DNA of 64,000 bases. Origin: Thermus oshimai DSM 12092 (lineage in GTDB: Bacteria; Deinococcota; Deinococci; Deinococcales; Thermaceae). A program made the translations under genes and the position numbers. Under the pieces are notes generated by a model, which saw only the letters and a list, made by a program, of their open reading frames with translations, was not told the origin of the DNA and made no database searches. The stretch spans positions 62,001-126,000 of the forward strand of contig NZ_KB890603.1 of the NCBI RefSeq assembly GCF_000373145.1. The letters run 5' to 3'. Positions 1 to 64,000 of the stretch are shown piece by piece (position 1 is the first letter of the stretch; every line of letters starts with the position of its first letter).

Positions 1-554
1 GCCACCAGGCCAAGCCTTTCCGCCTCCTCCCCCGTGAGGGGCTCGTTCAGGAAGAGGTGGTACTTGGCCTTGGCGAGGCCCACCAGGAGGGGCCAGAGGA
101 GGACGGCGTGGTCCCCCGCGGCCACCCCCAGGCGCAGGTGGCCGTCCAGAAGCCTTGCCCCCTTCCCCACCACGGCGATGTCCGCGGCCAGGGCCAGGGC
201 GAGCCCCGCCCCCACCGCCACGCCCTCCACCGCGGCCACCACCGGGTAGGGGCAGTCTAGGGGCCCTAAGACCAGGTCCCTGGCCTCCCAGAAGACCCTA
301 AGGAGGGCCTCCCTCGAGGCCCGCATCTCCTCGATGAGGGCGAAGGAGCCCCCGGCGGAGAAGACCCCGCCTTCCCCCCTTAGGAGGACCGCCCGGAGGC
401 CCTCCACCCCCTCCAGGTCCTTCCAGACCCGGGCCAGGGCCCGGTGGGCCTCCGGGGAGAGGGCGTTGAGCTTGTCCCCCCGGAAGGTGATCTCCAAAAC
501 CCCCGGCCTGGGCCAGGCGAAACCTAGGCTCGGGTAGCGGGCGGCTAGGTCCAT
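1..554 (-). CDS. Enoyl-CoA hydratase/isomerase family protein, C-terminus beyond window
   Basis: A crotonase-fold protein that would hydrate or isomerise enoyl-CoA thioesters in fatty acid or aromatic acid breakdown. Visible marks are the FSAGGS stretch (usual family form FSAGGDL) and the helix VEGVAVGAGLALALAADIAV, which together form the CoA and oxyanion pocket. Only about 184 residues are present and the gene runs off the left edge. I chose the ATG at 554 because TAAAAT at 567-562 sits seven bases upstream, a leaderless arrangement. An in-frame ATG at 563 would overlap that box. The exact substrate cannot be told. Confidence 0.85.
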   Translation of the reverse strand, partial: MDLAARYPSLGFAWPRPGVLEITFRGDKLNALSPEAHRALARVWKDLEGVEGLRAVLLRGEGGVFSAGGSFALIEEMRASREALLRVFWEARDLVLGPLDCPYPVVAAVEGVAVGAGLALALAADIAVVGKGARLLDGHLRLGVAAGDHAVLLWPLLVGLAKAKYHLFLNEPLTGEEAERLGLV

Positions 555-601
555 AAAGGGCATTTTACCCCCCTTTCCTGGGGTGATAGAATCCCTAAGG
601 C
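555..601. promoter_or_regulatory. Divergent promoter region, enoyl-CoA hydratase / truB
   Basis: A 47-base gap with two outward -10-like boxes. On the minus strand TAAAAT (567-562) precedes the ATG at 554 by seven bases. On the plus strand TAGAAT (587-592) precedes the truB ATG at 602 by nine bases. No convincing -35 hexamer is seen for either. Both messages would have almost no leader. Confidence 0.5.
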
Positions 602-1540
602 ATGGCCCTTTACGCGGTGGATAAGCCCCTCCACCTCACCTCCCACCACGCCGTGGAGGAGGCGAGGCGGCGCCTGGGAACGAGGCGGGTGGGGCACACG
701 GGCACCCTGGACCCCCTGGCCACGGGGCTCCTCCTCCTGGTCTCCGACGAGAGCACCAAGCTGGTCCCCTTCCTCTCGGGGGAGGACAAGGAGTACCTGG
801 CCTGGGTCTCCTTCGGGGCCACCACCCCCACCCTGGATGCGGAAGGGCCGGTGAGCGAGGAGGCCCCGGTGCGCTTTGACCGCAAGGATCTGGAAGCGGC
901 CCTCCCCCGCTTCCTGGAGATGAGAGAGCAGGTTCCTCCCCTCTATTCCGCCATCAAGGTGGGGGGCAAACGGGCCTACGAGGCCGCCCGGGAGGGCAAG
1001 CCCTTGGAGCTTGGGCCGAGGCCCGTGCGCTACCTGGAGGTGGAGCTTTTGGCCTTTGACCCCTTCCCCACCCCCCACCCCATCGCCCCTTCCGCCCGGG
1101 GGTGGCGGCTTGCGGAAAAGGGGGGGCGGAAGGTGGCCCTGCCCAGGCCCTTAGGCCCCTACCCCACCGCGGTGATCCGGCTTCTGGTGGGCCCCGGGAC
1201 CTACGTGCGGGCCTTCGCCCGGGACCTGGGGGAGATGCTGAAGACCAAGGCCTTCCTCTCGGGGCTGGTGCGCACCCGCATCGGCAAGATCGGCCTGGAG
1301 CGGGCCGTGCCCCTTTCCGAGCTGGCCCCCGACAAGGCCATCCCCGAGCTGGACGCCCTTCCCTTCCCGGTGGTGGAGCTTTCCCACACCGAGGCGCGGA
1401 GGGTCTTGGAGGGCATCCCCCTCCCCATCCCCGCCTTGGGCTACGTAACCCTGGTAGACTCCCGCAGGCGGCTTCTGGCCATCGCGGAGGGCGATGGCTT
1501 CAAGCTCAAGATCAAACGGGTGTTCGTAAAGGAGGCCTAG
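602..1540 (+). CDS. truB: tRNA pseudouridine(55) synthase TruB
   Basis: Makes pseudouridine at position 55 in the T loop of most tRNAs. The catalytic motif [12 protein letters not shown] is at residues 31-42, with Asp37 the nucleophile by family knowledge. The KVGGKRAYE and [12 protein letters not shown] blocks of the RNA-binding core are also present. The 312-residue length fits the bacterial family including a C-terminal PUA-like part. It is first in a close-packed run with ald, asp23 and fakA; only one base separates its stop from ald. Confidence 0.95.
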
Positions 1541-1541
1541 C

Positions 1542-2651
1542 ATGGTGATCGGCGTACCGAAGGAGATCAAAACCCTGGAGAACCGGGTGGCCCTGACCCC
1601 GGGGGGCGTGGAGAGCCTGGTGCGGCGCGGCCACACCGTCTTGGTGGAGCGGGGCGCGGGAGTGGGCTCGGGCCTATCCGACGCGGAGTACGAGCGGGCC
1701 GGGGCCATCCTGGTGGGCCGGGACGAGGCCTGGGGGGCGGAGCTGGTGGTGAAGGTGAAGGAGCCCCTGCCCGAGGAGTACCGCTTCCTCAGGAGGGGCC
1801 TCATCCTCTTCACCTACCTCCACCTGGCCGCGGACGAGGCCCTCACCCGGGCCATGCTGGAAAGCGGGGTCACGGGCATCGCCTACGAGACCGTGCAGCT
1901 TCCCGACGGCTCCCTTCCCCTCCTCATCCCCATGAGCGAGGTGGCGGGCCGCATGGCCCCCCAGGTGGGGGCGGAGTTTCTGGAAAAGCCCAAGGGGGGC
2001 CGGGGGGTGCTCCTGGGGGGCGTGCCCGGGGTGGCCCCGGCCAGCGTGGTCATCCTGGGGGGCGGCACCGTGGGCACCAACGCCGCCAAGATCGCCCTGG
2101 GGATGGGGGCCCAGGTGACCATCCTGGACGTGAACCACAAGCGCCTCCAGTACCTGGACGACGTCTTCGGGGGCCGGGTGGTGACCCTCACGGCCACGGA
2201 GGCCAACATCAAGAAGAGCGTCCAGCACGCCGATCTCCTCATCGGAGCGGTGCTCGTCCCCGGGGCCAAGGCCCCCAAGCTGGTCACCCGGGAGATGCTC
2301 CCCCTGATGAAGGAAGGGGCGGTGATCGTGGACGTGGCCGTGGATCAGGGGGGGTGCGTGGAGACCATCCGCCCCACCACCCATGCGGAGCCCACCTACG
2401 TGGTGGACGGGGTGGTCCACTACGGGGTGGCCAACATGCCGGGGGCGGTGCCCAGGACCAGCACCTTCGCCCTCACCAACCAGACCCTGCCCTACCTCCT
2501 GAAGCTGGCGGAGAAGGGCCTGGAGGCTCTAAAGGAAGACCCGGCCCTCCTCAAGGGGCTTAACACCCACGAGGGCCGCCTCACCCACCCCGGGGTGGCC
2601 GAGGCCTTCGGCCTCCCCTACACGCCCCCCGAGGAGGCCCTAAGGGGGTAG
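1542..2651 (+). CDS. ald: Alanine dehydrogenase
   Basis: NAD-dependent interconversion of L-alanine and pyruvate plus ammonia. The protein starts with [20 protein letters not shown], the family signature. It has the substrate lysine region VVKVKEP near residue 73, and a Rossmann glycine motif GGGTVGTNA near residues 171-179. The 369-residue length is standard. The Shine-Dalgarno GGAGG lies within the last codons of truB, so translation is probably coupled. It is homologous to PntA further on but carries no membrane part. Confidence 0.95.
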
Positions 2652-2653
2652 CC

Positions 2654-2995
2654 ATGGGGGGACGGGTCACGGTAACGGAAAACGCCCTGGCGGCCATCCT
2701 GGCCCTGGCGGCCCACGAGGTCCCGGGGGTGGTGGGGATGGCCCCCGCGGGGCTTAAGGACCAGGTGGTGCGCATCCTGAGGCGCCAGGAGGCGAGCGAG
2801 GGGGTGGTGGTGCGCCAAGACCCCACTAGGCCCGGCCAGTACCAGGCGGACTTCTACGTGGTGGTGGCCTACGGCACCCGCATCCCCACCGTGGTGGAGT
2901 CCCTGGCGGAGCGGGTTTCCTTCGCCGCCCGGAAGCTTGCCGGGGTGGAGCTCTCCCAGGTGCGGGTGCACGTGGTGGGGGTGGGGCGTGGGTAG
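2654..2995 (+). CDS. Asp23/Gls24 family envelope stress response protein
   Basis: A small 113-residue Asp23/Gls24 (YloU-type) protein. The N-terminal block VTVTENALAAILALAAHEVPGV and the C-terminal VEVELSQVRVHVVGV-like strand are typical of the family. It begins two bases after ald and overlaps the next gene by eight bases. The pair with a FakA/YloV protein is conserved in Firmicutes as well, which suggests a shared role. The biochemical function is unknown; a structural role at the cell envelope is usually inferred. Confidence 0.85.
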   Translation: MGGRVTVTENALAAILALAAHEVPGVVGMAPAGLKDQVVRILRRQEASEGVVVRQDPTRPGQYQADFYVVVAYGTRIPTVVESLAERVSFAARKLAGVELSQVRVHVVGVGRG

Positions 2996-4553
2996 CTGGA
3001 GCCCGGAGGAGCTGGCCCAGGCCTTCCGCTACGCCACGGACTGGTTTTCCGTGTACGTGGAGGAGCTCAACGCCCTCAACGTCTACCCCGTGCCCGACGG
3101 GGACACGGGGACCAACATGCACCTCACCCTGAGCTCCGCCCGGCGGGAGCTGGACCTGCAGGACACCTCCAAGATGGCCGAGGTGGCCCGGGCCATCGCC
3201 TACGGAAGCCTTCTTGGGGCCAGGGGCAATAGCGGGGTCATCCTCTCCCAGATCCTGAAGGGCTTCACCGAGGCCCTGCGCAAGGGGGAGCGCCTCGAGG
3301 CCCCCCTCCTAAAGGAGGCCCTGCGCCTGGGGGCGGAAACCGGCTACAAGGCGGTGATGAAGCCCGTGGAGGGCACCATCCTCACCGTGGCAAGGGCGGC
3401 GGCCCAAGGGGCCCGCGGGGACACCCTGGAGGAGGTTTGGCAAAGCGCCCTGGAGGCCGCGCGGGAAGCCCTGGCGAAGACCCCCGACCTCCTCCCCGTG
3501 CTCAAGCAGGCGGGGGTGGTGGACGCCGGGGGGGCGGGGTACGTGCGGCTTCTGGAGGGCTTTTTGGGGTACACCCTTAAGCTTCCCCTTCCCGAGGCCC
3601 CCAAGGTGGAGCGCTACGCCCAGACCGCCTTCGCAACGGAGGAGTTCGGCTACTGCACGGAGTTCCTCATGGAGGGGGTGGAGGTGCCCATAGAAAAGAT
3701 CCGGGAGGCGGTGGCCCCCTTCGGGGACTCCCTCTTGGTGGTGGGGGCCGAGGGCTACGTGAAGGGGCACATCCACACCGACGACCCCGACGGTCTCCTC
3801 GCCACGGTGGCCCGCTTCGGCCGCATGGTGCGCACCAAGGTGGAGGACATGACCGCCCAGCACACGGAGATCCTGGCCATGGCGGGCCTTCTGGAGGAGG
3901 CCCCGCCCCCCACGGGCCTGGTGGCCGTGGCCCTGGGGCACGGGGTGGCCAAGGCCTTCCGGAGCCTGGGGGCGCGGGTGGTGGCGGGGGGGCAGACGCA
4001 AAACCCCAGCGTGGAGGAGATCCTCTCCGCCATCAAAAGCCTCCCCAACCCCAAGGTCATCCTCCTCCCCAACAACCCCAACGTCTTCCTGGCCGCGGAG
4101 GAGGCGGCGAGGCTGGCCAGGGAACTGGGCAAGGAGGTCCACCTCCTAAAGACCCGCACCATCGGCCAGGGCCTAGCCGCGGCGGTGCGCTACCTGCCGG
4201 AGGAGGAGCCGGAGACCCTCCTCCCCGAGATGGAGGAGGCCATGGCGGGCGCCCGGACCCTCGAGGTCACCTGGGCCAGCCGGGACGCGGAGGTGGATGG
4301 GGTCAAGGTCCTGAAGGACCAGCCCATCGGCCTCCTGGACGGCAGGCTGGTGACCGTGGGGGAGACGCCGGAAGAGGTCCTAGACCGCCTCCTCCGCCTG
4401 GCCCAGGAGGGCAAGGAGGTCCTCACCCTCTTCCTGGGCCCCAGGGTGGAGCGGGAACGGGCGGAAAGGGTGGTGGAGGCCTTTCCCCATCTGGCGGTGG
4501 AGATCCTCCCCGGGGGGCCCGACCTCTACCCCTACCTGGGGGTCCTGGAGTAA
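2988..4553 (+). CDS. fakA: FakA/YloV family fatty acid kinase-like protein (DhaL + C-terminal domain)
   Basis: A 521-residue protein with an N-terminal DhaL nucleotide-binding domain: PDGDTGTN at residues 36-43 supplies the metal-binding aspartates, and GARGNSGV lies near residue 85. A middle segment holds DAGGAGYVRLLEGF, and a C-terminal DegV-like part ends in YPYLGVLE. In Firmicutes FakA phosphorylates fatty acids carried by FakB (DegV family). I chose the GTG at 2988 because it starts directly at the DhaL fold and overlaps asp23 by eight bases; an upstream ATG at 2937 is in asp23 coding sequence. No FakB gene is in this window, so the kinase role is by homology. Confidence 0.85.
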   Translation: MGSWSPEELAQAFRYATDWFSVYVEELNALNVYPVPDGDTGTNMHLTLSSARRELDLQDTSKMAEVARAIAYGSLLGARGNSGVILSQILKGFTEALRKGERLEAPLLKEALRLGAETGYKAVMKPVEGTILTVARAAAQGARGDTLEEVWQSALEAAREALAKTPDLLPVLKQAGVVDAGGAGYVRLLEGFLGYTLKLPLPEAPKVERYAQTAFATEEFGYCTEFLMEGVEVPIEKIREAVAPFGDSLLVVGAEGYVKGHIHTDDPDGLLATVARFGRMVRTKVEDMTAQHTEILAMAGLLEEAPPPTGLVAVALGHGVAKAFRSLGARVVAGGQTQNPSVEEILSAIKSLPNPKVILLPNNPNVFLAAEEAARLARELGKEVHLLKTRTIGQGLAAAVRYLPEEEPETLLPEMEEAMAGARTLEVTWASRDAEVDGVKVLKDQPIGLLDGRLVTVGETPEEVLDRLLRLAQEGKEVLTLFLGPRVERERAERVVEAFPHLAVEILPGGPDLYPYLGVLE

Positions 4554-4613
4554 AGGGAGGCTAAAGCCCGCCCCCCGGCCCAGGAGGGTAAGCTTTGTCC
4601 TAAGGAGGGACGT

Positions 4614-5417
4614 ATGCGCAAGGTCTTGGGGCTTTTCACCCTTGCCTTGGCCCTGGCGGGGTGCGGGGAGCTTCAGCTCGGGGCCCCGGTGAGCGGGGAG
4701 CTCAGGGTGGGGGAAAGCGTGTCCGTGGAGCTACCCCCGGCAGAGGAACGCCCGGACGGTACCCTACGCCCCGGGGTCAAGGTCTACCGCCTGGTAGGGG
4801 GAAGCGGCCCGGTGCGGGTAGGGGCGGTCTCGGCCCAACTAGAGGGCCGGGCCCGGCTCCGCCTCACCCTGTACGACGGGAACTACGTGGTCCAGGGGGT
4901 GAGCGTGGCCCGGAACTACTTCGCCCTGGGGCCCGAACTGGCCCCCCTGGGCCTCGAGACCTTAGGCCTCACCCCGGACCCCGGGATCCGCCTAAACTTC
5001 AAGGCCCAGGCGGGGAAGGCCTACTACCTCAAGGTGGAAAACTTCGCCCCCGCAGGGGACACCGTGAGCCTCTACGCGGAGGACTTCACCCCAGACCCAA
5101 GGGGCCAGGGCGAAGCCTTCTCTTCGGGCACGGTCACGGGGGCCATAGAGTTTTTGGGGGAGTTTGACCGCTACAACGTGGCCTCGGCCACGGGGTACCT
5201 GCGCCTCTCCTACAGCGGCCCCCTGGACCTGGTGGTCCTTCTCTATGGGAGTCCAAGCGACCCCACCCCCCTTACCCTGGACTCGGTCTACGCTTGCGCC
5301 CCCGTAAGCCCCGCCACCCTCCTCGTGGTGCGGGACCGGGGCCTGGCCCGGGCGGGGTTTGACGAGGAGGGGAGCGGACGGTACACCCTGGAGCTCTCCA
5401 ACACCCCCTGCCCCTGA
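4614..5417 (+). CDS. Exported lipoprotein, beta-sandwich-like, unknown function
   Basis: A 267-residue protein with a signal peptide and lipobox LAGC, so Cys17 should carry lipid. The mature part is rich in alternating hydrophobic strands and has two similar blocks, around residues 50-150 and 165-260 (for example KAYYLKVENFAP and GYLRLSYSGPLDLVVLLYG). These recall PPC-type beta-sandwiches found beside extracellular enzymes, but I cannot assign a family with certainty. A strong AAGGAGGG ribosome site sits just before the ATG. It is not linked to a peptidase gene here. Confidence 0.75.
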   Translation: MRKVLGLFTLALALAGCGELQLGAPVSGELRVGESVSVELPPAEERPDGTLRPGVKVYRLVGGSGPVRVGAVSAQLEGRARLRLTLYDGNYVVQGVSVARNYFALGPELAPLGLETLGLTPDPGIRLNFKAQAGKAYYLKVENFAPAGDTVSLYAEDFTPDPRGQGEAFSSGTVTGAIEFLGEFDRYNVASATGYLRLSYSGPLDLVVLLYGSPSDPTPLTLDSVYACAPVSPATLLVVRDRGLARAGFDEEGSGRYTLELSNTPCP

Positions 5418-5421
5418 GGGG

Positions 5422-5436
5422 CTCTTTGGGAAAGAG
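5422..5436 (+). repeat. Small hairpin after the lipoprotein gene
   Basis: CTCTTT-GGG-AAAGAG, a perfect six-base inverted repeat beginning five bases past the lipoprotein stop codon. No T-run follows, so it is not itself a classic terminator; it may protect the 3' end of the message. Confidence 0.35.
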
Positions 5437-5478
5437 ATGAGGCTAAACTTAAGGGATTAGAGGATTTTCTCATCCAGC

Positions 5479-5514
5479 CCCGCCGGATAAGCTCCCTATC
5501 CGGCGGGATTTTCT
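5479..5514 (+). terminator. Rho-independent terminator of the lipoprotein gene
   Basis: Eleven-base arms CCCGCCGGATA (5479-5489) and TATCCGGCGGG (5497-5507) with a seven-base loop, followed by ATTTTCTT. It separates the lipoprotein from the next gene. Confidence 0.8.
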
Positions 5515-5616
5515 TACCCTAAGACTGGGTCCAAGAAAAAAGGCCCCCGCCGCATGAGCCTCCGGCCTAATCCTTCTCAGGGTCTTCAAGGGTTGGTGGG
5601 GATAGTAAAGGACGCT

Positions 5617-6039
5617 ATGCCTTGGATTCTCCTTCTCCTCCTTGTCTTGCCCATTGGCAAGGCCCAGGCGCCCAAGGCGATGGTCCTCGAGGCCACCGCC
5701 TACACCTCCAGCGTGCGGGAAACGGACGCCACCCCCTTCGTGACCGCCACGGGGATGCGCACCCGGCTCGGGGTCCTGGCGGTAAGCCGGGACCTCCTCA
5801 AGGTCCTCCCCTTCGGCACCCAGGTGCGGCTAAGGGATTTGGGCACGGTCTACGGCCGGGGCAAGGGCCAGTTTGACCCCCTCTTCCGGGGCCTGGTCTT
5901 CGTGGTGGCGGACGTGATGCACCCCAGGATGCGGGAGAAGGTGGACGTGTGGCTCCCCGACCGGGCCACGGCCTTGCGCTTCGGGCGCAGGCTGGTGCAT
6001 CTGGAGGTGGTGGCCTACCCGGGCGGGAGGAAACCCTAG
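5617..6039 (+). CDS. Secreted 3D-domain (RlpA-like double-psi barrel) protein
   Basis: A signal peptide (MPWILLLLLVLPIGKAQA) leads into a 3D domain. AYTSSVRETD..TATG, LAVSRDLLKVLPFGTQVRL, VFVVADVM and EKVDVWLP supply the three-aspartate pattern that names the family, shared with lytic transglycosylase-like proteins such as YuiC and the YabE C-terminus. It probably acts on peptidoglycan. I prefer the ATG at 5617, which has an AAAGGA ribosome site and gives a clean signal peptide of 140 residues in all. An in-frame ATG at 5554 would add 21 polar residues. Confidence 0.75.
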   Translation: MPWILLLLLVLPIGKAQAPKAMVLEATAYTSSVRETDATPFVTATGMRTRLGVLAVSRDLLKVLPFGTQVRLRDLGTVYGRGKGQFDPLFRGLVFVVADVMHPRMREKVDVWLPDRATALRFGRRLVHLEVVAYPGGRKP

Positions 6040-6048
6040 ACTGGAAGG

Positions 6049-7164
6049 GTGCGCTTCGCCCTTTTCCTGGCCCTGGCCCACATCCGCCGCCGCCCCCTGC
6101 AAAGCGGCCTGGCCCTCCTGGGGGTGGGGGTGGGGGTGGCGGTGCTCCTTTTGGCCCTTTCCCTCACCAACGGCTTTGTGGACGGGCTGGTGCGGGCCAC
6201 CCTCAAGGCCTACCCCCACCTGGTCCTCTTCAGCCTGACCCCCGGGCTCCCCCCCCTCCCCCCCCACCCCGAGGCCGTGGCCCAGGCCCCCTTCGCCGCC
6301 ACCAAGGCCCTCCTCACCCGGCCTGCGGAGCCCGGCCGGGGGCCGGGGGTGGACTTCGCCACCCTGGTGGGGTTGGGGGAGGGGGGAGAGGCGCTCTACC
6401 CGGAGCTGGGCCTAAAGCTGGAGCCTGGGGGGATCTACCTGGGCTCGGCCCTCCTCCAGAGCCTAGGGGCCCTGCCCGGGGACCGGATCTACGCCCTTTC
6501 GGCCCTGCAAGAACGGGTGGAGCTTAGGGTCTTGGGCTCCTTTCGCACGGGCAACTACCTCATAGACTCGGCCTACGCCTTCGTGGACCTAAAGAGCGTG
6601 GAGGCCCTGGCCGGCCTTAAGGCCCAGGGCTACCAGGTGCGCCTACAAGACCCCTGGCGGGCCAAGGAGGTGGGGGCGGAGATGGCCGGCACCCGCTTCT
6701 ACCCCCAGGCCTGGCAGGACACCCAGAGGACGCTTCTGGAGCAGCTGGCCCTGCAAAAGCGGGTCTTGGGCATTCTCGTTTACCTCATCGTGGCCGTGGC
6801 CGCGTTGGGCGTGGCCAACCTCCTGGTGCTCAAGGTGGTGGAGAAGACCCCGGAGATCGCCCTCCTGCGGGCCATGGGGGCCTCGAGGGCCACCGTGGGC
6901 CTGGTCTTCGCCCTGGAGGGGGTGCTTTTGGGGCTTGGGGGGGTGCTTTTGGGGAACGGGCTCGGCTACCTCCTGGGGCTTTACCTGGCCCAAAGGCCCC
7001 TGGACCTCCCCGGGGAACTCTACTTCCTCACCCACCTCCCGGTGAAGATGGAGGGGCGGGACTTCCTCTTGGTGAGCGCGGCAAGCCTGGGGGCGGTCCT
7101 CCTCTCCTCCCTCCTCCCCCTCCTCAGGGCCCTTCGGGTCCAGCCGGGGGTGGTGCTCCGATAA
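6049..7164 (+). CDS. FtsX/LolC-like ABC transporter permease without adjacent ATPase
   Basis: A 371-residue permease with one N-terminal membrane helix (about residues 18-40), a large extracytoplasmic MacB-like domain, and three C-terminal helices (about 240-262, 283-310, 335-357). The segment EKTPEIALLRAMGAS before the second helix is the FtsX-type coupling region. Such permeases work with an ATPase of the LolD/MacB family in lipoprotein release, cell division or export. No ATPase gene lies next to it. The GTG start at 6049 is ten bases past the preceding stop, so co-transcription with the 3D-domain gene is likely. Confidence 0.85.
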   Translation: MRFALFLALAHIRRRPLQSGLALLGVGVGVAVLLLALSLTNGFVDGLVRATLKAYPHLVLFSLTPGLPPLPPHPEAVAQAPFAATKALLTRPAEPGRGPGVDFATLVGLGEGGEALYPELGLKLEPGGIYLGSALLQSLGALPGDRIYALSALQERVELRVLGSFRTGNYLIDSAYAFVDLKSVEALAGLKAQGYQVRLQDPWRAKEVGAEMAGTRFYPQAWQDTQRTLLEQLALQKRVLGILVYLIVAVAALGVANLLVLKVVEKTPEIALLRAMGASRATVGLVFALEGVLLGLGGVLLGNGLGYLLGLYLAQRPLDLPGELYFLTHLPVKMEGRDFLLVSAASLGAVLLSSLLPLLRALRVQPGVVLR

Positions 7165-7166
7165 AA

Positions 7167-7184
7167 CCCCACCCGGCGGTGGGG
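7167..7184. repeat. GC-rich hairpin between convergent genes
   Basis: CCCCACC-CGGC-GGTGGGG, a perfect seven-base stem immediately after the permease stop codon. It lacks a T-run on the plus strand and may end or protect the permease message. Confidence 0.4.
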
Positions 7185-7189
7185 GCCCC

Positions 7190-7226
7190 AAAAAAGGCCC
7201 GGGGAGCCCATAGGCCCCCCGGGGTG
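7190..7226 (-). terminator. Terminator of the rpsF-ssb-rpsR-rplI operon
   Basis: Read on the minus strand, a stem formed by CCCGGGG..GCC and GGC.CCCCGGG is followed by CCTTTTTT (complement of the A-run at 7190-7195). It lies 20 bases past the rplI stop. Confidence 0.75.
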
Positions 7227-7245
7227 CGGCCTGCCGGGAAAGGGG

Positions 7246-7689
7246 TTACTGGCTCACCACGCTCACCTTGAGCTGGATGGGCACCTCGGGGTGCGGCTTG
7301 TAGGTGAGGACGTACTCCCCCAGCTCCTTGATGGGCTTTTCCAGCTGGAGGCGCTTGGGGTCAATGGCGATGCCGTGCTGGCGGTTTAGGGCCTCGGCGA
7401 TGTCCTTGGCGGTGACGGAGCCGTAGATCTTGGTCTCCCCCGCCCGCACCGGGATGGTGAGGGTGAGGTTCTCCAGGATCTCCTTAAGCCGCTCCGCCTC
7501 GGCCTTGCGCTCCGCCAGGCGCTTGGCCTGGGCGCGGATCTTGGCCTCCAGGGCCTTGAGGTTGCTCTCCGTGGCCAAGACCGCAAGGCCCCTTGGCAGG
7601 AGGTAGTTGCGGGCGTAGCCGGGCTTGACGTTCACCACCTGGCCCACATCGCCCAGGTTCTCCAGGGGTTCTAGAAGAATGACCTTCAT
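7246..7689 (-). CDS. rplI: 50S ribosomal protein L9
   Basis: L9 binds 23S rRNA with its N-terminal domain and projects a long helix to a C-terminal domain near the L1 stalk. The N-terminal signature GDVGQVVNVKPGYARNYLLPRGLA is at residues 13-36, followed by a charged helix rich in Ala, Glu, Lys and Arg and a compact C-terminal domain. Its 147 residues match the family. It is last in the operon, nine bases after rpsR. Confidence 0.97.
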   Translation of the reverse strand: MKVILLEPLENLGDVGQVVNVKPGYARNYLLPRGLAVLATESNLKALEAKIRAQAKRLAERKAEAERLKEILENLTLTIPVRAGETKIYGSVTAKDIAEALNRQHGIAIDPKRLQLEKPIKELGEYVLTYKPHPEVPIQLKVSVVSQ

Positions 7690-7698
7690 GGCGTCCCC

Positions 7699-7968
7699 CT
7701 ACTTGCGCACCAGCTTCTCCGTGAAGGGCAGAAGCCCCAGGATCCGGGCCCGCTTGATGGTCCGGGCCAGAATCCGCTGCTCCTTGGCGCTGAGCCCCGT
7801 GCGGCGGCGGGGCAGGATCTTCCCCGTCTCCGACAGGAAGCGCTTCAAGACCTCCACGTTCCAGTAGTCCTTAAGGTCAAACTCCCCCAGGCTGGCCTTC
7901 ACCTTGGTGACCTTCCGGGGGCGGCGCGCCTGCGCCTCCTTCTTGGGTTTCGCGTTCTTGGTGCTCAA
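7699..7968 (-). CDS. rpsR: 30S ribosomal protein S18
   Basis: S18 pairs with S6 on the platform of the small subunit. The conserved core [24 protein letters not shown] is at residues 45-68, and the total is 89 residues. The only start that gives the expected N-terminus ([12 protein letters not shown]) is a TTG at 7968, which overlaps the TGA stop of ssb as TTGA. Translation must therefore be coupled to ssb. A rare start codon here may keep S18 output tied to that of SSB. Confidence 0.93.
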
Positions 7969-8759
7969 AACGGCAGATCCTCCTCCGGCGGGAAGTCCTC
8001 GAGTCCTTCGTCTATGTCCACCCCACCCGTCTGGACGGTTTGGGGCCTGCTTCCGCCGGCTTGGGCAGGCCCACGGGTGGGTCGCTCCAGGCGGAGGGCC
8101 TCCACCCGGGTCTGGTAGCGGCGCTCTCCGGTGGAGCTTGTCCAGGAGTCGTTCACCAAACGGCCGATGACGAAAAGCCCCTCGCCCTTCCTCAGCTCCC
8201 CGGCCCACTCGGCCAGGTCGCGCCAGGCCTGAACCTCCACGAAGTGGGTCCTCTCCTCCCCCTGTTGCCGCCCGCGCTCGTTCACCGCCAGGCCCAGCCG
8301 GGCCACCGCGGTGCCCTGGGGGGTGTAGCGGAGCTCCGGGTCCCGGGTGAGGTTGCCCATGAGGTAAACCTGGTTGAGGGCGTTCTTGAGGCGGGGCTGG
8401 CCCCGGGTGTCCTCCAGGGTCTCCCGGCCCGCGGGGGCCAGGGGGTCAATGAAATCCGCGCGGATCTCCAGCTGGCTCCGCTTCTCCCCCTCCCGCTCCC
8501 ACTGGCGGTAGGAAAGCCGCCCCTCCACGAAGAGGAGCTGGCCCTTTTCCAAGACATCCCCCCACATCTCCGCCTGGCGGCCAAAAAGGCGCACCCGGTG
8601 GTACCAGGGGAGCTCCCGCTCCTGGCCGGTCTCGTCCCGGATGAGGTCTTGGCCCGCCAGGTTGAGCTCCAGGATGGCCATCCCAGAAGGGGTGTAGCGC
8701 ATGTCCGGGCGGGCGGTGAGGGTTCCGATGAGAAAAACGCGGTTCAGGCCTCTGGCCAT
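7965..8759 (-). CDS. ssb: Single-stranded DNA-binding protein with two OB folds
   Basis: Coats single-stranded DNA in replication, repair and recombination. Two OB folds occur in one chain: [24 protein letters not shown] opens the first and [20 protein letters not shown], about residue 127, opens the second. This duplication is typical of Deinococcus-Thermus, where the protein acts as a dimer rather than a tetramer. The acidic tail ends in PPEEDLPF, the partner-binding tip. At 264 residues it fits the family. It sits between the S6 and S18 genes, the usual bacterial order. Confidence 0.97.
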
Positions 8760-8768
8760 GCTTTCACT

Positions 8769-9074
8769 TTACGCCTTGCTGAGGAAGGGTTCCACCGCCT
8801 TGACCACCATGACCCGGCGCACGTTGTCCCGGAGACGGAGCTCCGCGGCCAGGGCGTTCACCCGGTCCTCGGGCATCCTCACCCGGTAGAAGAGGAAGTG
8901 GCCCTGGGGGTCCTTGGCGATGGGGTAGGCCAGGCGGCGCACCCCCCGGTCCTCCGCCTTCTCCACCTCAGCCCCGTGGGCCTCGAGGGCCCGGCCGATG
9001 ATCTCCTTCTCCAGGCCCAGCTGGGTCTGGTCCAGGCTGGGGTTCAGGATGATGTTCACCTCGTATACGCGCAT
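8769..9074 (-). CDS. rpsF: 30S ribosomal protein S6
   Basis: S6 forms a heterodimer with S18 in the small-subunit platform. YEVNIILNPSLDQTQ at the start and the RRLAYPIAKDPQGHFLFYRVRM block identify it; 101 residues is the usual Thermus length. It leads the operon. A strong AAAGGAGGTG lies about 24 bases before the ATG and a second AAGGGAG lies about six bases before it. Confidence 0.97.
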   Translation of the reverse strand: MRVYEVNIILNPSLDQTQLGLEKEIIGRALEAHGAEVEKAEDRGVRRLAYPIAKDPQGHFLFYRVRMPEDRVNALAAELRLRDNVRRVMVVKAVEPFLSKA

Positions 9075-9109
9075 GTGAGCTCCCTTAGGGGAAGCCTCAC
9101 CTCCTTTCC

Positions 9110-9123
9110 CGGCCGGCAGGCCG
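9110..9123 (-). promoter_or_regulatory. rpsF leader hairpin, candidate S6:S18 autoregulatory site
   Basis: In the leader RNA, CGGCC and GGCCG pair around the loop TGCC, directly upstream of the AAAGGAGGTG ribosome site. Many bacteria carry an rpsF-leader structure bound by the S6:S18 dimer that includes a conserved CCG. CCG is present here, but I cannot confirm the full consensus, so the regulatory role is inference. Confidence 0.4.
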
Positions 9124-9134
9124 CACGAAGGGAG

Positions 9135-9140
9135 ATTATA
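9135..9140 (-). promoter_or_regulatory. rpsF operon -10 box
   Basis: TATAAT on the minus strand, about 61 bases before the rpsF ATG. The -35 region falls in the T-rich tail of the tRNA-Asn terminator (TTTTAT-like), so terminator and promoter appear to share sequence. The -35 match is weak. Confidence 0.6.
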
Positions 9141-9157
9141 CCCGCTCTTCCCCCCAA

Positions 9158-9187
9158 ATAAAAGACCCAGGGGGGCCTAGGCCCCCC
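9158..9187 (-). terminator. Terminator of tRNA-Asn
   Basis: An 18-base perfect palindrome of six G, CCTAGG-centre and six C (9170-9187) lies just after the tRNA 3' end on the minus strand. It is followed by TGGGTCTTTTATTT. The T-run begins five bases from the stem, so efficiency is uncertain. Confidence 0.6.
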
Positions 9188-9190
9188 TCT

Positions 9191-9266
9191 TGGCTCCGCG
9201 GGCAGGACTCGAACCTGCGACCAACCGGTTAACAGCCGGCCGCTCTACCGACTGAGCTACCGCGGA
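9191..9266 (-). tRNA. tRNA-Asn (anticodon GTT)
   Basis: A 76-base cloverleaf including an encoded CCA end. The acceptor stem is TCCGCGG/CCGCGGA, the D arm includes AGCTCAGTCGGTAGAGC, the anticodon loop is CTGTTAA on a GCCGG/CCGGT stem with anticodon at 9233-9231, and the T arm includes GGTTCGAGTCC. It stands alone between the transhydrogenase and rpsF operons. Confidence 0.97.
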
Positions 9267-9315
9267 CCGACCGCAGTAGGTACTATACCAAGGGCCTAAA
9301 AGGGCGTCAAGGGAA

Positions 9316-9340
9316 CCCCGCCGTGGAACCCACGGCGGGG
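9316..9340 (-). terminator. Hairpin after pntB
   Basis: CCCCGCCGTGG (9316-9326) and CCACGGCGGGG (9330-9340) form an 11-base stem with a three-base loop, 12 bases past the pntB stop on the minus strand. Only TTCCCTTG follows, so it is a weak intrinsic terminator at best. Confidence 0.55.
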
Positions 9341-9351
9341 CCCCTACGGCG

Positions 9352-10704
9352 CTAGAGCTTCTTCAGGGCCTGGGTGAGCCGGGTGAGGACGTCCTGGGCG
9401 TCCCCATAGAGCATGCGGGTGTTGTCCGCGTAGAAGAGTTCGTTTTCCACCCCCGCGAAGCCCTTCCCCTGCCCCCGCTTGATGACGATGACGTTCTTGG
9501 CCTTGTCCACGTCCAGGATGGGCATGCCGTAAAGGGGGCTTCCGGGGCGGCGGGCGGCGGGGTTCACCACGTCGTTGGCCCCGATGACCACCGCCACGTC
9601 CACCGTGGGGAACTCGGGGTTGATCTCCTCCAGGTCCTTGAGCTTGTCGTAGTCCACCCCTGCCTCCGCCAGGAGGACGTTCATGTGCCCGGGCATCCGC
9701 CCCGCCACGGGGTGGATGGCGAACTTCACCTCCACCCCCCGGGATTCCAGGAGGTCCGCCAGCTCCTTCACCTTGTGCTGGGCCTGGGAGAGGGCCATGC
9801 CGTAGCCGGGCACGAAGACCACCTTGTTCGCGTAGGCCAGCATGACCGCGGCGTCCTCCACGTCGATGGGCTTGAGGCTCCCCTGGATCTCCCCCGCGGC
9901 CTGCTCCACCCCAAAGCCCCCCACCAGAACGCTCCAGACGGAGCGGTTCATGGCGCGGGCCATGAGCACGGTGAGGAGGGTGCCCGCGGCCCCCACCAGG
10001 GTGCCGGCCACCATGAGGGCGGGGTTCCCCACGGCGAAGCCCTCAAAGCCCACGGCCATCCCGGTGAAGGCGTTGTAGAAGGAGATGGCCACGGGCATAT
10101 CCCCCCCGCCGATGGGCAGGGTCATGAGGACGCCAAAAAGGAGGGCCAGGAGGAAGAAGAGGACGATGAGGGGGGTGGCGTCGTTCAAGAGGAGGTAAAG
10201 CCCCAAGGCCACGGCCAGGAGGAGGACCAGGAGGTTCAGGGGCTTCTGCCCGGGGAAGAGGATGGGCCGGGCGCGCATGAGCCCCTGGAGCTTGGCGAAG
10301 GCGATGAGGCTTCCCGTGAAGGCCACGCTCCCGATGAGCCCCCCCAGGATGGCCAGGGCCATGAGGCCCGCGTTCTCAAACGCCCCCTTCAAAAGCTCCA
10401 CCGCGGCGATGGTGGCCGCCGCACCCCCGCCCATGCCGTTGTAGATGGCCACCATCTGGGGCATGTCCGTCATGGCCACCCGCACCGCCGCCCACCAGGC
10501 CACCACCGTGCCTAGGAGGAGGGCGGTGAGCATGAGGCCAAAGTTCCCCATGTCCGGCCAGAAGAAGGTGGCGAGGACGGAAAGGAGCATGCCCCAGCCC
10601 GCCCAGACGATGCCGCTTTTGGCGGTGGTGGGGTGGGCCATGCGCTTAAGGCCGGTGATGAAGAGCACCGCCACCACCAGATAGGCCAGCTGGATGAGGT
10701 CCAT
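9352..10704 (-). CDS. pntB: NAD(P) transhydrogenase subunit beta
   Basis: Part of the proton-translocating transhydrogenase that makes NADPH from NADH at the cost of proton motive force. The N-terminal two thirds form about nine membrane helices of domain II. The C-terminal domain III (about residues 275-450) binds NADP(H), with VPGYGMALSQAQ and IGANDVVNPAA as its nucleotide loops. The ATG overlaps the TAA of the gene before it by one base. At 450 residues the length is as expected. Confidence 0.96.
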   Translation of the reverse strand: MDLIQLAYLVVAVLFITGLKRMAHPTTAKSGIVWAGWGMLLSVLATFFWPDMGNFGLMLTALLLGTVVAWWAAVRVAMTDMPQMVAIYNGMGGGAAATIAAVELLKGAFENAGLMALAILGGLIGSVAFTGSLIAFAKLQGLMRARPILFPGQKPLNLLVLLLAVALGLYLLLNDATPLIVLFFLLALLFGVLMTLPIGGGDMPVAISFYNAFTGMAVGFEGFAVGNPALMVAGTLVGAAGTLLTVLMARAMNRSVWSVLVGGFGVEQAAGEIQGSLKPIDVEDAAVMLAYANKVVFVPGYGMALSQAQHKVKELADLLESRGVEVKFAIHPVAGRMPGHMNVLLAEAGVDYDKLKDLEEINPEFPTVDVAVVIGANDVVNPAARRPGSPLYGMPILDVDKAKNVIVIKRGQGKGFAGVENELFYADNTRMLYGDAQDVLTRLTQALKKL

Positions 10705-11006
10705 TACGCCCCACCCCCTTTGCCGGGCTTCCGTTCAAACATCTCCAGCATGCGCACGGTGACCGCATACCCCCCGGCGGCGTTGGCCGCCCCCAGGACC
10801 ACCCCTATAAAGCCGATGGCCTTTTCCAGGGCGGTGTCCGCGTGCCCCAGGACCACCATGGCCCCCACCACCACCACCCCGTGGATAAAGTTGGAGCCGG
10901 ACATCAGGGGGGTGTGGAGGATCACCGGCACCCGGGTGATGAGCTCGTACCCCAAGAACGCGGTCAGGATGAAGATGTAAAGCGCGGCCCAAAGGTTAAA
11001 CTCCAT
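10704..11006 (-). CDS. NAD(P) transhydrogenase subunit alpha, membrane part (PntAB)
   Basis: A 100-residue membrane protein with three to four helices carrying the alpha-side share of the proton channel. In E. coli this segment is fused to PntA; here, as in other Thermus and in Rhodospirillum, it is a separate chain. VPVILHTPLMSGSNFIHG is the conserved channel block. The ATG at 11006 overlaps the pntA stop as TGATG, which fixes the start. Confidence 0.94.
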   Translation of the reverse strand: MEFNLWAALYIFILTAFLGYELITRVPVILHTPLMSGSNFIHGVVVVGAMVVLGHADTALEKAIGFIGVVLGAANAAGGYAVTVRMLEMFERKPGKGGGA

Positions 11007-12133
11007 CACGCACCTCCCAGAAGGGCCTTGGTGGGCCCATGGACCACCTCGCCCTCCTTCATGAGGAGGGCCCCCTGGATGATCTCGTCCTCCCACTTGG
11101 GGGCAAACTCCCCCTTTTCGATGAGCAGGCTGGAGAGGTTCAAGAGGTTCTTGGCGTACATCTCCGAGGCGTGGACGGAAAGCTCGCTGGGGAGGTTCAA
11201 CGGCCCGTAGATCCTCACCCCCCGGACCTCCACCAGCTCCCCAGGCTTGGTGAGGACGCAGTTCCCCCCGCTTTCCGCCGCCAGGTCCACCACCACCGTG
11301 CCCGGCTTGAGGCGCTCCACCATGTCCTCGGTGAGGAGGATGGGGGCCCTCCGCCCCGGCACCTGGGCGGTGGTGATGATGGCGTCCATCCCCGCCACGT
11401 GCTCCCTTAGGGCCTCGTGCTGGATGCGCTTTTCCTCCTCGGTGAGCTCGCGGGCGTACCCCCCCTCCCCTTCCGCGCTGATGGGGAGCTCAATGGGCTT
11501 GGCCCCCAAGGAGAGGGCCTGCTCCACCGCGGCCTTGCGCACATCGTAGGCGAAGACCTGGGCCCCAAGCCGCTTGGCGGTGGCGATGGCCATGAGGCCC
11601 GCCACCCCCACCCCCATGACCATGACCTTGGCGGGGCGGATGGTGCCCGCGGCGGTGGTGAGCATGGGGAAGAAGCGGGGGGAAAGCCTGGCCGCGTGGA
11701 TGGCCGCCAGGTACCCCGCCACCGTGGCCTGGCTGGAGAGGGCGTCCATGCTCTGGGCCCGGGTGATGCGGGGGATGAGCTCCATGGCGATGACCGTGGC
11801 CTTCTTGGCCGCCAGGGCCCGCACCCGGTCCGGGTTCTTATGGGCCTGGATGAAGCCCACCAGGATGGCCCCCGCCTCGAGGCCCCCGATGAGCTCCTCG
11901 TCCGGGGGCTGGACGGTGAAGAGGAGGTTGGCGCCCTTTAGGAGCTCGCCTCGCTCCACCACCTCCGCTCCGGCCTCGAGGTAGGCCTCGTCCGGGTGGT
12001 AGGCGCCCTCGCCGGCGCCCCGCTCCACCCGCACCCGGGCCCCCCCCTTGACCAGGCGGGCCACCACCTCGGGCACCAGGGCCACCCTTCGTTCCCCTGG
12101 CGCCCTCTCTTTAGGAACCGCAACCGTCACCAT
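11006..12133 (-). CDS. pntA: NAD(P) transhydrogenase subunit alpha, NAD-binding part (PntAA)
   Basis: Soluble domain I, which binds NAD(H) and hands hydride to domain III. The Rossmann motif VMGVGVAGLMAIATAKRLGA lies near residues 168-187, and the RQD-loop region (PRITRAQSMDALSSQ) precedes it. It is related to alanine dehydrogenase; the first residues VAVPKERAPGERRVALVP show this. At 375 residues it is a stand-alone subunit. A GGAGG site lies seven bases before the ATG. Confidence 0.96.
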   Translation of the reverse strand: MVTVAVPKERAPGERRVALVPEVVARLVKGGARVRVERGAGEGAYHPDEAYLEAGAEVVERGELLKGANLLFTVQPPDEELIGGLEAGAILVGFIQAHKNPDRVRALAAKKATVIAMELIPRITRAQSMDALSSQATVAGYLAAIHAARLSPRFFPMLTTAAGTIRPAKVMVMGVGVAGLMAIATAKRLGAQVFAYDVRKAAVEQALSLGAKPIELPISAEGEGGYARELTEEEKRIQHEALREHVAGMDAIITTAQVPGRRAPILLTEDMVERLKPGTVVVDLAAESGGNCVLTKPGELVEVRGVRIYGPLNLPSELSVHASEMYAKNLLNLSSLLIEKGEFAPKWEDEIIQGALLMKEGEVVHGPTKALLGGA

Positions 12134-12152
12134 ACGGTCCTCCTTCGCCGCA

Positions 12153-12158
12153 AGTATA
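12153..12158 (-). promoter_or_regulatory. pnt operon -10 box
   Basis: TATACT on the minus strand (context GGTATACT), 19 bases before the pntA ATG, leaving a short leader with a GGAGG site. No clear -35 hexamer. Between it and the divergent gene lie two inverted repeats, ATGGG-N7-CCCAT (12170-12186) and TGACC-CACT-GGTCA (12209-12222), which could be operators. Confidence 0.5.
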
Positions 12159-12250
12159 CCAGCCCAGGTATGGGCATTGGTCCCATGGTAAAGGGACAGA
12201 AGCCCCTTGACCCACTGGTCATATACGCCCCTTCGTGGAAAAATGCTCCC

Positions 12251-13135
12251 ATGCGGCCCTCGGGGGCAAAACTCCTCGCCGTCCTCCTCCTGGGGATCCT
12301 GGCCATCAGCTTCGGGAGCATCCTGGTGCGGCTCGCCCTAGGGGCCAGCGGGGATGCGAGCCTCGCCTTCAGCCTGGTGATGAGCGCAGGCCGCTTGAGC
12401 CTGGCCGCCCTCCTTCTCCTCCCGGGCTGGCGGAGGCCCGCGAAGGGAGAAGGGGTCCTTTGGGCCCTGGGGGCGGGGGCCTTTCTGGCCCTGCACTTCG
12501 CCTTCTGGATCACCTCCCTCTCCTACACCTCCGTGGCGGCCAGCACCGCCCTCGTCACCACCAACCCCGTCTGGGTGACCCTCCTCGGCTGGCTCCTCTT
12601 CCGGGAACAGCCCACCCCCCTCACCCTCCTCGGGGTAGGGGTGGCCCTCTCGGGGGGGCTTCTCATCGGCCTGGGGGACGCGCAGGGGGGTGGGGGGAAG
12701 AACCCCCTCCTGGGGGACCTCCTGGCCCTCTTGGGGGCGGTGGCCGTTTCCTTTTACTTCCTCCTCGGACGGGAGGCCCAGCGGCGGGGGCTTTCCACCT
12801 TGGAGTACATCCGCTTCGCCTACACCGCGGCCGCCCTTCTCCTCCTCCCCCTGCCCTACCTCTTCGGGGGAGGGTACGGCGGATACCCCCTTCCTGTGTA
12901 CCTCTACATCCTCCTCATGGCCCTGATCCCCCAGCTCATCGGCCACACCAGCTTCAACTGGGCCACCCGCCACATCTCCCCCGTCCTGGTCACCCTGGCC
13001 ATCCTGTTTGAGCCGGTGGGGGCGAGCCTCCTGGCCTTCCTCCTCTTCGGGGAGGTGCCGGGGCCCTTGGTCCTCCTGGGGGCTTTGGTCCTCCTCGTGG
13101 GGGTGGGGCTTGCGGTGCTGGGGGGTAGGCGGTGA
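12251..13135 (+). CDS. EamA/DMT family transporter
   Basis: A 294-residue membrane protein with about ten helices in two EamA halves, the drug/metabolite exporter superfamily. The start is set at the ATG that opens MRPSGAKLLAVLLLGILAISFGSILVRLA; longer in-frame readings cover the pntA promoter. The typical SFLHFAFWITSLSYTSVAASTALVTTNPVW-like block sits near residues 80-115. Substrate unknown. It overlaps the next EamA gene by four bases. Confidence 0.85.
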   Translation: MRPSGAKLLAVLLLGILAISFGSILVRLALGASGDASLAFSLVMSAGRLSLAALLLLPGWRRPAKGEGVLWALGAGAFLALHFAFWITSLSYTSVAASTALVTTNPVWVTLLGWLLFREQPTPLTLLGVGVALSGGLLIGLGDAQGGGGKNPLLGDLLALLGAVAVSFYFLLGREAQRRGLSTLEYIRFAYTAAALLLLPLPYLFGGGYGGYPLPVYLYILLMALIPQLIGHTSFNWATRHISPVLVTLAILFEPVGASLLAFLLFGEVPGPLVLLGALVLLVGVGLAVLGGRR

Positions 13136-13944
13136 TCCCCATCCTTCTCGCCGCGCTCCTTTGGGGCCTGGGCGGGGCCCTGGCGGGCCGGTTCATGGAG
13201 GCCATCCCCCCCGGGCTCCTCATCCCCTTGCGCTTCCTCCTAAGCTTCCTCCTCCTCCTGCCCCTCCTCCGCCGCCACCCGCCCCTTCCCGAGGAGAGGC
13301 CGCGCCTCCTTAGGGTGGGCCTCGCCCTTTCCGGAGCCCAGGCCTTCTACTACCTGGCCATCCACGCCACCACCGTGGCCACGGGGATCTTCCTCCAGTA
13401 CCTGGCCCCGGCCCTCCTCACCCTCTACGCCCTCCTCCGGGGGGAGCGCCTTCCCACCAAAGCCCTTGCGGGGGTGGGGCTTGCCCTCCTGGGGGCCTAC
13501 CTCCTGGTAGTGGGGCCCGAGGGCCTGGTAGGGGGCGCGGTGGGGGTAGCCTTTGGGCTCCTCTCCGCGGTCTCCTTCGCCGCCTACGCCGCCTTTTCCT
13601 ACGGGCTCAAGACCCCCCCCTTCACCAGCCTGGCGGTGGCCACAGGGGTAGGGAGCCTCCTCGCCTTCCCCGTCCTCCTTTACCACCTGCCCCTCCTCTG
13701 GGGCTTGGGACTTAAGGAGGTTCTGGCCGTGCTCTACCTGGTGGTCTTCGGCACCGTGATCCCCTTTGGGCTCTTCCTCCTGGGGGTGAAAAGGGTCCCC
13801 GCCCGCCAAGCCACCCTCCTTGCCATGCTGGAGCCGGTGGCGGGGGCCCTTTTCGCCGTGCCCCTCGTGGGGGAGCCCCTGAGCCCCGATGCCCTTCTGG
13901 GGGGGCTTCTCATCCTCCTGGGGGTAGCCTTGAACCGGAGGTGA
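13132..13944 (+). CDS. EamA/DMT family transporter (second of a pair)
   Basis: A 270-residue, roughly ten-helix EamA protein. Its GTG start overlaps the TGA of the first EamA gene as GTGA, so the two are translationally coupled and may work as a heteromeric pair, as some small DMT exporters do. The internal YLAIHATTVATGIFLQYLAPALLTLYA block marks the first EamA half and LEPVAGALFAVPLVGEPL the second. Substrate unknown. Confidence 0.85.
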   Translation: MIPILLAALLWGLGGALAGRFMEAIPPGLLIPLRFLLSFLLLLPLLRRHPPLPEERPRLLRVGLALSGAQAFYYLAIHATTVATGIFLQYLAPALLTLYALLRGERLPTKALAGVGLALLGAYLLVVGPEGLVGGAVGVAFGLLSAVSFAAYAAFSYGLKTPPFTSLAVATGVGSLLAFPVLLYHLPLLWGLGLKEVLAVLYLVVFGTVIPFGLFLLGVKRVPARQATLLAMLEPVAGALFAVPLVGEPLSPDALLGGLLILLGVALNRR

Positions 13945-13945
13945 T

Positions 13946-15079
13946 ATGGCGCTAAGGGTCTTCCTCCTCTTCACCCTGGGCTACTTTCTTTCCTACTTCT
14001 ACCGCTCGGCCAACGCCGTCTTGGCCAAGGACCTCTCCGCGGAAATGGGGCTTGGGCCGGCGGAGCTTGGGTTCATGACCAGCCTCTTCTACCTGGCCTT
14101 CGCCTCGGTCCAACTCCCCTTAGGGGGGCTGCTGGACCGGCACGGACCCAGGCTCATCACCCCGGCCTTCCTCCTCCTAGCCGCCCTGGGAAGCCTGGTC
14201 TTCGGCCTGGCGCAAAGCTTCCCCGTCCTCGCCCTGGGGCGGGCCCTCATCGGGGTGGGCATGGCCGCGGCCCTCATGGGGGCCCTGAAGGCCTTCAGCC
14301 TCTGGTTTCCCAGGAACTACGCCACGGTGTCCACCCTCCTCGTGGGCCTGGGGGCCACGGGGGGGCTCATGGCCGCCACGCCCCTGGCCTTCCTGAAGGA
14401 GGCCCTGGGTTGGCGGGGGGTTTTCTTGGTGGGAAGCGGGGTGGTGGTCCTGGTGGCCCTGGCCATCGCCCTAGGGGTGAGGAACACCCCTAAGGGGGTG
14501 GCCTGGCCCCAAGGCGGAGGGGTAGGGGGGCTTAGGGAGGTCTTGGGGAACGGGCCCCTCCTCCGGGTGGCCTTTTTAGCCCTGGCCTTTGCGGGGAGCT
14601 TCCTGGCCCTCCAGACCCTCTGGGCGGGGGCTTATGGGTACGCCCTGGGGCTTTCGGCCTTAGAGGTGGGGAACCTCCTCCTCCTCTATAGCGGCGGGGC
14701 GGTCTTGGGGTTTTTGGTCTCCGGCTACCTGGCGGACCGCCTGGGGACGGCGCGGGTCCTCCTCTTCTCCGCCCTCCTCTTCGCTTTGGGGCTTCTTTTC
14801 CTCCTCCTAAAGGTCCTCCTCCCCGCCTACGCCCTTTTGGGGTTTTTTGGGGCCTTCAACATCCTGACCCTGACCCAGGCCCGGGAGCTGGTCCCCGCCC
14901 ACCTGGTGGGCCGGGCAACCACCCTGGTGAACCTCTTCGGCATCGGGGGGACTTTCCTCCTCCAGTGGGGGGTGGGGGTGGCGGTGGGGGCCCTGGGGTA
15001 CGGGGCGGCCTTCTTGGGGCTTTTGGGGCTTCTCCTCCTGGGGGTGGGGCTTTACCTGCCCCTCCTGCGCAAGGGGTGA
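13946..15079 (+). CDS. Major facilitator superfamily transporter
   Basis: A 377-residue MFS protein with twelve predicted helices. The loop 2-3 signature appears as GGLLDRHGPRLI, and the repeat in the second half as GYLADRLGTARV. Its ATG is one base after the preceding stop, so it belongs to the same operon as the two EamA genes. The pattern RSANAVLAKDLSAEMGLGPAELG near the start recalls hexuronate or glycerol-phosphate antiporters, but the substrate cannot be assigned. Confidence 0.85.
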   Translation: MALRVFLLFTLGYFLSYFYRSANAVLAKDLSAEMGLGPAELGFMTSLFYLAFASVQLPLGGLLDRHGPRLITPAFLLLAALGSLVFGLAQSFPVLALGRALIGVGMAAALMGALKAFSLWFPRNYATVSTLLVGLGATGGLMAATPLAFLKEALGWRGVFLVGSGVVVLVALAIALGVRNTPKGVAWPQGGGVGGLREVLGNGPLLRVAFLALAFAGSFLALQTLWAGAYGYALGLSALEVGNLLLLYSGGAVLGFLVSGYLADRLGTARVLLFSALLFALGLLFLLLKVLLPAYALLGFFGAFNILTLTQARELVPAHLVGRATTLVNLFGIGGTFLLQWGVGVAVGALGYGAAFLGLLGLLLLGVGLYLPLLRKG

Positions 15080-15122
15080 GGTGGAAAAATCCCCACACCA
15101 TTCCAGGTGGTAAGCTTTTTCC

Positions 15123-16616
15123 ATGCTAGCTCAGGTGCGGAGCTACGCCCTTTTGGGCCTCGAGGCGGTCCCCGTCACCGTGGAGGTGGATGTCAGCCCG
15201 GGGCTTCCCAGCTACGCCCTGGTGGGCCTGCCCGACAAGGCGGTGGAGGAGAGCCGGGAAAGGGTGCGCTCCGCCCTGAAGAACAGCGGCCTCCCCTACC
15301 CCCAGGCCCGGGTGGTGGTGAACCTAGCCCCGGCGGAGCTCCGCAAGGAGGGGAGCCAGTTTGACCTGCCCATCGCCCTGGGCCTCCTGGCGGCGCAAGG
15401 GGTGGTGCCCCCTGAGGCCCTGGCCCCCTTCGCCTTCGCCGGGGAGCTGGGCCTGGACGGAAGCTTAAGGCCCGTCCCCGGCGCGGTGAACCTGGCCCTC
15501 GGGGCCCTAGGGGAGGGGAAAAAGCTCCTCCTCCCCAAGGGAAGCGCCAAGGAAGCCGCCCTGGTGGAGGGGGTGGAGGCCTACGGGGTGGGCTCCTTAG
15601 GGGAGGCCGTGGCCTTCCTGAGGGGGGAGCGGGAGCTTGCGCCGGCGGAAGGGGAGGAGGCCCTCTGGGAAGAGGCCCTTCTGGACCTCCGGGACGTGAA
15701 GGGCCAGGCCAAGGCCAAGCGGGCCCTGGAGATCGCCGCCAGCGGCCGCCACCACCTCCTCATGGTGGGGAGCCCGGGCTCGGGGAAGACCATGCTGGCC
15801 CGCCGCCTGCCCTTCCTCCTCCCGCCCCTAAGCCAAGAGGAGGCCTTGGAGGTAACCCGGGTCCACTCCGCCGCGGGGCTCCCCGTGCGGGGCCTTCTCC
15901 GCACCCCCCCTTTCCGCGCCCCCCACCACACGGTGAGCTACGCCGGGCTCATCGGGGGCGGGGCCATCCCCAAGCCGGGGGAGGTCTCCCTGGCCCACCG
16001 CGGGGTCCTCTTCCTGGACGAGTTCCCGGAGTTTTCCCGGGAGGCCCTCGAGGCCCTGCGCCAGCCCCTGGAGGACGGGGTGGTCACCGTGGCCCGGGCC
16101 CGGGCCAGCCTCACCTTCCCCGCCCGCTTCCTCCTGGTGGCGGCCATGAACCCCTGCCCCTGCGGCTGGTACGGGGACCCGGAGCGCCCCTGCGCCTGCA
16201 CCCCCACCCAACGCCTGCGCTACGCCAACCGCATCTCGGGGCCCCTCCTGGACCGGTTTGACCTGGTGGTGGAGGTGCCCCGCCTCACCCCCCTGGAGCT
16301 CGCCCGGGCCCCCGAAGGGGAAAGCACGGAGGCGGTGCGGGAAAGGGTGCTCCTGGCGCGCAAAAGGATGCTCGCCCGCCAGGGGCGGCCCAACGGGGAG
16401 CTTTCGGGAAGGGCCTTGAGGGCCCACCTCCACCTCACCCCAGGGGCGGAGGCCCTCCTCCAAGCCGCGGCCAAGAAGCTCCTCCTCTCCGCCCGGAGCT
16501 ACGACCGCCTCCTGAGGGTGGCCCGCACGGTGGCCGACCTCATGGGCTCGGAGCGAGTGGAGGAGGCCCACGTGGCCGAGGCCCTCACCTACCGGAGGAG
16601 CCTGTACCCCGCTTAG
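15123..16616 (+). CDS. comM: YifB/ComM family Mg-chelatase-like AAA ATPase
   Basis: A 497-residue protein with an N-terminal Lon-protease-like (S5) domain, a Mg-chelatase-type AAA core and a C-terminal helical domain. Walker [10 protein letters not shown] is near residue 217 and Walker B LFLDEFPE near 296; a zinc-type [15 protein letters not shown] stretch lies near 343. In Vibrio, ComM is a helicase promoting branch migration during natural transformation. That role suits Thermus, which is naturally competent, but is inferred by homology. Its stop overlaps convergently with the next gene by four bases. Confidence 0.88.
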
Positions 16617-18640
16617 GCCCACGAAGCATCGGGAAAGTCCCCAAGCAGGGGGGCCACCTCCACGGGGTTGGCGTGGAAGGTGCTCCCGCCCCCAAGGTCG
16701 GTGAGCCGTTCTGAGGTGAGGTGGTTGATCCCCTTCCCGTCCGGGGCCCACCGCTCCCACCAGGTGCCCTCGAGGACCACCACCCCCGGCAGGGGGGCCT
16801 CCGTGACCCTTGCCCTTCGCACCACCTGGCCCCTCCCCGAGCGCACCAGGACCAGCATCCCGTCCTGGATCCCCCGGGCCTCCGCGTCCTCTGGGTGGAT
16901 GAGGAGGCGGGGTTCCCCCCCTTCCGCCTCCACCAGGGCCTCCACGTTCCCGTAGGTGGTGTTCAGGAAGCGGTGGGCCGGGGGGGTGAGGAGGATCAGG
17001 GGGTAACCCGGCTCGGGGAGGGTGGGGATGACCTCCGGGGGTGGGCTGAAGCGCACGGGGCCCTGGGCGAAGGGGAGGAAGGGCGTTGGGAGATTGAGCT
17101 TGAGGAAGCCCGCCTCCCTTAGCGCCTCAAAGGTGATCCCCCGGAGGTAGGGGTGGTCCGAGTCCAGGAGGCTTCTCGCCACCTCCTCCGCGGTCCAGTA
17201 GAGGGTGGGCTCCTCTAGGCCGAGCCGTTGGGCGAGCTCCCGGAAGACCCAGGTGTTGGGCCTGGCCTCCCCTTCCGGGGGCACCAGGGCCTCGTTCCAG
17301 GAGAGGTAGTGGTGGCCGTAGCTGGTGTAGAGGTCAGGGTGCTCGTAGAAGAAGGTGGCGGGGAGGAGGTAGTCCGCAAAGCGGGCGGTCTCGGTCATGA
17401 CCTGCTCCAGCACCACGGTGAAGAGGTCTTCCCGCTCTAGGCCCCTCTTCACCCGGCCCGTGTCCGGGGCCACCACCAGGGGGTTGGAGTTGAAGACGAA
17501 AAGGGCCCGGATGGGGGGGTCTAGCTCCAGGAGGGCCGTCCCCAGCTGGTTCATGTTCACCGCCCTGGCCTTGGGGTTCGGGCGGAAGTAGCCCTGGTGG
17601 GGCCTCGGCCCCTCCAGGAGGTGCCGCCCCCCGAGGAAGCGCTTGTTTAGGGGGAAGGCCCCGCTGGTGGAGAGCATGGCCCCGCACCCCGGGTAGCGCC
17701 AGGCCCCAAGGAGGGCGGGGAGGAGGACCACGGCCCTCAGGGCGTTCCCGCCCCCCGGGTGGCGGGTCATGCCGTAGCCCACCCGCAGGAAGACCCGCCT
17801 GGCCTCCCCCATCTCCCGGGCGAGGCGAAGGATGGCCTCCTCGGGCACCCCGGTGAGGGCGCTGGCGCGCTCGGGCGGCCAAGCCTCGGCCCTCGCCTGG
17901 AAGTCGGCAAGGCCTATGGCCGCCTTTTCCAGATAGGCCCAGTCCACCAGGCCCTCCCGGAAGAGGACGTGGGCGATGGCGTAGGCCAAGGCGGCGTCCG
18001 TGCCGGGGCGGAGTTTGAGGTGCCAGTCCGCGAAGCGGCTGGTGGCGTTCTCGTAGGGGTCCAGGTGGACCACCTTGGCCCCCCGCTTCCGGGCCTCCTT
18101 GAGGAGGGGGGTGAGGTGGCTGTTGGTGGAGAGGCTATTGATGCCCCAAAGGACGATGTAGCGGGCGTTTTCCGGGATGTCCTCGGGGTCTGGGGCCAGG
18201 CGGGGGCCGTAGGTCATGGCCCAGGCCTCGCCCCCGGCGGTGGCGCAGATGGTCTCCAGGAGCTCGCTCGCCCCGATGGCCCGGAAGAAGGCCAAAGGGT
18301 GCTGCCCCTCCACCAGGCCCATGGTGCCCGCGTAGTGGTAGGGGAGGACGGCCTCGCCCCCGTACCGGTCCAGGGTGGCCCTAAGCCGCTCCGCGATCCC
18401 GTCCAGGGCCTCCTCCCAGGAGACCCGCACGAACCGCCCCTCCCCCTTGGCCCCCACGCGGCGCATGGGGTAGAGGAGGCGTTCCCTCACCCGTTCGGGG
18501 TAGCGGTAGGTCTTGGCGCAGGCGAAGCCCCGGGTGATGGGGTGCTCCGGGTCCCCTTCCACCTTGGCGAGGCGCCCCTCCCGGAAGGTGAGGCGGAGGC
18601 GGCAGGCGTCCGGGCAGTCCAGAGGGCAGGTGGCCCGCAT
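16613..18640 (-). CDS. Molybdopterin-dependent oxidoreductase with one [4Fe-4S] cluster
   Basis: A 675-residue protein of the DMSO reductase/formate dehydrogenase superfamily. Cys5, Cys9, Cys13 and Cys41 (CPLDCPDAC...FACAK) bind a [4Fe-4S] cluster. Cys132 in ETICATAGG is a candidate molybdenum ligand by position. The C-terminal cofactor-binding domain includes [22 protein letters not shown]. No Tat signal is present at the chosen ATG, so it should be cytoplasmic. No electron-transfer or membrane subunit gene is adjacent, so its donor and substrate are unknown. TACCAT lies six bases before the ATG. Confidence 0.85.
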
Positions 18641-18728
18641 AGGGCTATGGTAGCCCAAGGCGCCGCGCCCTGCCGCACCTTGGTTTTTAGTGAAGGTAAT
18701 CCAGGAAACGGCCCGTAGAATAAACCCC
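18641..18728. promoter_or_regulatory. Divergent promoter region, molybdoenzyme / rnhB
   Basis: TAGAAT (18716-18721) lies seven bases before the rnhB ATG at 18729. On the other strand TACCAT (18652-18647) lies six bases before the molybdoenzyme ATG at 18640. Both fit leaderless starts; neither gene has a ribosome site. The region is less G+C rich than its surroundings. Confidence 0.5.
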
Positions 18729-19328
18729 ATGATCCCTCCCGACCCCCTCGAGGCCCCCTTTTGGCAGGCAGGCCTAAGGGTGGCGGGCCTGGACGAGGCG
18801 GGCCGGGGGGCCTGGGCGGGCCCCATTGTGGTGGGGGCGGTGGTCCTCCCCCCCGGGGCCTACCCCTTCCGGGACTCCAAGAGGCTAAGCCCCAAGCACC
18901 GGCAGCGCCTGGCGGAGGAGGTGGAGCGGGTGGCCCTGGCCTTCGCCCTAGGGGTGGCGGAGGTGGAGGAGATCGACCGGCTTGGGGTCTTGAAGGCCAC
19001 CCTGCTCGCGGCCGAACGGGCCCTGAAGGCCCTCCCCCTCCCCCCGGAGGCCCTGGTGGCGGACTATCTTCCCTTAAAGACCGCCCTCCCCCTCCTGGCC
19101 CCGCCCCGGGCGGAGGACCAAAGCCCCAGCGTGGCCGCGGCCAGCATCCTGGCCAAGGTGCACCGGGACCGAAAGATGGCCGAGCTGGACCGGCTTTACC
19201 CCGGCTACGGCTTCGCCCGGCACAAGGGCTACGGCACGGAGGAGCACCAGAAAGCCCTCCTCGCCCTCGGCCCCTCCCCCGTCCACCGCCGGCGCTTCGC
19301 CCCCGTGGCCCGCCCTCCCCTCCTTTAA
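18729..19328 (+). CDS. rnhB: Ribonuclease HII
   Basis: Removes ribonucleotides from DNA by cutting the RNA strand of RNA-DNA hybrids. The signature GLDEAGRGAWAGP starts at residue 20, with Asp22 and Glu23 as catalytic acids; DSKRLSPKHR and the late KVHRDRKM-HKGYGT blocks are also typical. The length is 199 residues. The ATG at 18729 follows a TAGAAT box by seven bases, indicating a leaderless start. Confidence 0.95.
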   Translation: MIPPDPLEAPFWQAGLRVAGLDEAGRGAWAGPIVVGAVVLPPGAYPFRDSKRLSPKHRQRLAEEVERVALAFALGVAEVEEIDRLGVLKATLLAAERALKALPLPPEALVADYLPLKTALPLLAPPRAEDQSPSVAAASILAKVHRDRKMAELDRLYPGYGFARHKGYGTEEHQKALLALGPSPVHRRRFAPVARPPLL

Positions 19329-19385
19329 GGAAGGCTCAAGGCGGAGGGGGAAAGGGGGGCGTATCCTGGAAGGGAGGAGGTGGAC

Positions 19386-19862
19386 ATGCGCTTGGGGCTT
19401 CTCCTCCTTACGGGGCTCCTTTCCGCCTGCACCCTGGTGGTGGAGCCCGCGGGGCTTTCCCTCACCTACCGGCTGGACTTCGGCCGGGCCATCCTGCGCT
19501 TTGAACCCGACCGGGGGCCCGGAGGGGTTTACTACCTGGGGGAGGAGGTGCGCTTCCTCCTCACCCTGGCCGAGCCCGGCTGGGTGGCCCTTTTCGTGGA
19601 GGACCCGGACGGCCGCACCTACGGGCTGGACCGCTTCTACCTTGCCCGGGGCACCCACGTCCTCCCCCCCGGGGCCTACCGCTACACCCTGGTGCCCCCC
19701 AGGGGCCTGCACCGGGTGTGGGCGGTGTACACCGACCAGGCCCCCACCACCTTGCGCCTGGAGGGGGTCTACCGGGACTTTGAGGGGGTTTTAAGGCTTT
19801 ACCTCGAGGCCGCCCAGGCCCGCCGCCACGACCGGGCGGAAACCTTCTTCTACCTCCGCTAA
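19386..19862 (+). CDS. Small lipoprotein with DUF4384-like domain
   Basis: A 158-residue protein with signal peptide and lipobox LSAC (Cys15). The mature part resembles DUF4384: YYLGEEVRFLLTLAEPGWVALFVEDPDGRTYGL, a beta-rich module of exported bacterial proteins with no known activity. A purine-rich GGAAGGGAGGAGGTG precedes the ATG at 19386. A GTG six bases upstream in frame is less likely because it leaves the signal peptide with an acidic residue. Confidence 0.7.
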   Translation: MRLGLLLLTGLLSACTLVVEPAGLSLTYRLDFGRAILRFEPDRGPGGVYYLGEEVRFLLTLAEPGWVALFVEDPDGRTYGLDRFYLARGTHVLPPGAYRYTLVPPRGLHRVWAVYTDQAPTTLRLEGVYRDFEGVLRLYLEAAQARRHDRAETFFYLR

Positions 19863-19884
19863 CGCAAGTCCATGCAGGGCGGGG

Positions 19885-19915
19885 TTGCAGGCCCTACCCC
19901 CCCTTGGGGTATAAT
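19885..19915 (+). promoter_or_regulatory. dctP promoter
   Basis: TTGCAG (19885-19890), a 19-base spacer, and a perfect TATAAT (19910-19915), 26 bases before the ATG. An AAGGAGG ribosome site follows at 19929-19935. The spacer is longer than ideal. Confidence 0.6.
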
Positions 19916-19941
19916 CCCCGCGACCGCTAAGGAGGTCAACC

Positions 19942-21021
19942 ATGCAAAGGCGGGACTTTTTGAAGAAGGCGGGTATCGGCGTAGCGGCAAGCGCGGCCTT
20001 CGGCCCGGTCTTCGCCCAGGGAAGCCCCAGCGTGCGCTGGCGGCTAGCCTCCAGCTTCCCCAAAAGCCTGGACACCATCTACGGGGCGGCGGAGGTGCTG
20101 GCGGAGCGGGTCTCCGCCCTCACCGGGGGCCGGTTCCAGATCCGCCCCTACCAGGCGGGGGAGATCGTGCCGGGGCTGCAGGTGATGGACGCGGTGCAGC
20201 AGGGCACGGTGGAGGTGGGCCACACCGCCAGCTACTACTTCGTGGGGAAGGCCCAGGTCCTGGCCTTCGACACCGCGGTGCCCTTCGGCCTCACCGCACG
20301 GCAGCAGAACGCCTGGATGTACTTCGGGGGCGGGATTGAGCTCTTCCGCCCCATCTTCGCCGACTTCAACATCATCCAGTTCCCCGGCGGGAACACCGGG
20401 TTGCAGATGGGGGGCTGGTTCCGCAAGGAGATCAAGAGCCTCTCGGACCTCAAGGGCCTCAAGATGCGCATCCCCGGCCCCGGGGGCCAGGTGATGAGCC
20501 GGCTGGGGGTGGTGCCCCAGGTGCTGGCGGGGGGGGACATCTACCCCGCCCTGGAGCGGGGCACCATCGACGCTACGGAGTGGGTGGGCCCCTACGACGA
20601 CGAGAAGCTGGGCTTCCACAAGGTGGCCAAGTTCTACTACTACCCCGGCTGGCACGAGCCCGGGCCCATGCTCTCCTTCTACGTGAACCTGAACGAGTGG
20701 CGGAAGCTCCCCAAGGAGTACCAGCAGGCCTTTGAGGTGGCCGCGGCCGAGGCCAACCAGTGGATGATGGCCAAGTACGACCAGCTGAACCCGCCCGCCC
20801 TCCAGCGCCTCATCCGGGCCGGGGTGCGCCTAAGGAAGTGGCCCAACGAGATCATGCAGGCGGCCCAGAAGGCGGCCTTCGCCTGGTACGAGGAGGAGGC
20901 GGCCAAGGACGCCACCTACCGCAAGGTCTACACCGCCTGGAAGAAGTTCCGGGAGGAGCAGTACCGCTGGTTCGCGGTGGCCGAGCTGGGCTACGAGCAG
21001 TTCGCCTTCCCCTCGGTCTAA
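19942..21021 (+). CDS. dctP: TRAP transporter substrate-binding protein DctP
   Basis: A 359-residue binding protein for sodium-coupled organic acid uptake. The N-terminus QRRDFLKKAG is a Tat signal. The ligand-binding block GLKMRIPGPGGQVMSRLG includes the arginine that salt-bridges the substrate carboxylate. It closely recalls, from memory, the lactate-type Thermus protein, so lactate or a related 2-hydroxy or keto acid is a reasonable guess. Its permease genes lie just downstream but on the opposite strand, which is unusual. Confidence 0.9.
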   Translation: MQRRDFLKKAGIGVAASAAFGPVFAQGSPSVRWRLASSFPKSLDTIYGAAEVLAERVSALTGGRFQIRPYQAGEIVPGLQVMDAVQQGTVEVGHTASYYFVGKAQVLAFDTAVPFGLTARQQNAWMYFGGGIELFRPIFADFNIIQFPGGNTGLQMGGWFRKEIKSLSDLKGLKMRIPGPGGQVMSRLGVVPQVLAGGDIYPALERGTIDATEWVGPYDDEKLGFHKVAKFYYYPGWHEPGPMLSFYVNLNEWRKLPKEYQQAFEVAAAEANQWMMAKYDQLNPPALQRLIRAGVRLRKWPNEIMQAAQKAAFAWYEEEAAKDATYRKVYTAWKKFREEQYRWFAVAELGYEQFAFPSV

Positions 21022-21038
21022 GAAGCCCCCCCAAAAGG

Positions 21039-21065
21039 CCCCCCGCCCCAAGGGGCGGGGGGTTT
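21039..21065 (+). terminator. Terminator between dctP and dctM
   Basis: CCCCCCGCCCC (21039-21049) and GGGGCGGGGGG (21052-21062) around AA, then TTT. It lies between convergent genes and could act for dctP. Confidence 0.65.
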
Positions 21066-21086
21066 GAAGTGCCCCAGTATAGGGCC

Positions 21087-22580
21087 CTAGAAACCGTTTA
21101 CGAAGCGCAGGATGGGGTCTTTCAGGAAGTAGACCAGGGCCAGGACCACAAGCTGGAGGAGGATGAAGGGGATGCCCCCCAGGTAGATGTCCGCGGTCTT
21201 CACCTCCTTGGGGGCCACGCTCCTCAGGTAAAAGAGGGCGAAGCCGAAGGGCGGGGTGAGGAAGGAGGTCTGCAGGTTCACCCCCACCAGGAGGCCGAAC
21301 CAGAGCTTATCTATGTTTAGGCTCTCCGCCCCGATGGCCAGGAGGGGCAGGGCGATGAAGGCGATCTCAAAGAAGTCTATGAAGAAGCCCAGGAGGAAGA
21401 CCACCAGCATCACGAAGGCGATGAACCCCACCTCCCCCCCGGGGAGGTTGGTGAGGAAACCGTCCACCCAAAGGTCCCCGTCCACCCCCCGGAAGGCCAG
21501 GCTGAACATGGTGGAGCCGATGAGGATGAAGACCACGAAGGCGGTGAGCCTGGCGGTCTGGTCCATGGCCTGGTAGAGGACAGGGAAGGAGAGGCGCCGG
21601 TTCAGGGCGGCCAGCACCAAGGCCCCCACCACCCCCATGGCCCCGGCCTCCGTGGGGGTGGCGATGCCCAGGAGCACCGTTCCCAGGACCAGGAAGATGA
21701 GGACCAAGGGGGGCACCATGGAAAGGAGGGCCCGGCGGAGGAGGGCGTTTTTCCGGATGCGGGGGAGGAGGAAGAGGGTCCAAAGGGCAAGCCCCAAGAG
21801 GACCTCGAGGCCCTCCAGCCAGGCGGGAAGGGCCAAAAGCTCCCCCAGCTTCCAGGCCCCCACCCCCACCAGGAGGTAGGAGAGGAGGGCGAAGGCGGCC
21901 TCGGGCTCCTTGCCTGCATGGGGCCTGGCCTCGAGGGGCAAAGCGGGGGCGGCCTTGGGGCGGAAGAGGGCCACGGCCACCACGTAGAGGAAGTAAAGCC
22001 CCACGGTGAAGGCCGCGGGGATGAGGGCCGCCTTGTACATGTCCCCCACGCTCACCCCCAGCTGGTCGGCCATGACGATGAGGACCAAGCTGGGGGGGAT
22101 GATCTGGGCCAGGGTGGCCGAGCCCAGGATGACCCCGCTGGCGAAGCGGGGGTTGTAGCCGTACTTGAGCATGACGGGAAGGGAGATGAGGCCCATGGCC
22201 ATGACGCTCGCCGCCACCACCCCCGTGGTGGCGGCCAGGATGGCCCCCACGAAGACCACGCTCAGGGCGAGGCCGCCCCTCAAGGGGCCGAAGAGCTGGC
22301 CCATGGTGTCCAGGAGGTCCTCGGCCAGCCCGCTCCGCTCCAGGAGGATCCCCATCAGGGTAAAGAAGGGGATGGCCAGGAGGAGCTGGTTGGCCATGAT
22401 ACCGAAGATGCGGTCGGGCATGGCCCGGAGGAGGGCGGGGGGGAAGAGGTCCAGGGCGATGCCCAGGAAACCGAAGACGATGCCCGTGGCCCCCAGGGCG
22501 AAGGCCACGGGGTAGCCGGAAAGGAGAAAGACGATGAGCCCCAGGAACATTAGGGGGGGCATGAGGCTGTGCAGGTCCAT
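21087..22580 (-). CDS. dctM: TRAP transporter large permease DctM
   Basis: A 497-residue protein with about twelve membrane helices that carries the sodium and substrate path. The ATG at 22580 overlaps the dctQ stop as TGATG; upstream in-frame readings lie inside dctQ. FFTLMGILLERSGLAEDLLDTMGQLFGPLRGGLALSVV-like and GVILGSATLAQIIPPS blocks are typical. Its partner DctQ is just upstream. Confidence 0.93.
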   Translation of the reverse strand: MDLHSLMPPLMFLGLIVFLLSGYPVAFALGATGIVFGFLGIALDLFPPALLRAMPDRIFGIMANQLLLAIPFFTLMGILLERSGLAEDLLDTMGQLFGPLRGGLALSVVFVGAILAATTGVVAASVMAMGLISLPVMLKYGYNPRFASGVILGSATLAQIIPPSLVLIVMADQLGVSVGDMYKAALIPAAFTVGLYFLYVVAVALFRPKAAPALPLEARPHAGKEPEAAFALLSYLLVGVGAWKLGELLALPAWLEGLEVLLGLALWTLFLLPRIRKNALLRRALLSMVPPLVLIFLVLGTVLLGIATPTEAGAMGVVGALVLAALNRRLSFPVLYQAMDQTARLTAFVVFILIGSTMFSLAFRGVDGDLWVDGFLTNLPGGEVGFIAFVMLVVFLLGFFIDFFEIAFIALPLLAIGAESLNIDKLWFGLLVGVNLQTSFLTPPFGFALFYLRSVAPKEVKTADIYLGGIPFILLQLVVLALVYFLKDPILRFVNGF

Positions 22581-23119
22581 CACTCCAGCACCTCCTCCCG
22601 TTCTTCCTCCAAGGAGCACAGGCCCATGAGGTAGGCCGCCTTCTTGATGAGCTCGGAAAGGCCCTGGAGGGCCAGGAGGAAAAAGCCCACCAGGAGGAAG
22701 GGCTTGATGATCCAGCGGGGAAGCCCCCCGGCGTCCGGGGAAACCTCCCGGATGCGCACGGACTCCGCCACCCAAGGCCAGGCCAGGTAGAGGATCCCCA
22801 GGCTCATGGGGATGAGGAAGAGGACCGTGCCCACCAGGTCAATCCAGGCCCGGGCGCGGGGGGACAGGCGCCCGTAGAGGAGGTCGATGCGCACGTGGGC
22901 GTTCCGCTTCAGGGCGTAAGCCCCCCCCAGGAGGAAGATGAGGGAGAAGAGGTACCACTGGGCCTCGAGGTAGGCGTTGGAGCTGTAGCTGAACCCGTAG
23001 CGCAGGATGGCGTTCCCCGCGGAGAGGAGGGCCACCAAAAGGGCCAGCCAGGCGATCACCCGCCCGATGCCCTCGCTTAGGGCGTCTATGGCGTGGGCCA
23101 AAGCCAGGAGCGTTTTCAT
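22580..23119 (-). CDS. dctQ: TRAP transporter small permease DctQ
   Basis: A 179-residue, four-helix membrane protein that pairs with DctM. The conserved segment LLLGGAYALKRNAHVRIDLLYGRLSPRARAWID (residues about 60-93) identifies it. It opens the dctQM operon and is preceded by a good promoter on the minus strand. Confidence 0.9.
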   Translation of the reverse strand: MKTLLALAHAIDALSEGIGRVIAWLALLVALLSAGNAILRYGFSYSSNAYLEAQWYLFSLIFLLGGAYALKRNAHVRIDLLYGRLSPRARAWIDLVGTVLFLIPMSLGILYLAWPWVAESVRIREVSPDAGGLPRWIIKPFLLVGFFLLALQGLSELIKKAAYLMGLCSLEEEREEVLE

Positions 23120-23146
23120 TCTTTCCCCTCCCGAAAAACCCGGACC

Positions 23147-23175
23147 ATCCTAACGGGGCGCAAGGAGGGTGTCAA
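23147..23175 (-). promoter_or_regulatory. dctQM promoter
   Basis: A near-consensus promoter on the minus strand: TTGACA (23175-23170), a 17-base spacer, TAGGAT (23152-23147), 28 bases before the dctQ ATG. A perfect inverted repeat GTATA-AA-TATAC (23195-23206) lies 20 bases further upstream and could bind a regulator. Confidence 0.75.
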
Positions 23176-23213
23176 CGGAGGCTTTTCAAGAACGCGTATA
23201 AATATACACCTCC

Positions 23214-24419
23214 CTACCGGGCCCGCCGCACCCCCGCCACCAGAAACGCCCCCAGGAGGAAGAAGAGGGCCGCCAGGAGGAAGAGCGCGGTGTAACCCAG
23301 GCCCGGCTCCCGGGCGTTCAAGAGGTCCAGGGGCCGGCCAAAGGCCCCCGCCAGCACCTGGGGCACCACGATGGAGGTCTGCCAGATCCCCATGTCGGTG
23401 GCGTGGGCCTTGGGGTCCTTAAGGACATCGGCCACCAAGGCCCAGTCCGCCGCCAGATAAACCCCGTAGAAGACCCCAAAGAAGAGGGCCAGGAAGAGGA
23501 GGACCTCGTACCGGGGCAGGGTGAGGAGGAAGGGCATGAGGACGGCCAGCCCCGCCCCCGAGAGGTAGATGAGGGGCTTACGGCCCAAGCGGTCCGAGGC
23601 CCGGCCCGCGGGGACGCTGGAGAGGGCGGCCCCCAGGGAGATGAGGAGGCCCAAGAGGGCCACCGCCTGGAAGGGCTCCTCCGCCAGGGTCCGCCCAAAG
23701 GCCTGGAAAAGGCGGACCACGTCCGCCAGGTAGTACTGCAGGTAGGTCTGGGCCAGGTAAAAGCCCAGCATGACCAGGAAGCGGGTGAGGTAGACCAGGC
23801 GGAAGTCGGGGTCGGCGAAAGGAAGGAGAAGGGCCTTCCGAAGGGGGGTGGGGTTCTGGGGCAGGGGCCTGGGGGGGATGGCCCCCAGGGTGAGGGCCGC
23901 GGCCAGGAGGTTCACGAAGGCGGCCAGGTAGGCCTGGGGGGCCAAGGGGAGGAGGAACCCCACCGCCCCGCCCAGGATCTGGCCCAGGACCTGGAGCGCC
24001 CCCATGTACCCCGAGGCCAGCCCCCGGCTACCCTTGGGCACCAGGTCGGGGATGAGGGCGGAGTAGGGGCCGGTGGCCAGGTCGTCCGCCACCTGGAGGA
24101 GGAGGTAGGCCAGGAGGAGGTGGGCGAAGCTCGGGGCGTGGGCCAGGTAGAAGAGGGCGAAGGCGGTGAGGAGGGCCCCCAGGAGAAGAAAAGGGCGCCT
24201 GCTTCCCAGGCGGTCGGAAAGGAAGCCCATGAGGGGCGGGCCCAGGATGGCCATCACCGCCCCCAGGCCGAAGAGGAGGCCAAGCCGGCTGGCCCGCTCC
24301 CCTTCTGGGGAGAGCTCCGCCACCCGGGCCGGCAGGAGGACCAGGAGGACCAGGAACCACTTGAAGCTGGTGGCGAACCAGTACGCGGAAAGGCGGAGGT
24401 ACCAGCCGGGCCCCTGCAC
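23214..24419 (-). CDS. Major facilitator superfamily transporter
   Basis: A 401-residue protein with about twelve helices. The signature loop is MGFLSDRLGSRRPFLL, and the second half has AGRASDRLGRKPLIYLSG. It starts at a GTG at 24419, nine bases after the universal stress protein gene ends, so the two are probably one transcript. The substrate cannot be assigned. Confidence 0.85.
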   Translation of the reverse strand: MQGPGWYLRLSAYWFATSFKWFLVLLVLLPARVAELSPEGERASRLGLLFGLGAVMAILGPPLMGFLSDRLGSRRPFLLLGALLTAFALFYLAHAPSFAHLLLAYLLLQVADDLATGPYSALIPDLVPKGSRGLASGYMGALQVLGQILGGAVGFLLPLAPQAYLAAFVNLLAAALTLGAIPPRPLPQNPTPLRKALLLPFADPDFRLVYLTRFLVMLGFYLAQTYLQYYLADVVRLFQAFGRTLAEEPFQAVALLGLLISLGAALSSVPAGRASDRLGRKPLIYLSGAGLAVLMPFLLTLPRYEVLLFLALFFGVFYGVYLAADWALVADVLKDPKAHATDMGIWQTSIVVPQVLAGAFGRPLDLLNAREPGLGYTALFLLAALFFLLGAFLVAGVRRAR

Positions 24420-24428
24420 GGCGGGATT

Positions 24429-25262
24429 CTACCAGCGGGCGGCCTCGGGCACCACCAGAAGGGGGAGCTCCCCGTGGCGCAGGGCGGCCTCCACCATCTG
24501 GCCCAGGCGGTGGCGCCAGGTGCTTTTGGCCTTGGAGCCCAGGACGAGGAGGTCCACCCCCAGGCGCTTGGCGGCCTCCAGGAGGTCCAGGGCCTCCTCC
24601 CCTTTGAAGGCCTGGACCTTAAGCCCAAGCCGCTCGCTCAAGAAGGCCTCCGCCCGCTCCAGCACCTGGGCCAGGCCCAGGCCTTTGGGGTCCAGGTAGG
24701 TGGGGTAGCAGCACCCCCCCTCCCCGCTCACCAGGTGGAGGCCTACCACCTCGGCCCCCAGCCTTTCCCCAAAGATCTGGGCCAGGCGGGCCGCGGCGAG
24801 GGCCGCGTCCCCCTCGTCCACCCCCACCGCGATCCGGGCCGGGCGGAGGAGGGGCCGGTGGGGGGGTACCAGGAGGACGGGGACCTCCCCCCGGTGGAGG
24901 AGGTAGCGGGCCATCCCGCCCCGGGCCAGGCGCTCCAGGGGGGCTTCCCCCACCTGGCCCAGGACCACCAGCTTGGCCCGGGTGGCCTCCCCGCCCACCA
25001 CAAAAGCCGGCAGGCCCCGGAGGACCTGGGCCTTCAGCCCCCGCGCCCTAAGGGCCGCCCCCACCCGGGCCTCCACCTGGGCCAGGAGGGCCTGGATGGG
25101 TTCTTTAAGGTCGGGGAAGTGGTGGGCCAGGCCCTGGAAGTAGGGATCGGGGATGACGTGGAGGAGGAAGGGCTCGAGGCCCAGGACCTCCCCCAAGGCC
25201 TCCGCCGTGGCCACCACGCTCTCGTGGGTCGCCCCGAAGTCCACCGCCGCTAGGAGCCTCAT
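24429..25262 (-). CDS. Tandem universal stress protein (two UspA domains)
   Basis: A 277-residue chain with two UspA folds, about residues 1-140 and 141-277. Each ends with a nucleotide-loop block: GQVGEAPLERLARGGMARYLLHRGEVPVLLVPP and GSKAKSTWRHRLGQMVEAALRHGELPLLVVPE. An unusual GGCCYPTYLDPKG insertion sits in the second half. A second tandem stress protein occurs at 41.4 kb, also next to an MFS gene. The ATG at 25262 follows TATAGT by six bases, so the message should be leaderless. Confidence 0.88.
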   Translation of the reverse strand: MRLLAAVDFGATHESVVATAEALGEVLGLEPFLLHVIPDPYFQGLAHHFPDLKEPIQALLAQVEARVGAALRARGLKAQVLRGLPAFVVGGEATRAKLVVLGQVGEAPLERLARGGMARYLLHRGEVPVLLVPPHRPLLRPARIAVGVDEGDAALAAARLAQIFGERLGAEVVGLHLVSGEGGCCYPTYLDPKGLGLAQVLERAEAFLSERLGLKVQAFKGEEALDLLEAAKRLGVDLLVLGSKAKSTWRHRLGQMVEAALRHGELPLLVVPEAARW

Positions 25263-25283
25263 AGGGCCACTATAATCCAAGGC
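25263..25283. promoter_or_regulatory. Overlapping bidirectional promoter, usp / folP
   Basis: Only 21 bases separate two start codons. TATAAT (25271-25276) points right with seven bases to the folP GTG; TATAGT (25274-25269, minus strand) points left with six bases to the usp ATG. The two -10 boxes overlap by four bases, so the two transcription starts should compete. Confidence 0.65.
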
Positions 25284-26120
25284 GTGCTCTGGCTCCGCGA
25301 CCGGGCCCTCCCCTTGGACCGCCCCCTCCTCATGGGGATCCTGAACCTCACCCCCGACTCCTTCTCCGACGGGGGGCTTTACCTGGAGCCGGAAAAGGCC
25401 CTGGCCCGGGCCAAGGCCCTTCTGGAGGAAGGGGCGGACCTCCTGGACCTCGGGGCCGAGTCCACCCGCCCCGGGGCCGAGCCCGTGCCGGTGGAGGAGG
25501 AGAAACGGAGGCTATTGCCGGTCCTCGATGCCGTCCTCCCCCTGGGGGCCCCCGTCTCCGTGGACACCCGCAAGCCCGAGGTGGCGGAGGAGGCCCTTAG
25601 GCTTGGGGCCCACCTCCTCAACGACGTGACCGGCCTCAGGGACGAGCGCATGGCGGCCCTGGCCGCGCGCTATGGGGTGGCCGCGGTGGTCATGCACATG
25701 CCCGTCCCCGACCCCAAGACCATGATGGCCCACGCCCGCTACGCCGACGTGGTGGCGGAGGTGAAGGCTTTCCTGAAGGCCCAGGCGGAACGGGCCCTGA
25801 GGATGGGGGTGCCCCAGGTGGTCCTGGACCCGGGCTTTGGGTTCGGGAAGCTCCTTGCCCACAACCTGGCCCTCCTAAAGCGGCTAGAGGAGATCGTGGA
25901 GCTGGGCCACCCCGTCCTGGTGGGGCTTTCCCGGAAGCGAACGATCGGGGAACTGACGGGGGTGGAAAACCCACGGGAAAGGGTGGTGGGCAGCGTGGCC
26001 GCCCACCTCTTCGCCCTCCTAAAAGGGGCCCATATCCTCCGGGTCCACGACGTGAAGGCCCACCGGGAAGCCCTGAAGGTCTGGAGCGCCTTATGGGAGA
26101 GATCGCCCTCCTCGGACTAG
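25284..26120 (+). CDS. folP: Dihydropteroate synthase
   Basis: Joins p-aminobenzoate to the pterin pyrophosphate in folate synthesis; the sulfonamide target. Signatures are GILNLTPDSFSDGG (about residues 18-31), DLGAESTRPGA, SVDTRKPEVAEEAL and DPGFGFGKLLAHN. At 278 residues it is full length. The GTG start lies seven bases after a perfect TATAAT, so it should be translated as a leaderless message. It overlaps folB by 28 bases. Confidence 0.96.
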   Translation: MLWLRDRALPLDRPLLMGILNLTPDSFSDGGLYLEPEKALARAKALLEEGADLLDLGAESTRPGAEPVPVEEEKRRLLPVLDAVLPLGAPVSVDTRKPEVAEEALRLGAHLLNDVTGLRDERMAALAARYGVAAVVMHMPVPDPKTMMAHARYADVVAEVKAFLKAQAERALRMGVPQVVLDPGFGFGKLLAHNLALLKRLEEIVELGHPVLVGLSRKRTIGELTGVENPRERVVGSVAAHLFALLKGAHILRVHDVKAHREALKVWSALWERSPSSD

Positions 26121-26449
26121 AGTTCTACGGCCGCCACGGGGTCCACCCCGAGGAAGGGCGGCTTGGGGCCCGGTTCGTGGTGGACCTTTGGCTGGAGGTG
26201 CCCTTTGAGGGCCGGGGGGACCTTCTGGAGGAAACCGTGGATTACGCCGCGGTCTACGCCCTGGTGGAAAGGATCGTGCGGGGGAAGCGGTTCTACCTCA
26301 TCGAGGCCCTGGCGGACCACCTGGCGGAGGAGCTCCTCAAGGCCTTCCCCCGCCTCCTGAGGGTGCGGGTGCGGGTGCACAAGCCCCACGCCCCCATCCC
26401 CGGGGTCTTCCGGGACGTGTACGCGGAAACGGAAAAGGGCCGCTCCTGA
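26093..26449 (+). CDS. folB: Dihydroneopterin aldolase
   Basis: Cleaves dihydroneopterin to the hydroxymethyl pterin used by the FolP pathway. The 118-residue chain carries EFYGRHGVHPEEGRLGARFVVDLWL, the active-site ETVDYAAVY and YLIEALADHLAE. The overlap with folP suggests coupled translation. No folK (pyrophosphokinase) gene follows, so the next step is encoded elsewhere. Confidence 0.95.
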   Translation: MGEIALLGLEFYGRHGVHPEEGRLGARFVVDLWLEVPFEGRGDLLEETVDYAAVYALVERIVRGKRFYLIEALADHLAEELLKAFPRLLRVRVRVHKPHAPIPGVFRDVYAETEKGRS

Positions 26450-26470
26450 TGGGTTCTTTTGCTTCTTATC

Positions 26471-26499
26471 TTGCGCTCATGGAAGGATCATGGTAGGAT
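26471..26499 (+). promoter_or_regulatory. Candidate promoter of the NYN-domain gene
   Basis: TTGCGC (26471-26476), a 17-base spacer and TAGGAT (26494-26499). It would give a leader of about 120 bases before the ATG at 26629, long for this genome. Confidence 0.5.
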
Positions 26500-26545
26500 G
26501 CCTCCGCCCTCAAAGGGGGCCTAAGCCGATAGCCGTATCCGCGCC

Positions 26546-26628
26546 CCCACCGCTCATTGAGCGGTGGGTTATAAAAGCTCTCATCCGGGGGGAGTACACT
26601 GGAGGAGCCCGGAAAGGGGCGGGCTTTT
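26546..26628 (+). promoter_or_regulatory. Structured leader of the NYN-domain gene
   Basis: Two hairpins lie in the leader. The first is a perfect 11-base inverted repeat, CCCACCGCTCA and TGAGCGGTGGG around one base (26546-26568). The second pairs AGCCCG (26606-26611) with CGGGCT (26620-26625) around GAAAGGGG and is followed by TTTT directly before the ATG. The second loop holds the only plausible ribosome site. No known riboswitch class was recognised. Confidence 0.45.
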
Positions 26629-27168
26629 ATGGAAAGGGTGGCGATATTCATAGACGGGTCCAACCTGTACAAGGGGTTGGTCCAGCACCTGGGCTCGGAC
26701 TATCGGCTGAACTTTGTGGAGTTCATCACCCTCCTCACCGCCGGGCGCAGGCTCCTCAGGGCCTACTACTACAACGCCCCCCTCCCCCCGGAGGACCCCG
26801 CGGCCAAGGCCCACCAGAGCTTCCTCAACTACCTCAAGCGGGTGCCCTACGTGGCCGTGCGCTTAGGAAGGCTGGAGAGGCGGGCGGACGGGTTCGTGGA
26901 AAAGGGCGTGGACATCCAGATCGCCATCGACATCCTGCGCCTGGCCTACGCGGACGCCTACGATGTGGCCGTCCTGGTCTCGGGGGACGGGGATTTCGCC
27001 GAGGTGGTGCGGGTGGTGCAGGACATGGGCAAGCAGGTGGAGAACACCACCTTCCACGCCCTCTCCTCCCACCGCCTGGCCCAGCAGGCGGACCGCTTCT
27101 ACCCCCTGGACGACTTCCCCTGGGACCGCCTCCGGGCCCAGACCCTCCCCCAGGCCCCAGAAGAATAA
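26629..27168 (+). CDS. NYN domain (LabA/DUF88, PIN-like) protein
   Basis: A 179-residue PIN-like nuclease-fold protein. Asp9 and Asn12 in VAIFIDGSN, Asp95 in KGVDIQIAID, and Asp120 and Asp122 in VLVSGDGDF form the usual metal-binding acid cluster. This points to an RNA- or DNA-cutting activity. Relatives such as LabA act in regulatory circuits, but the bacterial substrates are mostly unknown. It has no neighbour of related function and a long structured leader. Confidence 0.88.
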   Translation: MERVAIFIDGSNLYKGLVQHLGSDYRLNFVEFITLLTAGRRLLRAYYYNAPLPPEDPAAKAHQSFLNYLKRVPYVAVRLGRLERRADGFVEKGVDIQIAIDILRLAYADAYDVAVLVSGDGDFAEVVRVVQDMGKQVENTTFHALSSHRLAQQADRFYPLDDFPWDRLRAQTLPQAPEE

Positions 27169-27197
27169 AACCCCCGGGCGGGGCTTTCCCGCCGCCC

Positions 27198-27611
27198 CTA
27201 CACCAGCTCTTCCGGACGGAAGTAGAGGGCGATCTCCCTTTGGGCGTCCTCGAGGGTGGCCGAGCCGTGGATCACGTTCTCGTCAATGGTGGTGGCGAAG
27301 TCCCCGCGGATGGTGCCGGGGAGGGCGTCCTTGGGGTGGGTGGCCCCCATCATCTTGCGCACCTCGGCCACCACGTTCGGCCCCTCCAGGACCATGGCCA
27401 CCACCGGCCCCGAGGTGATGAAGGCCACGAGCCCAGGGAAGAAGGGCTTTTCCCGGTGCTCCGCGTAGTGCCTCTCGGCAAGCTCCCGGTCTAGGGTGAT
27501 GAGCTTCAGGCCCACCAGGCGGAAGCCCTTGCGCTCAAAACGGGCCAGGATCTCCCCCACCAGGCCCCGGCGCACACCGTCCGGCTTCACCATGACGAAG
27601 GTCCGCTCCAT
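27198..27611 (-). CDS. ndk: Nucleoside diphosphate kinase
   Basis: Balances nucleoside triphosphate pools through a phosphohistidine. The active-site motif [17 protein letters not shown] gives His115, and the N-terminus [12 protein letters not shown] is diagnostic. The 137-residue length is usual. It lies 35 bases downstream of the PP2C gene on the same strand. Confidence 0.97.
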
Positions 27612-27646
27612 ACCCTTCGGAGTCTACTTGGGGGCTTGGGTTTCGT

Positions 27647-28576
27647 CTAGGGCCCGCGGAAGTAGCCCAGGAGGATGTAGGCCACCACCACCACCCAAAG
27701 GAGGATGAGGAGGACGTCCCGCCAGCCCACCCGGGGGCGGGGCTTGGGCTCCAGAACCTGGGTGGGGAGCTCCTCCGGCACCTCCCCCAGCTTCAGGTGC
27801 ACGGGTTCACCCCCCGCGGCCTCGAGGGGCAGGGCGTAGGGGCGGGTCCTTTCGGGAAGGGTTTCGGGCACGCGGACCACGGCCACGCTGATGTTGTCCG
27901 GCCCCCCCCACTCGTTGGCCAAGGCCACCAGGCGCTCGGCCGCCTCCTCGGGTGGGTAGTTCCTCAGCACCTCCTGCAGGGTGCGGTCCTCCAGGACCCC
28001 ATAAAGCCCGTCCGTGCAGAGGAGAAAGATGTCCCCGGGCTCCACCTTGAGGCCCAAGAGGTCCACCCGGGCCTCCGGGAAGGAGCCCAGGGCGTTGGTG
28101 ATCACGTTGCGCCAGCGGTGGGTGCGGGCCTCCTCCACCGTGAGGAGGCCCTGGCGGACCCGCTCCGCCACCCAGGAGTGGTCCTCGGTGAGCTGCTTCA
28201 GAACCCCCTTGCGGAAGAGGTAGGCCCGGGAGTCCCCCACGTGGGCGATGAGGGCGTAGGGGAGGTCCAGGAGGAGGCAGGTGGCGGTGGTGCCCATCCC
28301 CCGGTTCTCCGGGCGCTGGGCCTCCTGGTAGATCCTCCGGTTCGCCTCCTCAAAGGCCTCCAGGAGGGCCTTGGGGGAAGGCTCCTTTTGGCTTAGGACC
28401 TCCAGGATGGCCTCCACGGCCAGCCTCGAGGCCACCTCCCCCGTGCGGTGCCCCCCCATCCCGTCCGCCACCACGAAGACCCCGCCCCAAGGGGTCCCCA
28501 CCCCACCCACCGCGTCCTCGTTCTTGGGGCGCCTAAGGCCGGGGTGGGTGCGGAGGGCCGAAAGGAGATCGGGCAC
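27647..28576 (-). CDS. Membrane-anchored PP2C-type serine/threonine phosphatase
   Basis: A 309-residue protein with a PP2C (Stp/PrpC) catalytic domain in residues 1-240. HPGLRRPKNEDAVG, VVADGMGGHRTGE, LLCTDGLYGVL and GGPDNISVAVVRV are the metal-binding motifs. A linker is followed by a single C-terminal helix (DVLLILLWVVVVAYILLGYF) that should anchor it with the enzyme in the cytoplasm. Such phosphatases usually reverse PASTA- or Hanks-type kinases; none is encoded here. The GTG start follows TAAAAT by six bases. Confidence 0.9.
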   Translation of the reverse strand: MPDLLSALRTHPGLRRPKNEDAVGGVGTPWGGVFVVADGMGGHRTGEVASRLAVEAILEVLSQKEPSPKALLEAFEEANRRIYQEAQRPENRGMGTTATCLLLDLPYALIAHVGDSRAYLFRKGVLKQLTEDHSWVAERVRQGLLTVEEARTHRWRNVITNALGSFPEARVDLLGLKVEPGDIFLLCTDGLYGVLEDRTLQEVLRNYPPEEAAERLVALANEWGGPDNISVAVVRVPETLPERTRPYALPLEAAGGEPVHLKLGEVPEELPTQVLEPKPRPRVGWRDVLLILLWVVVVAYILLGYFRGP

Positions 28577-28582
28577 GGGGGG

Positions 28583-28588
28583 ATTTTA
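28583..28588 (-). promoter_or_regulatory. -10 box of the PP2C gene, leaderless
   Basis: TAAAAT on the minus strand, followed by six bases and the GTG at 28576. It lies only a few bases beyond the end of the LysR gene (28591), so the phosphatase has its own promoter at the LysR 3' end. Confidence 0.55.
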
Positions 28589-28590
28589 CC

Positions 28591-29448
28591 CTAAAGGACC
28601 AGGGCCTTGAGGAGGGCCCGGACCTCCTCCAAAGAGGGGGGCGGGGGGGCCTTGGGGTAGATGAGGGCCACCTCCAACGCCGCCTCCTCCAAAAGGGGCC
28701 TCAGCACCACCCCGGGGTGGGGGAAGACCCGGTAGGGGGCCAGGGTAAGGTAGACCCCCACCCCCGCGGCCACCAGGCCCACCGCCTGGGGAAAGCGGGC
28801 CACCTCCCGCACCACCTTGGGCTGGAAGCCCGCCCGGCGGAAGACCTCCATGAAGGCCTCGTAGAGGGGCGGCAGGGCCTCCTTGGGCATGAGGAGGAAA
28901 GGCTCGTCCTTCAGCGCCCTCAGGGGCACCCGCTCCGCCCTCGCCCAGGGGTGGTCCTCGGGCAAGGCCACCACGATGGGCACCTTCAGGAGGGGCTCCT
29001 TGGCGATGGCGGGATCCTCCACCCTAAGCCCCGCCAGGCCGTAGTCCAGGCGGCCCTCCTTCAGGGCCTTCACCTGCTCGGGGGTGTGCATCTCCAGGAT
29101 CTCCACCGCTCGGCCCAGGCCCCGCCTCAGGTGGTCCAGAAGGGGCATGAGGTCGGGGAGGAGGTTCTCCGGGACCCCAAAGCGGAGCTCCGCCCGTCCG
29201 GCCCGCCGGACCCGCTCCTTTAGGGCCTCCGCCCGTTCCAGAAGGGCCCGGCCCTCCCGGTAGAGCACCTCCCCCGCCGGGGTCAGGCGGAAGGGGCGCC
29301 TCTCCAAAAGGCGCACCCCAAGCTCCCTCTCCAGGGCCCGGATCTGCTGGGTGAGGCCGGGCTGGGAGAGGAAAAGGCGCTCCGCCGCCCGGTGGAAGTT
29401 CCGCTCCTCCGCGAGGACCAGAAAGCAGCGCAGGCGGCGCAGGTTCAT
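28591..29448 (-). CDS. LysR family transcriptional regulator
   Basis: A 285-residue regulator with the N-terminal winged helix MNLRRLRCFLVLAEERNFHRAAERLFLSQPGLTQQIRALE and a C-terminal effector domain. It is transcribed away from aceE, the classical layout for a LysR protein that controls the gene opposite. A T-N11-A palindrome touches its start codon. It is therefore a candidate regulator of pyruvate dehydrogenase; the effector is unknown. Confidence 0.9.
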   Translation of the reverse strand: MNLRRLRCFLVLAEERNFHRAAERLFLSQPGLTQQIRALERELGVRLLERRPFRLTPAGEVLYREGRALLERAEALKERVRRAGRAELRFGVPENLLPDLMPLLDHLRRGLGRAVEILEMHTPEQVKALKEGRLDYGLAGLRVEDPAIAKEPLLKVPIVVALPEDHPWARAERVPLRALKDEPFLLMPKEALPPLYEAFMEVFRRAGFQPKVVREVARFPQAVGLVAAGVGVYLTLAPYRVFPHPGVVLRPLLEEAALEVALIYPKAPPPPSLEEVRALLKALVL

Positions 29449-29465
29449 GATAAGAAAAGATTATC
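29449..29465. promoter_or_regulatory. LysR-box operator at the lysR/aceE divide
   Basis: GATAA-GAAAAGA-TTATC, an inverted repeat with the T-N11-A form (29451-29463). It abuts the LysR ATG (29448) and overlaps the most plausible lysR -10 (TAATCT, 29463-29458). This suggests autorepression combined with control of aceE 100 bases away. Confidence 0.55.
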
Positions 29466-29550
29466 ACATTGGGGAAGCCCTTGCTATTGGACAGCGCCCC
29501 GCCCCCTTGGCCAAACTGGTGTAGTGTAAGTGGTCACCAAGGAGGGCGCC

Positions 29551-32265
29551 ATGACGGAACGGGAGCTCAAAGCCGCCTTCGCCCGGCTTTCGCCGGAGGA
29601 ACGGAAGGCGCTTTTCGCAGAGGAAAACCGGGAGTGGCTGGAGGCCTTGGAGTACGTCCTGAGGGTGGAGGGCCCCGAGCGGGTGGAGGAGCTTTTCCGC
29701 CTCCTGGACGAATACCTCTACCTCCAGGGCCACACCCCGCAAAACCGCCTCTCCACCCCCTACCTGAACACCATCCCCAAGGAGAAGGAGCCCCCTTACC
29801 CGGGGGACCTGGAGCTGGAAGGGCGCATCGTCAACATCCTCCGCTGGAACGCGGCCATGATGGTGGCCCGGGCCAACCAGAAGGCGGACGGCATCGGGGG
29901 GCACATCTCCACCTACGCCTCCATCGCGGAGCTATACGAGGTGGGCTTCAACCACTTCTTCCGGGGGCCCGAGGCGGGGCTTGAGAGGGACCTGGTCTTC
30001 TTCCAGGGGCACTCCTCCCCCGGGATCTACGCCCGGGCCTTCCTGGAAGGGCGGCTTAAGGAAGAGGACCTGGAGAACTTCCGCCGGGAGGTCCACCCCC
30101 CGGCGGAGGGGGGCCGGGGGCTTTCCAGCTACCCCCACCCCTGGCTCATGCCCGACTTCTGGGAGTTCCCCACGGTGAGCATGGGCCTTGGGCCCATCCA
30201 GGCCATCTACCAGGCCCGCTTCATGCGCTACCTCGAGGACCGGGGCCTGAAGCCCAAGAGCTCCGCCAAGGTCTGGGCCTTCCTGGGGGACGGGGAGCAC
30301 GACGAGCCCGAGACCGTGGGGGCGCTGCACCTGGCGGCCCGGGAGGAGCTGGACAACCTCATCTTCGTGGTGAACTGCAACCTCCAGCGCCTGGACGGCC
30401 CCGTGCGGGGCAACTCTAAGGTCATCCAGGAGCTGGAAAGGCTCTACCGGGGCGCGGGCTGGCACGTGATCAAGGTGGTCTGGGGCTCCTTGTGGGACGA
30501 GCTCATCGCCAAGGACAAGGAGGGCCACCTCCTCCGCCGCTTTGAGGCCCTGGTGGACGGGGAGTCCCAGCGCTACGCCGCCTTTGGGGGGAAGGAGCTT
30601 AGGGAGCGCTTCTTCAACACCCCGGAGCTCAAGAAGCTCATTGAGGGCCTTTCGGACGAGGAGCTCACCGAGCTCACCCGCTCCCGGGGCGGGCACGACC
30701 TCAAGAAGATCTACGCCGCCTACAAGGCCGCGGTGGAACACAAGGGGAGCCCGGTGGTCATCCTGGCCCGCACCATCAAGGGCTACGGCATGGGCCCCAC
30801 GGCCATGGCCAAGAACGTGGCCCACCAGGTGAAGAAGCTCACGGAGGAGGACCTAAAGGAGGCCCGGCGCTTTCTCGGGATCCCCGTCCCCGAGGAGAAG
30901 CTTAAGGAGCTCCCCTACTACCACCCAGGGCCGGAGGCCCCCGAGGTGCGCTACCTCCTGGAGAGGCGGAAGGCGCTAGGGGGCTTTGTGCCGGAAAGGC
31001 GGGTGCGCTTTGGGGGGGGCCTCGAGGTCCCCGACGAGGCCTTCTTCCAGGAGTTCTACGAGGGCACGGGGGAGCGGGCCATCTCCACCACCATGGCCTT
31101 CGTGCGCATCCTGGCCAAGCTCCTAAAGCACAAGATCGGCAAGTACATCGTCCCCATCGTGCCCGACGAGGCCCGCACCTTCGGGATGGAGGCCTTGATC
31201 GCCCAGGTGGGGATCTACTCCCCCAAGGGGCAGCTCTACATCCCCGTGGACGCGGGCACCCTCACCGCCTACAAGGAGAGCAAGGAGGGGCAGATCCTGG
31301 AGGAGGGGATCACGGAGGCGGGGGCCATGGCGGACTTCATCGCCGCGGGCACGGCCTACGCCCACTGGGGCGTCCCCACCGTCCCCTTCTTCATCACCTA
31401 CTCCATGTTCGGCCTGCAACGGGTGGGGGACCTGGTCTGGGCCGCCGCAGACCAAAGGACCCGGGGCTTCATCCTGGGGGCCACCGCCGGAAGGACCACC
31501 CTGGAAGGGGAGGGCCTCCAGCACCAGGACGGGCAGAGCCAGGTCTACGCCCTGGCGGCCCCCAACCTCCAGGTCTACGACCCGGCCTTCGCCTACGAGT
31601 TTGCGGTGATCCTGGAGGACGGCCTAAGGCGCATGTACGGGGAGGGGGAGGACGTCTTCTACTACATCACCATTGAGAACGAGAACTACCCCCACCCCCC
31701 CATGCCCGAACCCCGGGAGGAGGTGAAGCGGGGGATCCTCAAGGGGCTTTACCTCTTCCGGAAAGGGGAGGGGGAAGGCCCCAGGGTCCAGCTTCTCGGC
31801 TCGGGGCCCATCCTGCCCCAGGCCATCAAGGCCCAGGACCTTCTCCGGGACTTCGGGGTGGTGGCGGACGTCTGGAGCGCCACCAGCTACAAGGCCCTCT
31901 ACCTGGACGCCATTGAGGCGGAGCGGGAGCGGCGGCTTCTCGGCAGGGCCCGCACGCCCTATGTGGCCGAGGCCCTGAAGGGGCACGAAGGCCCGGTGGT
32001 GGCCGCCACGGACTACCTCAAGGCCCTCCCCAACCTCATCCGGGGCTACCTGGACCGGCCCTTCTGCGCCCTGGGCACGGACGGCTTCGGCCGCTCGGAC
32101 ACCCGGGAGGCCTTAAGGGACTTCTTTGAGGTGGACGCCCGGCACATCGCCTACGCTGCCTTGGCCCTTTTGGCGGAGGAGGGGAAGCTTAAAGGGGAGG
32201 TGCTGGAAGAGGCCCGCACCCGGCTTGGGCTTAGCCTAAAGGAGGCGCCGCCCCACCGGCGGTAA
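29551..32265 (+). CDS. aceE: Pyruvate dehydrogenase E1 component, homodimeric type
   Basis: Thiamine diphosphate enzyme that decarboxylates pyruvate and acetylates the lipoyl group of E2. The cofactor motif begins at [14 protein letters not shown] (about residue 247) and ends in [37 protein letters not shown] near the start is typical of the AceE family. At 904 residues it is the single-chain form found in gamma-proteobacteria rather than the alpha2beta2 form. An AAGGAGG site fixes the ATG at 29551. Confidence 0.96.
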
Positions 32266-32274
32266 GGAGGAGGT

Positions 32275-33528
32275 ATGGAGCTCAGGCTACCCGAACTCGG
32301 CGACAACGTGGCCACGGCCACCGTGGTGGGCGTGTTGGTGAAGGAAGGGGACCGGGTGGCCCCCGGCCAGCCCGTCCTGGAACTGGAAACCGACAAGGCG
32401 GTGATGGAGGTGCCCGCGGAGGCGGGCGGGGTGGTGGAGAAGGTCCTGGTGAAGCCAGGAGAAGAGGTGAAGCCGGGGCAGCCCTTCCTGGTCCTGCAGG
32501 CCGAAGGGGAGGCGCCTGCCCCGGAAGCCCCCGCCCAGGAAGAGGCCCCTAAGGCCGAGGCTCCCCAAAGGGCAGAAAAGGCCCAACCCCCTGCCCCCCC
32601 CGAAGCCCCTTCCCCAGCCCCCCCCACCGAGGGGCGGCGCCTGGTCCCGGCCTCCCCCTCCATCAGGCGGCTCGCCCGGGAGCTGGGGGTGGACATCTAC
32701 GCCTTAAGGGGCACGGGGCTTGCGGGCCGGATCACGGAGGAGGACGTCAGGCGCGCGGCGGGCCTGGCCGCGCCCGAACGGGCCATCCCCGCCCCCACTC
32801 GTCCCCCCCTCCCCGACTTCGCCCGCTTCGGCCCCGTGCGCCGCGAGGCCATGAGCGGGGTGCGGAAGGCCACCCTTAGGTCCATGGCCCAGGCCTGGGC
32901 CCAGGTGCCCATGGTCACCCACTTTGACGAGGCGGACATCACCGACCTCGAGGCCCTGCGCAAGCGCTACGCCCCCAAGGCGGAGGAGCGGGGCTTCCGC
33001 CTCACCCCCACCGCCTTCCTCCTCAAGGCCCTGGCCCTCACCCTCAAGGCCTTCCCCAAGTTCAACGCCTCCATTGACGAGAAGGCCCAGGAGATCGTCT
33101 ACAAGGACTACCTCCACATCGGGGTGGCCGTGGACACCCCCCACGGCCTCCTGGTCCCCGTGATCCGGAACGTGGACCAGAAGGGGGTCTTCGCCCTGGC
33201 CCGGGAGCTCCAGGAGATCTCCGAACGGGCCCGGGCTCGCAAGCTCACCCCCGAGGAGATGCAGGGGGGCACCTTCAGCCTCTCCAACCTGGGGGGGATC
33301 GGGGGCGTGGGCTTCACCCCCATCGTGAACTGGCCGGAGGTGGCCATCCTGGGGGTCTCCCGGGCCCAAACGAAGCCCGTCTGGAACGGGGAGGCCTTCG
33401 TGCCCCGCCTCCTTATGCCCTTCAGCCTCACCTACGACCACCGCCTCATTGACGGGGCCGAGGCCGCCCGCTTCTGCCGCCACCTGGCCTCCCTCCTGGA
33501 AGACCCCATCGGGCTCGCCCTGGAGTAG
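32275..33528 (+). CDS. aceF: Dihydrolipoamide acetyltransferase (E2) of pyruvate dehydrogenase
   Basis: Carries acetyl groups from E1 to CoA and forms the complex core. One lipoyl domain (residues 1-78) has its target Lys41 in ETDKAVMEV. An Ala/Pro/Glu-rich linker follows (about 80-120), then an E1/E3-binding domain (about 122-160) and a catalytic domain with DHRLIDG (His389, Asp393). The gene is nine bases after aceE. No E3 (lpd) gene is linked. Confidence 0.95.
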   Translation: MELRLPELGDNVATATVVGVLVKEGDRVAPGQPVLELETDKAVMEVPAEAGGVVEKVLVKPGEEVKPGQPFLVLQAEGEAPAPEAPAQEEAPKAEAPQRAEKAQPPAPPEAPSPAPPTEGRRLVPASPSIRRLARELGVDIYALRGTGLAGRITEEDVRRAAGLAAPERAIPAPTRPPLPDFARFGPVRREAMSGVRKATLRSMAQAWAQVPMVTHFDEADITDLEALRKRYAPKAEERGFRLTPTAFLLKALALTLKAFPKFNASIDEKAQEIVYKDYLHIGVAVDTPHGLLVPVIRNVDQKGVFALARELQEISERARARKLTPEEMQGGTFSLSNLGGIGGVGFTPIVNWPEVAILGVSRAQTKPVWNGEAFVPRLLMPFSLTYDHRLIDGAEAARFCRHLASLLEDPIGLALE

Positions 33529-33531
33529 GGC

Positions 33532-33561
33532 TTGACGGGACCGGAAAAGAAGGGGTAAAGT
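33532..33561 (+). promoter_or_regulatory. Promoter of the sugar ABC transporter operon
   Basis: TTGACG (33532-33537), an 18-base spacer and TAAAGT (33556-33561), starting four bases after the aceF stop. A perfect palindrome GGGGTA-AAG-TACCCC (33552-33566) covers the -10 box and could serve as an operator. Confidence 0.75.
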
Positions 33562-33566
33562 ACCCC

Positions 33567-33580
33567 TGGAAGCGTTTCTA
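33567..33580 (+). promoter_or_regulatory. cre-like operator for a LacI-family repressor
   Basis: TGGAAGCGTTTCTA matches the pattern TGNAANCGNTTNCA at all but one fixed position. It lies where transcription should begin, just after the -10 box and before the ribosome site of the binding-protein gene. LacI-family repressors control sugar uptake genes through such sites; the regulator itself is not in the window. Confidence 0.5.
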
Positions 33581-33593
33581 AGGGAGGTACAGG

Positions 33594-34877
33594 ATGAAGC
33601 GTCGCGAGTTCTTGCAGAAGGCGGGCGTGGGTCTGGCCGCGGGGGTCCTCTTCAGCTCCGTGCGCGTCCGGGCCCAAAGCCCCATCGTCCGCGTGGCCGG
33701 GGACTCCACCGCGGTGGGGGAGGGCGGCCGCTGGATGAAGGAGATGGTGGAGGCCTGGGGCAAGAAGACGGGCACCCGGGTGGAGTACATCGACTCCCCC
33801 GCGGACACCAACGACCGCCTGGCCCTCTACCAGCAGTACTGGGCGGCCAAAAGCCCGGACGTGGACGTCTACATGATCGACGTCATCTGGCCGGGCATCG
33901 TGGCCCCCCACGCCCTGGACCTGAAGGAGTACTTCAGCGAGGCCGAGCTCAAGGAGTTCTTCCCCCGCATCGTCCAGAACAACACCATCCGGGGCAAGCT
34001 CACCTCCATCCCCTTCTTCACCGACGCGGGCATCCTCTACTACCGCAAGGACCTCCTGGAGAAGTACGGCTACAAGAACCCCCCCAGGACCTGGGCCGAG
34101 CTGGAGCAGATGGCCCAGAAGGTCATGGAAGGGGAGCGGAAGTCCAACAAGGACTTCTGGGGCTTCGTCTTCCAGGGCAAGCCCTACGAGGGCCTCACCT
34201 GCGACGCCCTGGAGTGGATCTACTCCTTCGGGGGCGGGCGCATCGTGGAAGCGGACGGGCGCATCAGCGTCAATAACCCCAAGGCCGCCCTGGCCCTGAA
34301 CACCGTGCGCCGGTTCGTGGGCACCATCGCCCCCCAGGGGGTCACGAGCTACGCGGAGGAGGAGGCCCGCAACGTCTGGCAGCAGGGGAACAGCCTCTTC
34401 ATGCGCAACTGGCCCTACGCCTACGCCCTGGGCCAGAGCGAGGGGAGCGCGGTGCGGGGCAAATTCGGGGTGACCGTGCTGCCCAAAGGGGCGGCGGACG
34501 CCCCCAACGCGGCCACCCTGGGCGGCTGGCAGCTGATGGTCTCCGCCTACAGCCGCAACCCCAGGCTGGCCGCGGAGTTGGTGAAGTACCTGGCCTCCTA
34601 CGAGGTGCAGAAGGACAACGCCGTGCGCCTCTCCCGTCTGCCCACCCGGCCCGCCCTCTACACGGACCGGGACGTCCTGGCCAAGAACCCCTGGTTCCGT
34701 GACCTCCTTCCCGTCTTCCAGAACGCCGTCTCCCGCCCCTCGGACGTGGCCGGGGCCAAGTACAACCAGGTGTCCGAGGCCATCTGGACCGAGGTCCATA
34801 GCGCCCTCACCGGCCGCAAGAGGGGCGAGGCCGCGGTGCGCGACCTCGAGGCCCGCCTCCAGCGCATCCTGCGCTAA
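33594..34877 (+). CDS. Sugar ABC transporter substrate-binding protein, Tat-exported
   Basis: A 427-residue family 1 solute-binding protein. The signal [16 protein letters not shown] carries twin arginines and should use the Tat route. [22 protein letters not shown]-like and [21 protein letters not shown] blocks are typical of trehalose/maltose/sucrose-type binding proteins. Two permease genes follow but no ATPase, so the system probably shares an ATPase encoded elsewhere, as known for Thermus sugar importers. The exact sugar is not determined. Confidence 0.9.
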
Positions 34878-34887
34878 GCCCCTGTAG

Positions 34888-34911
34888 GCCCGGGGGGGCC
34901 TCCCCCCGGGC
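34888..34911 (+). repeat. Strong hairpin between binding protein and permease genes
   Basis: GCCCGGGGGG and CCCCCCGGGC pair over ten bases around GCCT. No T-run follows. Such hairpins often stabilise the upstream message so that binding protein is made in excess over permeases. TATCCT (34913-34918) lies six bases before the permease ATG and may be a second, leaderless promoter. Confidence 0.6.
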
Positions 34912-34924
34912 GTATCCTTAGACC

Positions 34925-35800
34925 ATGCTCACCCTAAGGCAGGTCCGCCTGGCCTGGCTCCTGGTCCTCCCCACCCTTCTCGCGGTGGTCCTGGTGGCGG
35001 GCTACCCCCTGGCCCAGGTCTTCTACTGGTCCCTTTTCAAGGCCGACATCGCCTTCGTGGAACCCCCGGAGTTCGTGGGCCTGGAGAACTACCTCTTCCT
35101 CCTTAAGGACCCGGACTTCCGCCAGGCCCTTTGGAACACCCTGAAGTTCACCCTCATTTCCGTGAGCCTGGAAACGGTGCTGGGGCTTGCCATCGCCCTC
35201 ATCGTCCACTCCAGCTTCCGGGGCCGGGGGCTGGTGCGCACCGCCATCCTCATCCCCTGGGCCATCCCCACGGTGGTCTCCGCCAAGATGTGGCAGTGGA
35301 TGCTCCACGACGTCTACGGCGTGATCAACGTCCTGGGGGTAAAGCTCGGAATCCTAAGCCAAAAGGTGGCCTTCCTGGCCCGCCCCGAGCTCATCCTGCC
35401 CGCCATCATCGCCGTGGACGTGTGGAAGACCACCCCCTTCATGGCCCTTCTCCTCCTCGCCGGGCTCCAGCTCATCCCCGAGGAGCTCTACGAGGCGGCC
35501 AGCATTGACGGGGCCAGCCGGTGGCAGCAGTTCTGGAGCATCACCCTGCCCCTCCTCACCCCCGCCCTGGTGGTGGCCCTCATCTTCCGCACCCTGGACG
35601 CCCTCAGGGTCTTTGACGTGATCTTCGTCATGAGCGGGGTAAACCCCACCACCCGCACCCTGGCGGTCTACAACCGCCAGACCCTTATCGACTTCCAGGA
35701 CCTGGGTTACGGCTCGGCCCTCAGCGTGGCCATCCTGGTAATCATCTTCGTCTTCGTGGTGCTCTACATGCGCACCCTGGGAAGGGAGGCCTTGAAATGA
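34925..35800 (+). CDS. Sugar ABC transporter permease, MalF/UgpA type
   Basis: A 291-residue permease with six helices. The EAA loop EELYEAASIDGASRWQQFWSITLPLLTPAL (about residues 190-219) contacts the ATPase. No ribosome site precedes the ATG; instead TATCCT lies six bases upstream. It overlaps the next permease gene by four bases as ATGA. Confidence 0.93.
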   Translation: MLTLRQVRLAWLLVLPTLLAVVLVAGYPLAQVFYWSLFKADIAFVEPPEFVGLENYLFLLKDPDFRQALWNTLKFTLISVSLETVLGLAIALIVHSSFRGRGLVRTAILIPWAIPTVVSAKMWQWMLHDVYGVINVLGVKLGILSQKVAFLARPELILPAIIAVDVWKTTPFMALLLLAGLQLIPEELYEAASIDGASRWQQFWSITLPLLTPALVVALIFRTLDALRVFDVIFVMSGVNPTTRTLAVYNRQTLIDFQDLGYGSALSVAILVIIFVFVVLYMRTLGREALK

Positions 35801-36639
35801 AGGGGGCCCTTAAGGTGGTTAACCGGCTCCTCTTCTACCTGCTGGTGGCCTTCGTGGTGGTCTACAGCGTCTTCCCCTTCTACTGGGCGGTGATCTCCAG
35901 CTTCAAGCCCTCCGATGCCCTCTTCTCCCCAGACCCCAGCTTCCTCCCCCTGCCCTTCACCCTGGACCACTACAAGAACGTCTTCCTCCAGGCCAACTTC
36001 GGGCGGAACCTCCTGAACTCCCTCGTCGTGGCCGGGGGGGCCACCCTGCTCTCCCTGGTCCTGGGGGTGCTTTCCGCCTACGCCTTGGGGCGCCTCCCCT
36101 TTCCCCCCAAGAACGCCGTCCTTTACCTCGTCCTGGCCATGACCATGTTCCCCCAGATCGCCGTTTTGGGCGGGCTTTTCCTGCTCCTTAGGGGCCTCGG
36201 CCTCTTCAACACCCACCTGGGCCTCATCCTGAGCTACCTCCTCTTCACCCTGCCCTTCACGGTCTGGGTCCTGGTGGGCTACTTCAAGGGCCTGCCCCGG
36301 GAGCTGGAGGAGGCGGCCTACGTGGACGGGGCCACGCCCCTACAGACCCTCCTCAAGGTGATGCTCCCCCTCACCGGGCCCGGGCTGGTGACCACGGGGC
36401 TTTTGGCCTTCATCGCCGCCTGGAACGAGTACCTCTTCGCCCTCACCTTCACCGTGGGGGACTCGGTGAAGACGGTGCCCCCCGCCATCGCCAGCTTCGG
36501 CGGGGCCACGCCCTTTGAGATCCCCTGGGGGTCCATCATGGCCGCCAGCGTGGTGGTCACCGTGCCCCTGGTGGTCCTGGTCCTCGTCTTCCAGCAGCGC
36601 ATCGTGGCCGGGCTCACCGCGGGGGCGGTGAAGGGGTAG
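35797..36639 (+). CDS. Sugar ABC transporter permease, MalG/UgpE type
   Basis: A 280-residue, six-helix partner of the preceding permease. The EAA loop is LEEAAYVDGATPLQTLLKVMLPLTGPG (about residues 169-195). The ATGA overlap implies translational coupling and an equal ratio of the two subunits. It ends five bases from the convergent phosphoglucomutase gene. Confidence 0.93.
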   Translation: MKGALKVVNRLLFYLLVAFVVVYSVFPFYWAVISSFKPSDALFSPDPSFLPLPFTLDHYKNVFLQANFGRNLLNSLVVAGGATLLSLVLGVLSAYALGRLPFPPKNAVLYLVLAMTMFPQIAVLGGLFLLLRGLGLFNTHLGLILSYLLFTLPFTVWVLVGYFKGLPRELEEAAYVDGATPLQTLLKVMLPLTGPGLVTTGLLAFIAAWNEYLFALTFTVGDSVKTVPPAIASFGGATPFEIPWGSIMAASVVVTVPLVVLVLVFQQRIVAGLTAGAVKG

Positions 36640-36644
36640 GCGCT

Positions 36645-38198
36645 TCAGAGGAGGGCGTTCAAAAGCTCCAGCGCCGCTTCCAGAAGGGCCTCGAGGTGCT
36701 CGGGGCCCTGGAAGCTTTCCGCGTAGACCTTGACCAGGTCCTCGGTGCCGCTGGGCCTAAGGGCGAACCAGCCCCCTTCCGTCACCACCTTAAGCCCCCC
36801 CAGGGGCTCGCCGTTTCCGGGGGCGTGGGTGAGGATTTCCCCCGCCGCAAGGGGGAGGGCCTTGGGGTCCAGGGCCTTCAGGCGGGCCTTGGCCTCGGGG
36901 GGGATGGGGAGGTCCTTGCGGGCGTAGAAGGGGCGGCCCAGGCGCTCCGCCAGCTCCTCGTAAAGGACCCCGGGGTCCTTCCCCCGCTTGGCGGTGATCT
37001 CCGCCGCCAGAAGGCCCAGGAGGATCCCGTCCTTATCGGTGGTGAAGGGGCGGCCGTCTTGGCGGAGGAAGCTTGCCCCCGCGCTCTCCTCCCCGCCAAA
37101 GCCCAGCCAGCCCCCAAGCAGGCCCTCCACGAAGTACTTGAACCCCACCGGGGTCTCGTAGACCTCCCGGCCTAGGGCCCGGGCCACCCGGTCCAGGAGG
37201 GCGCTGGTCACCGCGGTCTTCCCCACCTTGGCCCCCGGCCAGGGGCGGGTGGTGAAGAGGTGCTCCACGGCCACCGCCAGGTAGTGGTTGGGGTTCATGA
37301 GGCCCTTGGGGGTGACGATGCCGTGCCGGTCCGCGTCGGGGTCGTTGCCGATGGCCAGGTCGTAGCGCTCCTTCAGGGCGAGGAGCCCGGCCATGGCGTG
37401 GGGGCTGGAGCAGTCCATGCGGATCTTGCCGTCGTGGTCCTGAGGCATGAAGCGGAAGGTGGGGTCCAGGGTGGGGTTCACCACCTCCAGGCCAAGCCCG
37501 TAGGCCTCCGCCAGGCGTTCCCAGACCCTAAGGCTCGCCCCGCCCAGGGGGTCCACCCCGATGCGGAGCCCCGCGGCCCGGATGGCCTCGAGGTCCACCG
37601 CCTCCTTCACCCTCTCCAGGTAGAGCCCCGCGTAGTCAAAGGGCACCGCCTGGGCCAGGGCCTCGGCCAGGGGGACGCGCCGCACCCCTTTGAGCCCCTC
37701 GGCCAGCAGGGCGTTGGCCCGCTCCTCCAGGGCCCGGGTCACCCGGGCGTCCGCGGGGCCCCCCGTGGGGGGGTTGTACTTGAAGCCCCCGTCCTCCGGG
37801 GGGTTGTGGCTGGGGGTGAGGAGGACCCCGTCGGCCTTGGCGGGGTGGCGGGCGTTGTGCTCCAGGATGGCCAGGGAGACGAGGGGCGTGGGGGTGTAGG
37901 CCCCGTCGGCCTCCACCCGGACCTCGAGGCCGTTGGCCACGAACACCCGAAGGGCCGTGGCCCAGGCGGGCTCGGAGAGGGCGTGGGTGTCCTTGGCCAG
38001 AAAGAGGGGCCCCGTGGCCCCAAAGGAGGCCCTTAGGTCGGCCACGGCCTGGGCCAAGGCCAGGACGTGGGCCTCGTTGAAGGTGCGCCTTAGGGAGGTG
38101 CCCCGGTGGCCGCTGGTGCCGAAGGCCACCCGCTCTAAGGGGTTCTTGGGGTCCGGGGCCTCTTCGTAGTAGAGGGTGAGGAGCTTGAGGAGGTCCAT
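36645..38198 (-). CDS. pgm: Phosphoglucomutase, alpha-D-hexose type
   Basis: Interconverts glucose 1- and 6-phosphate, linking sugar uptake to glycolysis and to polysaccharide or trehalose synthesis. FGTSGHRG is at residues 26-33, the phosphoserine loop TPSHNP gives Ser130, [10 protein letters not shown] binds the metal and [10 protein letters not shown] binds sugar. The 517-residue length fits the short bacterial class. It converges on the sugar ABC genes. Confidence 0.94.
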
Positions 38199-38218
38199 GC
38201 CCCCATGCTAAAAGCTTC

Positions 38219-38246
38219 GCCCCGCCCCAGGGTCCTGGGGCGGGGC
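38219..38246 (-). terminator. Terminator of the foldase gene
   Basis: A perfect 13-base stem, GCCCCGCCCCAGG with CCTGGGGCGGGGC around GT, followed on the minus strand by GAAGCTTTTAG. It separates the foldase gene from pgm, which is downstream on the same strand. Confidence 0.65.
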
Positions 38247-38257
38247 AAGGAAGGCCC

Positions 38258-40051
38258 TTAGGGCTTGGCGGGGGCCTCTTTGGGGGCCTCCTCCGTCTTG
38301 GGGGCGAGCTCCGCCAGGACCTGGTTCAGGCGGTTTTCAATCTGGGCCTTCTTGCGGAGCTCCTGGATGAGGGCCTGGGCCTGCTCCGAACGCTTTTTGG
38401 CGATGACCCGCTCCTTGGCCTCCTCCGCCACCTCGGGGTAGGGCTTAAGGACCTCCGCCTTGCGCTCGGAGATGAGGAGGACCACGAAGGTGCCGTCCTC
38501 CAGCTTCACCACCTCGCTCACCTCCCCCAAGGGCCCTTTGGGGAAGGTGGCCGTGGTCTTGAAGACCAGCCGGTCCAAGACGGCGGGCAGGCTGTTGGGG
38601 TTCACCGTGCCGTAGTCCGTGACCGTGCCTTCCTGGGCCTTGGCCAGGGCCTCGAGGTCCCCTCCCTTGAGGGCCGCGGCCCGGAAGGCCTTGGCCTTGG
38701 CCTCCTCCTTGAAGCTCACCCCCACCACCTTGGCGCTGGCGGGCACGGTGAAGAGGGCGGGGTTTTCCGCGTAGAACCTCTTGGCCTCCTCCTCCGTGGC
38801 GGTGACCTCCCGTGTGGCCCAGAGGGCGTAGGCCTGGGCCATGGCGTCCTTGGAACCCAAGAAGGGCTTGCCGCTCCCCTTGGCGGCCTCCACCAAAAGC
38901 TCCCGGTCAATGAGGTTCTCCAGGGTCTGGGGGAGGAAGAACTGCACCGCAAGCTCCCCCAGGCCCTGCTGGATGAGGGCCGCGGTCTGCTGGTTGGAAA
39001 AGACGGGCTGGAGGACCTGGGCAAGGAGGATCTCCTTCCCGTTCACCTGGGCCACGGCGGGGTTTTTGTAGCTGTAGGGGGCGTCCTCGGCGAAGCGCAC
39101 CTGGGCCTTCTTGCGGAGCTCCTCCAGGTAGGCCTCGAGGGCCCCCTCCCCCTTGACCCGCTTGGCGTCCTCCTCCACCCGGGCCTTGACCTCCTCAAAG
39201 CCCGGCGCCTTGGGGGGGAGGTAGGCCTCCACCTTCACCAGGTAGTACCGCCCCCCGGCCTCGATGGGCCCCACCAGGCCGGGGCCCTTGAGGGCGAAGA
39301 CCGCCTGGCCCACCGCCTCGGGGAAGACCACCTGGGCCACGGGCTTGGGCTCGCTCTTCCCGGGCTCGGCCCCGAGGGCCCCCGCTGCTTCCGCCCCCAC
39401 CTTGGAGTGGGCCTTGGCCAGGGCGGCGAAGTCCTCCCCGGCCTTGGCCTTCCGGTGGAGCTCCTCCGCCAGGGCCTTGTCGTCCACCACGATCTGCCGG
39501 GCCAGGACCCGGGGCTCGGTCTTGTAGTCGTCCCGGTGCACCTCAAAGTAGAAGGCCACCTCCTCGGGGGTGGGCTTCACCGAGGTGCGGATCTGGTCCA
39601 GGCGCTTTTGGATCTGGAGCTGGGTCTTGATCTCGGCCCTTAGCTGAGCGTCGGTGTAGCCCACCTGGTTCAGGAAGCTCTCGTAGGCCTCCTTCTCCTT
39701 CAGGCCGAACTGCTCGCGGATGCGGTTAAGCTCCGACCGCACCTCCGCGCTGGAAACCCGCACCCGGGCCGCGTCCTGCTTCAGGGCCTCGGTGAGGATG
39801 ACCTGCTCCAGGAAGTGGGTGTCCACCAGGGTTTTGAGAAGCCCCTCGGGGTTGGCCGCGTACAGGGGGTCGTTCCCCTGGAGCCTGAGGAGATCCAGCT
39901 CGTACACGGGCTTGTTGTTGACCCAAAGGACCGCCTTACCCCGGGCCTGCTGCCCCGCCTGAGGGGTGAAAAGCAGGATGGCCCCCACGGCAAAGGCCAA
40001 GGCCAAAAGCCCAAAGAGGATGGTGATGACCCGTTTGCTCAGTCCGAACAC
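38258..40051 (-). CDS. Membrane-anchored SurA/PpiD-like peptidyl-prolyl isomerase
   Basis: A 597-residue foldase with one N-terminal helix (about residues 8-28), a SurA-type chaperone region and a parvulin (PpiC) domain around residues 195-310. PRVLARQIVVDDKALAEELHRKAKAGEDFAALAKAHSKVG is typical. The C-terminal half repeats SurA-like helices and ends in a Lys/Ala/Pro tail. It should fold exported proteins at the outer face of the inner membrane. I set the start at a GTG (40051) with a GAGGAGG site; longer readings run through the tRNA gene. Confidence 0.85.
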   Translation of the reverse strand: MFGLSKRVITILFGLLALAFAVGAILLFTPQAGQQARGKAVLWVNNKPVYELDLLRLQGNDPLYAANPEGLLKTLVDTHFLEQVILTEALKQDAARVRVSSAEVRSELNRIREQFGLKEKEAYESFLNQVGYTDAQLRAEIKTQLQIQKRLDQIRTSVKPTPEEVAFYFEVHRDDYKTEPRVLARQIVVDDKALAEELHRKAKAGEDFAALAKAHSKVGAEAAGALGAEPGKSEPKPVAQVVFPEAVGQAVFALKGPGLVGPIEAGGRYYLVKVEAYLPPKAPGFEEVKARVEEDAKRVKGEGALEAYLEELRKKAQVRFAEDAPYSYKNPAVAQVNGKEILLAQVLQPVFSNQQTAALIQQGLGELAVQFFLPQTLENLIDRELLVEAAKGSGKPFLGSKDAMAQAYALWATREVTATEEEAKRFYAENPALFTVPASAKVVGVSFKEEAKAKAFRAAALKGGDLEALAKAQEGTVTDYGTVNPNSLPAVLDRLVFKTTATFPKGPLGEVSEVVKLEDGTFVVLLISERKAEVLKPYPEVAEEAKERVIAKKRSEQAQALIQELRKKAQIENRLNQVLAELAPKTEEAPKEAPAKP

Positions 40052-40081
40052 TTGACCGCCTCCTCTCCCGCGTGCTAAAGT
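40052..40081 (+). promoter_or_regulatory. tRNA-Arg promoter
   Basis: TTGACC (40052-40057), an 18-base spacer and TAAAGT (40076-40081). Transcription would begin about eight bases before the tRNA. The -35 box directly touches the start codon of the divergent foldase gene, and the spacer is complementary to that gene's ribosome site. Confidence 0.7.
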
Positions 40082-40095
40082 AGCTCCTGCTGAGT

Positions 40096-40172
<77 letters not shown>

Positions 40173-40255
40173 TTTTTCTTTTGGTACCCCGGAAAAGCCC
40201 AAGCACAAAGGGATTCTAGCACACCCTGGGTGAGAAAACCCCTTAGGATGAGGGG

Positions 40256-41389
40256 GTGCTGCCCCTTCTCCTCGCCTGGCTCCACACGACCAACGACCTC
40301 TTCTCCAACTTCCTCACCCCCCTCCTCCCCAAGCTCATGGACCGCTTCGGGGTGGGGCTGGGGACGGCGGGGTTGTTGGTCTCGGTCTACTCCCTCACGG
40401 GAAGCCTTCTCCAGCCCTTCGCCGGCCTCTTGGCCGACCGCATGGACCGCCGGCTCCTCGCCGCCTTGGGGCCGGTGCTGGTGGCGCTAGGGATGGGCTC
40501 CTTGGGGGTCTGGCCCCGGTTTGAGGCCCTTCTTTTGGTCCTGGGGCTTTCGGGCCTGGGCTCGGCCCTCTTCCACGCCTCGGGGGCCAGCCTGGTGGGG
40601 GAGTACGCCCCCCGGGAGCGGAAGGGGTTCTGGCTTTCCTTCTTCGGCTCCGCGGGGTACCTGGGGCTTTCCCTGGGGCCGGTGGTGGCCCTCTTCACCG
40701 TGGGGGCCTGGGGGCTTGAGGGGCTCCTCTGGCTCACCCCTTTGGTCCTCCTCCCCGCCCTCCTTCTCCTCCGGCTACCCCCCGTGCGCCGGAAGGGGAG
40801 GCCCGCAGGGATGGGGGACTTCCTCCGGGTCTTCCGGGGGGACGTGGCCCGGCTCTGGGGGATGGCCACCCTGAGGAGCCTGGTCTTCATGAGCTTCTCC
40901 ACCACCCTGCCCTACTGGTACGCGCAAAAGGGGCTCTCGGATGCCTACACCGCCTTGAGCCTTTCCGTCTACAGCTTCTCCGCCACCCTGGGGACCTTCC
41001 TCGGGGGGACCCTCTCCGACCGCCTGGGACGGAAGGCGGTCCTGGTGGGCACCCTGAGCCTGGGCCTGCCCCTTTACCTGGCCCTCCTCTTCTTCCCCCC
41101 GGAAAACCCCCTTTACCTCCTCCTCCTTGCCGCCACGGGGGCCCTGATGAACGCCGGCATCCCCGTGGCCGTGGCCCTGGCCCAGGACCTCGAGCCCACC
41201 CAGACGGCCACGGTCTCCGGCCTCCTCATGGGGTTCACCTGGGGGTTCGCCGGTCTCTTCTACGCCCCCATCGGGGGGCTCATCGAGGCCTTCGGGGTGC
41301 TTCCGGTCCTTTTGGCCTTAGGCGGCCTCATCCTCCCCGCCTGGGCCCTGGCCCGGGGGGTGCGGGAGCCCGGTAGAATGGGCGCATGA
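40256..41389 (+). CDS. Major facilitator superfamily transporter
   Basis: A 377-residue protein with about twelve helices. The loop AGLLADRMDRRLLAALG and its repeat GGTLSDRLGRKAVLVG mark MFS halves; HTTNDLFSNFLTPLLPKLMDRFGVGLG near the start resembles fosmidomycin-resistance-type exporters. The GTG at 40256 is preceded by an AGGATGAGGGG site. It overlaps the stress-protein gene as ATGA. Substrate not assigned. Confidence 0.85.
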   Translation: MLPLLLAWLHTTNDLFSNFLTPLLPKLMDRFGVGLGTAGLLVSVYSLTGSLLQPFAGLLADRMDRRLLAALGPVLVALGMGSLGVWPRFEALLLVLGLSGLGSALFHASGASLVGEYAPRERKGFWLSFFGSAGYLGLSLGPVVALFTVGAWGLEGLLWLTPLVLLPALLLLRLPPVRRKGRPAGMGDFLRVFRGDVARLWGMATLRSLVFMSFSTTLPYWYAQKGLSDAYTALSLSVYSFSATLGTFLGGTLSDRLGRKAVLVGTLSLGLPLYLALLFFPPENPLYLLLLAATGALMNAGIPVAVALAQDLEPTQTATVSGLLMGFTWGFAGLFYAPIGGLIEAFGVLPVLLALGGLILPAWALARGVREPGRMGA

Positions 41390-42192
41390 GGATCCTCCTG
41401 GCCACCGACGGCTCGCCCCAGGCCAAGGGGGCCGAGGTGCTGGCGGAGTGGCTTGGCTACAAGCTTTCCGCCAAGCTCCTGGTCCTTTACGTGGTGGACC
41501 TCCGCCTGGTCCAGGCCCTGGAGCCCCTGGACCTGGGGGCCCTCACCATCCCCCTGCCCGTGCGGCGGGAGGAGGTGGAAAGGCTCCTTAGCCTCAAGGG
41601 GGAGGCGGTCTTGGAGCGGGTGGTGAAAAGCGCCAAGGCGGCCGGGGTGGAGGCGGAGGGCCTTCTGGAAAAGGGCCTGCCCCACGAGGCCATCCTGCGG
41701 CAGGCCCGCTCGGCGGACCTCCTGGTCCTCGGCCGGAGCGGGGAGGCCCACGGGGCGGGGTTTATGGGCTTGGGGAGCACGGTGGACCGGGTCCTTCGCG
41801 CCTCCCCCATCCCCACCCTGGTGGCCCCCCTGGAGTACGTGGAGCTCGAGGGGGCGGTCCTGGGGTACAACGCCTCGGAAAGCGCGGTGCGGGCCCTGCA
41901 CACCCTGGCCCCCCTGGCCCGCGCCTTGGGGCTTTTCGTGCGGGTGGTGAGCGTGCACGAGGACCCCACCCAGGCGGGGGCCTGGGCCTTGGAGGCGGAA
42001 ACCTACCTCAAGGACCACGGGGTGGCCGCGGAGGGGCTGGCCCTTTCGGGGGACCCCGCGGAGCACCTCCTGGGCCTGGCCGGGCCCTCCGACCTCCTCA
42101 CCCTGGGCGCTCCCGTGCGGCGGTTCCTTTTGGGAAGCACCGCGGAGGAGGTGGTGCGCCACGCGGTGGGGCCGGTCCTCACCGTGCGATAA
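41386..42192 (+). CDS. Tandem universal stress protein
   Basis: A 268-residue protein with two UspA halves. The first has the nucleotide loop GRSGEAHGAGFMGLGSTVDRVLRASPIPTLVAP (about residues 115-147), and the second ends in PVRRFLLGSTAEEVVRHAVGPVLTVR. Coupling to an MFS exporter gene mirrors the pair at 23.2-25.3 kb. This suggests a repeated USP-transporter unit. Confidence 0.88.
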   Translation: MRILLATDGSPQAKGAEVLAEWLGYKLSAKLLVLYVVDLRLVQALEPLDLGALTIPLPVRREEVERLLSLKGEAVLERVVKSAKAAGVEAEGLLEKGLPHEAILRQARSADLLVLGRSGEAHGAGFMGLGSTVDRVLRASPIPTLVAPLEYVELEGAVLGYNASESAVRALHTLAPLARALGLFVRVVSVHEDPTQAGAWALEAETYLKDHGVAAEGLALSGDPAEHLLGLAGPSDLLTLGAPVRRFLLGSTAEEVVRHAVGPVLTVR

Positions 42193-42209
42193 GGAGAGGG
42201 GCCTCGAGG

Positions 42210-42215
42210 TATAAT
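42210..42215 (+). promoter_or_regulatory. -10 box of the CBS-domain gene
   Basis: TATAAT in the context GGTATAAT, 26 bases before the ATG. A CCTCGAGG octamer (42202-42209) abuts it, one of the few copies outside a gene. No -35 match is visible. Confidence 0.5.
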
Positions 42216-42241
42216 CTTCCCCTAAAGGAAAGGGGGAGGGC

Positions 42242-42673
42242 ATGACCGTTCGCCAGCTGCTCTTGCGTAAAGGGGGCGCGGTGTACCGCATCCACCCCGA
42301 GGCCACGGTGCTGGAGGCCCTTAAGGAGCTCGCCCGCCACGACGTCGGGGCCCTTTTGGTCATGGAGGGGGACAGGCTCCTCGGGATCTTCTCCGAGCGG
42401 GACTACGCCCGGAAGCTGGTCCTCCTGGGGCGCTTTTCCAAGGACACCCTGGTGCGGGAGGTGATGACGGAAAACCCCATCACCGTGACCCCGGAGACGG
42501 ACCTGGAAGAGGCCATGCGCCTCATGACGGAGCACCGGGTCCGCCACCTGCCCGTGCTGGAGGGGGGAAGGGTGGTGGGGGTGGTCTCCATCGGGGACGC
42601 GGTGAAGGCCATCATCACCGAGCAGGGGGTGCTCATCCAGGAGCTTGCCCGCTACGTGAGCGAAAACCGCTAA
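42242..42673 (+). CDS. CBS-domain pair protein
   Basis: A 143-residue stand-alone Bateman module of two CBS domains (about residues 8-63 and 76-132), which normally senses adenine nucleotides. LLVMEGDRLLGIFSERDYARKL and LPVLEGGRVVGVVSIGDAVKAI are the two typical repeats. It has its own promoter and no fused effector domain, so its partner is unknown. Confidence 0.9.
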   Translation: MTVRQLLLRKGGAVYRIHPEATVLEALKELARHDVGALLVMEGDRLLGIFSERDYARKLVLLGRFSKDTLVREVMTENPITVTPETDLEEAMRLMTEHRVRHLPVLEGGRVVGVVSIGDAVKAIITEQGVLIQELARYVSENR

Positions 42674-42678
42674 GCCCC

Positions 42679-43026
42679 CTAGTCCCGAAAGAGCCAGCTC
42701 AGGAGGAGGCTTAGGAGGGAGAGGAGGAGGGCCCCGAAGAAGGCCCCGGCGAAGCCCTGGACCTCCAGGGCCGTGGCCTGGGCCACCAGGTAGAGGACGA
42801 AGGCGTTCACCACCAGGGTGAAAAGCCCGAGGGTGAGGAGGTTGAGGGGCAGGGTGAGGAAGAGGAGGAGGGGGCGGAGGAGGGCGTTGGCCAAGCCCCA
42901 AAGGGCCCCCGCCACCAGGTAGTCCAGAAGGCCGGCCCCCTGGGCGAAGTAGACCCCGGAGTAGAGGCCGGCCACCAGCCAAAGGGCCAGGGTGTTGAGG
43001 AGGAGGCGGGCCAGAAGGGCGCGCAT
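42679..43026 (-). CDS. Phage-holin-4-like small membrane protein (DUF360 family)
   Basis: A 115-residue, four-helix membrane protein of the YvlD/holin-superfamily-IV type. LLDYLVAGALWGLANALLRPLLLFLTLPLNLLTLGLFTLVVNAFVLYL is the family core. These are chromosomal proteins, not phage lysis proteins; their role is unknown. The ATG at 43026 follows TATGCT by seven bases, so it should be leaderless. Confidence 0.8.
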   Translation of the reverse strand: MRALLARLLLNTLALWLVAGLYSGVYFAQGAGLLDYLVAGALWGLANALLRPLLLFLTLPLNLLTLGLFTLVVNAFVLYLVAQATALEVQGFAGAFFGALLLSLLSLLLSWLFRD

Positions 43027-43042
43027 GGCCCCCAGCATACCC

Positions 43043-43072
43043 TTGACCCCCGCCGGGGAACGGGGGTAGACT
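43043..43072 (+). promoter_or_regulatory. tetR-ABC operon promoter with palindrome in the spacer
   Basis: TTGACC (43043-43048), 18 bases, TAGACT (43067-43072). The spacer is filled by a perfect inverted repeat, ACCCCCG (43046-43052) and CGGGGGT (43061-43067), around eight bases. A protein bound there would block RNA polymerase. Confidence 0.65.
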
Positions 43073-43078
43073 GGCCCT

Positions 43079-43098
43079 GTAAGTATGCACTTGCTTAC
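43079..43098 (+). promoter_or_regulatory. TetR-type operator over the tetR start codon
   Basis: A 20-base imperfect palindrome with outer arms GTAAG and CTTAC spanning the expected transcription start and the ATG at 43085. Its size and place suit autorepression by the TetR protein it opens. Confidence 0.5.
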
Positions 43099-43669
43099 CG
43101 AGGGGGACCCCACCCGGCGCCGCCTTCTCCAGGCCGCCTTGGAGCTCCTGGCGGAGCGGGGCTACCGGGGGGCCACCACCCGGGCCATCGCGGAGCGGGC
43201 GGGGGTGAGCGAGGTCACCCTGTTCCGCCGCTTCCGCTCCAAAGGGGCCCTCCTCCGGGAGGCCCTGAGGGGCCTGGCCCCGCCCCTCTCCCCCCCTGAC
43301 CCCAACGCCCCCCTGGAGGAGGGGCTCCTGGGGCTTCTGGAGGGGTATCTGGGCCTCCTCGAGGCCAACCGGGCCTTCCTGCCCAAGCTCCTTTCCGAGC
43401 TCCTGCGCCACCCCGAGCTCCGGGGGGAGGGGGTGCCGGAGGGGATGGCGGAGGCCCTGGGGCGGGTGGTGGGGTTCTTCCGGGCCAAGCAGGAGGCGGG
43501 GGAACTGCGAAAGGACGAGCCCCCGGAGGAGCTGGCCCTGGCCTTCGTGGGGCCCCTCTTCGCCCGCTTCCTCCTGGGGGAGGTCCTGGGGGTGCGCTTC
43601 CCCCTGGACCCCAAGGCCTACGTTCGGGGCTATCTGGAGGGCAGACATGGTCCACGCCGAAGAGGTTAG
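43085..43669 (+). CDS. TetR/AcrR family repressor
   Basis: A 194-residue regulator with an N-terminal helix-turn-helix: RRRLLQAALELLAERGYRGATTRAIAERAGVSEVTLFRRFRSKGALLRE (about residues 10-58). The C-terminal half is a ligand-binding helical domain. It heads an operon with an ABC exporter and overlaps the ATPase gene by 23 bases, so it probably controls that exporter and its own synthesis. Confidence 0.92.
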   Translation: MHLLTEGDPTRRRLLQAALELLAERGYRGATTRAIAERAGVSEVTLFRRFRSKGALLREALRGLAPPLSPPDPNAPLEEGLLGLLEGYLGLLEANRAFLPKLLSELLRHPELRGEGVPEGMAEALGRVVGFFRAKQEAGELRKDEPPEELALAFVGPLFARFLLGEVLGVRFPLDPKAYVRGYLEGRHGPRRRG

Positions 43670-44501
43670 CCGGAGCTTCGGCCCCGTGAGGGCCCTGGAG
43701 GGGGTGAGCCTTTCCGTGAGGCCGGGGGAGGTCTTCGGCCTCCTGGGGCCCAACGGGGCGGGCAAGACCACCCTGGTGCGCATCCTCACCGGGGTGCTTA
43801 AGCCCGATGGGGGGCGGGTCCTGGTGGCGGGCCTGGACGTGGGGAAAGACCCCGACAAGGTCAAGGCCCGGATCGGCTACGCCACCCAGGAGCAAAGCCT
43901 CTACCGCACCCTCACCGTCTGGGAAAACCTCCTCTTCCGGGCCCGCCTGTACCGGGGAAAGGAGGCCAGGGCCCTGGCGGAGGAGGCCCTGGAGCGGTTC
44001 GGGCTTCTTCCCTACGCCCAGGCCCTGGCCGGCCACCTCTCCGGGGGGTGGCGGCAGCGCCTGGCCCTGGCCCAGGCGGTGGTCCACCGGCCCGAGGTCC
44101 TCCTCCTGGACGAGCCCACCACGGGGCTGGACCCCCTTTCCCGGCGGGCCATCTGGGACCTCATCCACCTCGAGGCCCAGCGGGGGGCCACGGTCCTGGT
44201 CACCACCCACTACATGGACGAGGCGGAGCGCTGCCACCGCCTGGCCCTCCTCCACCGGGGCCGGGTCCTGGCGGAGGGCACCCCCAAGACCCTCAAGGCC
44301 CTGGCCCAGGAGCGGGCCGACTTCTACTTCGTCCAGGCCCCCCTGGAGGAGGTCCGGGCCTGGAAGGGGGTGCTGGACGCCTGGCCCAGCGGCGAGGGCG
44401 TGCGGATCACGGTCCGGAAGGGAACCCCCGTCCCGCGGGGCGAGCGGGCCTTCCCCAGCCTGGAGGAGGTCTTCCTCCTCCTCACCCAGGAGGCGGCATG
44501 A
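43647..44501 (+). CDS. ABC-2 type exporter, ATPase subunit
   Basis: A 284-residue ATPase. Walker A GPNGAGKTT is at residues 34-42, the signature LSGGWRQRL near 132, Walker B VLLLDEPTTGLD near 151, and the H-loop TTHYMDEAERC follows. The C-terminal tail is of the DrrA/CcmA export class. It overlaps the permease gene by four bases. Confidence 0.94.
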   Translation: MVHAEEVSRSFGPVRALEGVSLSVRPGEVFGLLGPNGAGKTTLVRILTGVLKPDGGRVLVAGLDVGKDPDKVKARIGYATQEQSLYRTLTVWENLLFRARLYRGKEARALAEEALERFGLLPYAQALAGHLSGGWRQRLALAQAVVHRPEVLLLDEPTTGLDPLSRRAIWDLIHLEAQRGATVLVTTHYMDEAERCHRLALLHRGRVLAEGTPKTLKALAQERADFYFVQAPLEEVRAWKGVLDAWPSGEGVRITVRKGTPVPRGERAFPSLEEVFLLLTQEAA

Positions 44502-45619
44502 ACCGGATCCTGGCCCTGGCGGAAAAAGAGCTCCTGGAGATCCGGCGGGACAAGGTCCTGCCGCGGCTCATCGTCCTCCTCCCCACCCTGATGCTCCTCC
44601 TCTTCGGCTACGCCATCAACTTCACCCTCACGGGGATCCCCTTAAGCGTCTACGACGGCTCCCAGGACCGCATCAGCGAGACCCTTCTAGGGGAGCTCAC
44701 CCGGGAGGACCGGTTCCGCGTGGCCCTTCGGGCGGCCACCCCGGAGGAGGTCCGGGAAAGCCTGGACCGGGGCCAGGCCCGGGTGGGGGTGGTCATCCCC
44801 CCCGGGGCCCTGGAGAGGGTGCGGGCCGGGGAAACGGTCCAGCTGGAGATCTACCTGGACGGCAGCGACCCCAACTTCGCCTTCCAGGCCCAGGCCCTCC
44901 TGCGCCGGGCCGTCCAGGAGGTGAACGCCCGCGTCCTCATGGGCCGGGCCCTTTCGGGGGAGGCGGTGCTCCCCCCTTTAAGCCCCGTCCTCCACACCCT
45001 CTACAACCCCGAGAACAAGACGGCCTGGTTCATGATCCCCGGGATCATCGGCCTCATCCTCACCCAGTTCACCGTCCTCCTCACCGCCCTTTCCATCGTG
45101 CGGGAGGAGGAAAGCCGCATGATGGAGGCCCTCCTGGCCTCCCCCCTGCGCCCCCACGAGGTGGTGCTGGGCAAGGTCCTGCCCTACCTGGGCATCGCCT
45201 TCTCCGTGGCCCTTTTGGTCCTCCTCCTGGGGCACTGGGTCTTCGGGGTGCCGGTGCAGGGTAGCCTGGGGGTGCTCCTCATGGGCATGTTCCTCTTCGT
45301 CCTGGGCTCCTTGGCGGTGGGGGTCCTCATCTCCACCCTGGCCCGCACCCAGGTGCAGGCGGTGTTCGGCACCTTCGCCTACGCCTTCCCCACCATCTTC
45401 CTCTCGGGCTTCGTCTTTCCCATTGAGGGGATGCCGGCCTTCTTCCGCCTCCTCTCCTACCTGGTGCCCGCCCGCTACCTCATAGAGACCTTGAGGGGGG
45501 TGCTCCTCAAGGGCCAGGGGCTTGGGGTCCTGTGGCCCCACCTCCTCGCCCTCCTCCTCTTCTCGGGGCTGGTGCTCTTCCTGGCGGCCCATCGCTTCCG
45601 CCGCCAGGTGGCGGTGTAG
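44498..45619 (+). CDS. ABC-2 type exporter, permease subunit
   Basis: A 373-residue permease of the YhhJ/YbhR class. One N-terminal helix is followed by an extracytoplasmic domain (about residues 45-170) and five C-terminal helices. EEESRMMEALLASPLRPHEVVLGKVLPYL is the conserved ABC-2 coupling segment. The start is at the ATG overlapping the ATPase stop; longer in-frame readings lie inside the ATPase gene. Cargo unknown. Confidence 0.92.
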   Translation: MNRILALAEKELLEIRRDKVLPRLIVLLPTLMLLLFGYAINFTLTGIPLSVYDGSQDRISETLLGELTREDRFRVALRAATPEEVRESLDRGQARVGVVIPPGALERVRAGETVQLEIYLDGSDPNFAFQAQALLRRAVQEVNARVLMGRALSGEAVLPPLSPVLHTLYNPENKTAWFMIPGIIGLILTQFTVLLTALSIVREEESRMMEALLASPLRPHEVVLGKVLPYLGIAFSVALLVLLLGHWVFGVPVQGSLGVLLMGMFLFVLGSLAVGVLISTLARTQVQAVFGTFAYAFPTIFLSGFVFPIEGMPAFFRLLSYLVPARYLIETLRGVLLKGQGLGVLWPHLLALLLFSGLVLFLAAHRFRRQVAV

Positions 45620-45628
45620 GGGGTGGCC

Positions 45629-46375
45629 ATGCGGAGGCTGGTTTGGGGACTGGTCCTTTGGGGCGTGGCCCTGGCGGGGAGCCTCGAGGCCGGAGGGTAC
45701 CTGGCCCCCGGGGGGGGCACCCCCACCCTGGCCCTGGAGGAACGCCTGGGGGAGGTCCACCTAAGCCTCCTCGCCCAGTGGCCCTGGCTGGGGGTGGGCC
45801 TGGAAGGGGGCCTGGCCTTAGGACCCCTGGGGTACGTGGGCTATGGGGGCCGGCTGGAAGGGGGCCTGGGCCTGGGGGGCCTCCTCCACGCGGAAGGGGG
45901 CGCGGGGCCTGTGGCCCTCGCCTTACGGCTCGGCTACCGGCCTCTAGCCCACCCGCCTCTTTTTCCCGAGGAAGGGGTTTTCGGAAGGGCGGCTTTCCGC
46001 TACCGGGAGGGGCCTGGGGTCTATAGCGCCCTCCTGGAGAAAGGGGAGGTTTCCCGCCTGGAGGGGAGCTACGCCCTCCGCCGGGAGGCCACCTACACCC
46101 TGGGGGCGGGGCTTTCCACCACGGGGCCCTACCTCCTCCTGGGCTGGAAGGGGGAGGTGGGGGAGGGCCTGGACGTGCTGGACCTGGCCTTTCGCCTCGG
46201 GGGGGTGAACCAGGTGGAGGCCCGGCTTTTCCTCACGGACCTTAGCCTGGCCCTCACCCTGGCCTACCCTTGGCGGGGTAGCCTTTCCGCGTGGGTAGGG
46301 GACCTGGGGGTGGAGGCGGGGTACAAGGGGGCCCCGTACCTCTGGGTCCGCTACGTCTGGAGGTGGACGGAATGA
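45629..46375 (+). CDS. Exported beta-barrel-like protein, unknown function
   Basis: A 248-residue protein with a signal peptide (MRRLVWGLVLWGVALAGSLEA). The rest consists of short alternating strands rich in Gly, Leu and aromatic residues, such as YVGYGGRLEGGLGLGGLLHAEGG, and it ends in WVRYVWRWTE. That pattern suits an outer-membrane beta barrel, but no family was recognised. It overlaps the next gene as ATGA. A GTG at 45623 is an alternative start. Confidence 0.6.
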   Translation: MRRLVWGLVLWGVALAGSLEAGGYLAPGGGTPTLALEERLGEVHLSLLAQWPWLGVGLEGGLALGPLGYVGYGGRLEGGLGLGGLLHAEGGAGPVALALRLGYRPLAHPPLFPEEGVFGRAAFRYREGPGVYSALLEKGEVSRLEGSYALRREATYTLGAGLSTTGPYLLLGWKGEVGEGLDVLDLAFRLGGVNQVEARLFLTDLSLALTLAYPWRGSLSAWVGDLGVEAGYKGAPYLWVRYVWRWTE

Positions 46376-47007
46376 GAAGAACCTGGTGGCTCCTCGTCCT
46401 TTCGGCCCTGGCCTGGGCGCAAAACCCCGAGGCCATCCTGGAGGCGGTGACGAAAAACCTCTCCACCCCCTGGCAGGCGGAGGTCCAAGGCCAGATCCAG
46501 GGCCCTTCCGGGGAGGAAACCCTCAGGGCCCGGGTCTACGCGGTGCCCCAGGAAGGGGTCTATCGCATCGAGTTCCTGAAGCCCGGCAGCCTCGAGGGCA
46601 ACTTCACCGTGGTCACGGAGAAGGAGGTCTGGAACTACCTCTACCTCACCAACCAGCTCATCATCGCCCCCAAGGAGAAGGCCCAGGTCCAGAACCTGGG
46701 CTTCAGCCCCCAGGCCTTCGGCGACCTGAAGGCCCTTTCGGAAAAGGTGGCCTTCACCCTGGAGGGGGAGGAGGCCCTCCCCGAGGGGGTGGCCTGGCGG
46801 CTTCGGGGCAGGGCCAAGGAACGCCTGGGCTTTAAGGAGGTGGTCCTCTACGTGCTGAAGTCGGACCCCAGGCCCCTCCGCTTCCTCTTCCGGGACGAGG
46901 GGGGGAAGACCCTGGCCGACCTCAGGGTGGTGAACTTCAAGAAGACCCCCTTAAGGGCCCAGGACCTGAAGCGCTACCCCAAGGACGCCCAGGTGGTGCG
47001 GCGCTAA
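46372..47007 (+). CDS. LolA-like outer-membrane lipoprotein-sorting family protein
   Basis: A 211-residue exported protein with a signal peptide (RRTWWLLVLSALAWAQ). The LolA/LppX-like half-barrel pattern includes EAILEAVTKNLSTPWQAEVQGQI, YRIEFLKPGSLEGNFTVVTEKEVWNYLYLTNQLIIAP and LRVVNFKKTPL. It should bind acyl chains of lipoproteins or lipids in the periplasm. Being in one operon with an ABC exporter and a barrel-like protein, it may carry the exporter's cargo across the envelope. Confidence 0.75.
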   Translation: MRRTWWLLVLSALAWAQNPEAILEAVTKNLSTPWQAEVQGQIQGPSGEETLRARVYAVPQEGVYRIEFLKPGSLEGNFTVVTEKEVWNYLYLTNQLIIAPKEKAQVQNLGFSPQAFGDLKALSEKVAFTLEGEEALPEGVAWRLRGRAKERLGFKEVVLYVLKSDPRPLRFLFRDEGGKTLADLRVVNFKKTPLRAQDLKRYPKDAQVVRR

Positions 47008-47014
47008 GGTGGCC

Positions 47015-47929
47015 CTACCCTTCCGCGTAGAGGGGGGTGGTGAGGTACTTCCACCCCCCGTCCGGGCTGATGCAGGCCACCCGCTTCCCGGGGCCAAGGG
47101 CCCTCGCCACCTGGAGCGCGGCCCAGATGATCCCCCCTGAGCTCATCCCCAGGAAAAGCCCCTCCTCCCGGGCCAGCCTGCGGGCCAGGGGGAAGGCGTC
47201 CTCCTCCCACACCTGGATGACCCCGTCCAGGAGGCTTAGGTCCAGGTTCTCGGGGATGAAGCCCGGCCCCATGCCCTGGAACTGGTGCTGGCCCATCTTC
47301 CCCCCGGAGAGCACGTTGGAGCGGGCGGGCTCCACCGCGTAGACCTTCACCCCGGGGATGCGCTCTTTCAGGTAGCGCCCCACGCCGCTGATGGTCCCCC
47401 CCGTGCCCGAGCCGTAGACGAAGGCGTCGATCCGCCCCCCTAGGGCCTCGTAGAGCTCCGGCCCCGTGGTCTCGTAGTGGGCGCGGACGTTGGCCGGATT
47501 GGCGAACTGGTCGGGCATGAAGGCCCCAAGCTCCTCCTTGATCCTTAGGGCCTCCTCCCGGGCGGCCAGCATCCGCCTCTCGGGGTCGGTGAGGACGAGC
47601 TCCGCCCCGAAGGCCCTTAAGGTGCGCTTCCTCTCCTCCGACATCTGGGCGGGCATGGTGAGGATGAGGCGGTAGCCGCGGCTGGCGGCGATCATGGCCA
47701 GGCCGATGCCGGTGTTGCCGCTGGTGGGCTCCACGATGACCTGGCCCGAGCCGGGCCTTAGGAGGCCCCGTTCCTCCGCGTCCTTGATCATGTACCAGGC
47801 GGGCCGGTCCTTGATGGAGCCCCCGGGGTTTAGGCCCTCCAACTTCACCCACACCTCGGCCATCCCGGGCTCCACCACCCGGGAAAGGCGCACCACAGGG
47901 GTCTTGCCGATGACCTCCTCCACCCGCAT
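47015..47929 (-). CDS. cysM: Cysteine synthase (O-acetylserine thiol-lyase)
   Basis: PLP enzyme making cysteine from O-acetylserine and sulfide or a related sulfur donor. Lys40 in NPGGSIKDRPAW holds PLP, PTSGNTGIGLAMIA is the substrate loop and YGSGTGGTISGVGRYLKE binds the phosphate. Length (304) and motif form resemble CysM more than CysK, though the choice is not certain. TATAGT six bases before the ATG suggests a leaderless message. Confidence 0.9.
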   Translation of the reverse strand: MRVEEVIGKTPVVRLSRVVEPGMAEVWVKLEGLNPGGSIKDRPAWYMIKDAEERGLLRPGSGQVIVEPTSGNTGIGLAMIAASRGYRLILTMPAQMSEERKRTLRAFGAELVLTDPERRMLAAREEALRIKEELGAFMPDQFANPANVRAHYETTGPELYEALGGRIDAFVYGSGTGGTISGVGRYLKERIPGVKVYAVEPARSNVLSGGKMGQHQFQGMGPGFIPENLDLSLLDGVIQVWEEDAFPLARRLAREEGLFLGMSSGGIIWAALQVARALGPGKRVACISPDGGWKYLTTPLYAEG

Positions 47930-47935
47930 GCCCCC

Positions 47936-47963
47936 ACTATAGACCCCCAAGGTCTGGTAAAAT
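47936..47963. promoter_or_regulatory. Divergent promoters, cysM / slyD
   Basis: TATAGT on the minus strand (47941-47936) lies six bases before the cysM ATG. TAAAAT on the plus strand (47958-47963) serves slyD, giving a leader with a GCAAGC-CTAC-GCTTGC hairpin (47971-47986) and an AAAGGAAG ribosome site. Confidence 0.55.
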
Positions 47964-47999
47964 GGGAGGAGCAAGCCTACGCTTGCGAAAGGAAGCGCG

Positions 48000-48467
48000 A
48001 TGAAGGTTGAACAGGACAAGGTCGTCACCATCCGCTACACCCTCCAGGTGGAGGGTGAGGTTTTGGACCAGGGGGAGCTCGCCTACCTCCACGGCCACGG
48101 CAACCTGATCCGGGGCCTCGAGGAGGCCTTGGAAGGCCAGGAGGAGGGGGCGAAGCTCTCGGTCCAGGTGCCCGCGGAGAAGGCCTACGGCCCGCACGAC
48201 CCCGAGGGGGTCCAGGTGGTCCCCCTTTCCGCCTTCCCCAAGGACGCGGAGGTGGTCCCCGGGGCCCAGTTCTACGCCCAGGACATGGAGGGCAACCCCA
48301 TGCCCCTCACCGTGGTGGAGGTCCAGGGGGAGGAGGTCACCATTGACTTCAACCACCCCCTGGCGGGCAAGGACCTGGACTTCCAGGTGGAGGTGGTGAA
48401 GGTCCGGGAGGCCACCCCCGAGGAGCTCCTCCACGGGCACGTGCACGAGGGCGGGCACCACCACTAG
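48000..48467 (+). CDS. slyD: SlyD-type FKBP peptidyl-prolyl isomerase
   Basis: A 155-residue cytoplasmic foldase. The FKBP domain is split by an insert-in-flap chaperone domain (about residues 65-125). VTIRYTLQVEGEVLDQG and LIRGLEEALEGQEEG are FKBP segments, and AEKAYGPHDPEGVQVVPLSAFP leads into the insert. The tail HGHVHEGGHHH binds nickel or other metals. It ends at a strong terminator. Confidence 0.95.
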   Translation: MKVEQDKVVTIRYTLQVEGEVLDQGELAYLHGHGNLIRGLEEALEGQEEGAKLSVQVPAEKAYGPHDPEGVQVVPLSAFPKDAEVVPGAQFYAQDMEGNPMPLTVVEVQGEEVTIDFNHPLAGKDLDFQVEVVKVREATPEELLHGHVHEGGHHH

Positions 48468-48484
48468 CCCTTTAGGCCCGGCCG

Positions 48485-48518
48485 AGGTCAAGCCTAGGGC
48501 TTGACCTTTTTTCTTTTC
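48485..48518 (+). terminator. slyD terminator
   Basis: AGGTCAAGCC and GGCTTGACCT pair over ten bases around TAG, followed by TTTTTCTTTT. The right arm also contains TTGACC, the -35 box of the next gene. Confidence 0.85.
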
Positions 48519-48529
48519 CATGCCATAGT
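48501..48529 (+). promoter_or_regulatory. Cold shock gene promoter embedded in the slyD terminator
   Basis: TTGACC (48501-48506), a 17-base spacer made largely of the terminator T-run, and CATAGT (48524-48529). It gives a leader of about 41 bases. The -10 deviates at its first base. Confidence 0.6.
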
Positions 48530-48541
48530 AAGGAGTCCCCC

Positions 48542-48558
48542 AAAACCCGAAGGGTTTT
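48542..48558 (+). promoter_or_regulatory. Leader hairpin of the cold shock gene
   Basis: AAAACCC-GAA-GGGTTTT followed by TG, then the AAGGAG ribosome site at 48567-48572. It resembles a weak terminator or a temperature-sensitive structure. Cold shock messages are known for leader control, but the role here is inference. Confidence 0.4.
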
Positions 48559-48576
48559 TGCGGACGAAGGAGAAGC

Positions 48577-48783
48577 ATGAAGAAGGGTACCGTCAAGTGG
48601 TTCAACGCGGAAAAGGGGTATGGGTTCATCCAGCAGGAAGAAGGGCCCGATGTGTTCGTGCACTTCAGCGCCATTGAAGCCGAGGGCTTCCGCACGCTGA
48701 ATGAAGGTGAACGGGTGGAGTTTGAGGTGGAGCCGGGCCGGGGCGGCAAGGGCCCCCAGGCCAAGAAGGTCCGCCGCATCTAA
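48577..48783 (+). CDS. Cold shock domain protein
   Basis: A 68-residue CspA-type nucleic acid chaperone. [19 protein letters not shown] contains RNP1 and VFVHFSAIE contains RNP2; both bind single-stranded RNA or DNA. The basic tail [14 protein letters not shown] is slightly longer than in E. coli CspA. It is monocistronic between two terminators. Confidence 0.96.
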
Positions 48784-48796
48784 AGGAGCCCTTCCG

Positions 48797-48823
48797 CCCG
48801 CGGGGCCCGTCCCCGCGGGTTTT
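48797..48823 (+). terminator. Cold shock gene terminator
   Basis: CCCGCGGGG and CCCCGCGGG form a nine-base stem around CCCGT, followed by TTTT, 14 bases past the stop. Confidence 0.85.
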
Positions 48824-48841
48824 GCGTTATAGGCTTAGGGC

Positions 48842-49615
48842 ATGCGCATCCTGGTGACCAACGACGACGGGATCTTCTCCCCCGGCATCAAGGCCCTGGG
48901 GCTGGCCATGGCCGCCCTTGGGGAGGTCTATGTGGTGGCCCCGGACGTGGAGCAGTCCGCGGTGGGCCACGGCATCACCGTGCGGCGCCCCTTGCGCTTC
49001 AAGCACACCCAAAGCGCGGGCTTCGGGGAGATCCCCGCCTACCGCGTGGACGGCACCCCCGCGGACTGCGTGGTCCTGGGGGTGCACCTCCTGGGCCGGC
49101 CGGACCTTTTGGTCTCGGGGATCAACATCGGGGTGAACCTGGGGCTGGACCTCACCCACTCCGGCACCGTGGCCGCGGCCTTGGAGGGGACCTCCCTGGG
49201 GATCCCCTCCCTCGCCTTCAGCCTGGACACCTCCGGGGAGGAGCTGGACTTCACGGAGGCCGCCCGCTGGGCGGTGCGCATCGCCCGGCTGGTGGCGGAG
49301 GAGGGGCTTCCTAAGGGGGTGCTCCTCAACGTGAACTTCCCCCCCGGGAAGCCCAAAGGGGTCATGGTCACCCGGCTTTCCACCCACCGCTACGAGGACA
49401 CGGTGGTGGAGCGGCTGGACCCCGAGGGGCGGCCCTACTACTGGATCGCCGGGACCCCGGTGGGGGAGGAGGAGGAGGGGACGGACCTCTTTGCCGTGCG
49501 GCGGGGGTACATCTCCCTCACCCCCGTGAGCCTGGACTTCACCGCCTACGGGGTCCTAGAGGGGCTCGCCGCCTGGAGGGAGCGCCTCGAGGCGGACCTC
49601 CATCCCCTCCTTTAG
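48842..49615 (+). CDS. surE: 5'-nucleotidase SurE
   Basis: Metal-dependent phosphatase acting on nucleoside monophosphates in stationary phase. RILVTNDDGI gives Asp8 and Asp9 as metal ligands, QSAVGHGIT the serine ligand, and LVSGINIGVNLG the asparagine. The length of 257 residues is typical. TAGGCT lies six bases before the ATG, a leaderless form. Its last 60 bases overlap the convergent next gene. Confidence 0.95.
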   Translation: MRILVTNDDGIFSPGIKALGLAMAALGEVYVVAPDVEQSAVGHGITVRRPLRFKHTQSAGFGEIPAYRVDGTPADCVVLGVHLLGRPDLLVSGINIGVNLGLDLTHSGTVAAALEGTSLGIPSLAFSLDTSGEELDFTEAARWAVRIARLVAEEGLPKGVLLNVNFPPGKPKGVMVTRLSTHRYEDTVVERLDPEGRPYYWIAGTPVGEEEEGTDLFAVRRGYISLTPVSLDFTAYGVLEGLAAWRERLEADLHPLL

Positions 49616-50359
49616 GCCTAAGGCCTCCCGGGCGCTTCCCCGGTTAAGGGCGATCTCCAAAAGCCCCCCGCTTCCCAGGTAGGCCACCGCCTGGCCCACG
49701 GGCACGTCCCCGAAGGTGCGGCGGATGGGGACCCTATGCCCCCCCACCCGCACCCACCCCCCCAAGGGGGCCTGGGTGAGGGTGGCGATGGCGTTCCCGA
49801 AGCGGTCAAAGGTGAGGACCTCGCCCTTAGGCCCCGGGCCTAAGACCAGGGGCAGGCGCACCAGCGCCCCCACCGCCACCTCCGGCCCCAAGGCCTCCGG
49901 GGGGAGGCCCAGGGCCAGGTGGGCCGCGGCGGGGGCGAAGCGGTCGCGGCCGTGGAAGGTGTGCCCCCCGGGGGCCCAGCCCGGCAAGGGGTCCACCCCC
50001 TGGGGCCGGGGGGGGCGCACCCCCTCGAGGCCATAGGCCCTCCGGGGCGGGTCCAGGAGCCAGGCCAGGGTGAAGAGGCCGTTGTCGGGCCCCACGTACA
50101 TGCGCCTTCCCAGGGCGGCGATGGCCCGCCTCGAGGTCCCCACCCCCGGGTCCACCACCGCCAGGACCACCGCCCCTTCCGGGAGGTAGGGCAGGGCCTC
50201 AAAGAGGGCGTAGGCCGCCCGGCGCAGGTCCCCCGGGGGGAGGCCGTGGGCCAGGTGGATCACTCGCACCCCCGGGGCCCGCGCCCTAAGGACCGCCTCC
50301 ACCACCCCCGCGTAGGGGTCTTCCAGGCCGAAGTCCGAAAGGAAGAAGACCGGGCGCAT
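49556..50359 (-). CDS. SAM hydrolase/SAM-dependent halogenase-like protein (DUF62)
   Basis: A 267-residue protein of the family that splits S-adenosylmethionine with hydroxide to adenosine and methionine. LSDFGLEDPYAGV near residue 7, VVDPGVGTSRRAI, VGPDNGLFTLA, HTFHGRDRFAPAAAHLA and FDRFGNAIATL are the substrate-binding blocks. The same fold includes fluorinases; those need a longer loop not seen here. It overlaps surE by 60 bases on the other strand and follows the TPR-membrane gene by three bases. Confidence 0.9.
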   Translation of the reverse strand: MRPVFFLSDFGLEDPYAGVVEAVLRARAPGVRVIHLAHGLPPGDLRRAAYALFEALPYLPEGAVVLAVVDPGVGTSRRAIAALGRRMYVGPDNGLFTLAWLLDPPRRAYGLEGVRPPRPQGVDPLPGWAPGGHTFHGRDRFAPAAAHLALGLPPEALGPEVAVGALVRLPLVLGPGPKGEVLTFDRFGNAIATLTQAPLGGWVRVGGHRVPIRRTFGDVPVGQAVAYLGSGGLLEIALNRGSAREALGLKEGMEVRLEALPPGGEPL

Positions 50360-50362
50360 GGG

Positions 50363-51808
50363 CTAAAGGCGCCGGAGCCACGGTGGGGGCAGAAGGGCCA
50401 GGACCACCCCCGCCACCACGAAGCCCAGCCCCAGGCCCAAGGTCCCCTGGGCCCGCGCCCTGAGCCACAGGAGCCCCGCGCTCAAGAGGAGGAGGAGCAC
50501 CGTGGGCCCCGGGAGGAGGAGGGGGTAGAGGAGGGCGGAGAGGTAGGGCCCAAGCTCCCGGTAGCGCTCCCGGTAGGCCTGGGGCACGAGCCCCCGGAAG
50601 AAGGGCTCCATGAGGGCCAGGCCCAGGAAGGTGAGGAGGTGGAGGGGCAGGGTGGGAAGGCCCAGGTAGGGGCGCACCAGGCCGAAGAGGAGGAGGGCGA
50701 GGAGGAGCAGAACCCCCACGGGAAACCCCTCCGTCCAGGAGGGCCAGGGCCCCAGAATGCGGGAAAGAAAGGAGCGGTGGAAGAGGAGCACCGCGCCCAG
50801 GAGGAAGAGGCCGTAGGCCAGGTAGAAAAGGGGCAGCACCTCCCCCCCTTGGTGGGGGGTGGCCAGGGCGAAGAGGTTCCCGTAGACGCTCTTGCCCCAG
50901 AAGAGGGCCACGGCCAGGGCCAGGGCCAGGGCAAAAAGGGCCTGGAGGAGGAGGGTCCCGGGGCCCGGCCAGGCCTCGGGGACGATCTCCACCGTGCGCA
51001 GGGGCTCAATCCGGCTTTCCCCGTAAAGGACCAGGACGAGGAAGAGGAGGAGGACCAAAAGCCAGGGCCAGGCCTTGGCCAGAAAAAGGGCGGGCAGGTT
51101 CACCACCCGGGCGAGTTGGCCCAAGGCGGCGAGGCCCCGGCCCCAGTCCCCCTGGCCCAAATAGGCCTGGGTGAGGGTGGCGAGGGCCTCCCGGTAGAGG
51201 GCCGGGCTTTGGGTGAGGCGGGGAAGGAGGCCCTCCAAGAGCTCCGCCGCCTCCTTGGGCCGGCCCAGGAGGAAGAGGAGCCGCCCCCGCAGGGCCTCCT
51301 CCTCCAGGCCCCCCCCAAGCCGGCCCAACGCCTCCTCGGGCCGGCCTAGGGCCAGGAGGAGCCGGGCGGCGAGGAGGCGGACCTCCCCCGTGGGGGGAAG
51401 CCCCTCCACCTCCCTCAGGGCCTCCTCGTAGCGGCCCAGGCCCTCCAGGGCGCGGGCCTTTAGGAAGCGCCCCTCGGGGGTTTCGGGGAGGGAAAGGCCG
51501 AGCACGTCCCGAAACCGCCCCTCCAGGAGGTAAAGCCGCCCCCGGAGGAGGGGGGCCTCGGGGTCCTCCCCCAGGCGCTCCAGGTAGGCCCGGGCCTCCG
51601 CCAGGTTCCCCTCCTCCAGGTGGATGCGCACGAGAAGCCGTAGGGCGGGCTTGAACTCGGGCTCGCTCACCAGGGCCAGCTCGCAGGTGGCGCGGGCGCT
51701 TTCCAGGGCGCCCGTTTGGTAAAACCGCAGGCAGCGCGCGGAATACTCCTGGGCGGTCTGGGCGAGGGCCAGGCCCAGGACCACCCCCATCGCCCAAAGG
51801 GCTTTCAT
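50363..51808 (-). CDS. Exported TPR domain fused to a multi-helix CPBP-like membrane domain
   Basis: A 481-residue protein with a signal peptide (MKALWAMGVVLGLALAQ). About six TPR-like repeats follow (residues 20-235), ending in the anchor PALFLAKAWPWLLVLLLFLVLVLYG. The C-terminal half has about eight helices and holds ALMEPFFRGLVPQAYRERY, similar to the CPBP/CAAX protease motif EExxxR but with the first Glu replaced by Met and a Pro after the second. The protease activity is therefore doubtful. TAGACT seven bases before the ATG suggests a leaderless message. Confidence 0.65.
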   Translation of the reverse strand: MKALWAMGVVLGLALAQTAQEYSARCLRFYQTGALESARATCELALVSEPEFKPALRLLVRIHLEEGNLAEARAYLERLGEDPEAPLLRGRLYLLEGRFRDVLGLSLPETPEGRFLKARALEGLGRYEEALREVEGLPPTGEVRLLAARLLLALGRPEEALGRLGGGLEEEALRGRLLFLLGRPKEAAELLEGLLPRLTQSPALYREALATLTQAYLGQGDWGRGLAALGQLARVVNLPALFLAKAWPWLLVLLLFLVLVLYGESRIEPLRTVEIVPEAWPGPGTLLLQALFALALALAVALFWGKSVYGNLFALATPHQGGEVLPLFYLAYGLFLLGAVLLFHRSFLSRILGPWPSWTEGFPVGVLLLLALLLFGLVRPYLGLPTLPLHLLTFLGLALMEPFFRGLVPQAYRERYRELGPYLSALLYPLLLPGPTVLLLLLSAGLLWLRARAQGTLGLGLGFVVAGVVLALLPPPWLRRL

Positions 51809-51815
51809 GGCCCCC

Positions 51816-51851
51816 AGTCTACAGCCCTTTTAGGCTTGGACCTGGTATAAT
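51816..51851. promoter_or_regulatory. Divergent promoters of two TPR-like genes
   Basis: TAGACT on the minus strand (51821-51816) precedes the ATG at 51808 by seven bases. TATAAT on the plus strand (51846-51851) precedes the GTG at 51861 by nine. No -35 boxes are clear. Confidence 0.5.
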
Positions 51852-51860
51852 CCCGCCCGG

Positions 51861-52562
51861 GTGAACCCCATGAAGCGTTGGTCTTTGCTTTTCGTCCTCC
51901 TGACCCTGGCCCTAGCCCAGGGCTCCATCGGCGGCCTTTTGGACGCGGGCAAGTACCCGGAAGCCTACGAGGCGGGCCTGAAGGCGGGCACCGCGGAGGC
52001 CCTGGCCCTGGCGGCCAAGGCGGCCACCTTCTACGCCCTCTACCAGGCCCCCGAGGGGGAGAAGCGGGCCTGGTTTGAGAAGGGGGAGAAGGCGGCGAGC
52101 CAGGCCATCGCCAAGGATCCGGGCTACCCCGAGGGGTACTTTGAACGGGCCCGGGCCCTGGGGCGGCTTTCCCAGTACAAGGGGATCCTCGAGGCCCTAA
52201 GGGAGGGCCTCGCCCCCAGGATCCGGGGGGATCTGGAAAAGACCCTGAAGCTCAAGCCCGACCACGCGGGGGCCATGGTGGCCCTGGCCCTTTGGCACTT
52301 TGAGCTGGTGCAGAAGGGCTGGCTGGTGGCGGCCACCCAGGGGGCGGACGGGAACCAGGTGGAGCCCCTCATGAAAAAGGCCATCGCCCTGGAGCCCGAG
52401 GTCATCATCCACCGGGTGGAGTACGCCAAGGTCTTGGCGGCCTGGGGCAAGAAGGAGGAGGCCAAAAAGCAGCTGGAGGTGGCCCTCTCCCTCCCCGCCA
52501 AAACCGCCGCGGACCGCTACGACCAGGAGCGGGCCCGGCAGGAGCTTTCCAAGCTGAAGTAA
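51861..52562 (+). CDS. Exported TPR-like protein, unknown function
   Basis: A protein of 233 residues (230 if the ATG at 51870 is used) with signal peptide KRWSLLFVLLTLALAQG. Helical repeats follow, with TPR-like segments such as ASQAIAKDPGYPEGYFERARALGRLSQYKGI and KAIALEPEVIIHRVEYAKVLAAWGKKEEAKKQLEVAL. It should be a periplasmic scaffold. It is divergent from the other TPR protein, which hints at related roles. The GTG at 51861 is preferred because TATAAT lies nine bases upstream and no ribosome site serves the ATG. Confidence 0.7.
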   Translation: MNPMKRWSLLFVLLTLALAQGSIGGLLDAGKYPEAYEAGLKAGTAEALALAAKAATFYALYQAPEGEKRAWFEKGEKAASQAIAKDPGYPEGYFERARALGRLSQYKGILEALREGLAPRIRGDLEKTLKLKPDHAGAMVALALWHFELVQKGWLVAATQGADGNQVEPLMKKAIALEPEVIIHRVEYAKVLAAWGKKEEAKKQLEVALSLPAKTAADRYDQERARQELSKLK

Positions 52563-52575
52563 GCCCTTCCCGGGG

Positions 52576-52603
52576 CCCCCGCCCCTGGCCAAGGGGGCGG
52601 GGG
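52576..52603 (+). terminator. Hairpin after the exported TPR-like gene
   Basis: CCCCCGCCCC (52576-52585) pairs with GGGGCGGGGG (52594-52603) around eight bases. Only TCTGGT follows, so it may act as a weak terminator. Confidence 0.5.
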
Positions 52604-52621
52604 TCTGGTACGTTGGGGGAA

Positions 52622-53116
52622 ATGTTCCGGGTAGGCATCCTTACCGTTTCCGACAAGGGCGCCCGGGGGGAGCGGGCGGACACCACCCACCTGGCCTTGC
52701 GGGAGGCCCTGGAGGGGGGGCCCTATCAGGTGGTGGCCTACGAGATCGTCCCCGACGAACCCCCCCTCATCAAGAAGGTCCTGAGGCTTTGGGCGGACCG
52801 GGAGGGGCTGGACCTCATCCTGACCAACGGGGGCACGGGCCTTAGCCCCCGGGACCGCACCCCCGAGGCCACCCGGGAGGTGCTGGAACGGGAGGTGCCG
52901 GGGCTTCCTGAGCTCATGCGCCTAAGGGGCCTGGAGAAGACCCCCATGGCCGCCCTTTCCCGGGGGGTGGCGGGGGTGAGGGGGAAGACCCTCATCGTGA
53001 ACCTTCCGGGAAGCCCCAGGGGGGCGCGGGAGTCCCTGGAGGCCCTCCTCCCCCTCCTGCCCCACGCCCTAAGCCTCCTCACGGGCAAGCCCTGGCGGGA
53101 GGGGCACCATGAGTAG
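52622..53116 (+). CDS. moaB: MoaB/Mog-type molybdopterin adenylyltransferase
   Basis: A 164-residue MogA/MoaB domain that adenylates molybdopterin before metal insertion. RVGILTVSDKGARGERAD at the start and LTNGGTGLSPRDRTPEAT form the pterin and nucleotide sites; NLPGSPRGARESLEALLPLLPHAL closes the fold. It could supply cofactor to the molybdoenzyme at 16.6-18.6 kb. It overlaps the aminotransferase gene by eight bases. Confidence 0.9.
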   Translation: MFRVGILTVSDKGARGERADTTHLALREALEGGPYQVVAYEIVPDEPPLIKKVLRLWADREGLDLILTNGGTGLSPRDRTPEATREVLEREVPGLPELMRLRGLEKTPMAALSRGVAGVRGKTLIVNLPGSPRGARESLEALLPLLPHALSLLTGKPWREGHHE

Positions 53117-54266
53117 GGTCCCCGAGCCCTCGGTCTTCCTTCTCTTGGACGAGGCCAAAAAACGGGCCCGGGAAAGGGGCCTACGGGTCCTGGACCTCTC
53201 CATCGGCTCCACCGACCTCCCCCCGCCCAAGGCCCCCTTGGAGGCCCTAAGGGAGGCCCTGGAGGACCCCACCACCTACGGCTACTGCCTCAAGGCCTGC
53301 ACCCTGCCCTTCCTCGAGGCCGCCACCTCCTGGTACCGGGCGCGCTACGGGGTGGACCTGGACCCCAGGCGGGAGGCCCTGGCCCTGATCGGCAGCCAAG
53401 AGGGCCTGGCCCACCTCCTCCTGGCCCTCACCGACCCCCATGACCTCCTCCTCCTCCCCGAGGTGGCCTACCCCAGCTACTTCGGGGCGGCTAAGGTGGC
53501 CTCTCTAGATTGTTTCTACATACCTTTACGCCCCGACGGGCTTGCGGACCTAAAGGCCATCCCCGAGGCGGCCCTAAGGCGGGCCAAGGTCCTCCTCCTG
53601 AACTACCCCAACAACCCCACGGGGGCCGTGGCGGACTGGGGCTACTTTGAGGAGGCCTTGGCCCTGGCGGAGCGGTACGGCCTCTGGCTGGTCCACGACA
53701 ACCCTTACGTGGACCAGGTTTACGAGGGCGAGGCCCCCTCCCCCTTGGCCCTGCCGGGAGCCAGGGGGCGGGTGGTGGAGCTCTTCTCCCTCTCCAAGAG
53801 CTACCACCTGGCGGGCTTCCGCCTGGGCTTCGCCCTGGGGAGCGCGGAGGCCATGGCCCTTTTGGAACGGGTGAAGGGGGTCATCGACTTCAACGCCTAC
53901 GCGGGCATTCTGCGCATGGGGGTGGCGGCCCTCAACACCCCCAGGGAGGTCCTCCAGGGCTACGCCGAGGTCTACCGGGGGCGGGCCCTGGCCCTGGCGG
54001 AGGCCTTAACGGGCACCCTGGACCTCCTTCCCCCTAGGGCCACTATGTACCTCTGGGGCAGGCTTCCAGAGGGGGTGGACGACCTGGACTTCGCCCTGAG
54101 GCTCCTGGAGGAGGGGGTGGCCGTGGCCCCGGGCCGGGGGTTTGGACCCGGGGGGCGGGGGTTCATCCGCCTGGCCCTGGTGCGCCCCGAGGCCGAGCTT
54201 CTCCAGGCGGCGGAAGCCATCCATCGGGTCCTTACTGCCAGCGCGCCTCGGGGGGAAGCCCCTTGA
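53109..54266 (+). CDS. Class I/II PLP aminotransferase
   Basis: A 385-residue fold-type I aminotransferase. Lys230 in SLSKSYHLAGFRLG binds PLP; YPNNPTGAVAD and VHDNPYVDQVY are cofactor contacts. It resembles LL-diaminopimelate and aspartate aminotransferase relatives (DapC/DapL or AspC-like), and the substrate is not certain. Translation is coupled to moaB. Its 3' end overlaps folC by 35 bases on the other strand. Confidence 0.88.
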   Translation: MSRVPEPSVFLLLDEAKKRARERGLRVLDLSIGSTDLPPPKAPLEALREALEDPTTYGYCLKACTLPFLEAATSWYRARYGVDLDPRREALALIGSQEGLAHLLLALTDPHDLLLLPEVAYPSYFGAAKVASLDCFYIPLRPDGLADLKAIPEAALRRAKVLLLNYPNNPTGAVADWGYFEEALALAERYGLWLVHDNPYVDQVYEGEAPSPLALPGARGRVVELFSLSKSYHLAGFRLGFALGSAEAMALLERVKGVIDFNAYAGILRMGVAALNTPREVLQGYAEVYRGRALALAEALTGTLDLLPPRATMYLWGRLPEGVDDLDFALRLLEEGVAVAPGRGFGPGGRGFIRLALVRPEAELLQAAEAIHRVLTASAPRGEAP

Positions 54267-55473
54267 GGCCCCTCAAGACCTCCCCCACCAGGTAGAGGCT
54301 CCCCGCCACCACCGCCCGGGGGGCCAGGGCCAGGGCCTTTTCCAGGGCCTTCAGGGGCTCCTCCTCCACGGTGGCCCCCGGGAAGAGGGGGAGGAGGGCT
54401 TTAGGGTCCTGGCCCCTCGGGGAGCTATAGCGGGTGAGGACCACGGGGCCCAGGTCCCCCAGGGCCTCGGCCATGGCGGGGTGGTCCTTATCCCGGGAGA
54501 AGCCGAGGACCAAGGCCGAAGGGAGGAGGCCGTGGGCCAGGAGGGCCGCCCTCAGGGCCCAGGCCCCTTCCGGGTTGTGGGCCCCGTCCAGAACCACCTC
54601 CCTCCCCTCCCCCAAGAAAAGGCGCTGGAGCCGCCCCGGGTTTTCCACCCGGGCCACCCCCCGGGCCACCGCCTCCCGGTCCGCCCCCAGGAGGAGCCCC
54701 CCAAGGGCGGCCAGGGCCAGGTTCTCCCCCTGGTGGGGGCCGAGGAGGGGGGTCCTTAGGGGAAGGCGCCCCTCCCCCAGGGCCAGGGTGAAGGCCAGGC
54801 CCTCCGGAAGGGGGCGCACCCCCTCCACGAAAAAGTCCTCCCCTAGAACGTGTAAGGGGGTGCCCCGGGCCCGGGCCTCCTCCTTAAGGACGAGAAGCCC
54901 CTCCCCCCGGGCGGCGGTGAGGGCGGGCACCCCCCTTCGGAAGACCCCCGCCTTCTCCCGGGCCACGTCCTTCAGGGTGGGGCCTAAGACCTCCAGGTGG
55001 TCGTGGCCGATGTTGGTGACGATGGAGAGCACGGGCTCCGCCGCGTTGGTGGCGTCCAGCCTTCCCCCAAGCCCCACCTCTAAGACGGCGAACCCCACCC
55101 CCTCCCGGGCGAAGTGGAGGAGGGCAATGGCGGTGGCGACCTCAAAAAAGCTCGCCCCCACCTCCTCCGCGTGGGGACGGACCTCCTCCAGGAGGGCGAG
55201 GAGGCGCGCTTGGGGGATCCAGGCCCCCTGGACGGCGATGCGCTCGCGGAAGTCCACCAGGTGGGGGCTGGTGTAAAGCCCCACCTTGAGCCCGGCCTCC
55301 TCCAGGATGGCCGCCAGGGCCCGGGCGGCGCTCCCCTTGCCGTTGGTCCCCCCCACGAGGGCCACGGGGTAGGCCCTTTGGGGGTCCCCCAGGCGGGCGA
55401 GGAGGGCCCGGACGCGCTCCAGGCCCGGGCTGAAAAGGGTTTGCCGGGCGTAGAGCCAGGCCAGGGGGTCCAT
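54232..55473 (-). CDS. folC: Folylpolyglutamate synthase/dihydrofolate synthase
   Basis: Adds glutamate to dihydropteroate and to folates. The P-loop GGTNGKGS is at residues 41-48, followed by GLYTSPHLVDFRERI. VLEVGLGGRLDATNAA and VLDGAHNPEGA are Mur-ligase-type motifs. The length is 413 residues. It overlaps the fur stop as TGATG. It is the third folate locus in the window after folP-folB. Confidence 0.95.
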   Translation of the reverse strand: MDPLAWLYARQTLFSPGLERVRALLARLGDPQRAYPVALVGGTNGKGSAARALAAILEEAGLKVGLYTSPHLVDFRERIAVQGAWIPQARLLALLEEVRPHAEEVGASFFEVATAIALLHFAREGVGFAVLEVGLGGRLDATNAAEPVLSIVTNIGHDHLEVLGPTLKDVAREKAGVFRRGVPALTAARGEGLLVLKEEARARGTPLHVLGEDFFVEGVRPLPEGLAFTLALGEGRLPLRTPLLGPHQGENLALAALGGLLLGADREAVARGVARVENPGRLQRLFLGEGREVVLDGAHNPEGAWALRAALLAHGLLPSALVLGFSRDKDHPAMAEALGDLGPVVLTRYSSPRGQDPKALLPLFPGATVEEEPLKALEKALALAPRAVVAGSLYLVGEVLRGLKGLPPEARWQ

Positions 55474-55868
55474 CAGCCCTGGAGGGCCTTCCGGCAGGCG
55501 GGGCAGAGGCCCCGGTAGACCACCTCCGCCCCCCGGACCTCAAGCCCGGGGTAGGCCGCCTGCACGGGGCCCAGGAGGTCGGGGAGGTCCACCTCCAGGT
55601 CCACGATCTCCCCGCAGCGCTCGCAGACCAGGTGGTGGTGGGGGTGGAGGCGGGCGTCGTACCGGGTGGCCTCCCCCGCCCGGGTGATGGGGATGAGGTA
55701 CCCCTCCTCCACCAGGGCCTCGAGGGTGCGGTAGATGGTCCCCAGGCTCACGTGGGGCACCAGCTTGCGCACCTCCTGGTAGATCCAGGCGGCGTCGGGG
55801 TGGTGCTGGGCCTTCTGCACCACCTCGAGGACGGCCTTGCGTTGGCGGGTCAAGCGCTTCAGCGCCAT
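55473..55868 (-). CDS. Fur/PerR family metal-dependent regulator
   Basis: A 131-residue regulator with a winged helix (residues 1-75: TRQRKAVLEVVQKAQHHPDAAWIYQEVRKLVPHVSLGTIYRTLEALVEEGYL). The dimer domain has HPHHHLVC..C at 76-85 and CPAC at 122-125; Cys82, Cys85, Cys122 and Cys125 make a structural zinc site. The sequence alone does not separate PerR, Fur and Zur. TATAGT lies nine bases before the ATG. It is co-transcribed with folC. Confidence 0.9.
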   Translation of the reverse strand: MALKRLTRQRKAVLEVVQKAQHHPDAAWIYQEVRKLVPHVSLGTIYRTLEALVEEGYLIPITRAGEATRYDARLHPHHHLVCERCGEIVDLEVDLPDLLGPVQAAYPGLEVRGAEVVYRGLCPACRKALQG

Positions 55869-55928
55869 CTACCGGCCACTATACCCCAACCGGGGGCAAA
55901 ACTCCAGTGAACCGCTCGCCTTTTGGGG

Positions 55929-56834
55929 TTAAAGGCTTTTGGCCAGGATCTCCCGCCCCCCCTGCTCCAGCACGTCCCGGGCCAGCTCCAACCCGAGCTC
56001 CTCCGCCTCGGAGGCCTCGCCCTCGATCTCCGCCCGCAGGAAGCTCTTGCCGTCGGGGGAGAGGAGGATGCCCTCCAGGCGCAAAAGCCCGTCCTCCTCC
56101 ACCTGGGCCAAGGCCCCCACCGGGGCCAGGCAGCCCGCCCCCAGGCCCTTCAAAAAGGCCCGCTCCGCCCGCACCCGGTCGTAGGAGGGGTGGTGGTGGA
56201 GGGCGTAGACGAACTCCTCCGCCAGATCGTCCCCCTGGCGCACCTCCAGGGCCAGGGCCCCCTGGCCGGGGGCGGGGAGCATGACCTCGGGGTCCAGGAA
56301 CTGGTCGATGCGGTTCCTGAGGTCCAGGCGGATGAGGCCCGCCGCCGCCAGGACGATGCCGTCGTACTCCCCGTTGCCGAGGGCGGCCAGGCGGGTGTCC
56401 ACGTTGCCCCTCAGGGGCCGCACCTCCAGGTCCGGGCGGTAGGCGAGGAGCTGGGCCTTGCGGCGCACGGAGCTGGTGCCCACCACCGCCCCCTTGGGCA
56501 GGTCCTCCAGGCGCTTGTAGGCCTTGCCCAGGAAGACGTCCCGGGGGTCCTGGCGGCGGGGCACCGCGGCGATCTTGAGCCCCGGGGGCTCCTCCGTGGG
56601 CAGGTCTTTGAGGGAGTGGACGGCGATGTCGATCTCCCGGGCGAGCAGGGCCTCCTGCAGCTCCTTCACGAAGATGGCCTGCTCCTTTGGGCTTGCCCCC
56701 TGGTCCCCACGGGTCTTGATGGTCTTCACCTTGAACTCCGCCTCGGGCCAGCTCTCCTTCAGGCGCTCCACCACGAAGCGGGTCTGGGCCAGGGCCAGGG
56801 CGCTCCCCCGGGTTCCCACCACGATGACGCGCAT
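55929..56834 (-). CDS. hemC: Hydroxymethylbilane synthase (porphobilinogen deaminase)
   Basis: Joins four porphobilinogens into hydroxymethylbilane in haem synthesis. [13 protein letters not shown] opens the protein, HSLKDLPT holds the catalytic aspartate, and GAGCLAPVG gives Cys235, which holds the dipyrromethane cofactor. The 301-residue length is standard. TACTAT is eight bases before the ATG. It lies 114 bases after dnaE on the same strand but with its own -10. Confidence 0.96.
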
Positions 56835-56948
56835 ACTTTCCCATAGTACAAGACCGGCAGGGCTGGGTCGCGGGGGAACCCGGTGCGGGAAAGATCCGAA
56901 GGCCGCCCGCCCAACCGTTCCCTTGGGGTCCCAGCGAAGCCCACGTAC
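56835..56948 (-). promoter_or_regulatory. Spacer between dnaE and hemC with hemC -10
   Basis: 114 bases with TACTAT (56848-56843) eight bases before hemC. I see no terminator stem with a T-run after dnaE and no small gene. Confidence 0.4.
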
Positions 56949-59900
56949 TCAAAAGGGCACCGCCTCCTCCTTGGGGCCGCCGTTTGGCCCCTGGAGGAGG
57001 TGCTCCCGGTCGGGGAGGAGGTAGGCCCGGAAGCCCTCGGCCTCGAGGAGGGGCAGGGCCGCCTCGGAAACCCGCGTCTCCCTGAGGGCGAAGACCGCCT
57101 CCCCAAAGGGCCCCTGGACCCTAAGGTAAAGGGGAAGCTCGCCGGGGTGCTCGTCCAGGAGGCTTTTGAGGTGGGCGATGCCCCGGTCGTCCAAAAGGGC
57201 GTGGTCCGCCTCCACCTCCAAGGCCTTGGGCATCTCCTGGAGCTCCTCGTAAGGCCAGACCGCCAGGGCCACCACCCGGAGGTTCTCCTCCGTGCGCTCC
57301 ACCTCCGCCAGCACCAAGACGGGGAGGTCCTCCTTGAGCTTGGGGGAGACGGCCTCGTAGAAGCGGCCGAAGGAGACCACCTCCTGGGCCCCCGTCTCGT
57401 CGGAGAGGGTGAAGCGGACCATCATCCCCCCAGAGCGGGTGGGCTTGCGCACCACCTCCTCCACCATGCCCGCAAGGAGGAGCCTGGGCCGCCCCGGGCC
57501 CTGGGCGAACTCAGGAAGCTCCTCCAGGGTGCAGGTGGCGGTCTCCCTAAGGCCCGGGTAGCGGAGCACGGGGTGGCCGGAAACGTAGATCCCTAGGGCC
57601 TCCTTCTCGTAGCGCAGGCGGGTGATCTCGTCCAGGGGGGGAACGGGGAGGAGGGGGGGCTCCTCCACCTCCTGGAAGAGGCCCATCATCCCCGAGCGAA
57701 CCCTCTCCCGCTCCTCCGCCGCCCACTTTAAGAGGGGCTCGAGGGAGGCAAGAAGCCTTGCCCGGTCCCCGAAGGCGTCCAGGGCCCCGGCCTTCACCAA
57801 GGACTCCAGGGCCCGCTTGTTCACCACCTGCTCGGGGAGGCGCTTTAAGAAGTCCCCCAGGCTCCGGTAGGGCCCGCCCCGCTCCCTCTCCTCCAGGATG
57901 GCCCGGGCCGCGGCCTCCCCCACGTTCTTCACCGCGGAAAGCCCGAAGAGGATCTCCTCCCCCACCACCTTGAAGTCAAAGCCCGAGCGGTTCACATCGG
58001 GGGGCAGGACGGGGATGCCCATGGCCCGGGCGTCCCGGATGTACTCCGCCACCTTGTCGGAGTCGTGCCGCTCCACGGAGAGGAGGGCGGCCATGAACTC
58101 CACCGGGTAGTGGGCCTTCACGTAGGCGGTCTGGTAGGAGAGGAGGGAGTAGGCGGCGGCGTGGCTCTTGTTAAACCCATAGTTGGCGAAGGCCTCCAGC
58201 ATGTCAAAAAGCCGGTGGGCCTCCTCCTCGGGCACCCCCCGCTCCGCCGCCCCCTGGACGAAGCGCGCCCGGTGCTTCTGCATCTCCTCCACCTTCTTCT
58301 TCCCCATGGCCCTCCGGAGGAGGTCCGCCTCCCCCAGGGAGTAGCCCGCTACCTGGGCGGCGATCTGCATGATCTGCTCCTGGTAGACGGGGATGCCGTA
58401 GGTCTCGTCCAGGATGGGCCTCAGGTACTTCTCCGCGTGGGGGAACTCCGCGTAGTTCACCGGCTCCTGGCCGTGGTGGCGGCGGATGTAGGTGGGGATG
58501 TGCTCCATGGGCCCCGGGCGGTAGAGGGAAACCAGGGCGATGATGTCCTCCAACCTCCTCGGCTTAAGCCCCCGCACCGTGGCCGTCATCCCCCCGGACT
58601 CCAGCTGGAACACCCCCTTGGTCTCCCCCCGGGCCAGGAGGGCGAAGGTCTTGGGGTCGTCCAGGGGCAGGCGGTCGTAGTCCAGCTCCACCCCCTTGGA
58701 CTCCTTCACGATGCGCTTGGCCTCGTCCAGGAAGGTGAGGGTCCTTAGGCCCAGGAAGTCCATCTTCAGGAGGCCCAAGGCCTCCACCGCCCCCATGTCG
58801 TACTGGGTCACCACGCCCTGGCCGCTGGTGTCCCGCATGAGGGGGACCAGGTCCGTGAGGGGCTCCGCGGCGATGACCACCCCGGCGGCGTGCACGGAGG
58901 CGTGGCGGTTCAGGCCCTCCAGGCGCATGGCCACCTCCAGCACCTCCCGCACCTTGGGGTCCTTCTCCATCTCCGCCCTGAGCTCGGGCACCGCCTGGAT
59001 GGCCTCCTGCAGGGGCTTGGGCTTGCCGAACTGCACGGGGATGAGCTTGGCGAGCTCCTCCGCCCTTTTATGAGGGATCCCGTAGACCCGGGCCACGTCC
59101 TTGAGGGCCGCCTTGGAGGCCAGGGTCCCCAGGGTGCCGATCTGGGCCACCTTGTCCTCCCCGTAGCGGGCCTTCACGTACTGGATCACCCGGTCCCGCT
59201 CCCGGTCGGAGAAGTCCGTGTCGATGTCGGGCATGGAGACCCGCTCGGGGTTTAAGAAGCGCTCAAAGAGGAGGCCGAAGCGCAGGGGGTCTATGTTGGT
59301 GATCCCCACCGCGTAGGCCACCAGGCTCCCCGCGGCGCTGCCCCGGCCGGGGCCCACGGAGATCCCGTTTTCCCGGGCCCAGTTGATGTAGTCCTGCACG
59401 ATGAGGAAGTAGCCGGGAAAGCCCATCTTCTCAATGACGGACAGCTCATACAGGGCCCGGTGGAGGATGGCCTCCGCCGTCCACTCCTTCACGCCCTCGA
59501 GGGGGGGGAGCCCGGCCATGAGCCCCTCCCACGCCCCCCACCCCACCTGGGCTAGGGCCTCCGCCAGGGCCTCCCCCTCCCCATGGGGGGGAAGCTGGCC
59601 GAGCCTCCGGAAGACCTCCCGGTAGAAGGCCTCGGTGATGCGGTCGGGGTAGCGCCTAAGGAGGCCCTTTAGGGTGAGCTCCATCAGGTACTGGGCCTCC
59701 GTGCGCCCCTCGGGAAGGGGGTAGCGGGGGATGCGGTAGACCATCTTGTCCCCGATGGGGAGGTCCACGTTGCACATGCGGGCGATCTCCACCGTGTTGT
59801 CGAAGGGCTCGTCCCCCCACTCCTCCTCGGGGAGCATGGCCCGCATCTCCTCGGGGGTCTTCACGTAGAACTCGTCGCAGGGGAAGCGCCAGCGGTCCTC

Positions 59901-60614
59901 GTCGTCCAGGGTGGCCTTGGACTGGATGGCCAGGAGCACCTCGTGGGCCCGGGCGTCCTCCTTGCGCACGTAGTGGCCGTCGTTGGTGGCCACCATCCCC
60001 AGGCCGTACTTGCGGGCGAACTCCTTCAGGACCGCGTTCACCTTCTTTTGCTCGGGAAGGCCGTGGTTCTGGATCTCAATGAAGAAGCGGTCGCCAAAGA
60101 TGGAAAGGTACTCGTTCAGCCGGGCCTCCGCCAGGTCCAGGCGGTCCTGGAGGATGAACTGGGGGATCTCCGCCCCCAGGCACCCCGAGAGGGCGATGAG
60201 CCCCTCCGAGTGCTCGCGGAGGATCTCCCGGTCTATCCGGGGTTTTTCGTAAAAGCCTTCCAGGTAAGCCCGGCTGGCCAGGCGCACCAGGTTTTGGTAC
60301 CCCGTGAAGTCCTTGGCCAGCAGGGTGAGGTGGAAGTAGCCCCCGTCCAGGCCCTTCCCCCTTTTACGGTCAAAGCGGCTTTCCGCGGCCACGTAGGCCT
60401 CGTAGCCGATGATGGGCTTCACGCCCATGGCCGTGGCCTTCTTGTAAAACTCCAGGGCCCCGAAGAGGTTGCCATGGTCCGTCATGGCCAGGGCGGGGTC
60501 CTCGGGGGAGACCTCCTTCACCCACTTGAGGAGGTCGGAGAGCTTGGCCGCCCCATCCAGGAGGGAGTACTGGGTGTGCTGGTGGAGGTGGGCGAAGCGG
60601 AGCTTTTGGCCCAT
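56949..60614 (-). CDS. dnaE: DNA polymerase III subunit alpha
   Basis: The replicative polymerase, 1221 residues. The PHP domain is at the N-terminus ([21 protein letters not shown]) and in Thermus is known to act as a metal-dependent 3'-5' exonuclease. The palm domain holds the catalytic pair in [14 protein letters not shown] near residue 461. [26 protein letters not shown] and [25 protein letters not shown] follow, and an OB domain lies near residues 1000-1090. No intein interrupts it. The ATG at 60614 lies eight bases after TAGACT; longer readings lack homology. Confidence 0.97.
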   Translation of the reverse strand: [1221 protein letters not shown]

Positions 60615-60622
60615 ACCCTTCC

Positions 60623-60660
60623 AGTCTACCGTTGCCCTAGCCCCGGCGAGGAGATAAACT
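60623..60660. promoter_or_regulatory. Back-to-back promoters, dnaE / toxin-antitoxin operon
   Basis: On the minus strand TAGACT (60628-60623) serves dnaE. On the plus strand TTGCCC (60632-60637), a 17-base spacer and TAAACT (60655-60660) serve the antitoxin gene. An inverted repeat ATGCA-ATGA-TGCAT (60666-60679) covers the antitoxin start codon and may be its autorepression site. Confidence 0.6.
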
Positions 60661-60670
60661 AATCCATGCA

Positions 60671-60947
60671 ATGATGCATCGGAAACGAACCTTAAGCGCC
60701 ACCGAGGCCCGCATCCACTTCGGCGAGGTTCTGAGGCGGGTGGGGGAGGGGGAGGTGGTGGTGGTGGTGGGGCGGGGCCGGCCCCAGGCCGTCATCCTCT
60801 CCCCCGAGGCCTACGCCCGCCTCGAGGGCCAGGGAGAGGACCCCTTGGAGGTCATCCTGGACCTCAACCGGGCCATCCGCGCCCGCCGAAGGGAGCCCCT
60901 ACCCCCGCCAGAGGAGGTTCTGCAAACCCTAAGGGAGGAGCGGAACC

Positions 60948-60973
<26 letters not shown>
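60671..60973 (+). CDS. Phd/YefM-type antitoxin
   Basis: A 100-residue antitoxin (99 if the second ATG is used). SATEARIHFGEVLRRVGEGEVVVVVGRGRPQAVILSPEAYARLE is the Phd/YefM DNA-binding and dimer fold. The C-terminal third, rich in Glu, Arg and Pro, should wrap the toxin. It overlaps the toxin gene by 26 bases and has a good promoter with a palindrome over its start. Confidence 0.88.

Positions 60974-64000
<3,027 letters not shown>

Follow-up and report, generated by a model that had tools for sequence, protein, structure and literature searches.

Does the 179-base gap that separates folB from a putative nuclease gene in Thermus oshimai DSM 12092 act as the leader of that gene's message, or is it a transcription unit in its own right? 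The question was taken up in a window of 64,000 nucleotides (contig NZ_KB890603.1, positions 62,001 to 126,000 of the forward strand), whose numbering is used throughout. An earlier note had placed the gap at 26450-26628, and reading of the sequence confirmed this: it runs from the stop codon of folB (PF02152), its upstream neighbour, to the ATG at 26629 of a plus-strand gene (26629..27168) for a 179-aa NYN-domain protein, a putative LabA-like nuclease, whose ribosome site, GAAAGGGG (26612..26619, plus strand), is kept in the alignment. The protein scores 98.3 bits against PF01936, well past the curated cut-off of 24.2, and the domain is full-length, residues 3-161 covering positions 1-145 of the 145 in the profile; the PADLOC NYN/LabA-like model matches it at E 8.2e-17, and 2qip_A (E 8.9e-09) is the only solved structure related to it by sequence. 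The description of the gap as the longest in the window proved only roughly right, larger ones of 747, 277, 204 and 199 bases being seen when sizes are taken from a crude codon-usage gene caller. Those of 277 and 204 bases contain tRNA genes, and that of 199 bases (5418-5616) looks genuine; the 747 bases in which this caller placed no gene (49616-50362) probably hold one that it missed.

Conservation of the gap in Thermus and its relatives

Used as a DNA query, the gap finds matches in 26 of 27 Thermus genomes. The 199-base gap of the same window, taken as control, does so in 5 of 27, its own genome included, the other four matching over 37-77 bases only. From this comparison we conclude that conservation of the gap exceeds chance, and the alignments point to strong selection upon it. 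The NYN gene is 92-99% conserved across the genus. In the sole Thermus genome that the search missed (G002), folB, NYN and the RNA are all absent; this joint loss is uninformative, as it may be an assembly gap. The NYN match of G020 is in two overlapping pieces (L052, L054), through a frameshift or a draft-genome error.

Mean pairwise identity over 25 Thermus rows is 0.46 before the candidate promoter P1, 0.89 in its extended -35 region, 0.64 in the spacer and 0.87 in the extended -10; it is then 0.78 over the start and first hairpin (HP1), 0.56 in the linker, 0.85 in the second hairpin (HP2), 0.75 after HP2, 0.85 at a proximal -10-like box and 0.82 over the last 29 bases 5' of the ATG. On this alignment the left edge of the conserved unit is P1, not folB, and it persists where the upstream gene differs: folB lies upstream in 19 of the 26 loci and was not found in 7 (one of which has just 113 bases of upstream sequence), and in G006, G008 and G049 a DDE transposase gene, in which Pfam rve was found for G008 and G049, abuts P1.

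These transposase genes, of one kind, end just before P1 at L028 (G006), L202 (G008) and L203 (G049), that is, in two Thermus genomes and one of g2; the g2 genomes are presumably Allomeiothermus, and G049 we take to be Allomeiothermus silvanus. The G049 insertion has TCATC on both flanks and G024 a similar end before P1, and the site before P1 is a possible insertion hot spot.

Within the class, 111 genomes were scanned with a covariance model of HP1 and HP2, and 33 of them reached the threshold of E 0.1. The match lies upstream of NYN in 31: 26 Thermus, two g2, two Calidithermus (g3) and one g5. Each of these genomes has one strong match, on the same strand as NYN; in one, T. composti (G010), match and gene sit on different contigs. 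The matches in the other two, G037 and G027, are not the element upstream of NYN, that of G037 (34.4 bits) not adjoining its NYN gene and looking like two hairpins with a T-run. Free-standing copies were considered and rejected on the 13 of the weaker hits that were read, which look like gene-end hairpins, intragenic stretches or copies of a repeat of about 92 bases. The model matched in none of 18 Meiothermus (g4) genomes, in a search whose strict filters can lose weak matches; in G035, of family f4, NYN is preceded by a promoter and a hairpin resembling HP2, but the locus stays below the threshold.

Candidate promoter P1 and the two hairpins

The promoter that had been proposed in the gap, TTGCGC-17-TAGGAT, is present on the plus strand as part of the conserved ATCTTGCGCTCA (26469..26499): a -35 TTGCGC at 26471-26476, a 17-base spacer, and an extended -10, TGgTAGGAT, with its hexamer at 26494-26499. 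It agrees with the generic sigma-70 consensus at 7 of 12 positions, and a generic sigma-70 scan of the gap reported no promoter. ATCTTGCRCTCA occurs once per genome in 22 of the 27 Thermus; TCAYCTTGCRCTCA is found once per genome, at this locus, in 20 of the 27 and in all 5 of the g2, g3 and g5 genomes; across the class it is present in 28 of the 111 searched, three hits in family f5 included. As far as these genomes go, TCAYCTTGCRCTCA is not a motif common to many promoters. The RNA would be expected to start just before HP1, at about 26505. Two candidates in this region were discarded: a leader peptide beginning with the ATG of position 26498, which most relatives do not keep, and a CIRCE half-site in TTGCACTC, a sequence that resembles one, no second inverted half being seen.

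HP1 (26506..26520, plus strand) is a small 5' hairpin, GCCCTC aaa GGGGGC here and GCCC gaaa GGGC in most sequences, predicted to form at 37 and 70°C. Its positions are paired in 86.7-91% of alignment cells, a count from an alignment in which the Calidithermus stem is misplaced; within Thermus it is kept mainly as sequence, and in its place Calidithermus has a longer predicted stem built from other letters. A variable linker (26521..26543, plus strand), predicted to be mostly single-stranded at 70°C, leads to HP2, CCCACCGCTC att GAGCGGTGGG (26546..26568, plus strand), which is the perfect 11-base inverted repeat (26546-26556 / 26558-26568) that had been noticed from the letters.

It is HP2 that bears the marks of a selected structure. 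Its cells are 99% paired, with two-sided, compensatory changes at 5 of its 10 pairs (30 sequences, five genera); RNAalifold unaided found it and not HP1; and its predicted pairing probability at 70°C is at least 0.88 in 32 of 32 sequences. None of 500 shuffles, and no slid version, reached the covariation score of HP1 and HP2 together; 69 of the 500 shuffles reached their number of pair types, in counts that ignore relatedness and in which most two-sided changes come from a few sister-genus rows. Taken alone the sequence of the gap proves little: its single-sequence fold is no better than that of shuffles (z -0.36, 71/200), and G+C-rich hairpins of at least 10 pairs are not uncommon across the window. 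Two other readings of the palindrome were rejected: a DNA operator is unlikely, the length of the loop varying while the pairs persist, and a remnant of an IS200/IS605-like transposon does not fit a gap that has no second copy in its own genome and keeps to one locus across the genus.

Rfam, at gathering score, had no match in the gap or in five relatives, giving only one of chance level (E 6.5). The comparisons thus far describe a real, selected, uncatalogued structured element, a candidate for a new RNA family, leader RNA or small RNA, of putative function. The earlier note's suggestions of an unrecognised small RNA or of attenuation stand as candidates because HP2 is conserved, with two-sided changes, in five genera.

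Two transcription units or one leader

The same note had described a further hairpin carrying the ribosome site in its loop. The 8-base repeat on which this rested, ATAAAAGC / GCTTTTAT, is indeed present (26571-26578 / 26623-26630), but the hairpin, unlike HP1 and HP2, is not kept in orthologous loci: 62.5% of its cells pair, where slid controls reached up to 71.1% and had higher covariation scores. Another helix proposed close to the ribosome site brought no gain in the conservation test, and the fold that RNAalifold itself proposed there had no pair with two-sided changes. The stretch is better read as a -10-like box followed by the ribosome site. All 22 distinct Thermus rows have the box, TACACT in this genome (P2; 26595..26600, plus strand), as TAnACT immediately 5' of the ribosome site, and it is a candidate promoter of NYN without a clear -35; in the 12 aligned Meiothermus loci a TAnnnT box directly precedes the NYN ATG. 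We read both boxes as probable promoters of NYN itself, and on this evidence NYN transcription likely starts nearer the ATG than P1. A natural insertion bears on the same point: in T. composti an IS-like element, seen as two contig ends (L026 / L051) that carry a 12-base direct repeat and inverted ends that match, its middle falling in an assembly gap, lies between HP2 and the TAGACT box kept before NYN, and both sides look intact. This insertion and the transposase genes that abut P1 fit two transcription units, without proving them.

The reading that we favour, tentatively, is that P1 would give a short RNA, some of which ends or is processed at HP2, and that the NYN gene downstream has a promoter to itself. 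The gap would then be a separate, conserved transcription unit. Its RNA, made from P1 with the unusually conserved -35 region, would be about 65-80 nt long, with HP1 at the 5' end, HP2 as a strong hairpin at the 3' end and a variable single-stranded linker between them. HP2 is the probable end or processing point; much of the RNA would probably stop or be trimmed there, with some read-through into NYN, whose mRNA would start mainly at P2 with an ordinary short leader. Since the element keeps to the same strand as NYN, the RNA may tune that gene, by partial termination or contact with protein, rather than many distant targets. The conservation of the gap beside that of the control gap, the covariation in HP2, the one strong match per genome upstream of NYN, the left edge fixed at P1, the invariant TAnACT box and the intact halves in T. 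composti support such a short RNA, as do the T-richer tails after HP2 outside Thermus: the 12 bases that follow it hold 7-9 T in four genomes of g2 and Calidithermus and 3-7 in 26 Thermus.

Against the short RNA stand the U-poor Thermus tails themselves and the want of a clear -35 in P2. In Thermus the tail after HP2 (TTATAAAAGCTCTCA..., 26569..26594, plus strand) has no U-run; the G+C-rich hairpin of an intrinsic terminator is there, a simple scan of the gap for such terminators found none, and in this genome T-runs do end the hairpins that follow the tmRNA gene and some of the tRNA genes. The linker, where a trans-acting RNA would be expected to pair with its targets, is moreover the least conserved of the transcribed parts, and the f4 (g13) loci have a hairpin within an apparently plain NYN leader.

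It is this missing U-run in Thermus that makes a leader acting purely in cis a serious rival, and a possible, if doubtful, account of the locus. NYN would then be transcribed mainly from P1, with an mRNA leader of roughly 124 bases down to the ATG, and HP2 would be a site of binding, stability or cleavage, possibly for the NYN protein itself (autoregulation). The strict same-strand linkage to NYN fits such an arrangement, as do the U-poor Thermus tails, the f4 (g13) hairpin directly before the ribosome site and a nearly fixed distance from HP2 to the ATG in Thermus (61-64 bases in 25 rows). The distance varies in other genera, however (56-82 bases in g2, g3 and g5; 29 in G035), T. composti keeps both halves despite the insertion that separates them, and between HP2 and the ATG there is a conserved -10-like box. 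Nor was a conserved, mutually exclusive alternative fold found for HP2 or for helices near the ribosome site when the gap was examined as an attenuator or riboswitch. Attenuators and small RNAs derived from 5' UTRs share with this locus the order of promoter, structured short RNA, strong hairpin and gene; the gap differs from them in showing no antiterminator fold, no U-rich tail after HP2 in Thermus, and a second promoter-like box behind it. A protein-dependent switch may nevertheless operate in the RNA of the gap.

Relatives without the element, and known systems

NYN does not need the hairpins, as loci without them show: in f4 g14 the gene seems to have a single promoter, CTTGC...TAGGCT, before it and no such hairpins, and the 12 aligned Meiothermus loci keep NYN with neither P1 nor HP1 and HP2. 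Such loci would suit an arrangement of two ordinary promoters with a hairpin of no regulatory role, P1 being a spare promoter of NYN, or an ancestral one, and HP2 doing no more than shield the 5' part of the message or damp read-through. We consider this improbable: P1, HP1 and HP2 are kept together in 31 genomes, and HP2 shows two-sided changes. That the short RNA and NYN form a type III-like toxin-antitoxin or similar RNA-protein pair, the RNA restraining the nuclease, is scarcely credible: the order of promoter, RNA, hairpin and putative ribonuclease gene is the same, but loci of the ToxIN kind join tandem RNA repeats to a ToxN-type protein, whereas the gap has short two-copy matches only, Pfam names the protein NYN and not a ToxN family, and NYN is a core gene, too conserved across Thermus for a mobile pair and kept by Meiothermus without the RNA.

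Y RNA adjoins rsr in Deinococcus, likewise a small RNA beside the gene of an RNA-handling protein in the same phylum; the present candidate is set apart by its lack of an Rfam match and by the NYN domain of its protein. A dedicated partnership, in which the two-hairpin RNA would bind the NYN enzyme to restrain, guide or anchor it, we think very unlikely; were it so, Thermus and several sister genera would carry a one-locus ribonucleoprotein with an uncatalogued class of RNA. The protein's full-length domain match places it beside the LabA/DUF88 NYN proteins (PF01936), for which a literature search found nothing on an upstream RNA. Searches of incomplete coverage found no paper on an RNA at this locus, which we do not on that account call unpublished, and none on TTHA0187, possibly the name of the NYN gene in T. 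thermophilus HB8. Fifteen putative RNases of HB8 have been studied (PMC4229858), and the passages of that paper that were consulted do not name this NYN gene. An RNA element that occurs once per genome, has a hairpin with covariation and stays with the gene of a highly conserved putative ribonuclease is a defined target for work on a tractable thermophile, and could help to show what LabA/NYN proteins act upon.

Two further structures came to light in these searches. The repeat of about 92 bases mentioned above is dispersed and carries a strong hairpin close to the 3' end (for instance L190, 495-600, minus strand), and is present in 22 of 27 Thermus genomes at up to 47 copies per genome. The f4 (g13) loci L081-L085 and L141 carry another NYN leader hairpin, followed by YTATCA directly before the ribosome site, the outer pairs of which seem to change from CCCG/CGGG to CCCT/AGGG.
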